Source: Chloroflexota bacterium (lineage in GTDB: Bacteria > Chloroflexota > Anaerolineae > JAAEKA01). Taken from it: DNA of 48,545 nucleotides. How positions within the stretch are numbered: position 1 is the first letter of the stretch; each line of letters opens with the position of its first letter. A model generated the notes under the pieces. It saw nothing but the letters and a program-made list of their open reading frames with translations. It made no database searches and was not told the DNA's origin. The stretch is taken from NCBI GenBank assembly GCA_034717495.1, contig JAYELL010000020.1, forward strand, positions 1 through 48,545, written 5' to 3'. Positions 1 through 48,545 of the stretch are shown piece by piece. The translations under genes and the position numbers were made by a program.

Positions 1-1
1 G

Positions 2-112
2 GCTTGTAAGGCTTTCATTGAACGTATCAATCTCGATCCAGTGGCCATTATTCAGCGACTCTGGCCCAAATTTGAATTGGACCCTGATTTCGAAAAACTT
101 CTGGTCTCATAA
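2..112 (+). CDS. C-terminal end of a truncated gene, function unknown
   Basis: An open frame enters from the left edge and ends at TAA (110-112). It gives 36 residues, ending RLWPKFELDPDFEKLLVS. The stretch has protein-like composition and no in-frame stop, so it is probably the tail of a real gene whose body lies outside the window. The short acidic, Trp/Phe-containing tail would suit a transposase or a small regulatory protein, but I do not recognise the family and assign no function. Confidence 0.4.
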   Translation, partial: ACKAFIERINLDPVAIIQRLWPKFELDPDFEKLLVS

Positions 113-433
113 TGACTTCAGTTTAGAAGCGCGCGCGTTCACAATATTGGTTGAAATTGCCGTCATCGTCACAATTGAGGGCGTCATGCGCGGAGTCGCA
201 GAAGGTGTGCTGACATGAAAATGCTTTAGCAGTTGTTTGAAAAGGGGTCAAAGATCTCCCCAGGCCGCTCGAAAGCTGTAATTCAGGCCTGGAAACTCGC
301 CTGATGCAGCGAGGCACACCATGAAGACCCAACAGGCCCATGGACAAGACTTTTAAAACGGTTTCTTAGCAGATTCTCTCACCTTTTTGCAAAGTCTCGT
401 TGTAGTACTATTCTGACATAATGACATAATGAC
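113..433. other. Intergenic region with no recognised gene
   Basis: This stretch of about 320 bases lies between the truncated gene end and the editing-domain gene. Short open frames here lack ribosome-binding sites and protein-like composition. A weak promoter-like pair is present on the plus strand: TTGCAA at 387-392 and TATTCT at 409-414, 16 bp apart. The last 20 bases are built from an 8-bp tandem repeat described separately. Nothing else is supported. Confidence 0.4.
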
Positions 434-437
434 ATGA
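414..437 (+). repeat. Three-unit 8-bp tandem repeat spanning a start codon
   Basis: TGACATAA (414-421), TGACATAA (422-429) and TGACATGA (430-437) are direct 8-bp units. The ATG start of the following gene (434-436) lies inside the third unit. There is no Shine-Dalgarno-like sequence here, so the repeat itself forms the leader next to the start codon. Confidence 0.6.
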
Positions 438-844
438 AATTACTCACCTTCCAGGCTAAACGTTTCTGGTGGCGCAGCTTCTCCAAGACCCTGGATGAGG
501 TGGATGAGATCCAGGTTGAGGAGGAGGTTCGCGATGCGGTTGTTGTCTTCTATCAGGTGGAAGCAACGGACACGGGGAACCGCAGCGCCGTATTTCGCAA
601 GACCCTCAAGCATATCAAGTGGCTTGCCAACAAACGTGGTTTCAAAAACGTGGTCTTGCATTCCTTTACCCACCTGGGCGGCGAAAATGCCCCGCCCGAA
701 TTTGCCCAGGCATTCACTGAGGACCTGGCCGAGCGGCTGCGCAACACCGGCTACCAGGTCTGGATCACGCCGTTTGGCTATTTCAACGAGTGGGACCTGA
801 GCGTCTATGGCGAGAGCCTGGCCAAGGTCTGGAAACAGATCTGA
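434..844 (+). CDS. Stand-alone archaeal-type threonyl-tRNA editing domain protein
   Basis: The 136-residue product matches, over its whole length, the N-terminal editing domain of archaeal threonyl-tRNA synthetase (tRNA-Thr_ED, a D-aminoacyl-tRNA deacylase-like fold), without any synthetase catalytic domain. The recognisable block is the C-terminal half: FTHLGG (residues 79-84), a helix ending near residue 105, then TPFGYFNEWDLSVYGESLA (112-130). This mirrors the archaeal pattern FAHLSS...APFGYYKAFKIS.KGHPLA. His80 lines up with a conserved pocket His. The Lys of the archaeal GYYKAF motif is Asn118 here. Family knowledge suggests removal of mischarged serine or a D-amino acid from tRNA. The Lys-to-Asn change means activity or substrate may differ. 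It is a single gene, convergent with tsaD (69 bp between stop codons). The start at 434 is the only ATG giving the full domain. Confidence 0.8.
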   Translation: MKLLTFQAKRFWWRSFSKTLDEVDEIQVEEEVRDAVVVFYQVEATDTGNRSAVFRKTLKHIKWLANKRGFKNVVLHSFTHLGGENAPPEFAQAFTEDLAERLRNTGYQVWITPFGYFNEWDLSVYGESLAKVWKQI

Positions 845-912
845 CGATTGACCAGGTGCGGGACAGGTTGCCTGGCGGGGAGTTGCCAGGGGGAAAAGAG
901 CAGGAGAGGCAA

Positions 913-2178
913 TCAGTTCCAGGAACGCAGCGGCAGGCGAGCCTGGACGTCCAGGTCCCAGCCGCTGACTAATCCTGCGTTCCACCGGTAGTGTCCGGCT
1001 GCGCCGATCATGGCCGCGTTATCGGTACACAGCCAGACAGGAGGGACCGAGACCTCAGGGCAAGGGTAGTCCGAGTGGGATACGGCGTTGGCCAGCCGGC
1101 GACGCAGTTCGAGATTGGCTGCCACCCCGCCACAGACATTGATGTGTTTGACCTCGAAGTGCCGGGCTGCGCTGAGGGTTTTGCTCACCAGGGCATCGGC
1201 CACAGCCAATTGAAAACTGGCTGCGACGTCGCGTATCATCTGCACGGCCCGGGCAGTATCGTCATCAGGCTCCCGTGTTTCCGCATCCCCGTGTCCCCGT
1301 GTCCCTGCGTCCCCGCGTCCCCGTGTCCCTGCGTCCCCGCGTCCCTGCGTCCCGGCGTCCCCTGCAGACTCGGCATACGCCTCAGGCCAGGCCTGGTCGT
1401 CGAGCAGAATCTGCTGTTCGCGAACCAGGCGCAGGACGGCCGTTTTCAGCCCACTGAAGCTGAAATTGTAGCGGTGTTCGGGCCTGTTCGTGAGTGCCCG
1501 GGGAAGATCAAAGGCGGCGGAATCACCGCCCACTGCGACTCGTTGGATTACCGGACCACCGGGATAGGAAAGGCCCAGCAGCCGGGCTACCTTGTCAAAA
1601 GCCTCGCCGGCCGCGTCATCCAGTGTCCCTCCCAATCTTCGATAGCGACCATGATCTTCCATCAGGATCAGTTCCGTGTGTCCCCCGGACACGATGAGAA
1701 TCAAAACAGGGAATGAAGAATTGTCAATTGTCAATGCCGGAGTATTGACCGACTTATCCTGCTCTCCCGGGCCTTCAAAACTTCCCTGGCCCGCGGGAGT
1801 GATTTCTGGACGAAGCCAGTTTGAGTAGATGTGCCCCTCCAGGTGGTTGACTCCGATCAGAGGCAGGTTGCGCATGAAGGTGATGCCCTTGGCTGCGTTG
1901 ACACCCACCAGCAGGGAGCCAGCCAGCCCGGGGCCCTCGGTGACCGCCACTGCATCCAGGTCTGTCCAGTCGACGGCAGCCTCCGCCAGTGCCTGTTCGA
2001 TGACAGGGGTGATCGACAGTACGTGCTGACGGGAAGCCACTTCGGGAAAGACGCCACCGTAACGGCGGTGGAGCTCGATCTGAGAGGCCACGACATTGGA
2101 TAATATGGTGCGGCCATCTGTCACAACAGCGGCCGCGGTCTCGTCACAGGAAGTTTCGATGGCAAGAATCGTTGACAT
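913..2178 (-). CDS. tsaD: tRNA N6-adenosine threonylcarbamoyltransferase TsaD with two insertions
   Basis: TsaD (Kae1/Gcp) transfers threonylcarbamoyl to A37 of ANN-decoding tRNAs in the cytosol. Family signatures are clear: ILAIETSCDETAAAVV at the N-terminus, GPGLAGSLLVG, the metal-binding NHLEGHI (HxxxH), VSGGHTELI, FSFSGLKTAVLR, NVCGGVAAN and CTDNAAMIG. The family is normally about 340 residues. This protein has 421 because of two insertions: about 30 residues between the HxxxH motif and PVLILIVSGGHTEL, and a hydrophilic octapeptide repeat (GDAGTRGR-type, four units) encoded by an 8-bp tandem repeat at 1283-1362. The frame stays open through both. The gene starts 6 bp after the stop of the TPR protein gene, so the two are probably co-transcribed. 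Both insertions fall outside the motifs listed, so the enzyme is expected to be functional. Confidence 0.97.
   Translation of the reverse strand: MSTILAIETSCDETAAAVVTDGRTILSNVVASQIELHRRYGGVFPEVASRQHVLSITPVIEQALAEAAVDWTDLDAVAVTEGPGLAGSLLVGVNAAKGITFMRNLPLIGVNHLEGHIYSNWLRPEITPAGQGSFEGPGEQDKSVNTPALTIDNSSFPVLILIVSGGHTELILMEDHGRYRRLGGTLDDAAGEAFDKVARLLGLSYPGGPVIQRVAVGGDSAAFDLPRALTNRPEHRYNFSFSGLKTAVLRLVREQQILLDDQAWPEAYAESAGDAGTQGRGDAGTRGRGDAGTRGHGDAETREPDDDTARAVQMIRDVAASFQLAVADALVSKTLSAARHFEVKHINVCGGVAANLELRRRLANAVSHSDYPCPEVSVPPVWLCTDNAAMIGAAGHYRWNAGLVSGWDLDVQARLPLRSWN
1283..1362. repeat. 10-unit 8-bp tandem repeat inside tsaD
   Basis: Ten consecutive 8-bp units on the plus strand fit the pattern G[C/T][G/A]TCCC[C/T/G]; the first is GCATCCCC. 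Since 8 is not a multiple of 3, the protein periodicity is three units (24 bp, 8 residues), seen as GDAGTRGR-like octapeptides. Gain or loss of one or two units would shift the frame of an essential gene; three units would be tolerated. Confidence 0.9.
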
Positions 2179-2184
2179 AAGCGC

Positions 2185-3549
2185 TTATTCGGGCGGGGCC
2201 GTTTCCTGCAGCGGCTGGATCTCAAAGGTGGGATCCTGGCCATCTTCGGAGAGCGACAATGGGTCCTCCGTGGTTTTGCCGGCGCCTGCCACTGTTTGGA
2301 TGCGTCGATGCAGCATGCGCAGGTTTTGATCTACCCGGTTCCCGTTGTCGGGCAGGTGATGGCGATAGCGCTGCGCCACTGCCAGCCATTTCTCGGCATT
2401 GACAAGCTGTCCGCTTCGGTAAAAGAGCTCACCCAGGTGGGCAGCAGAGATGGCGTCGTGGGGCGAGTAACGCAGGACTTGCTGCAGCCGCGTGATTTCC
2501 TTCTCGTCACCCTCGCGACGAACGAGCGATAAACCGATATCGAAAATCGTGTCCGGGTCGTAGCGTTCCGCCCTGTGGCGGATCAGCGCGTGGCTACGAG
2601 GCAGGATCATATCCAGGCGACATGCAACTCGCAGGTGCAGGGTAGTCTTCTGCTCACTATGCTCGACATTCAGGATAATCTCCTCGCCACCTGCTACAAT
2701 GGCGTCCATAGGTTTCTCGACGTCGCCCAGAGAAATGCGATCAACGTAGACAGGATGCAGCCCATCGTTGCGCACTCGAATCTGCTGATCCGCGGCGGTC
2801 ACGTGCACCTGGTTGATCACGTCGCTGTGGGCATCGGAACCAACCGCCACCTTCTGGGGCAGGGGAAAGAAAACGTCGAGCAACTCCAGGAAATTGGCGG
2901 AGTACTCCTTCAAAACCCCGACATGTTCGTGAATCTCGTTGTCCTCTACTACCTCCATGACCACCCGGCTGCCCACATAGGCCTCCAAAAGGGTGTCGTA
3001 ACTGGTGCCTACATAGCCGATCAGAGATCTGCTCATGTCCTTCAAATAGACCTCACTGGTTTCGGAAATCATGGTAGTGGCCGGTTTGCGCGTTCGCCCG
3101 ATCACCACACCCAGGCCTTCGCTTAAAGAGTCGGAGGCTGTGCTCAAGAAATTGCGTGTCGATCGCCACAGACGCCGTCCGATTCCCGGGTGGAAGCTTC
3201 GCTGAAGATCCTTCGCCCGCTGTTTACGTTTTTCCTCGGTCAGATTGCGTGCGTAGCGATAGATGGCCTGAAGGTCCTGGTATTCGTCCTTGTAGAAGAT
3301 GTAACTGGTTTCGAGATGTTTGTCGTCAAGGACATCGGAGCGGTAGATCAACTCAAAACCGGTGGGATACAGGTCCATCTCACCCCACATAACCCGGTTG
3401 TCCTTCCTTTCAACCGTTATGTGGAACCCATCGAAATCTTTTAGACAACGATCGCGATGATTTGAGCGAATGTAGGAACCGACCAGCGTTGCCAATAGGA
3501 TTACTACAAGGGTAACAATGAAGGACCAGTCAACAAGGCCAGGTAGCAC
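2185..3549 (-). CDS. Membrane-anchored protein with C-terminal TPR-like region, function unknown
   Basis: About 454 residues. One N-terminal transmembrane helix (WSFIVTLVVILLATLVGSYI) is followed by a basic RSNHRDR stretch, which predicts a cytoplasmic body. A middle region of mixed alpha/beta character holds a Lys/Arg-rich helix (about residues 120-150). The C-terminal 100 residues (RYSPHDAISAAHLGELFYRSG...NAEKWLAVAQRY) have the spacing of tetratricopeptide repeats, suggesting protein-protein contacts. The start chosen is GTG at 3549, preceded by GAGGTG at a 6-nt distance; a GTG three codons upstream (3558) is the alternative. It lies directly upstream of tsaD. I do not recognise a named family and infer only a tethered scaffold or sensor. 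Confidence 0.8.
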   Translation of the reverse strand: MLPGLVDWSFIVTLVVILLATLVGSYIRSNHRDRCLKDFDGFHITVERKDNRVMWGEMDLYPTGFELIYRSDVLDDKHLETSYIFYKDEYQDLQAIYRYARNLTEEKRKQRAKDLQRSFHPGIGRRLWRSTRNFLSTASDSLSEGLGVVIGRTRKPATTMISETSEVYLKDMSRSLIGYVGTSYDTLLEAYVGSRVVMEVVEDNEIHEHVGVLKEYSANFLELLDVFFPLPQKVAVGSDAHSDVINQVHVTAADQQIRVRNDGLHPVYVDRISLGDVEKPMDAIVAGGEEIILNVEHSEQKTTLHLRVACRLDMILPRSHALIRHRAERYDPDTIFDIGLSLVRREGDEKEITRLQQVLRYSPHDAISAAHLGELFYRSGQLVNAEKWLAVAQRYRHHLPDNGNRVDQNLRMLHRRIQTVAGAGKTTEDPLSLSEDGQDPTFEIQPLQETAPPE

Positions 3550-3711
3550 AGCAGTCACCTCTAGACGTCAAGTGGATTCTGAAAATCGAGTTGGAATAAT
3601 CACTCACGGTGTCTAACAGTTAAACGAAGGTTCCTGGCGAATTTGACACAAATTGCCAACCAGATGTGAAGACATGACCGATCGGTCTTGTCCGGGGGCC
3701 GATGACTGCTT

Positions 3712-4116
3712 TCAGTCTTCGTCAACCTCCAGGAGTTCGATCAGAACGCCGTGCATGCCCTTTGGATGGAGGAAAAAGACCCGTCCCCCGGCAACCTTCA
3801 CCGGGGTTTCGTTGATAGGTTGGGCACCCCTGGCCTGCATTTCTGCCAGGGCGGCATCGATGTCGGGCACTTCCAGGCAGATATGGTGCAGGCCCTCCCC
3901 TCGCTTTGCCAGATACCTGGCAACACCAGACTCGCTGGTAGTAGGGCTGATCAGCTCGATGAGGCTGTCACCGGTGGGCAGGAGAGCGATTTCTACCTCC
4001 TGCTCTTCCACTACCCGGCGTTCGCCAATGGGCAAACCGAGAAGATCATGATAAGCCTGCAATGAGGCATCCAGATCGTTAACGACGATAGCAATGTGAT
4101 TGATTTTTTTAATCAT
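3712..4116 (-). CDS. mce: Methylmalonyl-CoA epimerase
   Basis: The 134-residue glyoxalase-fold protein interconverts (S)- and (R)-methylmalonyl-CoA, linking propionyl-CoA carboxylase to methylmalonyl-CoA mutase. Evidence: INHIAIVVNDLDASLQAYHDLLGL with a metal-ligand His near the N-terminus, EVEIALLPTGDSLIELISP, GLHHICLEVPDID with the second metal-binding His, GGRVFFLHPKGMHGVLIELLE with the terminal Glu ligand. Length is standard for the family (130-150). It is the third gene of a minus-strand set: mutase, then thioesterase, then epimerase (43-bp gap). An AAGGAAC Shine-Dalgarno lies upstream of the ATG. Confidence 0.94.
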   Translation of the reverse strand: MIKKINHIAIVVNDLDASLQAYHDLLGLPIGERRVVEEQEVEIALLPTGDSLIELISPTTSESGVARYLAKRGEGLHHICLEVPDIDAALAEMQARGAQPINETPVKVAGGRVFFLHPKGMHGVLIELLEVDED

Positions 4117-4159
4117 GGTCTGGTTGTTCCTTCAGGGCACCAAGTTCTGTTCGCCAACG

Positions 4160-4624
4160 TCAGTCTGGCACAATCTGCCATTCTTCCTTCTCCGGGTCGA
4201 ACTCGGACAGCGAGCTGGGCGGCAATTTGACGTACTTGCCCCTGGCGGTCACCGCCGCCGTGCCATCCGGCAGCAATATCCGGCCTTCTCCCTCGAACAT
4301 GCGGCGACTGTCTTTGATGACGCGGCCGGTCGCCTCCAACTCCACGCCAAGTGGCACGGGCTGACGGTAGCGGATGGTCAACTCGGCGGTGACGCCCCAC
4401 ATGTCATCGCCATATTCGATGCGAATCACGCGACCGATCATCTCATCCAGGATGCCGGCCAGCACGCCGCCGTGAAAACGACCCGGATAGCCCTGATGGA
4501 TGTCCTGGCCTGTGAAACGAGCCAATATTGTGCCATCCTCTATTTCGTAGAAGAAGACCTTGACGCCGGCAATGTTTTTCATGCCGCAGACAAAACACAT
4601 GCGGCTATTGGGTTGTTTGTTCAT
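4160..4624 (-). CDS. Hotdog-fold thioesterase (PaaI/YbgC-like superfamily)
   Basis: The protein has 154 residues from the ATG at 4624, which has AAGGATC 5 nt upstream; an open extension further 5' lacks protein character. The N-terminus carries CFVCG, a Cys pair typical of a hotdog subgroup. The hotdog signature GRFHGGVLAGILDEMIGRV follows, with the catalytic Asp/Glu region, then VTAELTIRYRQPVPLGVELEATGRV. Hotdog thioesterases hydrolyse acyl-CoA. The position between methylmalonyl-CoA mutase (17 bp) and epimerase (43 bp) suggests a C3-C4 acyl-CoA substrate, perhaps releasing CoA or clearing a side product; this is inference from context. The specific substrate cannot be read from sequence. 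Confidence 0.85.
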   Translation of the reverse strand: MNKQPNSRMCFVCGMKNIAGVKVFFYEIEDGTILARFTGQDIHQGYPGRFHGGVLAGILDEMIGRVIRIEYGDDMWGVTAELTIRYRQPVPLGVELEATGRVIKDSRRMFEGEGRILLPDGTAAVTARGKYVKLPPSSLSEFDPEKEEWQIVPD

Positions 4625-4641
4625 GCTGTGATCCTTTTTTC

Positions 4642-6315
4642 CTACACCCACACATCTGGCTGATGTTCGCCAAAGACCCCGCGCAATACCCCGCAGATTT
4701 CGCCCAGCGTGACGTGGTTTTCCACGCACCGGACAAAGAGGGGCATCAGTGGTGCGCCGGGATCGCCGGCCGACTGCGCCAGCAGGTTCAACAGGTCATC
4801 GACTCGTGCCTGGTCCCTGTTCTCCCGGACCTGCCGCAGGCGCGCGATCTGCTCGGCCTGTACTGCTGCGTCCACCCGCAGAAGGTCCGGTTCAGGTTGC
4901 CCGGAGGCTTCCGAGGCAAAGCGGTTCACACCGACAACAACCTGGGTGCCCGCTTCGATGGCCATGTGGGCGCGATAGGCGGCATCCTGGATCTCCCGTT
5001 GCATGAAGCCCTGTTCGATGGCTTTCCGGGCGCCACCGATGGCGTCGATCTTTTCGATGTATGCCTGCGCCCGGCGCTCGATCTCGCCGGTCAGGCTCTC
5101 GACAAAGTAGGAGCCTGCCAGGGGGTCTATTGTGTTGGCCACGCCCGACTCGTGGGCGATGATCTGCTGTGTGCGAAGGGCGACCTGCACGGCATTCTCC
5201 GAGGGCAGGGCCAGGGCTTCGTCCATGGAATTGGTGTGGAGCGATTGGGTGCCTCCCATTACGGCCGCCAGCGCCTGCAACGTGACCCGCGTCACGTTGT
5301 TTTCGGGTTGTTGGGCGGTCAAGGTGCTTCCGCCGGTCTGGGTATGGAAGCGCAGTTTCCAGGAAGCGGGGTTTTGGGCGTTGAATCGGTCCCGCATGAT
5401 CCTGGCCCACAGCCGGCGGGCCGCCCGGAATTTAGCGATCTCCTCGAAGAAATCATTGTGGGCGTTGAAGAAGAAGCTCAAGCGACGGGCAAAGAGGTCG
5501 ACGTCCAGTCCTGCGTCTATGGCGGCCTGCACGTAGGCGATGCCATCGGCCAGGGTGAACGCTACCTCCTGCACCGCAGTGCTGCCTGCCTCTCGAATGT
5601 GATAGCCGCTGATGCTGATAGTGTTCCAGTTGGGAACCTGATCACTGCAGTAGCGAAAGACATCGGCGATCAGCCGCATGGAGGGCTGGGGTGGGAAGAT
5701 GTAGGTGCCACGAGCCAGGTATTCCTTCAGGATATCATTTTGAATGGTGCCCTGCAACTGGCTGCCGGGCACACCCTGCTTTTTGCCCACGGCGATGACC
5801 ATGGCCAGAAGGATGGCCGCGGGGGCATTGATGGTCATGCTGATACTGACCTTATTCAGAGGGATGCCTTCCAGCAGGGTTTCCATGTCGGCCAGGGATG
5901 AAATCGCTACCCCCACCTTGCCGACTTCCCCCATGGCCAGCGGGTGATCCGCGTCGTAGCCGATCTGCGTCGGCAGGTCGAAGGCTACACTCAGGCCGGT
6001 CTGGCCCTGGGCCAGCAGGTACTTGTAACGCTGGTTGCTTTCCAGGGCTGTGGCGAAACCGGCATATTGGCGCATGGTCCAGAAACGCCCCCGGTACATG
6101 GTGGGCTGCACGCCCCGGGTAAAGGGAAACTCACCGGGGAACCCGACGGTTTCCAGGTAGTCCCCGGCCGTCTCATCGACCGGTGTATAGAGACGATCCA
6201 CCGGAATGGCGGAACTGGTCTCGAACTGCTGCTGGCGCTCCGGAAACCGGTCCAGAGTGTTTTTTAGGGTTCTGCCCGCCCATTCCTCGCGGGCTTCCGA
6301 AACTGACGAAGACAT
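4642..6315 (-). CDS. mcmA1: Methylmalonyl-CoA mutase, catalytic (large) subunit without B12 domain
   Basis: The 557-residue TIM-barrel subunit isomerises (R)-methylmalonyl-CoA to succinyl-CoA by an adenosylcobalamin radical mechanism. Motifs: [16 protein letters not shown] (residues 72-87), [60 protein letters not shown] and [16 protein letters not shown]. Tyr84 in RQYAG and Arg202 in [10 protein letters not shown] match the residues that bind the methylmalonyl carboxylate; isobutyryl-CoA mutases have Phe and Gln there. The C-terminal cobalamin domain (DxHxxG) is absent, so a separate small subunit is needed and is not in this window. It is the first gene of the mutase/thioesterase/epimerase set, behind a good promoter at 6373-6401. 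Confidence 0.95.
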
Positions 6316-6372
6316 AAAAAACCTCGGCTGCCTGCCTGATTATTTTTCTTAAGCAGGATTTCGCAATGACGT

Positions 6373-6401
6373 AATGATATGATTTATTGGCAGGCATGTC
6401 A
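6373..6401 (-). promoter_or_regulatory. Sigma-70-type promoter for the methylmalonyl-CoA mutase operon
   Basis: Read on the minus strand: TTGACA (6396-6401), 17-bp spacer, TATCAT (6373-6378). This gives a leader of about 50 nt before the mutase ATG at 6315. No room is left for a cobalamin riboswitch, and none is visible. Confidence 0.65.
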
Positions 6402-6420
6402 AGGCCGGGAAGGATCGTAG

Positions 6421-6609
6421 AAAAGCAAGCGTGCTGCCGGCATACATGGCATCGGGGGTGTAAAAGCCCCATTCGTGGCTGCTCTGGGTGGTGTCGGCAT
6501 ACACGCCGTCGGCGCCCGCCTGGGACACGTGCAGGCCATCGTCCTGGGCGTTACCCACTTCCAAACCGTGATAGTGGTCAGAATCAGCAGGGTTGATACA
6601 CCCATTGTA
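6421..6609 (-). pseudogene. Relic of a repetitive surface/fibre-type protein
   Basis: An open minus-strand stretch without start codon or ribosome-binding site encodes YHGLEVGNAQDDGLHVSQAG followed by ADGVYADTTQSSHEWGFYT and PDAMYAGSTL. The G-x-GLHV-x-x-AG-x-DGVY-x-x-T pattern resembles repeat regions of large secreted proteins. No flanking frame continues it: a stop lies just upstream and the rest degrades into the mutase promoter region. It is best read as a decayed fragment, possibly left by rearrangement. The family assignment rests on motif memory only. Confidence 0.4.
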
Positions 6610-6693
6610 TCACAAATCACAGCCGGGAGGGGGTGAGATTTTCGTCAAGGGTGGAGGAAATGGTGGAAACTGTTGGAGCTCGCAGGAGTGGAA

Positions 6694-6749
6694 GGATCTC
6701 ATAGAAGCTCCCACAAACTCCCATGAGATCCAATGAGCTCCTATGATCC
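6694..6749 (-). terminator. Imperfect inverted repeat after the biotin carrier gene
   Basis: GGATCTCATAGAAGCTC (6694-6710) and GAGCTCCTATGATCC (6735-6749) form an imperfect inverted repeat with a 24-nt loop, 31 bp past the stop of the biotin carrier gene. There is no clear T-run, so it may be a mRNA 3'-end structure rather than a strong intrinsic terminator. The loop holds further copies of the CTCCCA/ATGAG words. Confidence 0.4.
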
Positions 6750-6779
6750 CCAGGCCCTCTGGCCGAGTCTTCTTCGCCG

Positions 6780-7313
6780 TCAGTGAAGCGTGACCAGGGC
6801 TTCACCCTGGTCGACCGAATCCCCCGGGTGGATGAGGATGGTGGCTACCGTGCCGTTGCGGGGCGCGCGTAGCTCGTTCTCCATTTTCATCGCCTCGAGG
6901 ATCACCAGGCTCTGGCCTGCCTCCACCTGTTCACCCTCCTCGACCAGCACTTTGACCACCAGGCCGGGAATAGGTGCCTTGATGGCCGAGTCCACCGTGC
7001 CGGCTGAAAGCTCGCCGCTGGATTCCCCAAGCCGGTAAAGACGCTCGTCAAAGATCTCCACCTCGTAGCCCTCATAGCCCTGGCCGGAGATCATGACCCG
7101 GAAGCTGTTGCGTTCCGTCTGCCTTACGTGCACCTCGAAAGATCGATCGTTCAACAGCAGGGAGTAAAGATCCAGGCTGCCGATCTTCTCCAGATCGGTT
7201 CGAAGTTCCTCTCCATCCACCCGGACCAGGTTGCCTTCCTCGACCTCGATTTCCAGCGTGTTTCCGCTGCCAATTGGAGAACCGGTTGGCGTTATCGTAG
7301 CAATGTACTTCAT
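6780..7313 (-). CDS. Biotin carboxyl carrier subunit of acyl-CoA (propionyl-CoA) carboxylase
   Basis: The 177-residue protein carries biotin between the carboxylase and carboxyltransferase active sites. The C-terminal biotinyl domain has the canonical site LEAMKMENEL with biotinylated Lys143, preceded by the APIPGLVVKVLVEEGEQVEAGQ half of the fold and followed by NGTVATILIHPGDSVDQGEALV. The N-terminal 90 residues form a beta-rich linker domain as in methylmalonyl/propionyl carboxylase carriers. The start at 7313 (MKYIATITPTG) lies 14 bp after the stop of the biotin carboxylase gene; an ATG at 7352 would overlap that gene by 25 bp. It works with the carboxylase upstream and the carboxyltransferase at 9.8-11.3 kb. 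Confidence 0.93.
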   Translation of the reverse strand: MKYIATITPTGSPIGSGNTLEIEVEEGNLVRVDGEELRTDLEKIGSLDLYSLLLNDRSFEVHVRQTERNSFRVMISGQGYEGYEVEIFDERLYRLGESSGELSAGTVDSAIKAPIPGLVVKVLVEEGEQVEAGQSLVILEAMKMENELRAPRNGTVATILIHPGDSVDQGEALVTLH

Positions 7314-7327
7314 GGTGGAGCTCTCTT

Positions 7328-8827
7328 TTAGGAAAGGAAGGTTCGTTTCCAATCCAACGGTCGTTTCCAGGCTGAACCGGATCGACCATCTTGATCGGTC
7401 AGTATGGTTGCCTCTCGTTCACGCTCATGGACGACCAGCGCAGCCGCTATGGCAGCTGCCAGTTCCAACTCCGGCCTTTCGACATAGGTGACGTCGAAGC
7501 GGTCCTCCAGAAAACTTGTATCATAGGTGCCCCACTGGAAGAGAGCACTATCCATTACCTGCCGGTGAAAGGGAAGTGAAGTTGTTACTCCGCCTATCCG
7601 GTATTCACGCAGGGCCCGCCGCATGCGCAGGATTGCTTCGGCCCGGGTTTCGCCCCAGACGATCAGCTTGGCGATCATGGGATCGTAGTACAGGCTTATC
7701 TCAAATCCCTCGTAGACGCCACTCTCGACCCGAACACCGGGTCCCGTAGGCTCCTGCAGGGTTGTCACCACCCCGCCCGATGGCATGAAGTTGTTGATGG
7801 GGTCCTCGGCCGTGATGCGGCACTCGATCGACCACCCCTTGGCTTGAATATCCTCCTGGCGCCAGCGCAATCTACGCCCATCGGCGATGGCCAGCATTTC
7901 CTTGACGATATCCACGCCGGTCACCATTTCTGTCACAGGATGCTCTACCTGGAGCCGGGTGTTCATTTCCAGGAAGTAGAACTCGCCCTGCTGGTCAACC
8001 AGGAACTCCAGCGTACCAGCATTGACATAATCGACCGCACGGGCAGCTTTGATTGCGACTTCACCCATGGCAGCCCGCAGTTTCTCATCTACAGCGACCG
8101 AGGGGGATTCTTCGATCAGTTTCTGGTGGCGGCGCTGGATCGAACACTCTCTTTCGCCCAGATGTATGACGTTTCCCTGGCTGTCAGCCAGAATCTGGAT
8201 CTCGATGTGGCGCGGGCGTTCGATGCGTTTCTCCAGGTAGACGGTGTCGTCGCCGAAGGCGCTGAGGGCCTCTCGGCGGGCGGCGCCCAGCGCGGTTTCC
8301 AGTTCGTTCTCCGAGCCTATGAGTCGCATGCCCTTGCCACCACCGCCGGCGGACGCCTTGATCAACAGCGGATAGCCGATTCTCTGTGCTTCCGCGGCAA
8401 TTTCGCCATCGCGCAGTCCTTCGGCCGAGCCGGGCACGACTGGTACGCCTGCTGCCATCATCGTCCGGCGGGCGGTGACCTTGTCTCCCATACGACGCAT
8501 GGCATCTGGTGTCGGTCCAATGAAAGCGAGTCCCTCGTCAATGCAGGTCTGAGCGAAGTCGGCATTTTCGGCCAAAAAGCCGTAGCCCGGGTGGATGGCA
8601 TCGGCACCAGATCGCCGGGCAATATCGATGATGCGGTCGATACGCAGGTAACTCTCGCTTGAAGGCGCAGGTCCCAGCCGGTAAGCCTCGCGGGCATAAC
8701 GCACATGCAGCGCGTCCCGATCGGCGTCTGAGTAGACAGCTACGCCCTGCAGGCCGCGTTCCTCACAGGCTCTCAGGATTCGTACAGCGATTTCGCCACG
8801 ATTGGCGACCAGTATCTTCTTGAACAT
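7328..8827 (-). CDS. Biotin carboxylase subunit of acyl-CoA (propionyl-CoA) carboxylase
   Basis: The 499-residue ATP-grasp enzyme carboxylates biotin on the carrier protein using ATP and bicarbonate. Domains in order: biotin carboxylase N-domain (MFKKILVANRGEIAVRILRACEE), ATP-grasp with the Gly-rich loop ASAGGGGKGMR, HIEIQILAD and ERECSIQRRHQKLIEE, catalytic EMNTRLQVEHPVTE, and the biotin carboxylase C-domain (SIECRITAEDP...LREYRIGGVTTSLPF). The last 50 residues go slightly beyond AccC length, as in PccA-type proteins. An AGGA ribosome-binding site precedes the ATG. The carrier gene follows 14 bp later. The neighbouring methylmalonyl-CoA genes favour propionyl-CoA over acetyl-CoA as the substrate. 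Confidence 0.95.
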   Translation of the reverse strand: MFKKILVANRGEIAVRILRACEERGLQGVAVYSDADRDALHVRYAREAYRLGPAPSSESYLRIDRIIDIARRSGADAIHPGYGFLAENADFAQTCIDEGLAFIGPTPDAMRRMGDKVTARRTMMAAGVPVVPGSAEGLRDGEIAAEAQRIGYPLLIKASAGGGGKGMRLIGSENELETALGAARREALSAFGDDTVYLEKRIERPRHIEIQILADSQGNVIHLGERECSIQRRHQKLIEESPSVAVDEKLRAAMGEVAIKAARAVDYVNAGTLEFLVDQQGEFYFLEMNTRLQVEHPVTEMVTGVDIVKEMLAIADGRRLRWRQEDIQAKGWSIECRITAEDPINNFMPSGGVVTTLQEPTGPGVRVESGVYEGFEISLYYDPMIAKLIVWGETRAEAILRMRRALREYRIGGVTTSLPFHRQVMDSALFQWGTYDTSFLEDRFDVTYVERPELELAAAIAAALVVHEREREATILTDQDGRSGSAWKRPLDWKRTFLS

Positions 8828-8842
8828 CGTTTCTTCCTAAGC

Positions 8843-9070
8843 TGGACAAGCCAGAGGAACGCTGATTACGCAGACCTCCGGCGCAGAGGTCGCCGATCTT
8901 CTAGCTCACGCACCGCCTAGCTAGCTCACGCACCGTATGCTGACGTCACGCACCGCTTGCTGCCTCTCGGCACGCCTGCTGGCGTAGCGTGCTGGCGTGC
9001 TGATCTTTTTTGATCTTGTTTGGATTGATCAGCGAGTATCAGCGTTCATCTAGCGTCATCTGCGGTTACG
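8843..9070. repeat. Interspersed repeat family 1 (copy A), interrupted by a family 2 element
   Basis: The sequence from CTGGACAAGCCAGAGGAACG (8843) to TCTGCGGTTACG recurs at 24443-24522 and 32709-32832 in the other orientation or rearranged. In those copies the run ...GATCTTTTTT...GATTGATC is continuous. Here it is split after GATCTT (8895-8900) by 101 bp and resumes with GATCTT (9002-9007). No coding capacity is seen. It fills most of the gap between biotin carboxylase and the hypothetical gene. Confidence 0.75.
8901..9001. mobile_element. Family 2 repeat inserted in family 1 repeat, flanked by GATCTT duplications
   Basis: A 101-bp GC-rich element begins CTAGCTCACGCACCG and ends GCGTGCTGGCGTGCT. 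It is flanked on both sides by GATCTT, which occurs once at the matching place in the uninterrupted family 1 copies. This looks like insertion of a small non-autonomous element with a 6-bp target duplication. Related copies occur at about 20837-20935, 48124-48210 and 48414-48475. Internal words CACGCACCG and GCGTG can pair, giving hairpin potential. Confidence 0.6.
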
Positions 9071-9142
9071 CTGGTGGGCGGAGGGCAGGGAGACCCTGCC
9101 CCTACCCGGCGACCAACCGACCGTGAATGCAAAAAAAACGTT

Positions 9143-9721
9143 TTATGATCGCACCTGGCCCGATATCTCCATGGTCACAAAAACCAGGTCGGGCGCAAAA
9201 GACTGGGGTGGCAGGCCGTGGAACCAGCGCAGGGTTCCAAAGGCTGGGCTAACAGGATTCAAGTAGAGGCGCTGAATGTCGACGATGGTACCGCTCGTGG
9301 GTTTCCACAGCAGGGTGCCAGGTTCCAGCGCCAGCAGGCCAGCCAGGGGCGCCGTTCCCATGATCCAGTTGCCCTGGGTCAGGTTGTATGGCGTGGTGAT
9401 TTCACCTGAGTCCAGATCGGGATCAATCAGATCCATGCGCAGCGGCACGCCGCAATCGACCAGGACCTGGCAGACGGTAGTTCCCTGGCTTTGCCAGGTG
9501 TCGAATTGATCTACCCGACCACTGAATACGCAACGATCCAGGCTAAAGGGTTTCAAAATGGATCGCCCCGGCGAGTCCCGCCGAATCCATCCACAGCCAT
9601 CCTCCTGGTTGGTCGTTAACAGTCCGGCATCAAACTGCGCGCTGATGGGCAGACCGACCATCAATCCAGAGCGATCGTTGGCAGCATATTGGTTGTCAGA
9701 AAGAGAGAATGTGATTTGCAT
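9143..9721 (-). CDS. Hypothetical protein, function unknown
   Basis: 192 residues from an ATG at 9721, with no signal peptide or transmembrane segment. The composition suggests a mostly beta-strand, soluble globular protein, with four Cys residues (CGW, RCV, VCQ, DCG) and many aromatic residues. The phrases YNLTQGNWIMGTAPLAGLL and IQRLYLNPVSPAFGTLRWF look like exposed loops between strands. It is 53 bp downstream of the carboxyltransferase gene on the same strand and could be its second cistron. No family is recognised, and a metabolic role is not inferred. Confidence 0.65.
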   Translation of the reverse strand: MQITFSLSDNQYAANDRSGLMVGLPISAQFDAGLLTTNQEDGCGWIRRDSPGRSILKPFSLDRCVFSGRVDQFDTWQSQGTTVCQVLVDCGVPLRMDLIDPDLDSGEITTPYNLTQGNWIMGTAPLAGLLALEPGTLLWKPTSGTIVDIQRLYLNPVSPAFGTLRWFHGLPPQSFAPDLVFVTMEISGQVRS

Positions 9722-9774
9722 GATTGTATAGGCTCCCGCGTCAGCTGCTCTCCGTCAATGACAGTTACCATTCT

Positions 9775-11325
9775 CTACAGCGGCATGTTGCCATGTTTCT
9801 TGGGTGGATTGCTATCCCGCTTGTTGCGCAACATCTCCAGCGCGTTGATCAGCCGGGGGCGCGTTTCCCTGGGTTCGATCACATCGTCGATATAGCCCCG
9901 GGCGGCAGCCACATAGGGATTGGCAAACTTTTCCCGGTACTCCTCTACCAGCTCGGCCTTGCGGGATTCAGGGTCTTCGGCTGCCTCCAACTCTCTGCGA
10001 TAGAGGATATTGATGGCGCCGTCGGGTCCCATGACAGCTATCTCGGCTGTGGGCCAGGCCAGGTTGATATCGGCCCGAATATGTTTGCTGCTCATGACAT
10101 CGTAGGCGCCGCCGTAGGCCTTGCGGGTGATTACCGTCAATTTGGGGACCGTGGCCTCGCAATAGGCGTAGAGCAGTTTGGCGCCGTTGCGGATGATGCC
10201 ACCATGTTCCTGGGCCGTGCCTGGCATAAAGCCCGGAACATCCACGAAGGTGACGATAGGAATATTGAAACAATCGCAGAAGCGAACGAAGCGGGCTGCC
10301 TTGGTGCTGGAATCGATGTCGAGAACGCCGGCGAGGACAGCAGGCTGCTGAGCCACGATGCCGATGCTGTGACCACCCAGCCGCGCAAAGCCTACGATGA
10401 TGTTCTGGGCCCAATGTTCGTGGACCTCGAGGAAATCGCCGTCGTCAACCACGTGACGGATGATTTCCTTCATGTCGTAGGCTTTGTTGGGATTCTCCGG
10501 CACGATTGTGTCCAGAACCTCATCCATCCGCAGGGGATCGTCGGTCGGCTTGACAAAAGGTGGATCCTCCATGTTGTTCTGGGGAAAATAGCTCAACAGC
10601 TTTTGCGCCACGAAGAGGGCATGTTCCTCGCTGTCCATGGCAAAATGAGCGACCCCGCTTTTGGCGGCATGGGTCAATGCCCCACCCAATTCTTCAAAGG
10701 TGACCTCTTCATGGGTCACTGTTTTGACCACCTGCGGGCCGGTCACAAACATGTAACTGGTATCCTGAACCATGATAATGAAATCGGTGATAGCGGGCGA
10801 GTAAACGGCGCCTCCTGCACAGGGACCCATGACCAGGCTGATCTGGGGGATGACCCCCGAAGCCAGCGTGTTGAGAAGGAAGATGTCGGCGTAACCGCCC
10901 AGGCTGACCACCCCTTCCTGGATGCGGGCACCGCCGCTGTCGTTGAGGCCAATAACAGGTGCACCTACCTTCATGGCAAGATTCATGATCTTAATGATCT
11001 TCTCCGCAAACGCTTCCGAGAGGGAACCGCCGAAGACGGTGAAATCCTGAGAGAAGAGATAAACCAACTGTCCATTGATCGTGCCATAGCCGGTGATGAT
11101 TCCATCGCCCAGAATTCGCTGCTTTTCCAGACCAAAATCATGGCTGCGGTGGGTGACCAACATGTCAAGTTCGCGGAAGCTGCCCTTGTCGAGCAGGAAT
11201 TCCAGGCGTTCGCGAGCGGTGAGCTTGCCTCGCGCGTGTTGCCGGGCAATCCGTTCCTCGCCACCGCCCAGCAAGGCCTGTTCTTTCAACGCACGCAGTT
11301 TCTCAGTCTTTGCATCTGGGGTCAA
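9775..11325 (-). CDS. pccB: Propionyl-CoA carboxylase carboxyltransferase (beta) subunit
   Basis: The 516-residue protein transfers carboxyl from carboxybiotin to acyl-CoA, making (S)-methylmalonyl-CoA. Two crotonase-type halves are visible: N-half [39 protein letters not shown] and [13 protein letters not shown]-half [24 protein letters not shown] and [17 protein letters not shown]. The Asp in GGAYDVM matches the residue associated with propionyl-CoA rather than acetyl-CoA preference in actinobacterial enzymes. No ATG is available. TTG at 11325 is chosen because GGAGG sits 5 nt upstream; TTG at 11349 is the alternative. Together with the biotin carboxylase and carrier genes it completes the enzyme, although it lies in a separate transcription unit with palindromes upstream. 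Confidence 0.95.
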
Positions 11326-11396
11326 GCGTACCTCCAGGGAGGGAGTCAATGGTCAATTCCGCATTGCGGTAGACGGTGGACTGGAGAGTTGATGTC

Positions 11397-11448
11397 ATCA
11401 TGTCATGATTCCATGCGGTTGGAGATCAGTATGTTGACATGTCAACAT
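11397..11448. promoter_or_regulatory. Two palindromes upstream of pccB
   Basis: ATGTTGACATGTCAACAT (11431-11448) is an 18-bp perfect palindrome. ATCATGTCATGAT (11397-11409) is a second, 13-bp palindrome with a single central base. Both share ATG-x-CAT words and lie between the DUF1624 gene stop (11456) and the pccB start. They could be an operator pair for pccB or a transcript end for the upstream operon. No convincing -10 box is visible next to them. Confidence 0.4.
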
Positions 11449-11455
11449 GTTGCTC

Positions 11456-12259
11456 CTAAAACAAACTGATCATGCCCGTCAGTGTCAGCAGCACGATCAG
11501 GATTGGCTGGTGGATCAAATAGATCAGCAGGGAGTTCTGGCCCATCAGGCGCAGGCCTCTGACCAGCACGTTTTGCGACAGGTCGGGCAGGGGAAAATGC
11601 CGTTCGCCGCCCGCATAAAGCGTATTGCCGATGAGAATACCCAGCACAACCCGGGCGTACCAGGGAATGATCGGCGCCCAGTCGAAGACAGCGCCCGGCG
11701 ACTGGTCCAGGCCCAACCAGCCGAGCCAGCTGATGTTGGGATTCAACACGGGTAGTAATTGTCCCAAAACCAAAATGGCGATTCCCAAAAAAAGGTTGAG
11801 CCACTTGAAGCGCAGCAAGGGATAGGAAATGATGATTGAAACGCCGATCAAGTGAAGGATTCCGAAGCGCACGAAAACAGCAGGGTTGACAAAAAAGGTG
11901 ACCAGCGTGATCAGCATACCCCAGGAAAAGACCTGCAGGCCCCTTATCAGATATTTTCCGAACAGATTGCCGCTGCCGCCGCCCTGCCGCGCTGCGTTGT
12001 AGCTCAGGGTCAGGGAAAGACCTACCAGGCCGAGAAACAGGCTGGCCGTGATATTCTGCCAGGTCTTCCAGAATGGGCCGAACAGGTCAATGGGATAGCT
12101 ACCAAAGGCGTACAGGTCAAAGACCAGGTGGTAGATCACCATCATCATGATGGCAATCCCGCGAAGGAGGTCAATCTCCCACAGCCGGTCGCCGCGTGCC
12201 TGGCGCACCGGTGTGATGCTGGCGCGCATTCCTGTGAAATAGGTACTCAAAGCTGTCAT
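11456..12259 (-). CDS. DUF1624 (heparan-alpha-glucosaminide N-acetyltransferase-like) membrane protein
   Basis: The 267-residue polytopic membrane protein has about seven hydrophobic segments. Its N-terminal signature is RLWEIDLLRGIAIMMMVIYHLVFDL, characteristic of the DUF1624/acyltransferase-3-like group, followed by FLGLVGLSLTLSYNA, FGILHLIGVSIIISYPLL and a C-terminal LMGQNSLLIYLIHQPILI. The conserved His in MVIYHLVFDL and the HQP motif match the acetyl-transfer family, which acylates substrates across the membrane. Its physiological substrate in bacteria is unknown. The start overlaps the dehydrogenase stop (ATGA), indicating translational coupling. Confidence 0.85.
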   Translation of the reverse strand: MTALSTYFTGMRASITPVRQARGDRLWEIDLLRGIAIMMMVIYHLVFDLYAFGSYPIDLFGPFWKTWQNITASLFLGLVGLSLTLSYNAARQGGGSGNLFGKYLIRGLQVFSWGMLITLVTFFVNPAVFVRFGILHLIGVSIIISYPLLRFKWLNLFLGIAILVLGQLLPVLNPNISWLGWLGLDQSPGAVFDWAPIIPWYARVVLGILIGNTLYAGGERHFPLPDLSQNVLVRGLRLMGQNSLLIYLIHQPILIVLLTLTGMISLF

Positions 12260-13305
12260 GAGTTTGTCGCTGCCACGCGCAACAGGATCTTGCCGAAGTG
12301 TTGGCCACTCTGCAAACGTTCCTCGGCCATTCGAGCTTCCCGGAGGGGGAACACACTGTCTATTGGCGTGGCAAGCTTGCCACGGAAGAGCAAACCCATC
12401 ACCGTTTCGAAGTCAGACTGGCTGCCCATGGTAGAGCCCAGGATACTCAGTTGCCTGCCAAATACCAGGTTGATGGGCGTGGCGCCTGCGTAGCCCGTGG
12501 TGCCTCCTACCGTCAGCAATCGTCCCCCGCGCTTCAGCGAGCGCAGGCTGTCCTGCCAGGTGTTTTCACCCACATTGTCTACCACGACGTCCACACCCTG
12601 TTTGTTGCTATGGAGAAATACAGCTTTTGACCAATTGGCCTGCTCGCTGCGGTCGACGACCCAATCGGCACCGAGTTCGAGCGCGCGGCTGGCTTTCTGC
12701 GAGTTGCTGGCAACCACCCAGACCGTCGCTCCAATCAGCCTGGCCAGCTGGATCGCAAAACTGTTGACACCCCCGCCAGCGCCGACGATCAACACGACCT
12801 GGCCCGGTTTCAGCTGCCCGCGGGTGACCAACATGCGCCAGGTGGTGACAGCGACAAGGGGTGCTGCGGCAGCCTGTTGCATCGAAAAATCGTTGGGGAT
12901 CGCGATCAAGTTGCGGGCTGGCACCTTAACAAACTGGGCAAAGCTTCCCCTTATCTGTTCACCCAGGATGTGCCAGGAATCACACAGACTGTGCTCACCT
13001 TGCAGGCAGAAACTGCATTCTCCGCACCACATGGTGGGGTTTGCGGTTACTGCCTGTCCGGCGACCCAGCCCGTCACCTGTGTCCCGGTGGCGACGATCT
13101 GGCCGCTGAAGTCGGCGCCGGGAATGTGGGGCATTTCCAGGGTCAGGCCTTTCCAGCCCGTTATGACAAACTGGTCAAGCCGGTTGAGGGCAGCAAACGA
13201 AACGCGGACCAGTACCTCATCCGCTGCGATGACCGGGACCGGCAGGTTATCGACGAATTCGAGGGCATCCAGATCGCCGTGCTGATGGAAAACAATCGCT
13301 TGCAC
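12256..13305 (-). CDS. Zinc-type alcohol dehydrogenase / quinone reductase family protein
   Basis: 349 residues from GTG at 13305, the start that gives the family's usual N-terminus (MQAIVFHQHGDLDALEF). An ATG 24 nt upstream is also open. GroES-like domain: NRLDQFVITGW, HIPGADFSGQIVATG; structural zinc Cys set CGECSFCLQGEHSLC. Rossmann domain: GQVVLIVGAGGGVNSFAIQLARLIGATV, with NADP-type loop, then VVVDNVGENTWQDSLRSLKRGGRLLTVG. The protein is a medium-chain dehydrogenase/reductase of the NADPH:quinone reductase or alcohol dehydrogenase type; the substrate cannot be deduced. Its GTG overlaps the stop of the PHP gene by one base (TAGTG), and its stop overlaps the next start (ATGA). It is therefore the middle cistron of a coupled operon. 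Confidence 0.9.
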   Translation of the reverse strand: MQAIVFHQHGDLDALEFVDNLPVPVIAADEVLVRVSFAALNRLDQFVITGWKGLTLEMPHIPGADFSGQIVATGTQVTGWVAGQAVTANPTMWCGECSFCLQGEHSLCDSWHILGEQIRGSFAQFVKVPARNLIAIPNDFSMQQAAAAPLVAVTTWRMLVTRGQLKPGQVVLIVGAGGGVNSFAIQLARLIGATVWVVASNSQKASRALELGADWVVDRSEQANWSKAVFLHSNKQGVDVVVDNVGENTWQDSLRSLKRGGRLLTVGGTTGYAGATPINLVFGRQLSILGSTMGSQSDFETVMGLLFRGKLATPIDSVFPLREARMAEERLQSGQHFGKILLRVAATNS

Positions 13306-15611
13306 TAGGTGTTGATCAACTCCTGCCATTCGCCGGTGAGATCGTCCCAGCGGGCGCCGTAATAGATGTGATCAATCCCGTTTGGATCGCGATAGACCAG
13401 GTCGGTCGTTGTGAAAGATCGCCTCAGGCAACCGATGTTGCCCAACCAGCTAACCTGGCTATCATCTATTGGCCGGTCCTGATCCAGATGCATACGAAGA
13501 GCGTAATGTCTCAGGCTGCCTTCCTTCAGCAAGTCGGGCTGCCAGAGGCGGCTTTCCACGTGCTGATTGCCGAGGTTATGGAACTTGAACAGGGGATCGG
13601 TACCGTTCTCAAAGACCTCGACGACTTCCAAACCTGAGCGGGGCAGTGGCACGGTTAGCAACTGCTGCCATTCCGGCTGAAGCTTCTCGCAGGGCACATT
13701 CTGGAAGAACAGATCTCGTCCCTGCCGGTTTCTGAATACCAGATTGCCGCGAAGGCCGTCATCGGTTCGGACAAGGGACTCTATCCCCATGTTGCCACGC
13801 CAACGCACCTGGCGTCCCGATGGCAATGGCTCTGCGTCGATGCCGGCCGGCGGGTCAAAATCAAACAGTGCATCCCAGGCTGAGCTAATCCAGCTTACGG
13901 CGACTGCGTGGAAGATGCGTTCGATGTGCCCCTCCCCATTGCGAAAGACCAGGTCACACTTGACGCGATTGTGTTGATCGTAGACCTCGTTTTCGCGGTA
14001 AATCCGCAAGAGACCAATCTGATCTCGCCAACGCACCTGATGTTCCAGGTCGGCCAGGTGGCCGCGGGTTTCCTGGTGCAATTTGATGGCGTAGAGCCAG
14101 ACTGAGGTCGCGGTGTGCTGCGAAACCAGGCTTTCTCTGCCAGTGCGCAGATCCACTACCCGATAATACTCCCTGTCGCCTCGCAGGGAAACTCCGGCGA
14201 CCTCGACCCCGGATTTGGGTTGTTCGACACCTGTGCTAAGCATTTTTACCTGGCCGTTAAAACGGGTTTCCTGGCCGGGCGCTGAACTGCTCTCGGCGTG
14301 AACAAGGTCGATAATGTCGCCGTGGGATGCCAGGATAGTAGCGCCATCCTGTCTCACGTAGATCTTTCGCTCGTCATTGTCCCTGAGATAACAGGGTTTG
14401 CGCTGGGCCTCCTGTACGTCGATTTGCACGACTTCCTGTCCTTCGTAGGGCACGATATCCACCGACCATTCCGGTTGGGGGAAGACCCGCTCGGCGACGG
14501 CAGATTGAAAAGCGCGCATTTCCCGGGCAGCATCGATCAGACCTGTAACCGGCTTTTCCGGGTCGGGATCGATACCGAGGAAGATAGTGCCACCGCCTGC
14601 ATTGCTCAGAGCTGCAACGTGACAACAGAGATCATCCAGATTTTCCGCACAACCGGCACACAGAATCTGATGATCGGACGGGCCAGCGCTGCGCACGTCT
14701 GCGATGTGGTTGTAGCGGGCCACATCTGAAACGAATGGCACTCGGATCCGGTTGAAGTCGTTGCTCTTGAACAGGTCAAGCAGCCCATCGAACGTGGCCT
14801 CTGTCAGCAGCACTTCGGTGGGTCTGTCGCCGATACCCCAGCGATGCATTGAGGCGTCATGATCCTGCACAAGGCGGTGGGCATCGGAACTCTGAATGCA
14901 ATGCATTCGGCGCTCGTAGCCCAGATTGGACCCGTCGTACCAGCGAGGGCTGGAGAAGCCCTGGAGCTGCGTACTGTGAAAACTGGAAAACTCAAGCGCG
15001 TGAAGATATTCGTTTTGGGTTGCGCTCACGCGTGCTGTGCCGGTGGGCATATTGCTGGCGATTTCCAGAACCCCCGTCGGTGAGTTGATGTGCGCCCCGA
15101 TGACAATGCCCCCAGCCTGATTGATGATCTTGTAGGCCTCGAGATAAGCCTGGGAGCCTGGCAGAGAAGTAGTTCCCAGCGACATTTTCTCATAGGGAAC
15201 ACCGAGCTGGTGCAATACTGCCTTCAGTTGCGGAATGCTCGTTCGATCGTCCGGCGGGAAAACGCCCAGGATGTGTGCGCCAAAGCGGGTTGTAAACTCA
15301 AAGCCGGGCAATACGGCGATTTGTTTTAGGAGTCTATGGTATTCGTCAAGCTCTTCCTGTTCGTCGTCGCGCAGCCGCCCGCGCTGCCTGAGTTTTTCCA
15401 GAAATTCGATTTCGTCAAAGATTGCCTCGTAACCGGCAATGGTGTTATGGTCTGTTATGGCGATAATGTCCAGGCCCCGGCGCTCTGCTTCCTGCAACAC
15501 TTCAAGATAGGACGTCTCTTTTTGAACGTAGTCCTCGGAAGCGGGTGTATGGAGGTGTAAATCCATTCGATACCAGCGCATGGCCCCGGATGAAGAATCG
15601 GTCTCAAACAT
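13305..15611 (-). CDS. PHP phosphoesterase - AlbA_2 fusion protein with three C-terminal repeats
   Basis: 768 residues. Residues 11-290 form a PHP domain with the metal-site residues DLHLHT (His19, His21), ITDHNT (Asp54, His55), GFEF (Glu105), GAHILG (His113), GAHI (His174) and SSDAH (Asp243, His245). Residues 315-435 resemble the AlbA_2/Schlafen-type domain: VAALSNAGGGTIFLGIDPDP, then KIYVRQDGATILA. The C-terminal third (526-583, 602-652, 719-766) holds three diverged copies of a module with the pattern W-x-G-N-x-G ... L-V-[FY]-R ... G ... EWQ-x-L. I do not recognise this module. PHP domains hydrolyse phosphoesters and AlbA_2 domains bind nucleic acid, so a nuclease or nucleotide-processing role is likely. 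A defence role is conceivable but unproven. First gene of a coupled three-gene operon. Confidence 0.85.
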   Translation of the reverse strand: MFETDSSSGAMRWYRMDLHLHTPASEDYVQKETSYLEVLQEAERRGLDIIAITDHNTIAGYEAIFDEIEFLEKLRQRGRLRDDEQEELDEYHRLLKQIAVLPGFEFTTRFGAHILGVFPPDDRTSIPQLKAVLHQLGVPYEKMSLGTTSLPGSQAYLEAYKIINQAGGIVIGAHINSPTGVLEIASNMPTGTARVSATQNEYLHALEFSSFHSTQLQGFSSPRWYDGSNLGYERRMHCIQSSDAHRLVQDHDASMHRWGIGDRPTEVLLTEATFDGLLDLFKSNDFNRIRVPFVSDVARYNHIADVRSAGPSDHQILCAGCAENLDDLCCHVAALSNAGGGTIFLGIDPDPEKPVTGLIDAAREMRAFQSAVAERVFPQPEWSVDIVPYEGQEVVQIDVQEAQRKPCYLRDNDERKIYVRQDGATILASHGDIIDLVHAESSSAPGQETRFNGQVKMLSTGVEQPKSGVEVAGVSLRGDREYYRVVDLRTGRESLVSQHTATSVWLYAIKLHQETRGHLADLEHQVRWRDQIGLLRIYRENEVYDQHNRVKCDLVFRNGEGHIERIFHAVAVSWISSAWDALFDFDPPAGIDAEPLPSGRQVRWRGNMGIESLVRTDDGLRGNLVFRNRQGRDLFFQNVPCEKLQPEWQQLLTVPLPRSGLEVVEVFENGTDPLFKFHNLGNQHVESRLWQPDLLKEGSLRHYALRMHLDQDRPIDDSQVSWLGNIGCLRRSFTTTDLVYRDPNGIDHIYYGARWDDLTGEWQELINT

Positions 15612-15672
15612 TACAGTAGTTCTCCAGTTCTTCAGAGTTTTTTTTTCTATATTGGTTGGGGCAGAGAAGGGG

Positions 15673-16209
15673 TCAATCTATTGTGGGCACCTCCTGATCG
15701 AGATTCCGTAGGTTCTTTGGCTTTTTTGATAGGGCCGCCAGAGCGCCCAGCAGGCGGGCATAGGTCTGATCCAGCGACTCTGGAATGGTTCGGGTTTCGG
15801 CAACCGCGGTCATGAAATTGGTATCGGCACGCCAGCGCGGCACCACATGCAAATGCACGTGGTCCTTAATGCCTGCACCAGCCAGCTCGCCCAGGTTGGC
15901 ACCCACGTTGAAACCGTCGGGGGCCATGGCAAGCCGCAGTGCGGACAGTCCCTTGTTGACCAGGAGCATCATCTCTTGAAGGGTTTCCGGAGGCAGATTT
16001 TCCAGACTTGGTACGTGGGCGTAGGGAAGTACCAGCAAGTGGCCATTGTTATACGGGTAACGATTCAGCGCCAGGTATGCTGTTTGCCCGCGGAACAAAA
16101 CGTGTTCCGCCTGATCATCACCATTAACAATTTTCTCGCAAAACACACAAGCTTCTGTTTTTGGAGCCAAAATGTACTCCAGGCGCCACGGAGACCAAAG
16201 GTGATCCAA
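15673..16209 (-). CDS. HIT family nucleotide hydrolase
   Basis: The 178-residue protein of the histidine-triad superfamily (Ap4A hydrolase/FHIT-like branch) hydrolyses or transfers nucleotidyl groups of dinucleoside polyphosphates or adenylylated compounds. The triad HVHLHVVPRW contains the catalytic central His. Upstream are CVFCEKIVNGDD with a zinc-type Cys pair, and LVLPYAHVPSLENLPPETLQEM. The N-terminus MDHLWSPWRLEYI is typical of this subgroup, which supports the TTG start at 16209 (AAGGA 10 nt upstream, stop codon 18 nt before). It is a monocistronic-looking gene, divergent from the feo operon. Confidence 0.92.
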   Translation of the reverse strand: MDHLWSPWRLEYILAPKTEACVFCEKIVNGDDQAEHVLFRGQTAYLALNRYPYNNGHLLVLPYAHVPSLENLPPETLQEMMLLVNKGLSALRLAMAPDGFNVGANLGELAGAGIKDHVHLHVVPRWRADTNFMTAVAETRTIPESLDQTYARLLGALAALSKKPKNLRNLDQEVPTID

Positions 16210-16422
16210 CGCCAGGTTTTCCTTTTTCTACGGCCATGGGCGCCGTCTCTTTTTCTGCAAGCGGGTCCACAGGAATGTTCTGTTTCGTGGCCCGGTTGGC
16301 GGCATTGACCGATTGCTTTGAGGTGCTAGTGTACCAGAAAGAAACCGCGCCGTCAAATGTTTTTTCATGCGATCGGATACCGAACGAGGCATGCCTGCGG
16401 TTCACCACTGCAAAATCGGGAC

Positions 16423-16450
16423 TTGACAGATCAGCAAAACCGTGCATAAT
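16423..16450 (+). promoter_or_regulatory. Promoter of the feo/DtxR operon
   Basis: TTGACA (16423-16428), 16-bp spacer, CATAAT (16445-16450). The transcription start would fall near 16457, within the dyad at 16450-16465, leaving a leader of about 22 nt with AAAGG 8 nt before the ATG at 16479. Confidence 0.75.
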
Positions 16451-16465
16451 TTAGACCAGACTAAA
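16450..16465. promoter_or_regulatory. Putative DtxR-type operator overlapping the feo promoter
   Basis: TTTAGACCAGACTAAA is a 16-bp dyad whose half-sites match at 6 of 8 positions (TTTAG-x-C). It overlaps the end of the -10 box and the start site, directly before a DtxR-family gene. The TTTAG...CTAAA form resembles MntR/DtxR boxes. Autoregulation by metal-bound repressor is the simplest reading. A further partial half-site, GGTTTAG, follows at 16470. Confidence 0.55.
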
Positions 16466-16478
16466 AAAAGGTTTAGCT

Positions 16479-17150
16479 ATGTATCCTACTTCGGTTTCCG
16501 CGGTACACCAGGACTATCTCAAGGCCATTTACATGCTTGGAGCGAGTGGTCAAGAGGCTTCCAACTCAGCTATTGCTGAGGCAATGGCGGTGGCGCCCGC
16601 GTCCGCGACCAATATGGTCAAGCGGTTGGCTGAGATGGACCTTATTGAATATCGCCCCTATCGGGGTGTTCGCCTGACGCCTGTGGGAGAACAGGTAGCT
16701 CTGGAGACGATCCGGCATCATCGTTTGCTCGAGCTTTTTTTGCACGAGGTCCTGGAGATACCCTGGGAAAAAGTGCATGCGGAGGCCGAGAAGCTGGAGC
16801 ATGCCATTAGTGAAGAGGTGGAAGAAGCAATTGCCCGCAAGCTGGGCTATCCCAGCTTCGACCCTCACGGTGATCCCATTCCTGCCCGGGATGGTTCCAA
16901 GGCATTGGTTGCCGATGTCTTGCTCTCGGAGCTCCCACCGAATCGCCCTGCCTTTGTGACGCGCGTCCTGATTCAGGAGGAAGAGCGATTGCGTTATCTG
17001 GGTGATCTGGGAATCACGCCGGGTGCCAGCCTCACCGTCGTCGATCGGGTACCTTTTGAGGGCCCGTTGATCGTGAGAATTGGCGGGCGAAGTCATGTGC
17101 TGGCCTTTGAGATGGCGGAACATCTGCGGGTGGCCGAACGGGCCAACTGA
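16479..17150 (+). CDS. DtxR/MntR-family metal-dependent transcriptional regulator
   Basis: 223 residues: winged helix (1-72; NSAIAEAMAVAPASATNMVKRLAEMDLIEY then wing YRGVRLTPVG), dimerisation/metal domain (75-140) and a C-terminal FeoA/SH3-like domain (150-220). Metal-ligand positions of the family are conserved: Asp12 (HQDYLKAIYML), His81 and Glu85 (HRLLE), His100, Glu104, Glu107 and His108 (HAEAEKLEH), plus DPHGDPIP. Position 104 is Glu as in MntR, not Cys as in DtxR/IdeR, so the sensed metal could be manganese or iron. The downstream feo genes favour iron. First gene of the operon; it probably binds the dyad at 16450-16465. Confidence 0.93.
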   Translation: MYPTSVSAVHQDYLKAIYMLGASGQEASNSAIAEAMAVAPASATNMVKRLAEMDLIEYRPYRGVRLTPVGEQVALETIRHHRLLELFLHEVLEIPWEKVHAEAEKLEHAISEEVEEAIARKLGYPSFDPHGDPIPARDGSKALVADVLLSELPPNRPAFVTRVLIQEEERLRYLGDLGITPGASLTVVDRVPFEGPLIVRIGGRSHVLAFEMAEHLRVAERAN

Positions 17151-17164
17151 AGACGGAGAAACTC

Positions 17165-18205
17165 ATGTATGATCCCTTGATCGCTCTGGCAATCGCTGGC
17201 ATCCTGGCTGGTGTGCTGGCGGTGCTCTTCTGGCCTGAACGAGGCGTGGTGAGCCGCTGGCGGCGTACCCAGCGGATGACGGAGCGTGTTCTTATCGAGG
17301 ATGCTCTCAAATGCATCCATAAGAGTGAAATGCGGGGCCAGGTGCCAACGGTCGACAGTATTGCCGGGGGGATTCAAGTTCCACGAGACACTGTGGCCGG
17401 AATCCTGGAAATGATGCAAGACCTTGGCCTGGTTGAAACCGGCGAGGGCGAGATACGACTGACGCCTGAGGGCCGGGATGCGGCATTGCGTATCATCCGG
17501 GCCCATCGTCTTTTTGAGCAGTACCTGGCTGACCGCACCAGCTACGACGAGTCTGAGTGGCATGAACGTGCCGAGCGTTATGAACACGCGCTGCAGCTCG
17601 ATGATATCGATGCCCTGTCTGCAAGCCTGGGCAATCCGACCCACGATCCCCATGGCGACCCGATACCCGACTCCACCGGCGATTTTGTCGCCCACGGAGG
17701 GTTGTCCCTGGCCAGCATGTCAGCTGATACCATGGTTCAGATCGTTCACATCGAGGATGAGCCGGATACGGTGTACGCCCAGCTGGTTGCAGAAGGTTTA
17801 TATCCGGGCATGGACGCGTTGATCACAGAGATTTCGCCCCGGCGAATCCGTTTCTGGGCCAATGGTGAGGAACATGTATTGGCACCCTTGCTGGCCGGCA
17901 ACATTTCAGTTGTGCCCCTGGTGCATGAGGCGCGGGCCAGCGATTTGCCGGCCGACAGAGGCCAAACGATGGCGATTCTCGAACTCGGCGAACGAGGAGA
18001 GGTCACTGCGCTATCCCCTCGCATACGGGGTGCGGAGCGTCGCCGGCTTATGGATCTGGGATTGCTGCCAGGAACCATTGTGACCGCAGAACTAAGAAGC
18101 CCGGGGGGCGATCCAACCGCATACCGCATTCGGGATGCGCTGATCGCTCTGCGGGAGGACCAGGCAGAGCAAATCAGTGTCAATAGACTGCCGGAGGTTG
18201 CCTGA
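17165..18205 (+). CDS. Membrane-anchored DtxR-like protein with two FeoA domains
   Basis: 346 residues with an uncommon layout. A transmembrane helix (residues 5-23, LIALAIAGILAGVLAVLFW) is followed by a basic stretch (RWRRTQR). A DtxR-like winged helix (38-105, SIAGGIQVPRDTVAGILEMMQDLGLVE) and the dimerisation/metal domain come next, keeping Asp46, His114, Glu118, His133, Glu137, Glu140 and His141 together with THDPHGDPIP. Two FeoA/SH3-like domains follow (about 183-255 and 265-343; second one ERRRLMDLGLLPGT). All metal-ligand positions seen in the preceding soluble regulator are retained. It lies between that regulator (14 bp) and feoB (1-bp overlap). Inference: a membrane-tethered iron sensor, a FeoA-like partner of FeoB, or both. 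There is no separate feoA in the window. Confidence 0.88.
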   Translation: MYDPLIALAIAGILAGVLAVLFWPERGVVSRWRRTQRMTERVLIEDALKCIHKSEMRGQVPTVDSIAGGIQVPRDTVAGILEMMQDLGLVETGEGEIRLTPEGRDAALRIIRAHRLFEQYLADRTSYDESEWHERAERYEHALQLDDIDALSASLGNPTHDPHGDPIPDSTGDFVAHGGLSLASMSADTMVQIVHIEDEPDTVYAQLVAEGLYPGMDALITEISPRRIRFWANGEEHVLAPLLAGNISVVPLVHEARASDLPADRGQTMAILELGERGEVTALSPRIRGAERRRLMDLGLLPGTIVTAELRSPGGDPTAYRIRDALIALREDQAEQISVNRLPEVA

Positions 18206-19170
18206 TGGCTGAAAACGAAAATGGCAAGAACTTGAAACCAACTGGGGCGGATCGATCTGTCATGTGGCTTGAGGAGGTTGAGCGATTATCAAGCGAGGAT
18301 CAACCCGAAGCGTCGCCTGATGTGACCATCACGATCCAACCCATTCCCGAGAGTTCGGGGGGGTGCGAAAGTTGTGCCGTACACAATGCTGCCAACCTGC
18401 ACAAGTTGGGTGTGGACATGGAGGACTGGGATTACGTTGTCGCTCTGGCGGGCAATCCCAACGTGGGAAAGAGTACTGTATTCAATGCTCTGACAGGTCT
18501 GCGCCAACACACCGGCAATTGGCCGGGCAAAACAGTCGCCCGCGCCGAAGGGGGATACGAGTATGGCGGCGATCGCTACAAACTGGTCGATCTGCCTGGC
18601 ACCTATTCCCTGTTGGCCACCAGCATGGACGAGGAAGTGGCCCGGGACTTCATCCTCTTTGGCCAACCTGACGTTACCCTGGTGGTTGTCGATGCCACGC
18701 GGCTTGAACGCAATCTGAACCTTGTGCTACAGGTGTCGGAGATCACCGACCGCGTCGTGATTGCCCTCAATTTGATCGATGAGGCCCGTCGTCATGGTCT
18801 CACCATCGACCACCGGCGCCTGGCTCGAGATCTGGGGGTACCTGTGGTGCCAATTGCGGCCCGCAGTCGGGAAAATCTTGATGCCCTCTTACAGGCCATT
18901 GCCGAGGTTGCAACGGGAAAAACTGTGGGCAAACCGCATCGGGTCAAGGGGAAGTCTCGCGAGCTGCAAAATGCGGTTACGGAATTGGCAAGCCAGATCG
19001 AAGCTGTCTACCCGGGATTGCCCAACGCCCGCTGGGTTGCGCTACGTTTGCTGGACGGCGACCAGCGAATCATCGATGCGATCCAACGGGGGGAGTTGGG
19101 TGATCTGACCCATGGCGACGCGGAACAACGGGTCCAGGAACTGAACCTGACTCTGGAGCCTGCCAGATGA
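18205..19170 (+). CDS. feoB: FeoB GTPase domain protein (N-terminal half of split FeoB)
   Basis: 321 residues forming the cytosolic G-protein part of the ferrous-iron transporter. G1 GNPNVGKST (83-91), G2 region [10 protein letters not shown]3 DLPGTYSL (from 129), G4 NLID (189-192), G5-like PIAARSREN. The start of the FeoB helical domain ([14 protein letters not shown]) follows, then the protein ends. It has an N-terminal extension with a CxxC pair (Cys54, Cys57; GGCESCAVH) that is not part of the classic G domain. GTP binding gates the membrane half encoded next. The start ATG overlaps the previous TGA; the end overlaps the permease gene by 4 bp (ATGA). Confidence 0.94.
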
Positions 19171-20606
19171 GTGATACAATCAATACCTATACACCTGACA
19201 CCATACTCGATACCGCGCGATCGATGCGCTGGGAGATGGGAACTGACTATCATCAGACGTTGATGGAGGATCTTTACAGCGATGCCGCCACCATTGCCGG
19301 CCGGGCAGTAACCCGGCCCGATCAGAAGCCCCGCTTCGATCTGGATCATACCATAGATCGCCTGGTCACCAGCCGGCTCTTCGGCTTTCCGATCATGATC
19401 CTGCTGTTTACCGTGATATTCTGGCTTACGATCAGTGGCGCCAATGTGCCTTCGGCCATGCTCGCCGATCTGTTGATTGGCACGATTTATCCCTGGCTGC
19501 ACGAAGTTGCCAATGCCATCGGAATGCCCTGGTGGTTGAGCGGTTTTCTCATCGACGGCATGTACCTGGCGACAGCCTGGGTCGTAAGCGTGATGCTTCC
19601 CCCGATGGCTATATTCTTCCCGTTGTTTACGCTGTTGGAGGACTTCGGCTATCTGCCGAGGGTGGCTTTCAATCTGGACAACATTTTTCGCAAGTCGGGC
19701 GCCCACGGCAAACAGTCGTTGAGCATGATGATGGGCTTTGGCTGCAACGCCGCGGGGGTGATCTCAACCCGCATCATCGATAGTCCCCGGGAACGACTGG
19801 TGGCGATTATCACCAACAACTTTTCCCTCTGCAACGGGCGGTGGCCTACCCAAATTCTGGTTGCCACGCTGTTCATCGGTGCACTGGTGCCGGCCCACGT
19901 GGCCGGGCTGGTGTCGGCGCTGGCGGTGGTGGGGATTGCCGCTCTGGGCATTCTTTTGACCTTTGTGCTTTCGTGGAGCCTCTCCCGCGGCGTGCTGAAG
20001 GGAGAAGCCTCCACCTACAGCCTGGAGTTGCCCCCCTACCGGCCACCACGGATATTGCAGACGCTGTATACCTCGATCATCGACCGCACGATCCCTGTCC
20101 TCTGGCGCGCCATTCTGTTTGCACTGCCGGCCGGCGCCGTCATATGGCTGATCTCCAACGTCACCGTCGGCGGAACGTCAATCGCCGAATACATGATCGA
20201 TTTCTTGAATCCGTTGGGATTGCTTCTCGGCCTGAACGGGGTCATCCTTGTGGCCTTTATCGTCGCCATTCCGGCCAATGAAATCGTCATTCCCACGATT
20301 CTCATGCTGACTGTGTTGGTGTCTGGCTTTTCCGGAGCGGGAGCGGGCGCCGGGGTAATGTTCGAACTGGATTCGGCCGTGCAAACCAAGGCCGTGTTAG
20401 TCGCCGGCGGCTGGACATTGTTAACAGCGATCAGCGTCATGTTGTTCAGTCTGATCCACAACCCTTGCAGCACGACGATCTACACCATCTTCAAGGAAAC
20501 GGGAAGTAAAAGATGGACGACTGTGTCGGCGCTGCTGCCGCTGGCTCTGGGGTTTCTGGTGACTTTTGTGGTGGCCCAGGTGTGGCGTTTGTTGGGTGGG
20601 GTCTGA
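19167..20606 (+). CDS. feoB: FeoB membrane permease (C-terminal half of split FeoB)
   Basis: 479 residues; about eight to ten transmembrane segments with the Gate domains that carry Fe2+ across the membrane. The N-terminal 70 residues continue the FeoB helical domain ([27 protein letters not shown] matches the usual TDKIDRIVTNRILGLPI region). Gate motifs: [65 protein letters not shown] and [16 protein letters not shown]. The classic FeoB second-gate motif MSCGAKLPVY is replaced by [11 protein letters not shown], which retains a Cys. The 4-bp ATGA overlap with the GTPase gene and the intact N-terminus argue for a natural split, not a frameshift. Confidence 0.94.
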
Positions 20607-21041
20607 TAAGGACTCGACTATCTGCCAGAACTGATCCGCATAGCGATCAACAGTGCCGTGCAAGTTCCTTGATGATATGCTGCCCAAAAAATGCGCCCGG
20701 TCACTTGGTTTACAAACAATGGACACATGGATTTCTGAACCCATTGTTCAACTGCTCAAACATAAGGCCGGGGAATGATTATCTCATGTTACGTACCTGC
20801 TCTACGCAGCTAGCTCTCACCTCTCGGTGGCCTTACCTAGCTAGCTCACGCACCGTCTGCTGACGTCTCGCATCGCTTGCTAGCGTCACGGTACGCCTGC
20901 TGCCGTGGCGTGCTGACGTGGCGTGCTGGCGAGGCTCAGGATGTCATTTGACTCCTGTTTTTGCCAGGTGCGTAGCTCCAGTGATCAAGGCAGGAAGCAA
21001 CTCCTGGATTGCGCTGATTGACTGCTCAATCCCTGGCTTCA
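20607..21041. other. Intergenic region dominated by family 2 repeats
   Basis: No gene is supported in these 435 bases. 20791-20836 is a degenerate unit and 20837-20935 a better copy of the CTAGCTCACGCACCG family 2 repeat. A hairpin TCCCTG/CAGGGA (21030-21048) followed by TTTTT (21052-21056) could end plus-strand transcripts from the feo operon, though it overlaps the 3' end of the convergent gene. Confidence 0.5.
20837..20935. repeat. Family 2 interspersed repeat, copy 2
   Basis: It begins CTAGCTAGCTCACGCACCG, continues with CTGCTGACGT words, and ends GCGTGCTGGCGAGG, closely matching the 101-bp insert at 8901-9001. It is followed by CTCAGGATG, which also borders the copy near 48200. Confidence 0.65.
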
Positions 21042-21056
21042 TCAGGGAGGCTTTTT
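21030..21056 (+). terminator. Possible terminator of the feo operon
   Basis: A 6-bp stem TCCCTG/CAGGGA with a 7-nt loop is followed by GGC and five T residues. It lies 424 bp beyond feoB and slightly overlaps the convergent gene end, so the assignment is weak. Confidence 0.3.
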
Positions 21057-21710
21057 CCGGGATCGCTTCGCCAATCGGGCGACCGTATCGCTTACTGCAG
21101 GATCGCCCTTGAACAACGCCAGGATTTCCCGGAGAAGATCGATCTTGCCGGGATCAGTCTCGAAGCGGGCACTCCTCAATACCAGGTTTGTCAATGCCGC
21201 CTCGCGCCTGGTCATCAGGGCGATCACGAGATAGTGATAGAGGTCCAGATCGCTGAGAGTGAGCAGCGACTCCTCCAGGAAATCGAGGGCCTGGGGGCCC
21301 TCTTCATGTTCCAGCAACAGATCGTAAAGACCAACCAGGATCGCGCTGTTTTTGGTATCCTTGAAACGGCCGATGATGGCGGGTAGGAGTGTGGTCGGAA
21401 TGCCGGTCAAGTTGCGCAGACACTCGGAGGTTACTTCGGGTAGGGTACCGCTGCCGCTCATGGCATACATGAAAAGGACAAGAATCTGATCCTGGCTACC
21501 CAGGATGCGAACGGCGGTCAGCGCCGGCTCTCCCGACATGTCATCGCTGTGAGGATCCACCATCAGTCGGGCCGCATGGTACCCAGCCAGGTGGTCGGCG
21601 ATGTCGTTCAGGATGAACAGGGCACCTGCCCGCAGCAGAATGCCCTCTTCCTGTTCTCTTCTCGTTTGATCGAAATCGTTCATTTGCCCTCTTCCATCAG
21701 CAGGGGTCAT
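21042..21710 (-). CDS. Helical protein of unknown function in an ABC exporter operon
   Basis: 222 residues, with no signal or membrane segment and predicted almost wholly alpha-helical. Repeated two-helix units (LLPAIIGRFKDTKNSAILVGLYDLLLEHEEGPQALDFLEESLLTLSDLD) suggest a HEAT-like or armadillo-like solenoid. The ATG at 21710 overlaps the permease stop (ATGA). An internal ATG at 21683 (MNDFDQTRREQ) has AGAGGG just upstream and may be the true start. It is the last gene of the ATPase-permease operon, so a role with the exporter is plausible, but no family is recognised. Confidence 0.75.
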   Translation of the reverse strand: MTPADGRGQMNDFDQTRREQEEGILLRAGALFILNDIADHLAGYHAARLMVDPHSDDMSGEPALTAVRILGSQDQILVLFMYAMSGSGTLPEVTSECLRNLTGIPTTLLPAIIGRFKDTKNSAILVGLYDLLLEHEEGPQALDFLEESLLTLSDLDLYHYLVIALMTRREAALTNLVLRSARFETDPGKIDLLREILALFKGDPAVSDTVARLAKRSRKKPP

Positions 21711-23398
21711 GACTCACCCAAAGCAAACCAGGCATTTTCGACCTGTCTGGCAATCCAGCGACAAATCAACCAGGTGAGAGCCACCAACAGCAACAGGCCA
21801 ACAAGGACGAATAACAGCGAAAACGCGGGCCAGATTGCGCTGAGCATGAAAGGAATCAGGGCGATTCCGCCGGTTATCACGGCAAATATGACGGTGGAAA
21901 TAAGATTATAGAGTCGTGCCCGCCCGGTCGTCATCCGTCGTGGATCTTCCCAGTCCAGCTTGGGGTAGAGGAAGCCCAACCCAACCGATAGCGCCATCAA
22001 GCCGTAGCCAATGATCAATAAACACAGCCAGGCATAAAACGCCCATGCCGGACTGAATCGAGTCAGAAACCAGCTGGCGATCAGAAGCAGGCTGACCAGA
22101 ACGCCGAAAGGCGCCACGACGCCCATGAGTTTCGCCCGGAATACCTGCCGCGGCGACACCGGTGCTGCCTTGAGAATGTAAAAGGACTTTCCTTCCAGGG
22201 CCAGTGCCGTGATGGCTGTCTGGGACATGGTTGACCAACCGATGAATAACAAAATGCCCGATGTCATGACGCCAGGGCTGAAGGCTCGCGTCACCCAGGC
22301 GAATTGATCAGGAATGCCCCCCATTTCTGCCATGTCCATGATACTGCCGCCCTCCTGGGGGCGCAAAATCAGAAAGGCAAATACTCCGGCGAAGACTACC
22401 CCGGAAAAAAGGGTAACCAGCTGACGGGAATCGCGCACCCGCAGCAGCCAATCCTTGAGCGCGATAGTTGCATCCAACGAGTTGCCACCAAATACGCCCG
22501 CCCTCTGCTCGTAACCGCGTCTTTTTCCAGCAGAACCCTGCATCTTCAGCCAGCCCGAGAGGTAGAGTCGGTTGGCCAGCAGCGCCGTGACGATGAAGAG
22601 GCCTACCGTGATCAGGAGAAACGCCAGAATTCCGCCCAGGGCGTCGGTTACCCGGCCCTGGGATAGCTGGATCAGGCTGTTTCCGGCCCACATCGAGGGC
22701 AATGGTAAGCCTTCAAGCGAGTCGAAGATCTGTTCAATGGACTGAGCTGCGCCTGGATCGAATCCATTGCGGCCGCCGAGGAAACGGGGGATCTGAAAGG
22801 CGATTGCGATCAGCAGACCGATGAGAATGCTTGCAGCGCCCAGGTATTCCGATAGCCGGTTGGCCGGCAGGACACGAACCAGCAGCATGGCGATCAGCGC
22901 GCCGGCGGCCAGGCCAAAAAGGGGAGCTACCAGAAGCAACAGGGTTCCCACCACGAAGTAGGGGATTGCCAATCCGGCCCCGATGCCGTATCCGATGAGT
23001 GCTGGAACCGTCAGTGCCAGCGTCGAAAGCACAGTGGTCGGCAAACGGCTGACCAGTTTGGCCGTCATCACGGATTGGGTGTGAATCGGCGCAACAATCA
23101 ATCGTTCCAGGTCGCCGCTCAGAAACAGGCCACGGATCGCCTGGTTGATTCCCACAATCAGCACACCAAAGAGCGCCATGGTCAGGAGCAGGCCGGGAAT
23201 GGTGCCCGAATTGATGCGAAACAATGGGCCCGACGCACTGGTCAATTGCCCAAACAGGTAGCCGGCGGCGCCAGAGAAAGCGACCATCATCAGCGCGAGG
23301 GCATAACCGAACAGGCGGCCCACCAGCGGAATCTTTGTATTGTCCCTCCGGTCCAGGGTCCAGTAAAGGCGGAAGAGCAGCAACGTATCACGAAACAT
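21707..23398 (-). CDS. ABC-2 type transporter permease
   Basis: 563 residues from the ATG at 23398 (MFRDTLLLFRLYWTLDRRD), preceded by AAGGA and overlapping the ATPase stop by 11 bp. There are about 12 hydrophobic segments in two six-helix halves. The first half holds the coupling-helix-like stretch NQAIRGLFLSGDLERLIVAPIHTQSV; the second has ALEGKSFYILKAAPVSPRQVFRAK, the equivalent region. The LxxLxxxPI pattern (gate-length and cofactor ABC-2 permeases, sometimes annotated as putative exporters) suggests an internally duplicated permease working with the upstream ATPase. The exported substrate is unknown. Confidence 0.88.
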   Translation of the reverse strand: MFRDTLLLFRLYWTLDRRDNTKIPLVGRLFGYALALMMVAFSGAAGYLFGQLTSASGPLFRINSGTIPGLLLTMALFGVLIVGINQAIRGLFLSGDLERLIVAPIHTQSVMTAKLVSRLPTTVLSTLALTVPALIGYGIGAGLAIPYFVVGTLLLLVAPLFGLAAGALIAMLLVRVLPANRLSEYLGAASILIGLLIAIAFQIPRFLGGRNGFDPGAAQSIEQIFDSLEGLPLPSMWAGNSLIQLSQGRVTDALGGILAFLLITVGLFIVTALLANRLYLSGWLKMQGSAGKRRGYEQRAGVFGGNSLDATIALKDWLLRVRDSRQLVTLFSGVVFAGVFAFLILRPQEGGSIMDMAEMGGIPDQFAWVTRAFSPGVMTSGILLFIGWSTMSQTAITALALEGKSFYILKAAPVSPRQVFRAKLMGVVAPFGVLVSLLLIASWFLTRFSPAWAFYAWLCLLIIGYGLMALSVGLGFLYPKLDWEDPRRMTTGRARLYNLISTVIFAVITGGIALIPFMLSAIWPAFSLLFVLVGLLLLVALTWLICRWIARQVENAWFALGES

Positions 23399-24161
23399 CG
23401 TTGGCCAGTTCCTTGACCAGGTCATCCACATCCCGGCCGCCGGTCATTTCCAGGAAGATATCTTCCAGCGAATCGTCAGTGCCACGCATGCCGGTAAGTT
23501 CGGTAACGGGGGCATCGGCGATGATTTTGCCCTTGTTGATGATGATCGCCCGATCGCACATGTTCTCAGCGATCTCCAGAATGTGGGTGGAAAAGAAGAC
23601 GGCATTGCCGCGATCTCGTTGCTGTACCATGATATCCTTGATCAGGCGCGCTGACCTGGGATCGAGGCCCACGGTGGGTTCGTCCATGAAGATGATCCTG
23701 GGGTTGTGGATGAGAGCACCGGCAATGGCGGTTTTTTGCTGCATGCCGTGGCTGAAACCTTCCAGGTAATTGCCTGCCGAGTCGGTCAGATCGAAGAGGT
23801 CGAGCAAGCGTTTGATGCGGCGCTCGGCTGCATCGCCGGGCACGCGGTAAAGCTGTCCCATGAAGCGAAGATATTCGGTGGCCTTCAGCTTGCCGTAGAG
23901 ATTCGGTGTGTCGGGCACATAGCCGATGACTGCCTTGGCCGCCATCGGGTCCTGTTCCATATCGTGTCCGTCGATCACCACCGTGCCGGGGTCGGGACGC
24001 AACAACCCGGTAAGCATTTTGAGCGTGGTAGTCTTTCCTGCGCCGTTGGGGCCCAGGAATCCTACAATCTCACCTGGACGAACCGTGAAACTGATATCAT
24101 CCACTGCGGCGACATCGCCGTAGAGCTTGGTCAGGTTGGAGGCATCAAGGAGGTCTGTCAT
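23388..24161 (-). CDS. ABC transporter ATP-binding protein (ABC-2 exporter)
   Basis: 257 residues from the ATG at 24161, which has GGAG 7 nt upstream; an open 5' extension to 24236 lacks this. Walker A GPNGAGKTT, Q-loop region IGYVPDTPNLYGKLKATEYLRF, signature FSHGMQQKTAIAGAL (a variant of LSGGQ), Walker B IIFMDEPTVGLDP, switch His STHILE. It is the CcmA/NatA-like subfamily that drives ABC-2 permeases, energising export or membrane remodelling with the downstream permease. It heads the three-gene operon. Confidence 0.94.
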   Translation of the reverse strand: MTDLLDASNLTKLYGDVAAVDDISFTVRPGEIVGFLGPNGAGKTTTLKMLTGLLRPDPGTVVIDGHDMEQDPMAAKAVIGYVPDTPNLYGKLKATEYLRFMGQLYRVPGDAAERRIKRLLDLFDLTDSAGNYLEGFSHGMQQKTAIAGALIHNPRIIFMDEPTVGLDPRSARLIKDIMVQQRDRGNAVFFSTHILEIAENMCDRAIIINKGKIIADAPVTELTGMRGTDDSLEDIFLEMTGGRDVDDLVKELANDVS

Positions 24162-24561
24162 TCTTTGCTCCAAAAGGGTATGGTCGGTGTCAGAAGCGCT
24201 GGTGCAAGGCGCGGGAACCAGGTAACCAGGTGACATTGTAACCCAGGTTCTCGGTTTGCGAAAAAGGGTCCACTTGCTGCAACCGTGTGCCCCCGGCGAT
24301 GGAACAGGTAGCGTGTGGGTCGTGGAGCGACTGTGATTTGCTGAACCAGACAGAATCGGGTATTCTAGGGTGCTTCCCGTTAGAAATCAGGTTACTACTC
24401 AGGCTCGGCAGGAAATGGAAAAACCGGGATTGCCTGAGCAGTTACCGCAGATCAATCAAAAAAAGATCAGCGATCTCTGCGCCGAAGGTCTGCGTAATCA
24501 GCGTTCCTCTGGCTTGTCCAGGTTGGGAAAGGGCAGCCGATTCAAATGGGAGTGATGTATC
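24162..24561. other. Divergent intergenic region with a family 1 repeat
   Basis: The region separates the ABC exporter operon (minus) from the Yip1/TAXI operon (plus). 24443-24522 is a copy of repeat family 1. No further gene is supported; short frames here have no protein-like features. Confidence 0.5.
24443..24522. repeat. Family 1 interspersed repeat, copy B (uninterrupted)
   Basis: It reads as the reverse complement of 8843-8900 plus the start of the right arm at 9002 onward: ...GATCAATCAAAAAAAGATC...GCGCCGAAGGTCTGCG...CTCTGGCTTGTCCAG. The A-run next to GATC is continuous here, giving the empty-site version of the locus at 8.9 kb. Confidence 0.7.
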
Positions 24562-25392
24562 ATGACAGAGTCTCCTGAGCAAACGTCGGGCGGGAAACAG
24601 GCCAGACAACTCGCGCTTGCCAGGTGGGAGATGGCAGGCAAGCCCATGGTGCTGGCACAACGGGCCTTGCTGATGGATGAGCAAGCCTACCTGGCCGTAC
24701 GTGAGCATCCGAATGCGCTATCGCGTGGTTTCGTGGTCCTGCTGCTGTCGCTGATCGCGGTGCTGGTAGCCCGACTGATAGGCATGGGCCTGGGCTGGCT
24801 TACGATGCCCCGCGTCGATGAAATACAGCGAGGTATGGAGAGTGCGTTGACAGAATGGACCTGGTATGCCAACCAGGTCGCCGCCGATCCCGGTTTCGCG
24901 GACCAATTCCAACAGGCTTACGACGGGATATGGCAGCTGGTCAGGGTAGCCACCGGTTACCCCTCTGCGGCCGGAATCGGTGCCCTGGTCACGTTCCTGG
25001 TGATCACAGGGATCAGTTGGCTACTTTTTGGCTTAACTGCCCACCTGATTGCCCGCTGGTTTGGCGGCGAGGCAAGCCTGGGACAGTTCCTGGGTGTGCT
25101 GGCTCTGGCTTACACACCGATCTTATTGACCATTATTCCCATGATACCTGGGGCCTCCATTTCACCGCTCCTGGTGTTCCTGGCCATCCTCGTCCTGAAG
25201 TATCTGGCCGTTAAATGCACCTATGGGTTATCGCCGGGATATGGCCTGGCGATCGTTCTGCTACCATATTTGATCGGTCTGATTATCCTGACAGCTCTGG
25301 TACTGCTGGCCGTTGCCCTTGGGCTCAACCAGATACCGTTTGTCAACGATATCCTGCACTCGCTGCGCATCCTTGGCATTCTGTGGGGATAG
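24562..25392 (+). CDS. Yip1-like membrane protein
   Basis: 276 residues: a soluble N-terminus of about 55, a transmembrane helix (FVVLLLSLIAVLVARLIGMGLGWL), an extracytoplasmic-looking helical loop (about 75-125), and a cluster of four transmembrane helices (about 130-270) with the spacing and FGGEASLGQFLGVLALAYTP motif of the Yip1 domain. Bacterial Yip1 proteins are of unknown function. The gene starts a plus-strand operon with a second Yip1-like protein 4 bp downstream and a TAXI protein after that. Confidence 0.8.
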   Translation: MTESPEQTSGGKQARQLALARWEMAGKPMVLAQRALLMDEQAYLAVREHPNALSRGFVVLLLSLIAVLVARLIGMGLGWLTMPRVDEIQRGMESALTEWTWYANQVAADPGFADQFQQAYDGIWQLVRVATGYPSAAGIGALVTFLVITGISWLLFGLTAHLIARWFGGEASLGQFLGVLALAYTPILLTIIPMIPGASISPLLVFLAILVLKYLAVKCTYGLSPGYGLAIVLLPYLIGLIILTALVLLAVALGLNQIPFVNDILHSLRILGILWG

Positions 25393-25396
25393 GGCT

Positions 25397-26629
25397 ATGA
25401 AATCATCGTTACGTTTTTACTCTGACATCCTGCAGTTGCGCACGGAGCCATTCGAAGAGATCAGGGAGTCTTCAAATGGCTTTGCACGCGCGGTTAAATT
25501 GCTAATCGTTGTGGGCTTGATAGCAGGCCTTGGGTACTGGATCGGTCTGCCGGCAGAACTGGACAAACCGGTTCTTGCAGATTTTCTGGAGAAGACTATG
25601 GTTCAGGTCGACCGGCTCGACCACCAGGTGGTGTCCCCCCTCGCGGACTCATTGGCTCAGGCTACTATGGAAACGCTTGAGGCTCGCTTCGATGAGATGT
25701 TGCCCAATCGGGCACCCGTCTTGCCTGAGCACGTTCATGAGTTGCTTAATCAGGCCGATATCTCTGCTGAGGAACTGGGCGCCCGCCTGGCAGAACTGTC
25801 GGGCGCGCCAGAGGGTGTTACCAGCTTCCTGGCGGAACAGGGTGTCACCGGGGAGAGCCTGAGCAAGGTGATCGGCCAAACTGGGATTAGCTCGGGACGG
25901 CTGGCCCAGATTGCGGCACAACTGGCCACCGAATCACCCGAGACCTCAGGCCTGGTGGCGCAGCGGCCGGCCGGAATGCTGGAGACAATTTCCGCGCTTC
26001 AGCCGGGGTTGTTTGCCTTCCTGGCAAAGGTTGTCGTGACGCCCGAGCGGATTGGCCAGGCGCTTGACGGTGTCGCGATGCCTGCGGTCGATCTGGCAGA
26101 ACGGTCGCAATCGATTGCAGCCATGCCGGGCCAGGTCAATGGCCTTCTGGCCCGTATGGAGCAGACGGCGGAGGCGCTGCAACCTCCCCTGGGCAATCCC
26201 GCCAGCCGAGTTAGCAGGACGATCGGTCGCTGGCTTTCGACGCCCTTTAATCTGATGGCGAGCTGGATGTTTTTTGCGCTTGCCGGCATGCTTACGGCCA
26301 AATCCCTTGGCGGCAAGGGCACCATCTCGCAGCATCTGGCAGCGGTGGCGCTGGCGTCAGCCCCCCTGGTACTATTGATGGTGAGCCTGATTCCTCCCAT
26401 GGACCTGGTTATGCCGGTCTCTGCCGCCATTGCTCTTGAGTACTTTGGCCAACTGCTCGCCCTGGTGGGTTGGGGCTGGGCTCTCTTCGTACTGGTGAAA
26501 TCTCTGGAAGTAACCCATGAGTTCAGCGCGTGGCGCTCCGCTGCGACCATTCTGTTGACCTGGATCGTTCTTTTCGTCTTCGTGCCGCTCCTATCGTTCG
26601 TGGTGATGGGCTATCTTTTCAGCGGCTAG
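25397..26629 (+). CDS. Yip1-like membrane protein with long extracytoplasmic helical insert
   Basis: 410 residues from the ATG at 25397, 4 bp after the previous stop. One transmembrane helix (about residues 32-52) precedes a roughly 225-residue soluble, helical region rich in Leu, Ala and Gln (LPEHVHELLNQADISAEELGARLAELSG...). The C-terminal four-helix Yip1-like cluster follows (GRWLSTPFNLMASWMFFALAGML, GGKGTISQHLAAVALASAPLVLL). The insert has a repeated-helix look (GVTSFLAEQGVTGESLSKVIGQTG...) and could bind a partner outside the membrane. It shares topology with the preceding protein, suggesting duplication and divergence. Confidence 0.78.
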   Translation: MKSSLRFYSDILQLRTEPFEEIRESSNGFARAVKLLIVVGLIAGLGYWIGLPAELDKPVLADFLEKTMVQVDRLDHQVVSPLADSLAQATMETLEARFDEMLPNRAPVLPEHVHELLNQADISAEELGARLAELSGAPEGVTSFLAEQGVTGESLSKVIGQTGISSGRLAQIAAQLATESPETSGLVAQRPAGMLETISALQPGLFAFLAKVVVTPERIGQALDGVAMPAVDLAERSQSIAAMPGQVNGLLARMEQTAEALQPPLGNPASRVSRTIGRWLSTPFNLMASWMFFALAGMLTAKSLGGKGTISQHLAAVALASAPLVLLMVSLIPPMDLVMPVSAAIALEYFGQLLALVGWGWALFVLVKSLEVTHEFSAWRSAATILLTWIVLFVFVPLLSFVVMGYLFSG

Positions 26630-26649
26630 TTTTTTTGGATAACTAACGT

Positions 26650-28020
26650 ATGGACTGGATCAAAAGAAACATTATCCCGATCGCCGTCCTAATTGGCATC
26701 AGCCTTGTTGGTCTGCTGGTTTACTGGATATACAGTTCTTTCCCTCCAAAGTCATTTACAATGGCTACCGGGCGGGAAGGGGGGGGATACCACCAGACGG
26801 CCGAGGCGTATCGCAAAATTGCAGTGGAAAGGGGGTTTGACCTGCAAATCGTGCCAACGGCCGGCTCCCTTGAAGCTTTAGATATGCTGGAGCGGGGTGA
26901 GGTGGATGCCGCCTTTATTCAGGGTGGTACGGCGCTAGATGCCGACCCGGACGAGTTAAAATCCCTGGCGAGCATCTATTTCGAACCAGTTTGGGTGTTC
27001 TACCGAACTGATATCAAGTCGGCCAAGCCACTTACCGGTCTTGATCAACTGGATGGTCTTAAGATCGCGATCGGTGAAGCGGGCAGTGGCACCCAAGTAT
27101 TGGCTCGCACCCTCTTGCAGGACAATGGCATTACAGCTGAAAACGCGACCCTCGTTGAAGTTCCCTTGCACGATGCAGTTGATTTGCTCACTGCCGGAGA
27201 TGTCGACGTTGTCTTTGCCGTAATCTCGCCCGAATCGGCCACTGTGCAGACCTTGTTGAGGAATCGGGATGTCGACTTGATGAACATGGCACGGGTAGAC
27301 GCCTACCATGCCATGTATCCTTACCTGGCTCGCATCGTCTTACCTCGGGGAGCGATTGATCTGGAAGATAACCTGCCGACCGAAGACAAAAATATGATCG
27401 CCACTGCAGCCAATATCGTCGTTCGGGAGGAATTCCATCCTGACCTCATGCGCTTGTTGACACTGGCCATGGTATTCACCCATCGGGAGGGTGGTTTGTT
27501 CGAAGAGCGCCTCGAATTTCCCAATTTCGCATACGTGGATTTGCCGATCCATCCCGAAGAGCTGGCGTACGGGGAGCGGTTGCGTTCTGGCGAAACGACC
27601 CTGGACAAGACGCTGCCCTTCTGGGCGGCCGCGCTCATCGACCGCTATTATCTCTTCCTGCTTCCTATCCTTTTCATTGCGCTGCCCTTGCTCGGACGGA
27701 GTTCGCTGCTGGTTGAATTTTACATGCGAAATCAGATCAACCGCTGGTACAAGAAGATCCGGGCCATTGAATTGCAGGCCGATAGCATGTCACTCGACGA
27801 GCTTGACGCGACAATCGCCGAATTGAACGAGATGGAATCGAGGGTCCCTGAAGAGGTCAACGTCTCGTTGGGCCACATGCGAAACGTCTATTTCTTACGG
27901 TCTCACATTGAGAAGGTGATCGAGTATTTAGAAGCCGATCGGGCAGCTCTGGTAGCGGAACAATCGGCCCAGGAAGAACAGGAACCGACCGATTTTGCCA
28001 CGACAACGGAAGCAGATTAG
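26650..28020 (+). CDS. TAXI-family binding protein with N- and C-terminal membrane anchors
   Basis: 456 residues. An N-terminal membrane anchor (IIPIAVLIGISLVGLLVYWIY) precedes a TAXI (TRAP-associated extracytoplasmic immunogenic) ligand-binding domain, about 35-310: FTMATGREGGGYHQTAEAYRKIA, GEVDAAFIQGG, GLDQLDGLKIAIGEAGSGTQVLA, VDVVFAVISPES. Unusually, a second transmembrane helix follows (YYLFLLPILFIALPLLG, about 335) with a cytoplasmic-looking helical tail (IRAIELQADSMSLDELDATIAELNEME...RSHIEKVIEYLEADRAALVA) that may form a coiled coil. No DctQ/DctM TRAP membrane components are nearby; the neighbours are two Yip1-like proteins. It could be a ligand sensor instead of a TRAP transporter subunit. 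Confidence 0.88.
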   Translation: MDWIKRNIIPIAVLIGISLVGLLVYWIYSSFPPKSFTMATGREGGGYHQTAEAYRKIAVERGFDLQIVPTAGSLEALDMLERGEVDAAFIQGGTALDADPDELKSLASIYFEPVWVFYRTDIKSAKPLTGLDQLDGLKIAIGEAGSGTQVLARTLLQDNGITAENATLVEVPLHDAVDLLTAGDVDVVFAVISPESATVQTLLRNRDVDLMNMARVDAYHAMYPYLARIVLPRGAIDLEDNLPTEDKNMIATAANIVVREEFHPDLMRLLTLAMVFTHREGGLFEERLEFPNFAYVDLPIHPEELAYGERLRSGETTLDKTLPFWAAALIDRYYLFLLPILFIALPLLGRSSLLVEFYMRNQINRWYKKIRAIELQADSMSLDELDATIAELNEMESRVPEEVNVSLGHMRNVYFLRSHIEKVIEYLEADRAALVAEQSAQEEQEPTDFATTTEAD

Positions 28021-28077
28021 ACAGATTACCAACCAGGGGTCGCCGCTGCTTCGCAAGCACCGTGAGCCAAACCATTT

Positions 28078-29214
28078 TCATGGTTTGGCATCATAATCCA
28101 TTGGCTTCGGGTAGTGTCCCCGCACCTCTTGAGGATCAAACAGGTACCGCCGCTCGTAGACCATCAGCAGCAATATCGTGCCGAACTGGAGCAGTGCCTT
28201 GAAGATGGCACTGAACTGGTCCAGGTAGAAGGACATCAGGATCACACCGGTCAGGGAAAGAAGCAGGGCGAGTTTGGCCGCGTGCACACCGCGCAGTTCC
28301 TGCCCGCGCAGGATCAAGATCACTCCTGCCAGTGAGATGAGACCCACCAGGGTTTCGAGCAAGACCCTGGCGATTAACCAAAAACCACTCTGCACATCCA
28401 CCCGTGAGAAGACAGCGGTCTGCCAGATCTGTGCCAGCTCATCATGGACGAGAATCCCGATCACCAGGCTAAGGGCGGTGAGCATCGAACCCGCGATCAG
28501 GACCAACAGTGCCATCAGGATTAGCATCCGCATGGGAGCACGGCCGATGCGCAGGGCCAGGTTATCCACAGACGCCTCGAACCTGTGCCAGAGCGAGGGG
28601 CGGGCCGGCAACAGTGGGATTTCGGTCTGGCTCAAGTAGCTGTTCAGCGCTTTGGCCAGTCCTGCCACGTGGGGCAATTCGGCCGTCTGCGCGTCCTTGA
28701 GCCGCAGCAGTAGCAGCTCCAATTCCCTTTCGTCCAGATTGTTGTCGATCAGTTCTGCCAATCCTTCCAGGGCCCGGTACATCTCCGCCCGGGGATTCGG
28801 GTCTCCTTTCCGGCGCACGAAGAGGAACAAGAGGACCATCAGCAAGAACACCGCATAGATCAGTGGGGCAGCTGGGGGATAGAAGTAGTCGTTTGTCCGG
28901 GTGATGAACTTGCCTACCTCGTCGATAAACAGGCCGACACCCAGGCCGCTCAACAGGGCACCAAGACGAAGCGCCCATCCATTGGCGAGAATCAGTGGCA
29001 GAAGCACGCCAACCAGCAGCAGCAATCCTCCCCAGAGGGCGTGGGCAACATGAAGAACGTCGTTGCCCAACTGGGGAAAGCCGGTCAATTCCAGGAACAG
29101 CCGGGTAACCATCACCGAACCGGCAAAGGCTGCCAGGGAGATAAGCAGATAGGTCTCAGCATGGGCTCGCCTGACCGGCGAGCGAATGGCGCCATCTTGT
29201 GTCGAGAATATCAA
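28078..29214 (-). CDS. Multi-pass membrane protein, function unknown
   Basis: 378 residues with about eight hydrophobic segments: four in the N-terminal 135 residues (YLLISLAAFAGSVMVTRLFLEL ... PLIYAVFLLMVLLFLFV), a soluble loop rich in Leu and charged residues (about 140-215; LEGLAELIDNNLDERELELLLLRLKDAQ), then four more. TTG at 29214 is chosen because GGAGG sits 9 nt upstream and no earlier start is open. The motif GLGVGLFIDEVGKFITRTNDYFYPPAA in the first half is distinctive, with acidic residues inside the membrane region. It converges with the TAXI operon (57 bp between stop codons). Family not recognised. Confidence 0.78.
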   Translation of the reverse strand: MIFSTQDGAIRSPVRRAHAETYLLISLAAFAGSVMVTRLFLELTGFPQLGNDVLHVAHALWGGLLLLVGVLLPLILANGWALRLGALLSGLGVGLFIDEVGKFITRTNDYFYPPAAPLIYAVFLLMVLLFLFVRRKGDPNPRAEMYRALEGLAELIDNNLDERELELLLLRLKDAQTAELPHVAGLAKALNSYLSQTEIPLLPARPSLWHRFEASVDNLALRIGRAPMRMLILMALLVLIAGSMLTALSLVIGILVHDELAQIWQTAVFSRVDVQSGFWLIARVLLETLVGLISLAGVILILRGQELRGVHAAKLALLLSLTGVILMSFYLDQFSAIFKALLQFGTILLLMVYERRYLFDPQEVRGHYPKPMDYDAKP

Positions 29215-29596
29215 TTGACTTTACCTCCGTTTGGAACGGAAACCCTGACCACTTGTCGCCGGCATGAATGGGATAAGGGCAGGGGTAAGTGATCCCTATG
29301 GTGCCCGCAATCCCTCGCATTCCGCTGCAACACCGATGACCGTGGACGATCGCCCGACGGTCAACCCGTGCCGACAAGGCTCCTGGACGAAGATTTCGTT
29401 GCCTGTTGAGGGAAATTGTGGCAGATCACAAACAAAAACAAAATTAACGCATATTGACCCTTGAAAACTGCGATAGATTATTGTATTATGTGAATAGTCC
29501 CACTACCCGTTGGACCTGGGATATCCCGGAGGGTCTGGGTGGACCTTTTCTGCCGGCTTCACCCCCCTCTGCCCTGGATAGTGCCAGGTCCTTATC
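29215..29596. other. Divergent promoter region upstream of the octaheme gene
   Basis: No gene is supported. 29461-29489 is a good plus-strand promoter. The 150 nt between it and the octaheme GTG form a long leader, in which an ATG at 29597 opens an in-frame extension but lacks a ribosome-binding site. Confidence 0.45.
29461..29489 (+). promoter_or_regulatory. Promoter of the octaheme lipoprotein gene
   Basis: TTGAAA (29461-29466), 17-bp spacer, TATTAT (29484-29489). The predicted leader is about 145 nt before GTG at 29642. Confidence 0.6.
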
Positions 29597-29641
29597 ATGG
29601 TTGTTTTTGCCCTGTTCAGTTCCAAGAAGGAGGAAGCTATC

Positions 29642-30916
29642 GTGTCCAGAAAACTACTGTTGGTGGCAGTTTTAATCCTTGTGATGGTGATTTCCGCCTG
29701 TCAGGCGCCTGTGGCTGCGCCTGGCGTCCAAGGACCAGCGGGTCCACAGGGTCCGGCCGGGCCAGCCGGAGCCGACGGCGCTGCCGGTGAACCTGGTCCT
29801 GCCGGACCGGCTGGCCCAGCAGGTGCTGCGGCTGAAGGGGAAGCCACAGCAGCTGTCTTTGGCTCCGAATACGTGGGCGCCGAGACTTGTGCCACCTGTC
29901 ACACTGAAGTGGCTGAAGTATTCAATATGTCCGGCCACCCTTTTAAGCTGAATCCGGTTGTCGACGGGCAGCCTCCTGAGTATCCGTTCACCGAGTTGTC
30001 GGAGTTACCTGAGGGATACACATGGGATGATATCAGCTATGTCATAGGCGGGTACAACTGGAAGGCTCGCTTCATGAACCAGGATGGCTTTATCATCACC
30101 GATGCACCGGGTGAAACGGGTAATGCAGACTACCTCAACCAGTACAATTATGCAAACCCGGTTGTCGGCAACGAGGCTGGTTGGGTCACCTATCACTCAG
30201 GTGAGGAAAACAAGCCCTATGACTGCGGCACCTGCCATACGACAGGATACCGTCCCGAAGGGAACCAGGACGACCTGCCAGGTATTGTCGGTACCTGGTC
30301 CGAGCCTGGCATTCACTGCGAGGAGTGCCACGGTCCTGGCAGCCTGCATGCCGACAATCCCTATGGGGTCGCCATGCAAGTCGACCGCGATTCAGAGCAA
30401 TGTGGAAGTTGCCATTTCCGCGGTGTGCCTGAAACGATTGACGCATCGGGTGGTTTCATCAAACACCATGAGCAGTACGAGGAGTTGTTTCAGAGCAAGC
30501 ACGTTACCATCGACTGTGTGGTTTGCCATGATCCCCATACCGGCGTGATCCAGTTGCGCAAGGCTGGCGAACAGACTACTCGCACTACCTGCGAGAACTG
30601 TCACTTCGATAACGTCGAGGATCAGAACTCCGAGGTACACAAGGCAGTTGAGGTTCAGTGTATCGACTGCCACATGCCGCGTGTAACCAAAAGCGCGGTT
30701 GGCAATGCCGAAATGTTCACCGGTGATCTCCGCACCCATCTGATGGCCATCGATCCCAACCAGATTGGGCAGTTCAACGAGGATGGCACCGTTGCGCTGT
30801 CGCAGCTGGGCCTGAATTTCGCCTGCCGGCACTGTCACGTGGAGGGTGGATCTGCAACCCCCAAGACGGATGCCGAGTTAAGCGAAAGGGCTGCCGACTA
30901 TCACGTTATCCAGTAA
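29642..30916 (+). CDS. Octaheme c-type cytochrome lipoprotein with collagen-like spacer
   Basis: 424 residues from GTG at 29642 (GGAGG 11 nt upstream). A lipoprotein signal peptide (RKLLLVAVLILVMVISAC, lipidated Cys20) is followed by a collagen-like Gly-Pro-Ala stretch (about 28-62; GPAGPQGPAGPAGADGAAG...). Eight CxxCH haem-attachment motifs follow: CATCH, CGTCH, CEECH, CGSCH, CVVCH, CENCH, CIDCH and CRHCH. Spacing resembles multihaem proteins of the octahaem/cytochrome c554 type, suggesting electron transfer at the outer face of the membrane; the redox partner is not in the window. The Gly-x-y spacer probably forms a rigid triple-helical stalk. A strong terminator follows, so the gene is monocistronic. 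Confidence 0.95.
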   Translation: MSRKLLLVAVLILVMVISACQAPVAAPGVQGPAGPQGPAGPAGADGAAGEPGPAGPAGPAGAAAEGEATAAVFGSEYVGAETCATCHTEVAEVFNMSGHPFKLNPVVDGQPPEYPFTELSELPEGYTWDDISYVIGGYNWKARFMNQDGFIITDAPGETGNADYLNQYNYANPVVGNEAGWVTYHSGEENKPYDCGTCHTTGYRPEGNQDDLPGIVGTWSEPGIHCEECHGPGSLHADNPYGVAMQVDRDSEQCGSCHFRGVPETIDASGGFIKHHEQYEELFQSKHVTIDCVVCHDPHTGVIQLRKAGEQTTRTTCENCHFDNVEDQNSEVHKAVEVQCIDCHMPRVTKSAVGNAEMFTGDLRTHLMAIDPNQIGQFNEDGTVALSQLGLNFACRHCHVEGGSATPKTDAELSERAADYHVIQ

Positions 30917-30942
30917 TGCCAAGGGGAACTGAAGGAGGTCAA

Positions 30943-30976
30943 AAAGGCAGGTAGGACCCATGTCCTACCTGCCTTT
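30943..30976 (+). terminator. Intrinsic terminator after the octaheme gene
   Basis: A perfect 15-bp stem AAAGGCAGGTAGGAC/GTCCTACCTGCCTTT with a 4-nt loop (CCAT), followed by CATTTTGGTT. It starts 27 bp after the stop codon. The symmetry means it may also act on the convergent transcript. Confidence 0.85.
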
Positions 30977-31081
30977 CATTTTGGTTGGATAGCACCTTCG
31001 TTGGTGCGCTGGCGGCATCTGGTCAGAAAACGATCGGAGTCGGCCTTGAGCGACCCGCGGATTGGATGACGCTCTCCCGGT

Positions 31082-32194
31082 TCATTGGCTCGTGATCATC
31101 TCACCAGTCAAAACTTCCGGTTCCAGTCCTGGCGTCGTTGCGATGGTCAGGGTGCCGTCCGCGGCAATACCAGGGGCGTAGTTTCCGATCCACACGGAAT
31201 AGATGCCGGGGATCGGATCCAGATTCACAGCCGGATTGAGGTTGTCGGCGCCCTCATGATCATCGCTGCACTCGAATGACCCGTCTGGTGACATGACAAC
31301 CAGTGTGGAGTCCTGTTCACTTTCGAAGAAAAGTATCAGGTCCTCGCTGGTGCCGGTCCAGTTGAAGCGGAATGAGGGTGCCGCGTCGACATAGCCGGTG
31401 CAAAGCTCGTTGTTCAGGTCGATATCAAAGGCAGGAAGTTCGCCGCCGCCTGCCATTTCCTGCCGGAAGGGGGTGAGCTCGGCATCGATGATGGCAATGG
31501 CAGATCTGGACTGGGGAGCTGTTTCCGCCTCCAGGACCCTCGAGGGCAGCGGAACACCGAAGGCCGCTCTATTGCTCTGCTGTGGAAGCAAGCGGGCAAC
31601 ATCCAGGTTGGCGGGCGACAGTTCCTGGGTGGAGAAGACCAGGAAGCCTGGCTCCACGGCGTTCTCCTCGTATCCGCCCATGAAGATTGCGTACTTGCCC
31701 TCGATAGGATCTTGAAGTTCGATGTAGGGGTCCAGCACGAGCGAATTCAGGTCGTCACTGCACAACAGATCACCGTTGGGGGTCACAACGACCATGGTGG
31801 GGTCGCCTGCACTGAGGAAGAAGATGCGCAGTGATTCGACATAATCGTCGCGGGTCCAATCCAGGACCACGTCAGGTCGAACTGGAATGATACCGGCACA
31901 GTCCTCGCTCAACTGACTGGCATCGATTCTGGGGCCCTGGCTGACTCCGCTCAACATACTGACCAAGGTGGGATCGAGCCAGACCTTATTCTCACCTCCC
32001 AGGGTGACGGTGCCCAGGACCGGGTCGGCCTGAGGATTGAATTCTGCCGGCTGATTGGAAGGGATGGACCCTTCGGGCTGTGTGGAAAATGAGTCGTTGG
32101 GCGATTCCGGTACCAGGACAGGCTGTGTGGCACAGGCACTCAACAGGAGGGTGGCTGCGATGAGCAGGAGCAGTGGTGAAAGTCGGCGATGCAT
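31082..32194 (-). CDS. Lipoprotein with two pre-peptidase-like (PPC) domains
   Basis: 370 residues; lipoprotein signal with lipobox LLLSAC (Cys near residue 20) followed by a Ser/Pro/Gln-rich linker. Two similar beta-sandwich units are visible, each with a Cys pair and a VxxPxGxxxCSDD core: FFLSAGDPTMVVVTPNGDLLCSDDLN ... GKYAIFMGGY and FFESEQDSTLVVMSPDGSFECSDDHE ... GIYSVWIGNY. This core (F-x-S ... D-x-x-L-x-V-x-x-P-D-G ... D-D ... G-x-Y-x-V-x-V-G) is that of bacterial pre-peptidase C-terminal domains, which bind ligands or calcium. No catalytic domain is present, so a cell-surface binding role is inferred. A promoter lies at 32311-32339. Confidence 0.83.
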   Translation of the reverse strand: MHRRLSPLLLLIAATLLLSACATQPVLVPESPNDSFSTQPEGSIPSNQPAEFNPQADPVLGTVTLGGENKVWLDPTLVSMLSGVSQGPRIDASQLSEDCAGIIPVRPDVVLDWTRDDYVESLRIFFLSAGDPTMVVVTPNGDLLCSDDLNSLVLDPYIELQDPIEGKYAIFMGGYEENAVEPGFLVFSTQELSPANLDVARLLPQQSNRAAFGVPLPSRVLEAETAPQSRSAIAIIDAELTPFRQEMAGGGELPAFDIDLNNELCTGYVDAAPSFRFNWTGTSEDLILFFESEQDSTLVVMSPDGSFECSDDHEGADNLNPAVNLDPIPGIYSVWIGNYAPGIAADGTLTIATTPGLEPEVLTGEMITSQ

Positions 32195-32281
32195 GGTGCG
32201 ATGTCCTCCTTATGATCGGCTCCTATGCGGTGTTCAGCCCAATCGGGATGGCACTGCACGAGCCGTTTTTGATCCTCCCGT

Positions 32282-32300
32282 CCATGGCTAGCAGCCATGG
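32282..32300 (-). promoter_or_regulatory. Leader hairpin of the PPC lipoprotein mRNA
   Basis: CCATGGCT/AGCCATGG with loop AGC, an 8-bp perfect stem placed just after the promoter and about 90 nt before the ATG at 32194. It could stabilise the 5' end or act as an operator. Confidence 0.4.
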
Positions 32301-32310
32301 TTCAATTTAC

Positions 32311-32339
32311 ATAATCCGAATCAGTATAACTGTCTGCAA
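32311..32339 (-). promoter_or_regulatory. Promoter of the PPC lipoprotein gene
   Basis: Minus strand TTGCAG (32334-32339), 17-bp spacer, GATTAT (32311-32316). The match to consensus is moderate. Confidence 0.5.
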
Positions 32340-32708
32340 CTATCCGCCCCATTATAGGCGATCTTTGCGATTTTTTCAAGTCAGGTGAATTCGCTTCAGT
32401 AATTCCAACTGTGCTGCGGAGTCCAGGCTCTGCGTAGCCATTTTCCAAAGAAACTTCCGTTATGTCCTGTTTCTTGTAATACGAATGATCCTGAAACATG
32501 AAGGATAACGGAGGAGCCGCTAAGGAGTCGCGGTTATGTCATACTGAGGGTTGCCGAAGCATCTCAAGGTTCCTTGCAGTATGAATGATCCTGAAGATCA
32601 CGGCACATTCCATATGCAGGGGAGTCGAGGCTGTACGAAGTCCCCATTTTTCTGGGTTAGCCGGGTTGATCTTGCGCAAACCCAGCTGATAAGCCGCCTG
32701 GACCCTAA

Positions 32709-32832
32709 CCTGGACAAGCCAGAGGAACGCTGATAACGCAGACCTGAATGAACCGCAGATGACGCTGATGAACGCAGATAATCGCAGATCAATCGAAAAA
32801 AGATCAGCGACCTCTGCGCCGAAGGTTTGCGG
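32709..32832. repeat. Family 1 interspersed repeat, copy C (rearranged, uninterrupted)
   Basis: It starts CCTGGACAAGCCAGAGGAAC as in copy A, then runs in inverted order through GAACGCAGATAATCGCAG to GATCAATCGAAAAAAGATC and GCGCCGAAGGTTTGCG. The reverse complement matches copy A both before the insert (GCGCAGAGGTCGC) and after it (TCAGCGT, TCATCTGCGGTT). Confidence 0.7.
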
Positions 32833-32902
32833 TACATTCTTGTTAGGTTTGTGGCTGATTTTCTTGCCCAGTGTGCAAGAATCTGACTCGTAAGGCACTA
32901 CA

Positions 32903-33094
32903 CATCGTCCGAGACTGCGCTCGGAAGATGAGGCCCCTTCGGGGCAGTTTAGCCAGCACAGCGCTTCAATGAGCGCATTATCGACAAAAAGTTGTCGATG
33001 TTGATGCCGTAAGCGCCTAAAGGGGGCTGCTTGAGTCCACGAAGGCGGGGCAGCACTGTCTTGCCTTCGCAAGAAGAGTGCCACTCCGCCTTCG
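32903..33094. other. Run of five hairpins, candidate structured RNA or repeat cluster
   Basis: Five stem-loops follow each other without a coding frame of note. 32903-32930: CATC-CCGAG paired with CTCGG-GATG. 32933-32945: GCCCC/GGGGC. 32961-32976: GCGCT/AGCGC. 32980-32999: ATCGACAA/TTGTCGAT. 33040-33094: an 18-bp imperfect stem with an inner CTTGC/GCAAG hairpin. GGCACT (32894) could also pair at long range with AGTGCC (33077). It sits just beyond the stop of the minus-strand lipoprotein gene (33121), so the last hairpin may be its transcript end. Confidence 0.45.
33040..33094 (-). terminator. Large nested hairpin past the lipoprotein gene end
   Basis: CGAAGGCGGGGCAGCACT (33040-33057) pairs with AGTGCCACTCCGCCTTCG (33077-33094) at 15 of 18 positions, enclosing CTTGC...GCAAG. 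It begins 26 bp downstream of the stop at 33121 on the minus strand. No T-run is evident, so it may be a 3'-end stabiliser. Confidence 0.4.
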
Positions 33095-33120
33095 GGATTA
33101 ACGTTTATTTCAGCTCGTGC

Positions 33121-35688
33121 TTATTTCGGCTGGGGCCCCTGATTAAAGGGAACGACCAGCTGTTGCGTCGCCGATCCGGAAAACTCTCCGTCGACCTTCA
33201 GTTGATAGACCATGTCCTGCCCCGCCAGACTCTGGTCAAGGCAATCCTGATAGGGCGATTGGGCGTCGGGTCCGGCCAGCTGCTGGTCGTTGCGGCTCAG
33301 CCAGACGGCGGCGATGTCGGACCCTTGATAGGTCCATGACAGGTTGGTGCAGTTGGTCTGTGGTGCGAGTTCGGAGGGCACTGCCGAAAAGCTGGTGATC
33401 ACCGGTGGCGGCACCGCGGTTGGCGGCTGCGGTGTCGGTGTTGGCGGTTCAGGTGTTGCGGTCGGTGGCACTGCCGTGGCAGTCGGCGGTACCGGTGTCG
33501 GCGGTTCCACCGTTGGCTGTACAGGTTCGGGTTCGACCAGGACACTGGCGTCCTGAGTTACCCTGGCACCGACCCGGTTGCTTGCCTCGAGGGTGTAGAT
33601 CACGTCACCCAACTGGCTCAGACAATCCTGGATCTGCCCCTGCAGGCCTGCATCGTCCTGGACCACATTGCCTGCCCGGTATAGACGGACATGGTCTGTG
33701 CCACCGCTGGTGCTCCAGGCGACGAGCACGCACTCGTTGACGTTGATCTTGCTTGGCGTCACCGTGAAGGCGTTGATCACTGGTTGCGGCTCTGAGGTGG
33801 GAACAGGCGTGGGGGTAGCCGGCGTATCGACAACGTTCACATTTTTCGTTGCACGGCTGGTACCACCCGTGCCGGTTGCCTCCAGGGCGTAGTTCATCGT
33901 GCCGGTGCCGGGTGGGCAGTCCTGGTAGCTGCCGCGGAAGGGTGCGCCGTCCCAGAGGGAGACGTTGTTGCGGCTGATGTTCACCCGATTCACGTTGCCC
34001 TGGACATCCCAGCGCAGGGTGGTGCAGTGTCCGACCGCGATTTCCCCAGGATCGGCGCTGAACTGTTTGATATCGGGTGCATTGGCCACCGATTCCACAT
34101 AGATGGTGATCTGGCGCGTTACAACTGAGCCATCGTTGAGCACGACCCGCAGATAGTAGGTGGTGGTCTGGCTGGGGCATTGCGATGAAGTGCCCTGGCC
34201 TGCTACGCCATGGTTTTGCCAGTTCTGTCCGTCGGCATAGAAGTAGACCTCCCGGACGTTGTTGACGCTCCAGGAGAAGGTGACACATTCCCCTTGCTTG
34301 ATATGGTCGCGATCGACGCTGAAATTGATATCTGCCGTCGGTGTCTGCGTCGGTGCCGGGGTGGGGGTTGCTCCGGACGGTACACGGATACCTACGTAGA
34401 CCCGCTCGCCGAAGGCCCGCGCCTCGTCGTTGTGCATTTGCCAGAAGCCCTGGTAAATCCCGGGGCGCAGTGGTGCTACCAAGTCGACGTACATGTCGTA
34501 GGTCTGGCCGGGTTGCACAACACCCTTGACGGCGGTGTTTTCACCTGCCATGCGGGCGCCAGGCTGGTTGCCATGGTCAAAGCCCATGAAGTAGGAGCTG
34601 TCCCAGGTGCAGGTGCCCGAATTGCGCAGCCGCCAGCCCTTCTGGAAGGGTTGGCCAGGATTTATCACCGGGGGATTCTGCATATTGTGGTCATCGTAGT
34701 TCAGGTCACTGACATAGGCCGCGCCGGCAACACAATCTGGCCGTGGCGTAGGGGTCGCCGCTTCGGGCGCCGGGGTCGCCGTGGGCGGTACCGGGGTGGG
34801 CGAGGGCAGCGGCAGGATGTGATCAGGATGGACAGAGAGATATTCCTGGGCCAGGTCGACAATCAGGCCATCGTTCTTGAGGCTGATCATTGCCTGATTG
34901 ACGCGCGTGCGCAGGCTGTTCTCACCCTTGGGCATAGCGATAGCGTAGCGTTGACTGTTGAGTCCGCTGGCTGCGACGACGAAACCAGGTTGCTCTGCGG
35001 CCACCTGGGCCGGTTGCAGGTCCATCACCAACAGGTCGACTCGTCCTGCTTCCAGGTCGGGAAAACCTTGCTCAATCTGGCCATAGACGAACAAGTTGGT
35101 CGGATCCATCAGATCGGTCTCGATCAGTTCATCCTCCAGCCAGTCCTGAAAGACAGAGCCTCGCTGGACGCCGACCTGGTAATCGGCCAGATTGCTAACA
35201 TCGCTGATCTTACCGATGTTAGCATCCTCGGCCGAGACAAAGGCATCCTGGCTGACAAAATAGATGTGACTGAAGTCGACCTTCATCTCTCGTTTGGGAG
35301 TTACGTCGATGGCCGCGATGGCTACGTCGACCTGTTCCAGCAATACAGCATCGAGCAGGCCGGCGAAGGCGATGTCCCTGATCTCCACCTCGACACCCAG
35401 CTTGTCTGCGATGGCCCTGATCAGAGCCATGTCGAAGCCGTCAACCCGGTAGTTGTCGTCGTAGTATTCGAATGGCGGGTAGTCGACCGAGGTACCGATG
35501 ATCATGGTACCGGCCTCCTGAATTCGTTTCCATGCATCCCCGCGCTGCGGAAGCCCCGCTTCTGGCGTTTCATCAGGCAGCACCAGGGTCGGGGTAGGCG
35601 TCGGCTCGGCGGCGCTGCCGCAAGCCGACAGCACGAGAGCTACCAGCAGCAGCAACAGGATAGGGGAAAGATGTCGTATCGATTTCAT
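33121..35688 (-). CDS. Lipoprotein: amino-acid-type binding domain fused to NBR1-like and four Ig-like domains
   Basis: 855 residues from ATG 35688 (AGGAGG 10 nt upstream). Lipobox ALVLSAC (Cys23). Residues about 45-290 form an SBP_bac_3 domain: GTMIIGTSVDYPPFEYYDD, DGFDMALIRAIADKLG, DVAIAAIDVTPKREMKVDFSHIYFVS. A Pro/Thr linker (SPTPVPPTATPAPE) follows. About 318-435 is an NBR1-type Ig domain (GWRLRNSGTCTWDSSYFMGF, APLRPGIYQGFWQMHNDEARAFGERV). Four more Ig-like units (about 455-535, 540-620, 640-720, 765-850) share N-x-C-V-x-x-x-W cores and DC pairs; the last is preceded by a long TPTP/VPP linker. The binding domain resembles Gln/Arg-type ABC receptors, but no permease or ATPase of that class is adjacent. 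A surface ligand-binding or adhesive role is inferred. Paralogue of the next upstream gene. Confidence 0.9.
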   Translation of the reverse strand: MKSIRHLSPILLLLLVALVLSACGSAAEPTPTPTLVLPDETPEAGLPQRGDAWKRIQEAGTMIIGTSVDYPPFEYYDDNYRVDGFDMALIRAIADKLGVEVEIRDIAFAGLLDAVLLEQVDVAIAAIDVTPKREMKVDFSHIYFVSQDAFVSAEDANIGKISDVSNLADYQVGVQRGSVFQDWLEDELIETDLMDPTNLFVYGQIEQGFPDLEAGRVDLLVMDLQPAQVAAEQPGFVVAASGLNSQRYAIAMPKGENSLRTRVNQAMISLKNDGLIVDLAQEYLSVHPDHILPLPSPTPVPPTATPAPEAATPTPRPDCVAGAAYVSDLNYDDHNMQNPPVINPGQPFQKGWRLRNSGTCTWDSSYFMGFDHGNQPGARMAGENTAVKGVVQPGQTYDMYVDLVAPLRPGIYQGFWQMHNDEARAFGERVYVGIRVPSGATPTPAPTQTPTADINFSVDRDHIKQGECVTFSWSVNNVREVYFYADGQNWQNHGVAGQGTSSQCPSQTTTYYLRVVLNDGSVVTRQITIYVESVANAPDIKQFSADPGEIAVGHCTTLRWDVQGNVNRVNISRNNVSLWDGAPFRGSYQDCPPGTGTMNYALEATGTGGTSRATKNVNVVDTPATPTPVPTSEPQPVINAFTVTPSKINVNECVLVAWSTSGGTDHVRLYRAGNVVQDDAGLQGQIQDCLSQLGDVIYTLEASNRVGARVTQDASVLVEPEPVQPTVEPPTPVPPTATAVPPTATPEPPTPTPQPPTAVPPPVITSFSAVPSELAPQTNCTNLSWTYQGSDIAAVWLSRNDQQLAGPDAQSPYQDCLDQSLAGQDMVYQLKVDGEFSGSATQQLVVPFNQGPQPK

Positions 35689-35721
35689 CGTTTTGTGACC
35701 TCCTTGGATCATTGGTTTCTT

Positions 35722-37917
35722 TTACTGGACCGTTGCCATGGCTTCCTGTCCGATAGTGGTGCCTTCACGGTTGCTGGCCTCGATCTCGTAGACATAGGCG
35801 CCGGTACTGCCCAGACAGTCCTGCAGCGAGCCGTTGTGCCCGGCGTTGTCCTGCACGGTCGCTCCGTTGCGCCGGATGCGAACGTGTTCGGTGCCTCCGC
35901 CCGTGCTCCAGGCCACGGTCACACACTGGTTGACGGAGATCGTCGAAGGTTGCACGGTGAAGTTGTGGATGACTGGCTGTGGTACGGGCGGCGGCACAGG
36001 TGTCGGTGTGGGCGGCGCCTGTGGCTGGTAGATGTTTACATTTTGAGTGGCGTGGTTGGTGCCGCCTGGTCCACTGGCTTCCAGCATGTAGGCCTTATCC
36101 CCGACCCCGGTTGGACAGTCCTGGAAATTGCCGCGCGTCGGTGCGCCATCCCAGAGAATATCGTTATTGCGTTTGAGCAACACCCTGCTGACGTCGCCCT
36201 GGACCTCCCATTGAAGATTGACGCAGGTGCCAACAGGCAGGGAGCCGCCGGGATCGACGGTGAAGCGGGTGATGTTGGGCGCATTGCTCACCGGGTTGAC
36301 GTAGACTGTGATCTGCCGGGTTTCTACCGAGTTGTCCTGTTTGACCACCCGCAGGTAGTAGGTTGTCGTCTGGTTTGGACAGGCCTGGCGGCTTCCCTGT
36401 CCGGCGACGCCGTTGTTCTGCCAATTCTGGCCTTCCGCGTAGAAGTAAACTTCCTTGACGTTGGTCACGTTCCAGGAGAAGGTGACACACTCACCCTGAT
36501 TGATATTGGTCCGGTCGACCGAGAACTGAAGGTCCGGTGACGGGGTTTGGGTGGCAACAGGTGTGGGTGTTGCCGGGGCAGGCACCTGGATGCCAACCCA
36601 GATTCTTTCGCCGAAGGCCTCGTTGAGATCGTTATGCATCTGCCAGATGCCCTGGTAGACACCGGGTCGCAAGGGAGCCACCAGGCTCACCCAGAAGTCG
36701 TAGGTGCCACCGGGCGCTACCACGCCATCCACGTTCATCGTCTCGCCGCCCATGCGTGCACCCGCCTGGTTACCATCGGCAAATCGCAGTGTGTACCTGC
36801 TATCCCAGGTGCAGGTGCCAGTGTTGCGGACGCGCCAGCCCTTGTTGAAGAGCTGGCCTGGCTGCATCACCGGTGGCGCCGTCATGTTGTGGTCGTCGAA
36901 ACTCAGGTCCTGCACGAAGCCCATGCTGTCCAGGCAGCGGGGAATCGGCGTGGGCGTCGGGGTTGGTTGATCGGGTACCGGCGTAGGTGTCGGTGGTATC
37001 GGTGTTGGCGTGGGAGGGGGCAGGATATCCTTCTCTTCGATGTGAAGGTGCTCCTGGACCAGATCGGCAACCACGCCCTCATTCTGAAGGGTAATCAACG
37101 CCTGATTGATTCGGGTGCGCAAGGTGTTCTGCCCTTTGGTCATGGCGATGGCGTAACGTTCCCGGTGGAGTCCCTGGGCCACAATCTCATAGTCGTTGGC
37201 AGAGACGGCCAACTGGGCCGGCGGCAAGTCCATGACTAACAGATCCACGCGACCCTCGTCCAGGTCCGGAAACCCCTGCTCGATATCGGAATAAATGAAC
37301 AGATCGCTCGATGCCATTCGGCCGGTTTCGACCAGGTTTTCCTCCAACCAGTCGTGATAAACCGAACCCTTTTGAACGCCTACCCGATACCCGTGCAGAT
37401 CTTCCACGGTTGTGATGGGACCGATGCCCGATCCCTGAACGGCTATGAAGGCATCCTCACTGACGAAGTAGATGTGGCTGAAGTCGAACTCTTCTTCTCT
37501 CTTGGGCGTTACCGAGATGGCCGCGATTGCGGCGTCGATTTGCCCGACCTGGAGGGCATCTCCCAGTCCATCAAAGGCAATATCCTTGAATTCGATTTCA
37601 ATGCCGAGGATATCGCTGATTTCCTTCATCAGGGCTGGATCAAAACCGACGACCTGGAATTCCTCATTGTAGTACTCAAAGGGGGGATAATCGACGGATA
37701 TGCCGACGACCATGGTACCATTTTCCTGGATGCGATCCCACGCATCCTCCGGTTGGCCAGTGGCGCCATCCGGCGGTATCGGCGTATCCGCTGGCTCGCC
37801 AGGTTCCACGGGCACCGGCGTATCGACCGGCACCGGCGTCAGCGTGGCGCCGCAAGCAACGAGCAAGAGGGAGGTCAGGATTACCAACAGCAGGACGACA
37901 AAACGTTTAGGGGTCAT
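35722..37917 (-). CDS. Lipoprotein: amino-acid-type binding domain fused to NBR1-like and three Ig-like domains
   Basis: 731 residues from the ATG at 37917 (AGGAG 9 nt upstream; a longer open extension lacks signals). Lipobox SLLLVACG (Cys22). SBP_bac_3 domain about 60-300: GTMVVGISVDYPPFEYYNEE, GFDPALMKEISDILG, AAIAAISVTPKREEEFDFSHIYFVS. TPTP linker, then an NBR1-type Ig domain (GWRVRNTGTCTWDSRYTLRF, APLRPGVYQGIWQMHND) and three Ig-like units of the same type as in its paralogue. It is one Ig unit shorter than the neighbour downstream, which starts 33 bp after its stop, so the pair is a tandem duplication in one operon. The promoter at 38005-38033 probably serves both. The shared layout suggests two receptors of different specificity. 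Confidence 0.9.
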   Translation of the reverse strand: MTPKRFVVLLLVILTSLLLVACGATLTPVPVDTPVPVEPGEPADTPIPPDGATGQPEDAWDRIQENGTMVVGISVDYPPFEYYNEEFQVVGFDPALMKEISDILGIEIEFKDIAFDGLGDALQVGQIDAAIAAISVTPKREEEFDFSHIYFVSEDAFIAVQGSGIGPITTVEDLHGYRVGVQKGSVYHDWLEENLVETGRMASSDLFIYSDIEQGFPDLDEGRVDLLVMDLPPAQLAVSANDYEIVAQGLHRERYAIAMTKGQNTLRTRINQALITLQNEGVVADLVQEHLHIEEKDILPPPTPTPIPPTPTPVPDQPTPTPTPIPRCLDSMGFVQDLSFDDHNMTAPPVMQPGQLFNKGWRVRNTGTCTWDSRYTLRFADGNQAGARMGGETMNVDGVVAPGGTYDFWVSLVAPLRPGVYQGIWQMHNDLNEAFGERIWVGIQVPAPATPTPVATQTPSPDLQFSVDRTNINQGECVTFSWNVTNVKEVYFYAEGQNWQNNGVAGQGSRQACPNQTTTYYLRVVKQDNSVETRQITVYVNPVSNAPNITRFTVDPGGSLPVGTCVNLQWEVQGDVSRVLLKRNNDILWDGAPTRGNFQDCPTGVGDKAYMLEASGPGGTNHATQNVNIYQPQAPPTPTPVPPPVPQPVIHNFTVQPSTISVNQCVTVAWSTGGGTEHVRIRRNGATVQDNAGHNGSLQDCLGSTGAYVYEIEASNREGTTIGQEAMATVQ

Positions 37918-38004
37918 GGGTGATTCTCCTAATAGTTCGCTGTGTTTCGCATACCGGCGGGATCGAGCAGTCAATGGCGGATTTCGGGTCAATCCGACCA
38001 CGAC

Positions 38005-38033
38005 ATTTTACGGCACCTGGCACGGCTTGACAA
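38005..38033 (-). promoter_or_regulatory. Promoter of the binding-protein/Ig lipoprotein operon
   Basis: Minus strand TTGTCA (38028-38033), 17-bp spacer, TAAAAT (38005-38010), with about 80 nt of leader before the ATG at 37917. Confidence 0.6.
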
Positions 38034-38135
38034 ATCGAGACGTGCGCTGGGCCGAATCATTTTGGTGTGTTCAGAACGGGTTGGGGCGATCGCGCGGCCA
38101 TGCTGGTGGGCGGGGAGTGGGCGGGGCATAAACCA

Positions 38136-38166
38136 ACGGGGCCGGCCAAAAAAGGCGCGGCCCCGT
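38136..38166 (-). terminator. Intrinsic terminator after fbaB
   Basis: ACGGGGCCG-GCC and GGC-G-CGGCCCCGT pair around a loop of six A residues on the plus strand (six T on the minus strand). It begins 14 bp past the fbaB stop and separates it from the lipoprotein promoter. The downstream T-run is short (GTTGGTTT). Confidence 0.7.
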
Positions 38167-38179
38167 CGAAAATTTAACG

Positions 38180-39232
38180 TCAGGCGACGGTGATCGAGTC
38201 GTCCAGGTAGACCTCCTGGATCGCCCGAAGCAACTGGGCGCCCTCGGCCATCGGCCGCTGGAAGGCCTTGCGGCCGGAGATCATGCCCATGCCGCCAGCT
38301 CGCTTGTTGATCACCGCGGTGCGCACGGCCTGAGCCAGGTCGTTTTCGCCCGATGCGCCGCCGGAGTTGATCAGGCCAATTCGGCCCATGTAGCAGTTGG
38401 CCACCTGGTAACGAACCAGGTCGATGGGGTGATCGCTGCTCAGATCGCTGTAGACCTTGGGGTGGGTGCGACCGAAGCCGATTGCATTGTAGCCGCCGGT
38501 GTTTTCGGCCTGCTTCTGTTTGATGATGTCCGCCTCGATAGTGACGCCCAGGTGGTTGGCCTGGCCGGTCAGATCAGCAGACAGGTGATAGTCCACGCCA
38601 TCTTTCTTGAAGGCGGAATTACGCAGATAGGCCCAGAGCACTGTGACCATGCCCAACTGGTGGGCAATTGCAAAGGCCTCGCTGACCTCCTGGATCTGGC
38701 GCCGGGAATCCTCGGACCCGAAGTAGATGGTGGCGCCGATGGCGACCGCGCCCAGGTCGAAGGCCTGCTCAATGCTGGCAAACAGATTCTGGTCATGGAT
38801 GGGAGGATAGGTCAATAGTTCATTGTGGTTGATCTTGACCATGAAAGGAATCTTGTGGGCATACTTGCGGGAAACGGCACCCAACACACCCAGGGTCGAG
38901 AATACCCCGTTGCAGCCACCTTCGATGGCAAGCCTGACGATATTCTCCGGGTCGAAGTAGTCGGGATTGGGGGCAAAAGAGGCTGCCGCCGAATGCTCGA
39001 TGCCCTGGTCCACCGGCAGGAAGGAAAGGTAGCCGGTTCCCGACAGGCCACCGGTGTTGTACAACGTCTGCAGGTTGCGCAGCACTACCGGTGAGCGATC
39101 GGTCTGGGAGAAGGACCTGTCGATATAGTCGGGGCCGGGCAGGTGCAAGCGGTCCCTGGAGATCTTGGGGGAATCGAACTCCAGCAGACTGTCTGCCTCG
39201 CTACCAAGCAGTTCAGGAATATTTGCTGTCAT
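38180..39232 (-). CDS. fbaB: Class I fructose-bisphosphate aldolase (FbaB type)
   Basis: The 350-residue protein, the same length as E. coli FbaB, is alignable with it end to end: [119 protein letters not shown]. It is a Schiff-base aldolase cleaving fructose 1,6-bisphosphate to dihydroxyacetone phosphate and glyceraldehyde 3-phosphate in glycolysis or gluconeogenesis. The adjacent upstream gene encodes an unrelated class II aldolase for the same reaction. A terminator follows. Confidence 0.96.
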
Positions 39233-39285
39233 TATCTATGCTCCTTAATGCGGGCTGCGGGATTCGCAGCTCAATGAATTTGATC

Positions 39286-40242
39286 TCAGGTGCCCAGAAT
39301 TGCCCTTATCTCGAGCAGCCGACCTGCGCAACCCAGTTTTTCGCTTTTATGTACGATGAAGTTGGCATACTCGTCCATCATGATAACGCCAGGCTTGCGG
39401 AAATCGAACACTTCGGGGTGATCGCGGAAGAACTCTCGATGCACCCGTGTCCAGACCAGGCGCCCGTCGGTATCGATGTTGACCTTGGTAACGCCGAGCG
39501 GCACTGCTTTGGCAAACTCGTCTTCATCCACCCCTTTTGCAGAAGGATCGAGCGCGCCGCCGGCGGCATTGATCCGCTCGACTTCCTCCTGGGGAACCGA
39601 CGACGAGCCATGCATCACCAGGGGGAAGCCGGGAAGCCGTTTCTGGATCTCAGCCACCCGATCGAAGTGAAGCCCCTGGCCACCGCTAAACTTATAAGCG
39701 CCGTGGCTGGTGCCGATGGCCACCGCCAGGGAGTCGCAGCCGCTGCGCTTGACGAACTGCTCGGCCTCATCCGGATCGGTCAACATGGCGTTCTTTTCGT
39801 CGACCTTGATGTCTTCCTCGACACCGCCCAGCATTCCCAGTTCAGACTCGACGCTAATACCCCTGGCGTGGGCGCGTTCGACAACCCGACGGGTAATGGC
39901 GATATTTTCCTCGAAGGGATGGTGGGATGCATCGATCATGACCGAGCTGTAGAAACCGGAGTCTATGCAGTCGTAGCAGGTTTTTTCGTCGCCATGGTCC
40001 AGATGAACGGCAAAGATAACCTCCGGATAGATGGCTTCAGCCGCCCGGATGATGGCTTCCAGCATGGTGGGTTGACCGACATAACTGCGCGCACCCCGCG
40101 AGATCTGGATGATCATGGGCGCCTCGGCTCGCCTGGCTCCCTCGAAAAGACCCAGGCATTGTTCCATGTTGTTGATGTTGTACGCGCCTATGGCGAACTT
40201 TCCGTAGGCGATCTCAAATAGCTCTGCGGTGGTTACGATCAC
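39286..40242 (-). CDS. fba: Class II (zinc) fructose-bisphosphate aldolase
   Basis: 318 residues from GTG at 40242, selected because GAGGT sits 7 nt upstream; an open 5' extension to 40287 lacks this. Zinc and substrate motifs: FAVHLDHGDEKT with the His-Asp pair, SVESELGMLGG, IGTSHGAYKFSGG, FPLVMHGSSSVP and GVTKVNIDTDGRLVW. The enzyme uses a divalent metal to stabilise the enolate in fructose 1,6-bisphosphate cleavage. It sits 53 bp upstream of fbaB and behind its own promoter at 40322-40351, so both aldolases are probably on one transcript. Confidence 0.95.
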   Translation of the reverse strand: MIVTTAELFEIAYGKFAIGAYNINNMEQCLGLFEGARRAEAPMIIQISRGARSYVGQPTMLEAIIRAAEAIYPEVIFAVHLDHGDEKTCYDCIDSGFYSSVMIDASHHPFEENIAITRRVVERAHARGISVESELGMLGGVEEDIKVDEKNAMLTDPDEAEQFVKRSGCDSLAVAIGTSHGAYKFSGGQGLHFDRVAEIQKRLPGFPLVMHGSSSVPQEEVERINAAGGALDPSAKGVDEDEFAKAVPLGVTKVNIDTDGRLVWTRVHREFFRDHPEVFDFRKPGVIMMDEYANFIVHKSEKLGCAGRLLEIRAILGT

Positions 40243-40321
40243 AATGTCTACCTCGACTTCCGCGCGACAAAAACAAGGGGCCGGCATGTTGTACCTGACC
40301 CGTTCCAGAAAACACGAAATG

Positions 40322-40351
40322 AGTATAGCACGGACTGTGGGGGATGTCCAA
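40322..40351 (-). promoter_or_regulatory. Promoter of the aldolase operon
   Basis: Minus strand TTGGAC (40346-40351), 18-bp spacer, TATACT (40322-40327). Leader of about 75 nt before GTG at 40242. Confidence 0.6.
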
Positions 40352-40366
40352 AAAAACGACGCTTGA

Positions 40367-41443
40367 TCAGGTAGGCAACAGGTAGATAGCGTCGGCCAGG
40401 AAGTCTACACCGACCTGACTGTTCGGGGGATAGACCTGAACATGACGGGGGTCGCTTTCGACGGCCACCATGGTCTGGTCAGCCACATCGACCTCGTACT
40501 CGACCTGGTCGCCCAGATAGGTAGAGCGCCGAATCGTGCCTATAAACTCACCGTCGTTCTCAACCAGGCGGATAGCGTCGGGCCTGACGACCAGTGTAAC
40601 GGCCTCGCCGGGCTGGCGGGGCGTGTCCGGCAGGGGCACCTGCAGCTTGCCCTCCAGCGCGCTCAATGAAAGCTTGCCGTCTTCAGTGCCCAGTACGGTG
40701 GCGTCCACGAAATTGGCACGGCCAATGAAGTTGGCCACAAATCTGCTGGCTGGCTGCCGATAGATCTGCCAGGGTGGTCCTACCTGTTCAATTTCGCCCA
40801 GGTTCATGACCACGATCCGATCGGACAGGGCCATTGCCTCTACCTGGTCGTGGGTAACATAGACCGACGTGATGCCCAATTGCTGCTGGATGCGGCGCAA
40901 CTCGGTGCGCATCTGCTCGCGCAGCTTGGCGTCCAGGTTGCTCAGCGGCTCGTCCAGTAGCAGCACCTTGGGTTCCATAACGAGGGCCCGGGCCAGAGCG
41001 ACCCGCTGCTGCTGGCCGCCTGAGAGTTGGTTGGGCGCCCGGTTTTCCAGGCCGGTCAACTCGGTCAGTTCCAGAACCTCGGCAACCCGTCGGTTGATTT
41101 CATCGGTGGAGAGCTTGCGAATCTTCAAGCCGTAGGCGATATTTTCGTAGACGCTCAGATGGGGGAAGATGGCATAGGACTGGAAAACCATCGACATCTG
41201 CCTTTTGTCGGGGGGCAATGGGGCTACGTCTGAGCCGTCAAGAATGATCTCGCCTTCGGTGGGGAACTCGAACCCTGCAATGAGTCGCAGGGTTGTCGTC
41301 TTTCCACAGCCGCTGGGGCCGAGCAAGGTGATAAACTCACCCTGTTCGATGTCCAGATTGGCATGGTCGACAGCGACAACTTCACCACTGCCGCCGCGGG
41401 CGGGGAAAATCTTGACCAAATTTCGGAGTGATAGATAGCTCAT
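40367..41443 (-). CDS. ABC importer ATPase, iron(III)/polyamine type
   Basis: 358 residues from the ATG at 41443 (an open 5' extension would overlap the permease gene). Walker A GPSGCGKTT, Q-loop FQSYAIFPHLSVYENIAYGL, signature LSGGQQQRVALARALV, Walker B LLLDEPLSNLDAKLRE, switch His THDQVEAM. A C-terminal TOBE-type domain (about 240-355; LVVRPDAIRLVENDGEF...GDQVEYEVDVADQTMVAV) is that of the FbpC/PotA/CysA importer group. It energises uptake through the permease encoded 19 bp upstream, fed by the lipoprotein at 43.9-45.0 kb. Confidence 0.95.
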   Translation of the reverse strand: MSYLSLRNLVKIFPARGGSGEVVAVDHANLDIEQGEFITLLGPSGCGKTTTLRLIAGFEFPTEGEIILDGSDVAPLPPDKRQMSMVFQSYAIFPHLSVYENIAYGLKIRKLSTDEINRRVAEVLELTELTGLENRAPNQLSGGQQQRVALARALVMEPKVLLLDEPLSNLDAKLREQMRTELRRIQQQLGITSVYVTHDQVEAMALSDRIVVMNLGEIEQVGPPWQIYRQPASRFVANFIGRANFVDATVLGTEDGKLSLSALEGKLQVPLPDTPRQPGEAVTLVVRPDAIRLVENDGEFIGTIRRSTYLGDQVEYEVDVADQTMVAVESDPRHVQVYPPNSQVGVDFLADAIYLLPT

Positions 41444-41462
41444 GGGACTATGCTCGAGATTC

Positions 41463-43751
41463 CTATTCGGAAGAGAGCTGGCGGTCGACGCCGCCAATCT
41501 CCTGAAGATCGATATCCAGGTCAGAGCTGTAGGCCCGGTCCATGATGAGGTAGAACAGGCCGATGGCAATCAATACGATGAAAATCACGATCATGGCGTA
41601 GGCGGTTGCGATATTGAGGCCACCCTGCTCAACCTCACTGAGAATCTGCACGGTGAGGATGCGCCATTTTGGTGTGGTCAAAAAGATGATAGCACTGAGT
41701 GATGTCATGTGCCGTGCGAAGGCGAAGATCAGCCCGGCCAGGAAGGCAGGAGCGATCAGGGGCAGGGTGACTCGCCGAAAGGTAACCTGCGAGTCGGCGC
41801 CCAGGGAGGTCGAGGCCTCCTCGATGGCGGGATCGATCTGCTGGAGCGATGCCACACCAGCGCGCAGGGAGGCAGGCATGCTGCGCACCGCGTAGGCGGC
41901 GATGATGATGTACGATGTCCCTACCAGGGCCAGGGGTGCGCCGGCAAAGATCAGCATGGTGCTGATTGCAAGTAACAGTGCTGAGAACAGGGCCTGGCGT
42001 CCAGGCAGCACGCGACTCATCACATAGCCGCCGATTGCCATCAGCAACAGTCCATGTAGTGGCAGCGGTACCTGGGTGAAGACGTCGATCCAATCGGCGA
42101 TACTGGTGACCAGGTCGGCAGCTTTACCGCCAAGAGAACGGCCCCAGGAAGACAACGCACTGGCTGGAAAGGTGCCAACCACATAAAGAAACAGGCCGAT
42201 ACCGACAACCAGGAGCAACAGGACCACTGCCCGGCGATGCTTGGGCAGCACGCTGAACCAGGCCACTATCAACAACAGGATACCGAGGATCAGGGCTGCG
42301 ATGGCTACATACCACTCACCGGCCCATCCGGTCAGGAATCGGCCCAGGGCTAACCCGGGAACCACACCGAGGGCCAGCGCAATCACTTTTGCTGATCCAG
42401 GGGTATTCAGGTTGCTCATCAGGTAATAGAGGAATGCCAGGAAAACGAGAACCAGGGCTGCAAGGGGTGGGCTGATGAAGGCAATGATGAAGCCAATACC
42501 CAGGATCGTGCCCGGAACGGCGGCACCCAGATTCGATGTGAAGTCGAGGGCTTCTTTTCCGGAGAACTGGCGGCGCACCACCAGGAAGGCAACGATCATG
42601 CCCAAAACACCGGCAATTGGCGTGGCTACCGCCGAGAGGAAGGTTGTGTCCAGAATGGCTTCAAACCCCCGGTCGAATGCAATGCGGTAGTTCTCCAGTG
42701 TGAGCGAGTAGTCGACGCCCCAAAGGCGGGTGAATGATCCCAGGGCTATTGTTGCATAGAGAACTGCTACCAGGATCAACGCAAGGGTCGTCAGGATCAC
42801 GAAGGGCCAGCGAATGTACCAGGCGTCAATCTGCAGCTGACCGCCCGTCGGCTTCCCGGTCACGGAGACGTAGGAGCGGCGGCTGACCCAATAACGCTGA
42901 ACGATGAATACGGTGAGGGTCGGAATCAGCAATACCAACGAGAGAGCAGCGGCCTTTTGCTGATTATATTCGCCGTTGACTGCCAGGAAGATCTCGGTGG
43001 AGAGGACATTCCTGGTGCCGGTGAGCAGCAGCGGGTTGCCCAGATCAGCCAACGATTCGACAAAGAGCAGTAAGAAGGATCCGGCAAAACCGGGAATCAG
43101 CAGGGGCAAGGTCACGGTGCGCAGGATGTGCAGCTTGCCGGCTCCCAGGCTCTGGGCTGCCTCCTCCATGGAGGGATCCAGTCGTTCCAGCATGGCGCGA
43201 ATGATCAGATAGGCCACGGGGAAAAAGGTAATGACCTGGACGAAGACCAGTCCATCGAGCCCGTAGATATCATTGACACCCAGGGTGAATTCGATCCCCA
43301 GTATATCTCTTGTGACCAATCCGCCGCGACCGAACAGCAGGATGACGGCAATGGCAATGGCGAAGGGTGGAGAGATGGTGGGGATCAAGGAGAGTGCATG
43401 GGAGACGCGAGTAAAAGGGTAGTCGCAGCGTACCAGGGTGAATGCCACAATGAAACCGAGCAATGTGCCACCTGTGGCCGTGGCCAGGCCCATGATCATG
43501 GTGTCGCGTACGGTGTTCCAGTTGTGTCGGGAAAAATAGGGATCAATGTAGCGGCCGAAGTATTCGAGGGAGACCCTGGTTGTGCCGAATTCGAAGAAAC
43601 CCTGCACGACGACCCGCAGCAAGGGCCAAACGATAAAGAGAAACACAAAGGCTGTACTGATCAGCAGGCCGACCATCAATACAGGATCGCGGCCGATCTG
43701 CTGGATCTCCCGATAGCGTTGTTTCAGCGACTCGCGCCAGTTTGATGTCAT
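41463..43751 (-). CDS. ABC importer permease, two fused modules with extra mid-protein segment
   Basis: 762 residues. Two BinD permease modules are fused as in FbpB-type iron(III) permeases. The first EAA loop is EEAAQSLGAGKLHILRTVTLPL and the second EEASTSLGADSQVTFRRVTLPL. The second module is interrupted after its first helices (GTILGIGFIIAFISPPLAALVLVFLAFLYYL) by about 150 residues carrying several extra hydrophobic helices and a soluble loop (about 465-615; FVTGWAG-like start, then KHRRAVVLLLLVVGIGLFL, YVMSRVLPGRQALFSALLLA), before GTSYIIIAAYAVRSMP resumes it. Fused FbpB proteins are usually 500-560 residues, so the excess is real. It follows the binding-protein gene and precedes the ATPase in one operon. 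Confidence 0.93.
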   Translation of the reverse strand: MTSNWRESLKQRYREIQQIGRDPVLMVGLLISTAFVFLFIVWPLLRVVVQGFFEFGTTRVSLEYFGRYIDPYFSRHNWNTVRDTMIMGLATATGGTLLGFIVAFTLVRCDYPFTRVSHALSLIPTISPPFAIAIAVILLFGRGGLVTRDILGIEFTLGVNDIYGLDGLVFVQVITFFPVAYLIIRAMLERLDPSMEEAAQSLGAGKLHILRTVTLPLLIPGFAGSFLLLFVESLADLGNPLLLTGTRNVLSTEIFLAVNGEYNQQKAAALSLVLLIPTLTVFIVQRYWVSRRSYVSVTGKPTGGQLQIDAWYIRWPFVILTTLALILVAVLYATIALGSFTRLWGVDYSLTLENYRIAFDRGFEAILDTTFLSAVATPIAGVLGMIVAFLVVRRQFSGKEALDFTSNLGAAVPGTILGIGFIIAFISPPLAALVLVFLAFLYYLMSNLNTPGSAKVIALALGVVPGLALGRFLTGWAGEWYVAIAALILGILLLIVAWFSVLPKHRRAVVLLLLVVGIGLFLYVVGTFPASALSSWGRSLGGKAADLVTSIADWIDVFTQVPLPLHGLLLMAIGGYVMSRVLPGRQALFSALLLAISTMLIFAGAPLALVGTSYIIIAAYAVRSMPASLRAGVASLQQIDPAIEEASTSLGADSQVTFRRVTLPLIAPAFLAGLIFAFARHMTSLSAIIFLTTPKWRILTVQILSEVEQGGLNIATAYAMIVIFIVLIAIGLFYLIMDRAYSSDLDIDLQEIGGVDRQLSSE

Positions 43752-43900
43752 GGGGCGAAAAGAAGTGCTGGCGAATGGCGAAAGGGCAACAGGGCAACAG
43801 GGCGAATCAGCGCCTGGCGCACCATGTCACAATAGTTGAGAAAAGTGCGACGTACCATTTATCACGTTATCACGGCATCGCGGTGCTGGTCCGATAGGAA

Positions 43901-43932
43901 ATGGCGGGAGCGCAGTACTGCGCTCCCGCCAT
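43901..43932. terminator. 32-bp perfect palindrome between binding-protein and permease genes
   Basis: ATGGCGGGAGCGCAGT and ACTGCGCTCCCGCCAT abut without a loop. It lies 17 bp after the binding-protein stop and about 150 bp before the permease ATG on the minus strand, where importer operons often have an RNA-stabilising hairpin or partial terminator that raises binding-protein yield. No T-run follows. Confidence 0.7.
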
Positions 43933-43948
43933 CCCTGTCGTCGATTGA

Positions 43949-45010
43949 TTACTCTTTCAGATCCGCAGCGCCGGCGATCTCGTTGGTGAAGCGATCTACG
44001 AACTCCTTCTTGTGCTCGCCGCACCACACAAAGTCATAGTCAATCAGGTTGACCTCGAGCAGCTCCGGCATCGGAGGTGTTGCGCCCTTGACCGTAGGTG
44101 CCTGGTAAGCGCCATACTTGGGGCCAATTTCCTGTGTTGCAGGTTCGAGGGCCCAGTCGTACCACTTCTTGGCATTCTCCAGATTCTTGGCACCCTTGAC
44201 GATACCCATGCCGCCGACCTCGTAACCGGTACCCTCTTCAGGGAAGGAAAGCACCAGAGGCAGGCCATCCTCGATCCGTTTCACGATATCGTGGGAGAAA
44301 ACAATGCCCACCGCGGCCTCTCCGCCACCGACGAAACTGGCTGGCGCCGAGCCACTCTTGGTAAACTGGTTGACCTGGCCGGCATAGTCCCTCAGGAACT
44401 CCCAGCCTTCCTCTTCACCCTTGACCTGCAGGATCGTGCAGAGGGCGGTGTAGGAGGTGCCCGAGCTGGAGGGGTGGGCAACCATCAGTTGGCCTGCAAG
44501 TTCCTCTGCCAGGAGGTCGTCCCAGGCATTCGGTGCTTCCATGTCAGGATTCTCTTCCAGCCACTCGCTGTTGGTGGCGAAACCGAGAGAACCAACATAG
44601 ATGCCGGCCCATTGATTTTCGGAGCTCAACATCAGGTCCTTGTTGACGATATTGGCATGATTGGGGCTGTCGTAGGTTTCCAGCAAATCCTCGGCCGAAG
44701 CTGCGATAAAGCTATCGATGGGGCCACCCCACCAGATGTCGAACTGGGGGTTTTCCTTTTCGTTGCGCAGGCGGGTCAGGCTTTCACCGCTGGACATGCG
44801 TACCCACTCCACGTTGATATCGGGATGGGCAGCTTCGAACTCACCCTCCATGCCCTCGCACCATTCCACCTGGGGGGTGCAAAGCAGGTTCAGCGTGTTG
44901 CTGGATGACTGTTGTGGGGCTCCAGGGGGTGGCGGGGGCACACAGGCCATGAGCAGAATCCCGGCAGCCACCAAAATGGCCATCAGGATCAAGGTGCGTT
45001 TGGTGAACAT
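43949..45010 (-). CDS. ABC importer substrate-binding lipoprotein, iron(III)/polyamine/phosphonate type
   Basis: 353 residues from the ATG at 45010, with GGAGG 5 nt upstream. Lipoprotein signal RTLILMAILVAAGILLMAC (Cys near residue 22), then a Pro/Ser linker (PPPPPGAPQQ). The mature part is an extracellular type-2 binding protein: LNLLCTPQVEWCEGMEGEFEAAHPDINVEWVRMSSGE, PQFDIWWGGPIDSF, AHPSSSGTSYTALCTIL, GEAAVGIVFSHDIV and a C-terminal GIVKGAKNLENAKKWYDWAL. This matches the FbpA/PotD/PhnS-like cluster. The ligand (ferric iron, polyamine or phosphonate) cannot be told. It heads the importer operon behind a promoter at 45133-45161. Confidence 0.93.
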   Translation of the reverse strand: MFTKRTLILMAILVAAGILLMACVPPPPPGAPQQSSSNTLNLLCTPQVEWCEGMEGEFEAAHPDINVEWVRMSSGESLTRLRNEKENPQFDIWWGGPIDSFIAASAEDLLETYDSPNHANIVNKDLMLSSENQWAGIYVGSLGFATNSEWLEENPDMEAPNAWDDLLAEELAGQLMVAHPSSSGTSYTALCTILQVKGEEEGWEFLRDYAGQVNQFTKSGSAPASFVGGGEAAVGIVFSHDIVKRIEDGLPLVLSFPEEGTGYEVGGMGIVKGAKNLENAKKWYDWALEPATQEIGPKYGAYQAPTVKGATPPMPELLEVNLIDYDFVWCGEHKKEFVDRFTNEIAGAADLKE

Positions 45011-45132
45011 TTTTTCCTCCTTGAAGAAACGATCGGATACTGGTGTGAATTGGGGTTGGACAAGATAAGTCTCTGGTTTCTTCAGCGGGTGCAGAGGTAC
45101 TGTCTTGACGAAGAAACCGGTGACCACGTGTT

Positions 45133-45161
45133 ATTATACGGTTAACAATTGGTTAAAGCAA
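45133..45161 (-). promoter_or_regulatory. Promoter of the importer operon
   Basis: Minus strand TTGCTT (45156-45161), 17-bp spacer, TATAAT (45133-45138). Leader of about 115 nt before the ATG at 45010. Confidence 0.65.
45142..45156. promoter_or_regulatory. Putative operator within the importer promoter
   Basis: TTAAC-AATTG-GTTAA is a 15-bp inverted repeat filling the spacer between -35 and -10, where a bound repressor would block transcription. The regulator is unknown. Confidence 0.45.
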
Positions 45162-45296
45162 GTCCGCTTGCAACTGCTCAGGCATAAGCTGCAACGCACT
45201 TGCTCGTATGACTCCAAGTGGTTATTTTCGGCTTGACATTCAAGTCGACTGGATTTTCTACACCAAGTGCGTCGCACCTGAGAAGTTTCGTTCGTT

Positions 45297-47954
45297 TCAG
45301 TCCAACGGCGTGACGACGCCGGTCGATCCGTCAACCCTGATCCGCTGGCCTGTTTGCAGGCGACTGGTCGCCCGGTGAACGCCCACTACGGCGGGGATAC
45401 CATATTCGCGGGCCACCACCGAGCCGTGGGTCATCAACCCCCCGACCTCCATGACCAGCCCCCCGGCCACCAGAAACAGGGGAGTCCAGGCCGGGTCGGT
45501 GCCGGGACAGACCAGGATTTCCCCCGGGAGCAGCATGGTCTCATGGGGATCGAATACCACCCGAACGATGCCCTCGACGATTCCCGGGGAGACCGGTGTG
45601 CCCGTGATGCTACCCTCGCCATCCTGGTCCTGCGCGGCAGCGATACCCTCGTAGAACGCTGTGCCATCGCTGAGCAATAGCCGGGGAACCTGGGCTCTCA
45701 TCGTTTCCCGCTCGTAACGGGCGCGGCGTTCGGCGACCAGAGCCTTCCAGTCACGGTCCTGGTTGGCCGCCAACGCCTGGAGTTCCCGATATCGCAGGAA
45801 AAACAGGTCTTCAGCCCGATTCAGGACCCCGGCGGCAACCAGTTCGTTGCCACTTTCCAGGACGCCTTCACGCACGACGCCCATCAGCCGGATGATGGCG
45901 AATTTCGGATATTCCCTGAGTCCAGCCAACGCGCGCATGCGGGTGGCGAAGAAGCGGGCCAATCTGGCTTTGAAGGGATTCCTGATCCCGCGGACAATCC
46001 GGTCGATGGACTGGTGGGCTGCCCAGTCTGCCCGCCGGAACACCGCATCGGGCGCGAACGTTGGGTCGTCGATCTGAACGTAGGACTGAATCACCTGCAT
46101 GATTTGGGCCGGCTTCCCGCGCCAGCGGGGCCGTCCAAGGTCGATCTCCGCCACGCCTCGCATGCCGTAGCGGTCCATAAAGGCGGCAATGGCTGCCTGA
46201 GCCGCGAGGGGCAAGCTGCCCGCGGCGTAGTCCTCAGCCAGCGTTTTAGCATCGTCGGCCGCGAAACGCGCGCTGCTTGGCGGGTCGGCCTGGATCACCT
46301 GGGCCACGGTCCATAACACCAGGTCCATTTCGGTGGTGACGTTGTGGGGCAGGCCCCGGGCAGCTTCCAGAGCCAATTGGTCGCTGCCGAACTGATTGCT
46401 CACCAAACGGCGAAGCTGAAAGAAGGATGCCATGCCCGCTGCCAGATTGGGAAAGATTATCGGAGCCAGCGTGTCGGGGAAAAATGAATTCAGGTTGTCC
46501 CAGACGGCCAACCGGTCGGCCAGCGTACCTGCCGCTCTCATGCGCGTCTGGGCGTCGATCAGCCCGGCCTCAGCTGCCCTGGTAGCGGCCTGGCGCTGTT
46601 CATCGGGGTGGCGCATGGCCCGAATGAACAGGGCGATCATTGCACGGTTTCCGGATAGCTGGCGGACCGCCCTGAGGCCAAGCCCCCGGCGGGTCGGCGC
46701 CAACTGGGGATGGTCCCACAGGGAATCCAGGGCCTGGCGCGCGGCAGGATCGATGTAGCCCAGGAAGCTGCGCGCCAGCCGGCGGAAAAGGGCGTGCCGC
46801 ATGGCCGGGGTGAAGTTCACCCACAGGCGCTCACCTGCCACCTGGACCTCGCGCTGGGATTCCAGTTCAAGATGGCGGCCAAAGAGCTGCGCCAGAGAAA
46901 GCAGGACCAGCCGCAGGGTATCCTGCCCCAGTGGCGTGAAAGGGTCGAGCATCCCCTGCACGTGGCCCAGCGAAAACATGACCTGAAGCGGCTCCGGTGG
47001 CATGCCATCCGGCAGGGGAAAAAGCGAGGTGATGGCCCTGGATTGCAGCAGGATCAGTTGATCATCGGCCCAGGCCCACTCGATATCCTGGGGAACACCG
47101 GCATAGAGCTCTTGTGTTATCTGCTGACCCAGGCGTGCCAGCTCCACGATTGCGGCATCGGGCAGGGCCTGCCGGTTGCCGTCGATGGCAGTGGTGATGG
47201 TACCGCCACCTTCCTTGCCCCGGATCGTCACAGCCTTGGCGCCAGGGGTTTTTGCCAGGATCGCGCTCGTGCTGTTATCGACGATGTAGTTGTCCGGTTC
47301 CACCTGCCCGCTGACCAAAGCTTCTCCCAGGCCCAGGACCGCATCGATGACCGTTTCGGTGCGTTTGCCAGTGAGGGGATTGGCGGTGAACAGGACTCCC
47401 GATGCCTCGCTCTCGATCATATGTTGAATGATCACCGCCAGTGCCACATCCTCTTGCGGAATGGCGTTGCGTTGCCGGTAGGCGATGGCGCGGGCGGTCC
47501 AGAGGCTGCTCCAGCAGTCGACCAGGGCTTTTTCCAGGGCCTGCTCTCCCACCACGTTCAGGAAGGTATCTTGCTGTCCGGCAAAGCTCATGTCGGGCAG
47601 GTCTTCGGCGGTAGCAGAGGAGCGAACAGCCACCGCGGGCTTGCCCAGATTAGCGTAGGCGTCGCTCAGCGCCCTGCGCAACGAGGGGCATAGTTGGCCG
47701 GCGGCGAAACAGGCGCGGATGGCCCGGGAGGCCTCCTGCAAAGCGGCCGGGTCTTTCATATTGGTCGCGGCCAGCGCCTCCATGATCGGGCCTTGCAGGG
47801 CATTGTCCTCCACAAAAGCGCGATAGGCGTCTGTTGCGACGATGAAACCACCCGGCACGGGCAGGCCGGTTCGGGACATGAGGGACAGATTGATCCCCTT
47901 GCCGCCGGCATTGGTCAGGGTGATGGTATCAGAGTCGATGGGTAGAATGTGCAC
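45297..47954 (-). CDS. PEP-synthase/rifampicin-phosphotransferase-like enzyme
   Basis: 885 residues from GTG at 47954 (GGAG 7 nt upstream); the open extension into the repeat is not used. N-terminal ATP-grasp (PPDK_N): NAGGKGINLSLMSRTGLPVPGGF, AVRSSATAEDLPDMSFAGQQDTFLNV, EASGVLFTANPLTG, DAVLGLGEALVSGQV and QDIEWAWADDQLILLQSRAIT. A middle region of about 450 residues without close motif follows, then the phosphohistidine swivel domain GGLMTHGSVVAREYGIPAVVG with catalytic His843. The PEP-binding TIM barrel of PEP synthase is absent. The layout and length fit rifampicin phosphotransferase (Rph, about 865 residues), which adds ATP's beta-phosphate to rifamycin. The middle, substrate-binding part could accept another molecule, so the substrate is uncertain. 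Confidence 0.9.
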   Translation of the reverse strand: MHILPIDSDTITLTNAGGKGINLSLMSRTGLPVPGGFIVATDAYRAFVEDNALQGPIMEALAATNMKDPAALQEASRAIRACFAAGQLCPSLRRALSDAYANLGKPAVAVRSSATAEDLPDMSFAGQQDTFLNVVGEQALEKALVDCWSSLWTARAIAYRQRNAIPQEDVALAVIIQHMIESEASGVLFTANPLTGKRTETVIDAVLGLGEALVSGQVEPDNYIVDNSTSAILAKTPGAKAVTIRGKEGGGTITTAIDGNRQALPDAAIVELARLGQQITQELYAGVPQDIEWAWADDQLILLQSRAITSLFPLPDGMPPEPLQVMFSLGHVQGMLDPFTPLGQDTLRLVLLSLAQLFGRHLELESQREVQVAGERLWVNFTPAMRHALFRRLARSFLGYIDPAARQALDSLWDHPQLAPTRRGLGLRAVRQLSGNRAMIALFIRAMRHPDEQRQAATRAAEAGLIDAQTRMRAAGTLADRLAVWDNLNSFFPDTLAPIIFPNLAAGMASFFQLRRLVSNQFGSDQLALEAARGLPHNVTTEMDLVLWTVAQVIQADPPSSARFAADDAKTLAEDYAAGSLPLAAQAAIAAFMDRYGMRGVAEIDLGRPRWRGKPAQIMQVIQSYVQIDDPTFAPDAVFRRADWAAHQSIDRIVRGIRNPFKARLARFFATRMRALAGLREYPKFAIIRLMGVVREGVLESGNELVAAGVLNRAEDLFFLRYRELQALAANQDRDWKALVAERRARYERETMRAQVPRLLLSDGTAFYEGIAAAQDQDGEGSITGTPVSPGIVEGIVRVVFDPHETMLLPGEILVCPGTDPAWTPLFLVAGGLVMEVGGLMTHGSVVAREYGIPAVVGVHRATSRLQTGQRIRVDGSTGVVTPLD

Positions 47955-47971
47955 TGGATAACTCCGGGTAG

Positions 47972-48115
47972 ACAATGAAACAAGGAAACAAGTAGACAAG
48001 TAGACAAGTAGACAAGGAAACAAGTAGACAAGGAAACAAGTAGACAAGTAGACAAGTAGACAAGTAGACAAGTAGACAAGGAAACAAGTAGACAAGGAAA
48101 CAAGTAGACAAGTAT
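47972..48115. repeat. 18-unit 8-bp tandem repeat upstream of the phosphotransferase-like gene
   Basis: Eighteen consecutive 8-bp units: twelve ACAAGTAG, four ACAAGGAA, with edge variants ACAATGAA (first) and ACAAGTAT (last). It begins 17 bp upstream of the GTG start at 47954, so it lies in the leader or promoter. The minus-strand reading is open in all three frames (LVYLSTC-type octapeptides), which creates misleading N-terminal extensions. Confidence 0.9.
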
Positions 48116-48123
48116 GGATCCCC

Positions 48124-48210
48124 GCGTACCTCCTGGTACATCTACTACCTCTCGGTCCGCCTGCTAGCTCACGCACCGCCCGCTGGCGTCGTGCCTCGCG
48201 GCGGCCTACT
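48124..48210. repeat. Family 2 interspersed repeat, copy 3
   Basis: GCGTACCTCC...CTACCTCTCGGTCC resembles the degenerate left part of copy 2, followed by GCTAGCTCACGCACCGCC, GCTGGCGTCGTG and GCGGCGGCC. CTCAGGATG follows as in copy 2. Confidence 0.6.
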
Positions 48211-48413
48211 CAGGATGCGCGTGTCCCGTTGGGACGGCCAGGGACAAATCAGTCGGCATCCTGAGCAGGTCACGAGCTTGCGAGGGACCGTGTCGAAGGG
48301 TGGCGACTTACCTCGTACCAGTACACTTCGGGCTAAATAACTATGCAGTTATCAAGGTCCTTCACTAGAGTTAGGGACGGTCTTTAACTGTATGTTTATC
48401 TACGCCAAGCTGT

Positions 48414-48475
48414 ACTAACTAGCTTGCTAGCTCACGCACCGCCTGCTGGCGTGGCGTGCTGGCGTGCCGTGGTGT
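48414..48475. repeat. Family 2 interspersed repeat, copy 4
   Basis: TAACTAGCTTGCTAGCTCAC, then GCACCGCCTGCTGGCGTGGC and GTGCTGGCGTGCCGTGG. This is the cleanest match to the core of the insert at 8901-9001. Confidence 0.65.
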
Positions 48476-48545
48476 GCGCTCCTCCGAAGGACTCCGGATG
48501 GCCGCAGGACCGGAAGGAGCGGGCGCAAGCAGGGCGGGAGTCCAG

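Follow-up and report, generated by a model that had tools for sequence, protein, structure and literature searches.

The window analyzed here, that is, the whole stretch of 48,545 bp, is the entire contig C20 of a 5.0-Mb Chloroflexota genome that consists of 120 contigs. Between the biotin carboxylase gene (7328-8827; the best protein match, with 81% identity, comes from a Caldilineales MAG, which makes a Caldilineales-like member of the Chloroflexota the probable source) and an open frame at 9143-9721, it contains a composite of two non-coding, intergenic and, as far as tested, lineage-specific repeats, one of which has invaded the other. The inner repeat (family 2) is bounded by two copies of GATCTT separated by exactly 101 bp, at positions that the first-pass annotation gave correctly to the base (Table 1). 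As that annotation also noticed, two more copies of the outer repeat (family 1) in the window run through GATCTTTTTT without interruption, and the insert recurs in part at three other places. One of the two insert-free copies is rearranged, its right part being inverted relative to the left one, with the ends CGCAGACCT / AGGTTTGCG, as if a segment had been flipped. None of the 10 window proteins scanned is a transposase, in agreement with the earlier remark that there is none nearby.

Table 1 Features of the composite at 8.9 kb and related repeats in the window.
Feature	Coordinates	Strand	Remarks
Family-1 left module, ends in the first GATCTT (8895-8900)	8834..8900	+	93% match to the reverse complement of 24463-24529; 106 other cores
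Family-2 insert, 101 bp, variable array	8901..9001	+	20-bp period here; TRF period 20 at 8905-8966
Second GATCTT	9002..9007	+	Proposed target duplication, or native decamer unit
Family-1 right part, GATCTTTTTTGATCTTGTTTGGATTGATCAGCG..., with the third GATCTT (9012-9017)	9002..9070	+	Matches the C83 and C6 composites; G036/G031 weakly
Family-1 copy without insert	24437..24530	-	
Family-1 copy without insert, internally rearranged	32704..32832	.	Left 42 nt direct, remainder inverted
Family-2 array, separate intergenic region, no GATCTT site	20821..20921	+	
Family-2 array fragment	48163..48199	+	
Family-2 array fragment	48426..48467	+	

Both families are present far above chance genome-wide. BLAST searches of the source genome, each scoring 40 candidates, produced at least 51 matches for family 1 (E≤0.01) and at least 53 for family 2; the family-1 core pattern yielded 88 matches compared to 0 for the reversed control, and the family-2 word CTCACGCACCG yielded 82 compared to 2. 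The total of family-1 cores varies with the filter (107, 106, 103, or 101 insert-free plus 4 composite ones), and includes a few cores that are likely duplicated at contig ends (L228/L230, for example) and a few loose matches. The family-2 arrays number 66 or 54, depending on the clustering; 6 of the 54 were dropped (Ns or contig ends), leaving 48 for flank comparison. Many of the arrays are located at contig ends (C10, C24, C31, C44, C94, C96, C116 and others), so that the copy number of family 2 is underestimated, the assembly being broken by these repeats. Neither family was detected at E≤0.001 in five genomes of the same taxonomic family, and the search of relatives, all from other genera, produced only two short, weak matches outside the source genome, both to the right part of family 1 (G036/G031); hence the apparent lineage specificity. 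The upstream region of the Caldilineales relative (L080) likewise gave no BLAST match to either family, and an Rfam scan of the window produced 0 matches at the gathering threshold. A foreign origin was considered and set aside: no plasmid or phage match was obtained, no exact family-2 22-mer occurred in genome or viral contig collections, and no exact family-1 27-mer in viral contigs, with the proviso that records close to this genome may be missing from these databases.

The full-genome search for both families recovered the left junction GATCTT|CTAGCTCACG at three further loci, on contigs C83, C6 and C97, so that the composite is genuine and occurs outside the window as well. An 81-101-bp segment of family 2 is found at one fixed base after the family-1 GATCTT at four loci, the junction base and orientation being identical in all four, against 101 cores without the insert that were compared. 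The insert is 101 bp long in C20 and 81 bp in both C83 and C6 (the C83 composite is present twice around an N gap and was counted once); in C97, the right end is present further on, the family-2 insert being interrupted by a 166-bp element. The left-hand hexamer is always GATCTT, and the right-hand one is GATCTT in C20 and C97 (6/6 identical positions), GATCCT in C83 (5/6) and ACTCTT in C6 (4/6).

The first-pass annotation took the paired GATCTT for a 6-bp target duplication. However, GATCTT belongs to a 10-bp unit that is natively repeated in tandem in family 1: the arrangement GATCTT-N4-GATCTT, with no insert, occurs in 19 of the 102 uninterrupted copies, and GATCTT-N4-GATCTTGTTTGGAT was found at 7 further genomic sites. 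This accounts for the third GATCTT in the window copy and implies that gain and loss of units at the junction is normal. We reconstructed the empty site of each composite and performed an anchored comparison against the 101 insert-free cores. When the insert and one GATCTT are removed, as the duplication model prescribes, the nearest empty core is 0, 1, 1 and 1 edits away (C20, C83, C6 and C97, respectively), and the empty C20 locus would read CGCCGATCTTTTTTGATCTTGTTTGG; the best spacer model without duplication requires 1, 1, 2 and 1 edits, and a plain insertion, with neither duplication nor spacer, 5, 5, 4 and 5. The slightly better fit to the empty sites makes the 6-bp duplication reading somewhat preferable and suggestive but, because GATCTT itself repeats natively in family 1, the signature is not diagnostic.

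Under the spacer model, there was no target duplication; a piece of family 2 instead interrupted the 4 nt that separate two native GATCTT units, or took their place, for example, at CT^CT in GATCTTCTCTGATCTTG. Insert-free two-unit copies do exist (GATCTTCTCTGATCTTGTTTGG twice among them), the C20, C83 and C97 sites are at most one edit away from such copies over the 18 bases compared, and the insert starts with CT and ends with CT, fitting both halves of CTCT. Nevertheless, this model requires three successive units in the window copy, and none of the copies in the insert-free census has three ending in GATCTTGTTTGG; furthermore, for none of the four composites is its nearest fit better than that of the duplication model. 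We consider this scenario improbable, albeit the best placed among the alternatives to the one we favor.

The case for a mobile element depends on what family 2 is. Its arrays are mosaic, combining words such as TAGCTCAC, GCACCGCC, TGCTGGCG and TACCTCACGGTACGCC in an order and number that vary from array to array; of 65 spacings between the main words, 40 are multiples of 8 (about 8 expected if the residues were even). Among paralogous arrays with the same flanks (L202, L253 and L204, for example), the number of 24-bp units varies from one to five, in a minisatellite-like manner. Outside the four composites, the arrays start and stop at different words, and 44 of the 48 arrays with usable flanks lie outside family 1, away from the GATCTT site. 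No clear terminal inverted repeat was found when the ends of the insert (CTAGCTCACG / GGCGTGCT) were compared by eye. As a single strand, the insert folds no better than shuffled sequences (z=0.31 and -0.09 for the two strands), and family 1 (z=-1.37 and -1.30) and another family-2 array (-1.30) fold slightly better at most; accordingly, no stable palindromic hairpin was found in the tested copies of either family by comparison to shuffles. Judging from these sequence features, family 2 is not a discrete element but a set of arrays that vary, are built from 8-bp-based words and have no fixed ends. The window harbors further arrays with 8-bp units, at 47968-48114 and 1272-1362 (of the ACAAGTAG/ACAAGGAA and GCGTCCCC types), and three different octamer-based repeats, family 2 included, were observed in this genome.

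Comparison of the flanks of the family-2 copies revealed no consistent flanking duplication in the other arrays. The mean shared flank word across the 48 arrays is 4.27, compared to 3.60 with permuted flanks, and 7 of the 48 share at least 6 bp, compared to 1.5 expected from permutation; one of the seven is the window copy, several belong to octamer arrays, and the strongest sharing falls within octamer arrays of GCGTCCCC, in which it is to be expected. The array L185, which has GCGTTC on both sides, was examined as a possible second case, which would have made 6-bp duplication a general feature of family 2; this idea was then dropped: its sister copy L261 has GCGTTC on the left but GCGTCC on the right, and many arrays carry GCGTCC after TGCTGGCG irrespective of what flanks them on the left. 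In two family-2-type arrays, L025 and L035, GATCTC directly precedes CTAG, near the composite junction GATCTT|CTAG; this resemblance is not explained away and could reflect a target preference. The two findings that the first-pass annotation named beforehand as evidence against its own reading, other family-2 copies lacking a flanking duplication and GATCTT being ordinary repeat sequence, are largely what the genome presents, except that the ordinary unit belongs to family 1, not to family 2.

A dedicated transposase linked to either family was sought among the window proteins and next to the three Y1 transposase genes of the genome, with no such link detected. The fetched flanks of all three Y1 genes (up to ~1.5 kb per side, shorter at a contig end) contain no match to family 1 or family 2, and a RAYT/REP link for these repeats was rejected on this ground. 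Two of the Y1 (RAYT-like) genes, L160 and L161 (on C119 and C1), are flanked by palindromic repeats of their own, such as GCCGAGTAAACTCGGAC and GGTCGACCTGCGTCGACC, and probably represent a REP/RAYT pair in Chloroflexota.

The same genome also contains a proper MITE-like element, which can serve as a positive control for mobile insertion. This is the 166-bp element (L007/L322, C97:63887-64052) that interrupts the family-2 insert in C97, with CTAG on both sides and the inverted ends GTTCTGTTGACATTT. A second copy (L323, C52:6444-6605) has the ends GTTCTGTTGATATTT and AAATGTCAACAGAAC, again with CTAG on both sides; a third copy (L324) lies at the end of C66, and related ends were found at C84 and C109. 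The C97 locus thus shows a third level of nesting, a MITE-like element in family 2 in family 1. The family-2 insert resembles a MITE in being short, non-coding, dispersed and flanked by a direct repeat, but the resident element has fixed ends, inverted repeats and CTAG duplications, whereas family 2 has neither fixed ends nor a clear terminal inverted repeat.

These features bear on transposition or site-specific integration, whereby a non-autonomous element of 81-101 bp, moved in trans by an unlinked enzyme, would have inserted independently four times after GATCTT with a 6-bp duplication. The exact or one-edit empty sites reconstructed for all four composites, the L185 flanks and the near-identity of the inserts (1-2 differences in 81), the flanks of which vary more in two of the three pairs, are compatible with this possibility. 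Conversely, the variable ends, the occurrence of most arrays away from such a site, the L261 flanks, the folding of the insert and the imperfect right-hand hexamers in C83 and C6 all argue against it, and four insertions at one base, with none elsewhere at GATCTT, would require extreme specificity. We regard transposition as unlikely, somewhat more so than the splitting of a spacer. Less probable still is the specific version in which an array segment with neither a transposase nor a hairpin would be mobilized in trans to the single point after GATCTT, duplicating 6 bp, a site-specific non-autonomous element docking on a dispersed repeat. Of the original proposition that a short element moves in this genome, what stands is the nesting of family 2 in family 1 at a precise point, in 4 of about 105 cores; that this is direct evidence of mobility is not supported.

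The relationships among the composites can be addressed through the words they share. AGTATCAGCG and GTTTGGATTGATCAGCG are confined to the C20 and C6 composites among the fetched family-1 loci, and an extra 20-mer is common to C20 and C97; together with the identical left junction, this points to common descent, and the four composites may derive from a single event. Their left modules differ in subtype and their right flanks are of three types, which would also be expected from independent insertions. In comparisons of insert and flank divergence for three pairs (C97, with its interrupted insert, is left out), Fisher's test gave p=0.08, 1.0 and 0.05; the uniform inserts beside varied flanks in two of the three pairs weakly favor recent insertions. 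The flanks of family 1, however, appear to be partly reshuffled in general, because some variants about 10 bp apart are nearly independent in insert-free copies (N4 paired with the right side, p=0.09, or with the CGC/CGT position, p=0.2) while other marker pairs remain linked (CGC/CGT with the right side, p<0.0005; the left end with the right side, p=0.007).

The scenario that we consider the most likely, giving it about an even chance, is that a fragment of family 2 was captured at a recombination-prone GATCTT unit and that the composite subsequently spread and was reshuffled. The capture of an array segment at a family-1 GATCTT decamer would have occurred once or very few times, ancestrally, by break repair or template switching that left GATCTT on both sides; the composite would then have spread and exchanged parts with other copies of family 1, a repeat that seems to be reshuffled in general. 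Family 2, in turn, would be a minisatellite-like array of 8-bp words that grows, shrinks and enters other repeats by recombination. In favor of this scenario are the junction and words shared by the composites, the native GATCTT units, the near independence of some family-1 variants, the variability of the family-2 arrays and the lack of matches next to the Y1 genes. Speaking against it are the differing left subtypes and right flanks of the composites, the uniformity of the inserts in two of three pairs, the slightly better fit of the duplication model, the family-1 markers that are still linked, and the GATCTC of L025 and L035. The reverse direction, with an ancestral composite and insert-free copies arising by deletion between the GATCTT repeats, is made conceivable by the flanking direct repeats and the variable unit number but is very unlikely, given that no insert is present in 101 of the 105 cores, the right sides of which are diverse, and that the near-identical inserts are probably young. 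An assembly artefact of a repeat-rich metagenome bin, which the many arrays at contig ends and the doubled C83 composite might suggest, is more improbable yet, considering that the same junction is found in four contigs with different flanking sequences and that C20 and C97 are continuous through it.

Comparison of these repeats with known systems shows partial similarities. Cyanobacterial STRR are short tandemly repeated repetitive arrays of heptamers; like these, family 2 forms intergenic arrays of short degenerate words that expand and contract, but the word length is based on 8 bp. Cyanobacterial small dispersed repeats (SDR) are about 20-30 bp long and have defined ends, unlike the array-like family 2, with its variable length and no fixed ends. 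The SDRs (Elhai et al. 2008) are reportedly very short, intergenic and transposase-less, located inside other repeats, with empty copies taken as evidence. The composite is similar in that a short repeat with no transposase of its own resides within another repeat, of which empty copies exist. The dispersed extragenic location of both families and the presence of Y1 transposase genes in the genome recall REP sequences and REPINs, the latter being described as REP doublets near RAYT genes (PMC3116915); the differences are that families 1 and 2 are not adjacent to the Y1 genes and fold no better, or only slightly better, than shuffles. CGTC repeats have been described that also seem to lack a dedicated transposase (PMC3733652). 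A limited literature search for published work on such repeats in Chloroflexi found none, which is a weak negative.

A native tandem unit can easily mimic a target duplication, and reconstruction of the empty site, followed by comparison with all empty copies, offers a concrete test. Should mobility of family 2 prove true, the composite would provide a Chloroflexota example of how tiny, transposase-less intergenic repeats spread.

Follow-up and report, generated by a model that had tools for sequence, protein, structure and literature searches.

A PHP-AlbA_2 protein with a recurrent C-terminal module in the chromosomes of Chloroflexota

Introduction

One gene of a Chloroflexota genome joins a PHP phosphoesterase domain to a Schlafen-type AlbA_2 domain and a set of C-terminal repeats. 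What would such a protein act on, and does it serve the housekeeping of the cell or its defence against viruses? The gene lies on contig JAYELL010000020.1, whose 48,545 nucleotides, taken as a whole, are called the window here. The initial annotation, made from the letters of the sequence, had suggested a role in nucleic-acid processing or defence. A literature search for a PHP domain in combination with AlbA_2 found no paper. We report that the protein family is real, undescribed and lineage-wide, and that the window gene is one form of a previously undescribed, widespread Chloroflexota chromosomal protein.

Results

Architecture of the window protein

Translation of the window confirmed the gene as an intact, uninterrupted reading frame, lying on the minus strand, a detail left unstated at the outset (Table 1). 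A structure model of the full-length 768-aa protein was poor (pLDDT 57.8).

Table 1. Coordinates, in the window, of the PHP-AlbA_2 gene, its domains and the adjoining genes
Feature	Position	Strand	Basis
PHP-AlbA_2-module protein, three-module form, 768 aa	13305..15611	-	ORF and translation; three other genomes of the window's family have full-length relatives at 65-69% identity
PHP phosphoesterase domain with an intact set of metal ligands, residues ~11-290	14742..15581	-	NCBIfam TrlF and Ppl, Pfam PHP, ligand conservation
SLFN_AlbA_2 domain, residues 327-425; no counterpart found for the first two acidic residues of the Schlafen RNase triad	14337..14633	-	Pfam PF04326, E 7.8e-15; alignment
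Module 1, full, residues 466-584	13860..14216	-	One-module-relative profile, i-E 2.1e-15; A1 profile, E 4.3e-30
Module 2, a half copy comprising the C-terminal half, residues 592-653	13653..13838	-	Profile match at 599-652, i-E 6.3e-5; A1 profile, E 3.7e-4; same half copy in other three-module proteins
Module 3, full, acidic, residues 658-767	13311..13640	-	Profile, i-E 1.4e-12; A1 profile, E 2.3e-31; pI 5.0
HIT-domain protein (ATP adenylyltransferase-like), 62 bp upstream	15673..16209	-	Pfam HIT, E 6e-14; NCBIfam ATP adenylyltransferase, 137 bits, below cut-off
Zinc-type medium-chain dehydrogenase, coupled start	12256..13305	-	Pfam ADH_N/ADH_zinc_N; a 71% relative at the corresponding position of one other genome
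HGSNAT_cat-domain membrane protein (acyltransferase-like), coupled by ATGA	11456..12259	-	Pfam HGSNAT_cat, E 1.6e-66; a 57% relative at the corresponding position of one other genome

The metal site of the PHP domain, described as intact in the initial annotation, has its full set of ligands (H19, H21, D54/H55, E105, H113, H174, D243 and H245), and these are 96-98% conserved in 104 homologues. The score against the Pfam PHP family (PF02811) is marginally under the gathering score (25.3 against 26.4 bits), and NCBIfam models that contain a PHP domain match residues 11-277, the best being TrlF (E 1.6e-25), with Ppl at residues 12-220 and Spaf_1101 also matching. The closest domains are those of the TrlF/Ppl type; weaker matches, limited to the N-terminal ~50 residues, are to RNase RNM/AM (YciV) and 3',5'-nucleoside bisphosphate phosphatase, which share PHP motif I with the window protein but have neither AlbA_2 nor modules. 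Whereas the TrlF, Ppl and Spaf_1101 proteins have an SMC/AAA-like ATPase, the window protein has AlbA_2 and the modules in its place, and a Pfam search found no ATPase family in it. The match stops at residue 277, and the whole-protein scores are far under the TrlF and Ppl family cut-offs (90.1 against 350 and 67 against 1000 bits). The published TrlF lies within a Photorhabdus temperature-restriction operon, where its own importance has not been shown (PMC7554251). Separately, one genome (G448) encodes a standalone TrlF-type PHP protein of 284 aa (L148:8824-9678; 130 bits to the TrlF model) with no ATPase or AlbA_2.

The second domain also stood up, at 55.9 bits against a gathering score of 25.3, and this significant match is shared with the Schlafen core proteins. 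AlbA_2 binds nucleic acid in characterised cases, and the active site of the Schlafen ribonucleases is a Glu-Glu-Asp triad within it (PMC11221667). Unlike the Schlafen proteins, the three-module form has no helicase, and sequence alignment, as opposed to structure, did not find a conserved Glu pair at the start of AlbA_2 in the three-module proteins; they conserve no more than an acidic residue at position 385. Since the triad is absent by alignment, the PHP site is left as the sole candidate for a catalytic centre.

The C-terminal module

The repeats were located with a profile built from one-module relatives only, and thus independent of the window protein. Three copies had been proposed; the repeats are real, but they amount to two full modules of ~109 aa and one half module. 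The consensus can be written GVEI...YY..RDLRNG..V.NVT..SAR.LW.YAI ... W.G.IGL....RYDLVQR...YYGVTE.G..G.W. As the initial annotation had it, the module is unrecognised: no Pfam family claims it, and comparison with PDB sequences gave nothing convincing. Carbohydrate-binding modules were considered and rejected, with Pfam matches at chance level only (CBM_56, E 0.09).

A model of the module from a six-row alignment had a mean pLDDT of 92 and predicted two beta-strand-rich halves, each with a terminal helix (E-E-E-H then E-E-E-E-H, the final helix being short). Foldseek searches of this model against PDB and viral structures gave no match below E 0.001; the top match was an SsgA-like protein (E 0.0065, TM about 0.3), and VIA returned a mixture of folds with Z at most 4.4. 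PUR-repeat proteins are built from repeats of a four-stranded beta sheet plus a helix (PMC2954813), and the PUR, SsgA-like and longin/roadblock folds all resemble the predicted module in having two strand-rich halves that end in a helix. However, at TM-scores of about 0.3 and such VIA values the matches are too weak and mixed for the SsgA-like/whirly, PUR or longin/roadblock fold to be assigned; PUR gave no sequence match, nor was a PUR structure among the Foldseek and VIA matches shown. A dsRBD identity was likewise set aside, the Foldseek matches being weak and the final helix of the model short. The two halves align in register, but an internal repeat is not significant, the best of 60 shuffles exceeding the real score. 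The predicted fold is thus left unassigned and is not claimed as new.

Most copies of the module are basic, with a median pI of 9.5 in one-module forms and values of 9.2 and 9.5 for modules 1 and 2 of three-module forms. The acidic character of module 3 and the near-neutral one of module 1 in the window protein disfavour direct nucleic-acid binding by every copy; the acidic third module may bind protein or regulate. A generally basic or RG-rich character of the linkers was considered and rejected, as it holds for only a few proteins (L002, L060 and L068) and the median linker net charge is -3. A lone 40-residue module fragment ~0.8 kb downstream of a full gene in genome G059 (L116:8206-8418) looks like a decayed partial duplication.

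In one genome (G016), the module was found on a protein of another kind, where it forms the C-terminal end of an NYN-domain protein of 509 aa (L110:4789-6318; NYN E 4.6e-32). The catalytic domain of the NYN ribonucleases is unrelated to that of the window family, and the closest NYN relatives of this protein have no module. G016 has no PHP-AlbA_2 protein, while a PHP-type protein with the module is encoded by 4 of the 5 further genomes sampled from its family. PHP-AlbA_2 is also missing from all 15 genomes with a close relative of the G016 NYN protein (G005, G011, G016, G033, G037, G042, G047, G066, G069, G074, G093, G096, G100, G113 and G116). This pattern possibly reflects replacement and possibly shared ancestry only, with which it is largely confounded.

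Distribution and the two forms

A homologue was present in 120 of the 199 genomes sampled from the window's class (~60%; 84 of the 131 of good quality), nearly always as one copy of the one-module form, mostly of about 560-870 aa, and the module profile recovered nearly the same set and almost nothing else. Named relatives (Bellilinea, Longilinea and Anaerolinea) and genome sizes lead us to infer that this class is Anaerolineae and that a second Chloroflexota class examined is Chloroflexia. In the second class, 107 of 150 genomes (73 of 93 of good quality) had a module-bearing gene. Five families of this second class have the three-module form, arranged full-half-full (f66, f76, f102, f105 and f133), and five the one-module form (f97, f107, f119, f135 and f136). 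Among the genomes of the window's class, only four, all of the window's own family, showed the three-module form. One of them, the window's own genome, has both forms, with L002 as its one-module copy.

A tree of the PHP-AlbA_2 part, unrooted, with long branches and from a quick search, has one fully supported branch that splits one-module from three-module proteins, and on the three-module side the window's clade stands apart on a long branch. Transfer and old duplication are both compatible with this tree. The three-module proteins form a subfamily of their own, an old one, which has the head of the one-module form and a larger tail that would serve for binding.

A genus with a degenerate PHP site

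All or nearly all PHP ligands have been lost in 8 of 8 sampled genomes of one genus (g231; L155, L156 and L165-L170), where HxH is changed to PHV or PYV, TDHN to TGIG or TDLG, H174 to P and DAH to GAT. These proteins retain AlbA_2 and all modules, with scores as in their relatives. Because ligands were lost yet the other domains kept, catalysis is not the sole conserved role. The same observation would fit a regulator or scaffold that binds nucleic acid and is mainly non-catalytic, with a PHP domain that serves for structure or sensing, and there is a precedent in E. coli Pol III, whose PHP domain has lost its metal ligands and keeps a structural role (PMC3666897). We nevertheless consider this unlikely for the family at large, given the near-complete ligand conservation elsewhere, the window included.

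Gene neighbourhoods

The stop codon of the window gene overlaps the start of the dehydrogenase gene (TAGTG), and the dehydrogenase and acyltransferase-like genes meet at ATGA; from these junctions the operon can be taken to be translationally coupled, as the initial annotation had held. The GTG at 13305 is the likelier dehydrogenase start because homology begins at about residue 8. Both downstream genes are found in 2 of the 4 three-module genomes of the window's family. The most conserved neighbour is the HIT gene, absent from the initial annotation and found just upstream in all four of these genomes; the window gene is probably co-transcribed with this nucleotide hydrolase/transferase.

The HIT linkage raises the alternative that the protein is a nucleotide or small-molecule phosphoesterase, acting for example on 3',5'-bisphosphates or dinucleotides in the same nucleotide pathway as its HIT neighbour, with C-terminal domains that are regulatory or oligomerising. 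PHP relatives do include the 3',5'-nucleoside bisphosphate phosphatase, and the neighbours in other families are metabolic. We regard this as rather unlikely, since the HIT link is restricted to one family, and AlbA_2 together with a mostly basic module, fused elsewhere to a NYN RNase, suggests polymer substrates.

Outside the window's family, the three-module form had no fixed neighbourhood; its varied neighbours included ribonucleotide reductase (by Pfam), a UbiE-like methyltransferase and pyruvate-dehydrogenase-type genes (both read from sequence). UbiA is also among the neighbours of the family's genes. For the one-module form, we counted neighbours, identified by Pfam, at 69 loci with at least 1.5 kb upstream. 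The lon gene lay immediately upstream on the same strand in 35, a response-regulator ORF upstream in 18, a MogA-type gene downstream in 18 and hsp20 within 6 kb in 28. None of lon, hsp20 or mogA was seen at 33 three-module loci. Placement beside lon and hsp20 suggests that the one-module form has a part in stress or quality control; its neighbourhood (hsp20-lon-response regulator-PHP-mogA) would be one of protein and RNA quality control.

Three further observations concern neighbouring genes. Near lon and the one-module gene, two uncharacterised proteins that match no Pfam family occur repeatedly as a pair (L053:2916-4676 and L159:6032-6469). On the plus strand of the window (16479-20606), two DtxR-like regulators are followed by two ORFs that read, from sequence, as FeoB GTPase and membrane parts, an iron-uptake cluster with a split transporter. 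On the minus strand (9143-9721), a 192-aa protein with no Pfam match sits beside acyl-CoA carboxylase genes and has a 55% counterpart at the same position in L036.

Discussion

Could the window protein be an anti-phage defence effector related to TrlF and Ppl, as first suggested? Its PHP domain is most similar to theirs, the PADLOC Ppl model matches that part (E 9e-15), and plasmid-borne TrlF-type ATPases have the same domain. However, the lack of an ATPase, the scores far below the family cut-offs, the core-gene distribution, the housekeeping neighbours and the absence of mobile copies make such a role very improbable. Relatives were found neither on phages nor on viral contigs, and the plasmid matches listed covered only the PHP domain of TrlF-type proteins; the window family is chromosomal and lineage-wide, unlike the mobile PHP-ATPases. 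The initial annotation had proposed looking for defence genes near homologues, and none was recognised among the neighbours. What it had named as counting against its reading, homologues confined to metabolic contexts, is close to what was found (lon, hsp20, mogA, UbiA, ribonucleotide reductase and pyruvate-dehydrogenase-type genes). Of the two roles proposed, defence is unsupported and nucleic-acid processing is plausible, in view of the TrlF/Ppl-like PHP domain, AlbA_2 and the module on a NYN ribonuclease. The genomic company suggests a routine housekeeping function, concerned with nucleic acids or stress, and not one in virus defence.

The reading that we prefer, at a probability of roughly 45%, is a chromosomal, non-mobile Chloroflexota phosphoesterase that would act on nucleic acid or on the ends of it, with RNA as the probable substrate. 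The PHP domain would be a metal-dependent hydrolase, and AlbA_2 and the C-terminal modules would bind the substrate or a partner and deliver it to the PHP site. AlbA_2, the mostly basic module and its reuse on a ribonuclease favour a nucleic-acid substrate; the conserved metal ligands, the TrlF/Ppl-like PHP subtype, the lineage-wide and mostly single-copy distribution and the adjacency to lon also speak for a phosphoesterase of this kind. Against it stand the ligand loss in g231, the acidic module 3, the near-neutral module 1 of the window, the weak and mixed structural matches, and the varied three-module neighbourhoods. A bolder and unlikely version would make the module a new, interchangeable Chloroflexota nucleic-acid-recognition domain that aims PHP and NYN nuclease heads at the same transcripts, in a heat-shock-linked RNA decay beside Lon.

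A mostly single-copy gene of many Chloroflexota, with no name or assigned function, carries a domain that Pfam does not have. Ready test cases exist within the family, namely the genus whose catalytic site is lost, the module moved onto a ribonuclease and the recurring place beside lon and hsp20. The family could bring to light an enzyme of RNA or nucleotide quality control that is specific to Chloroflexota.
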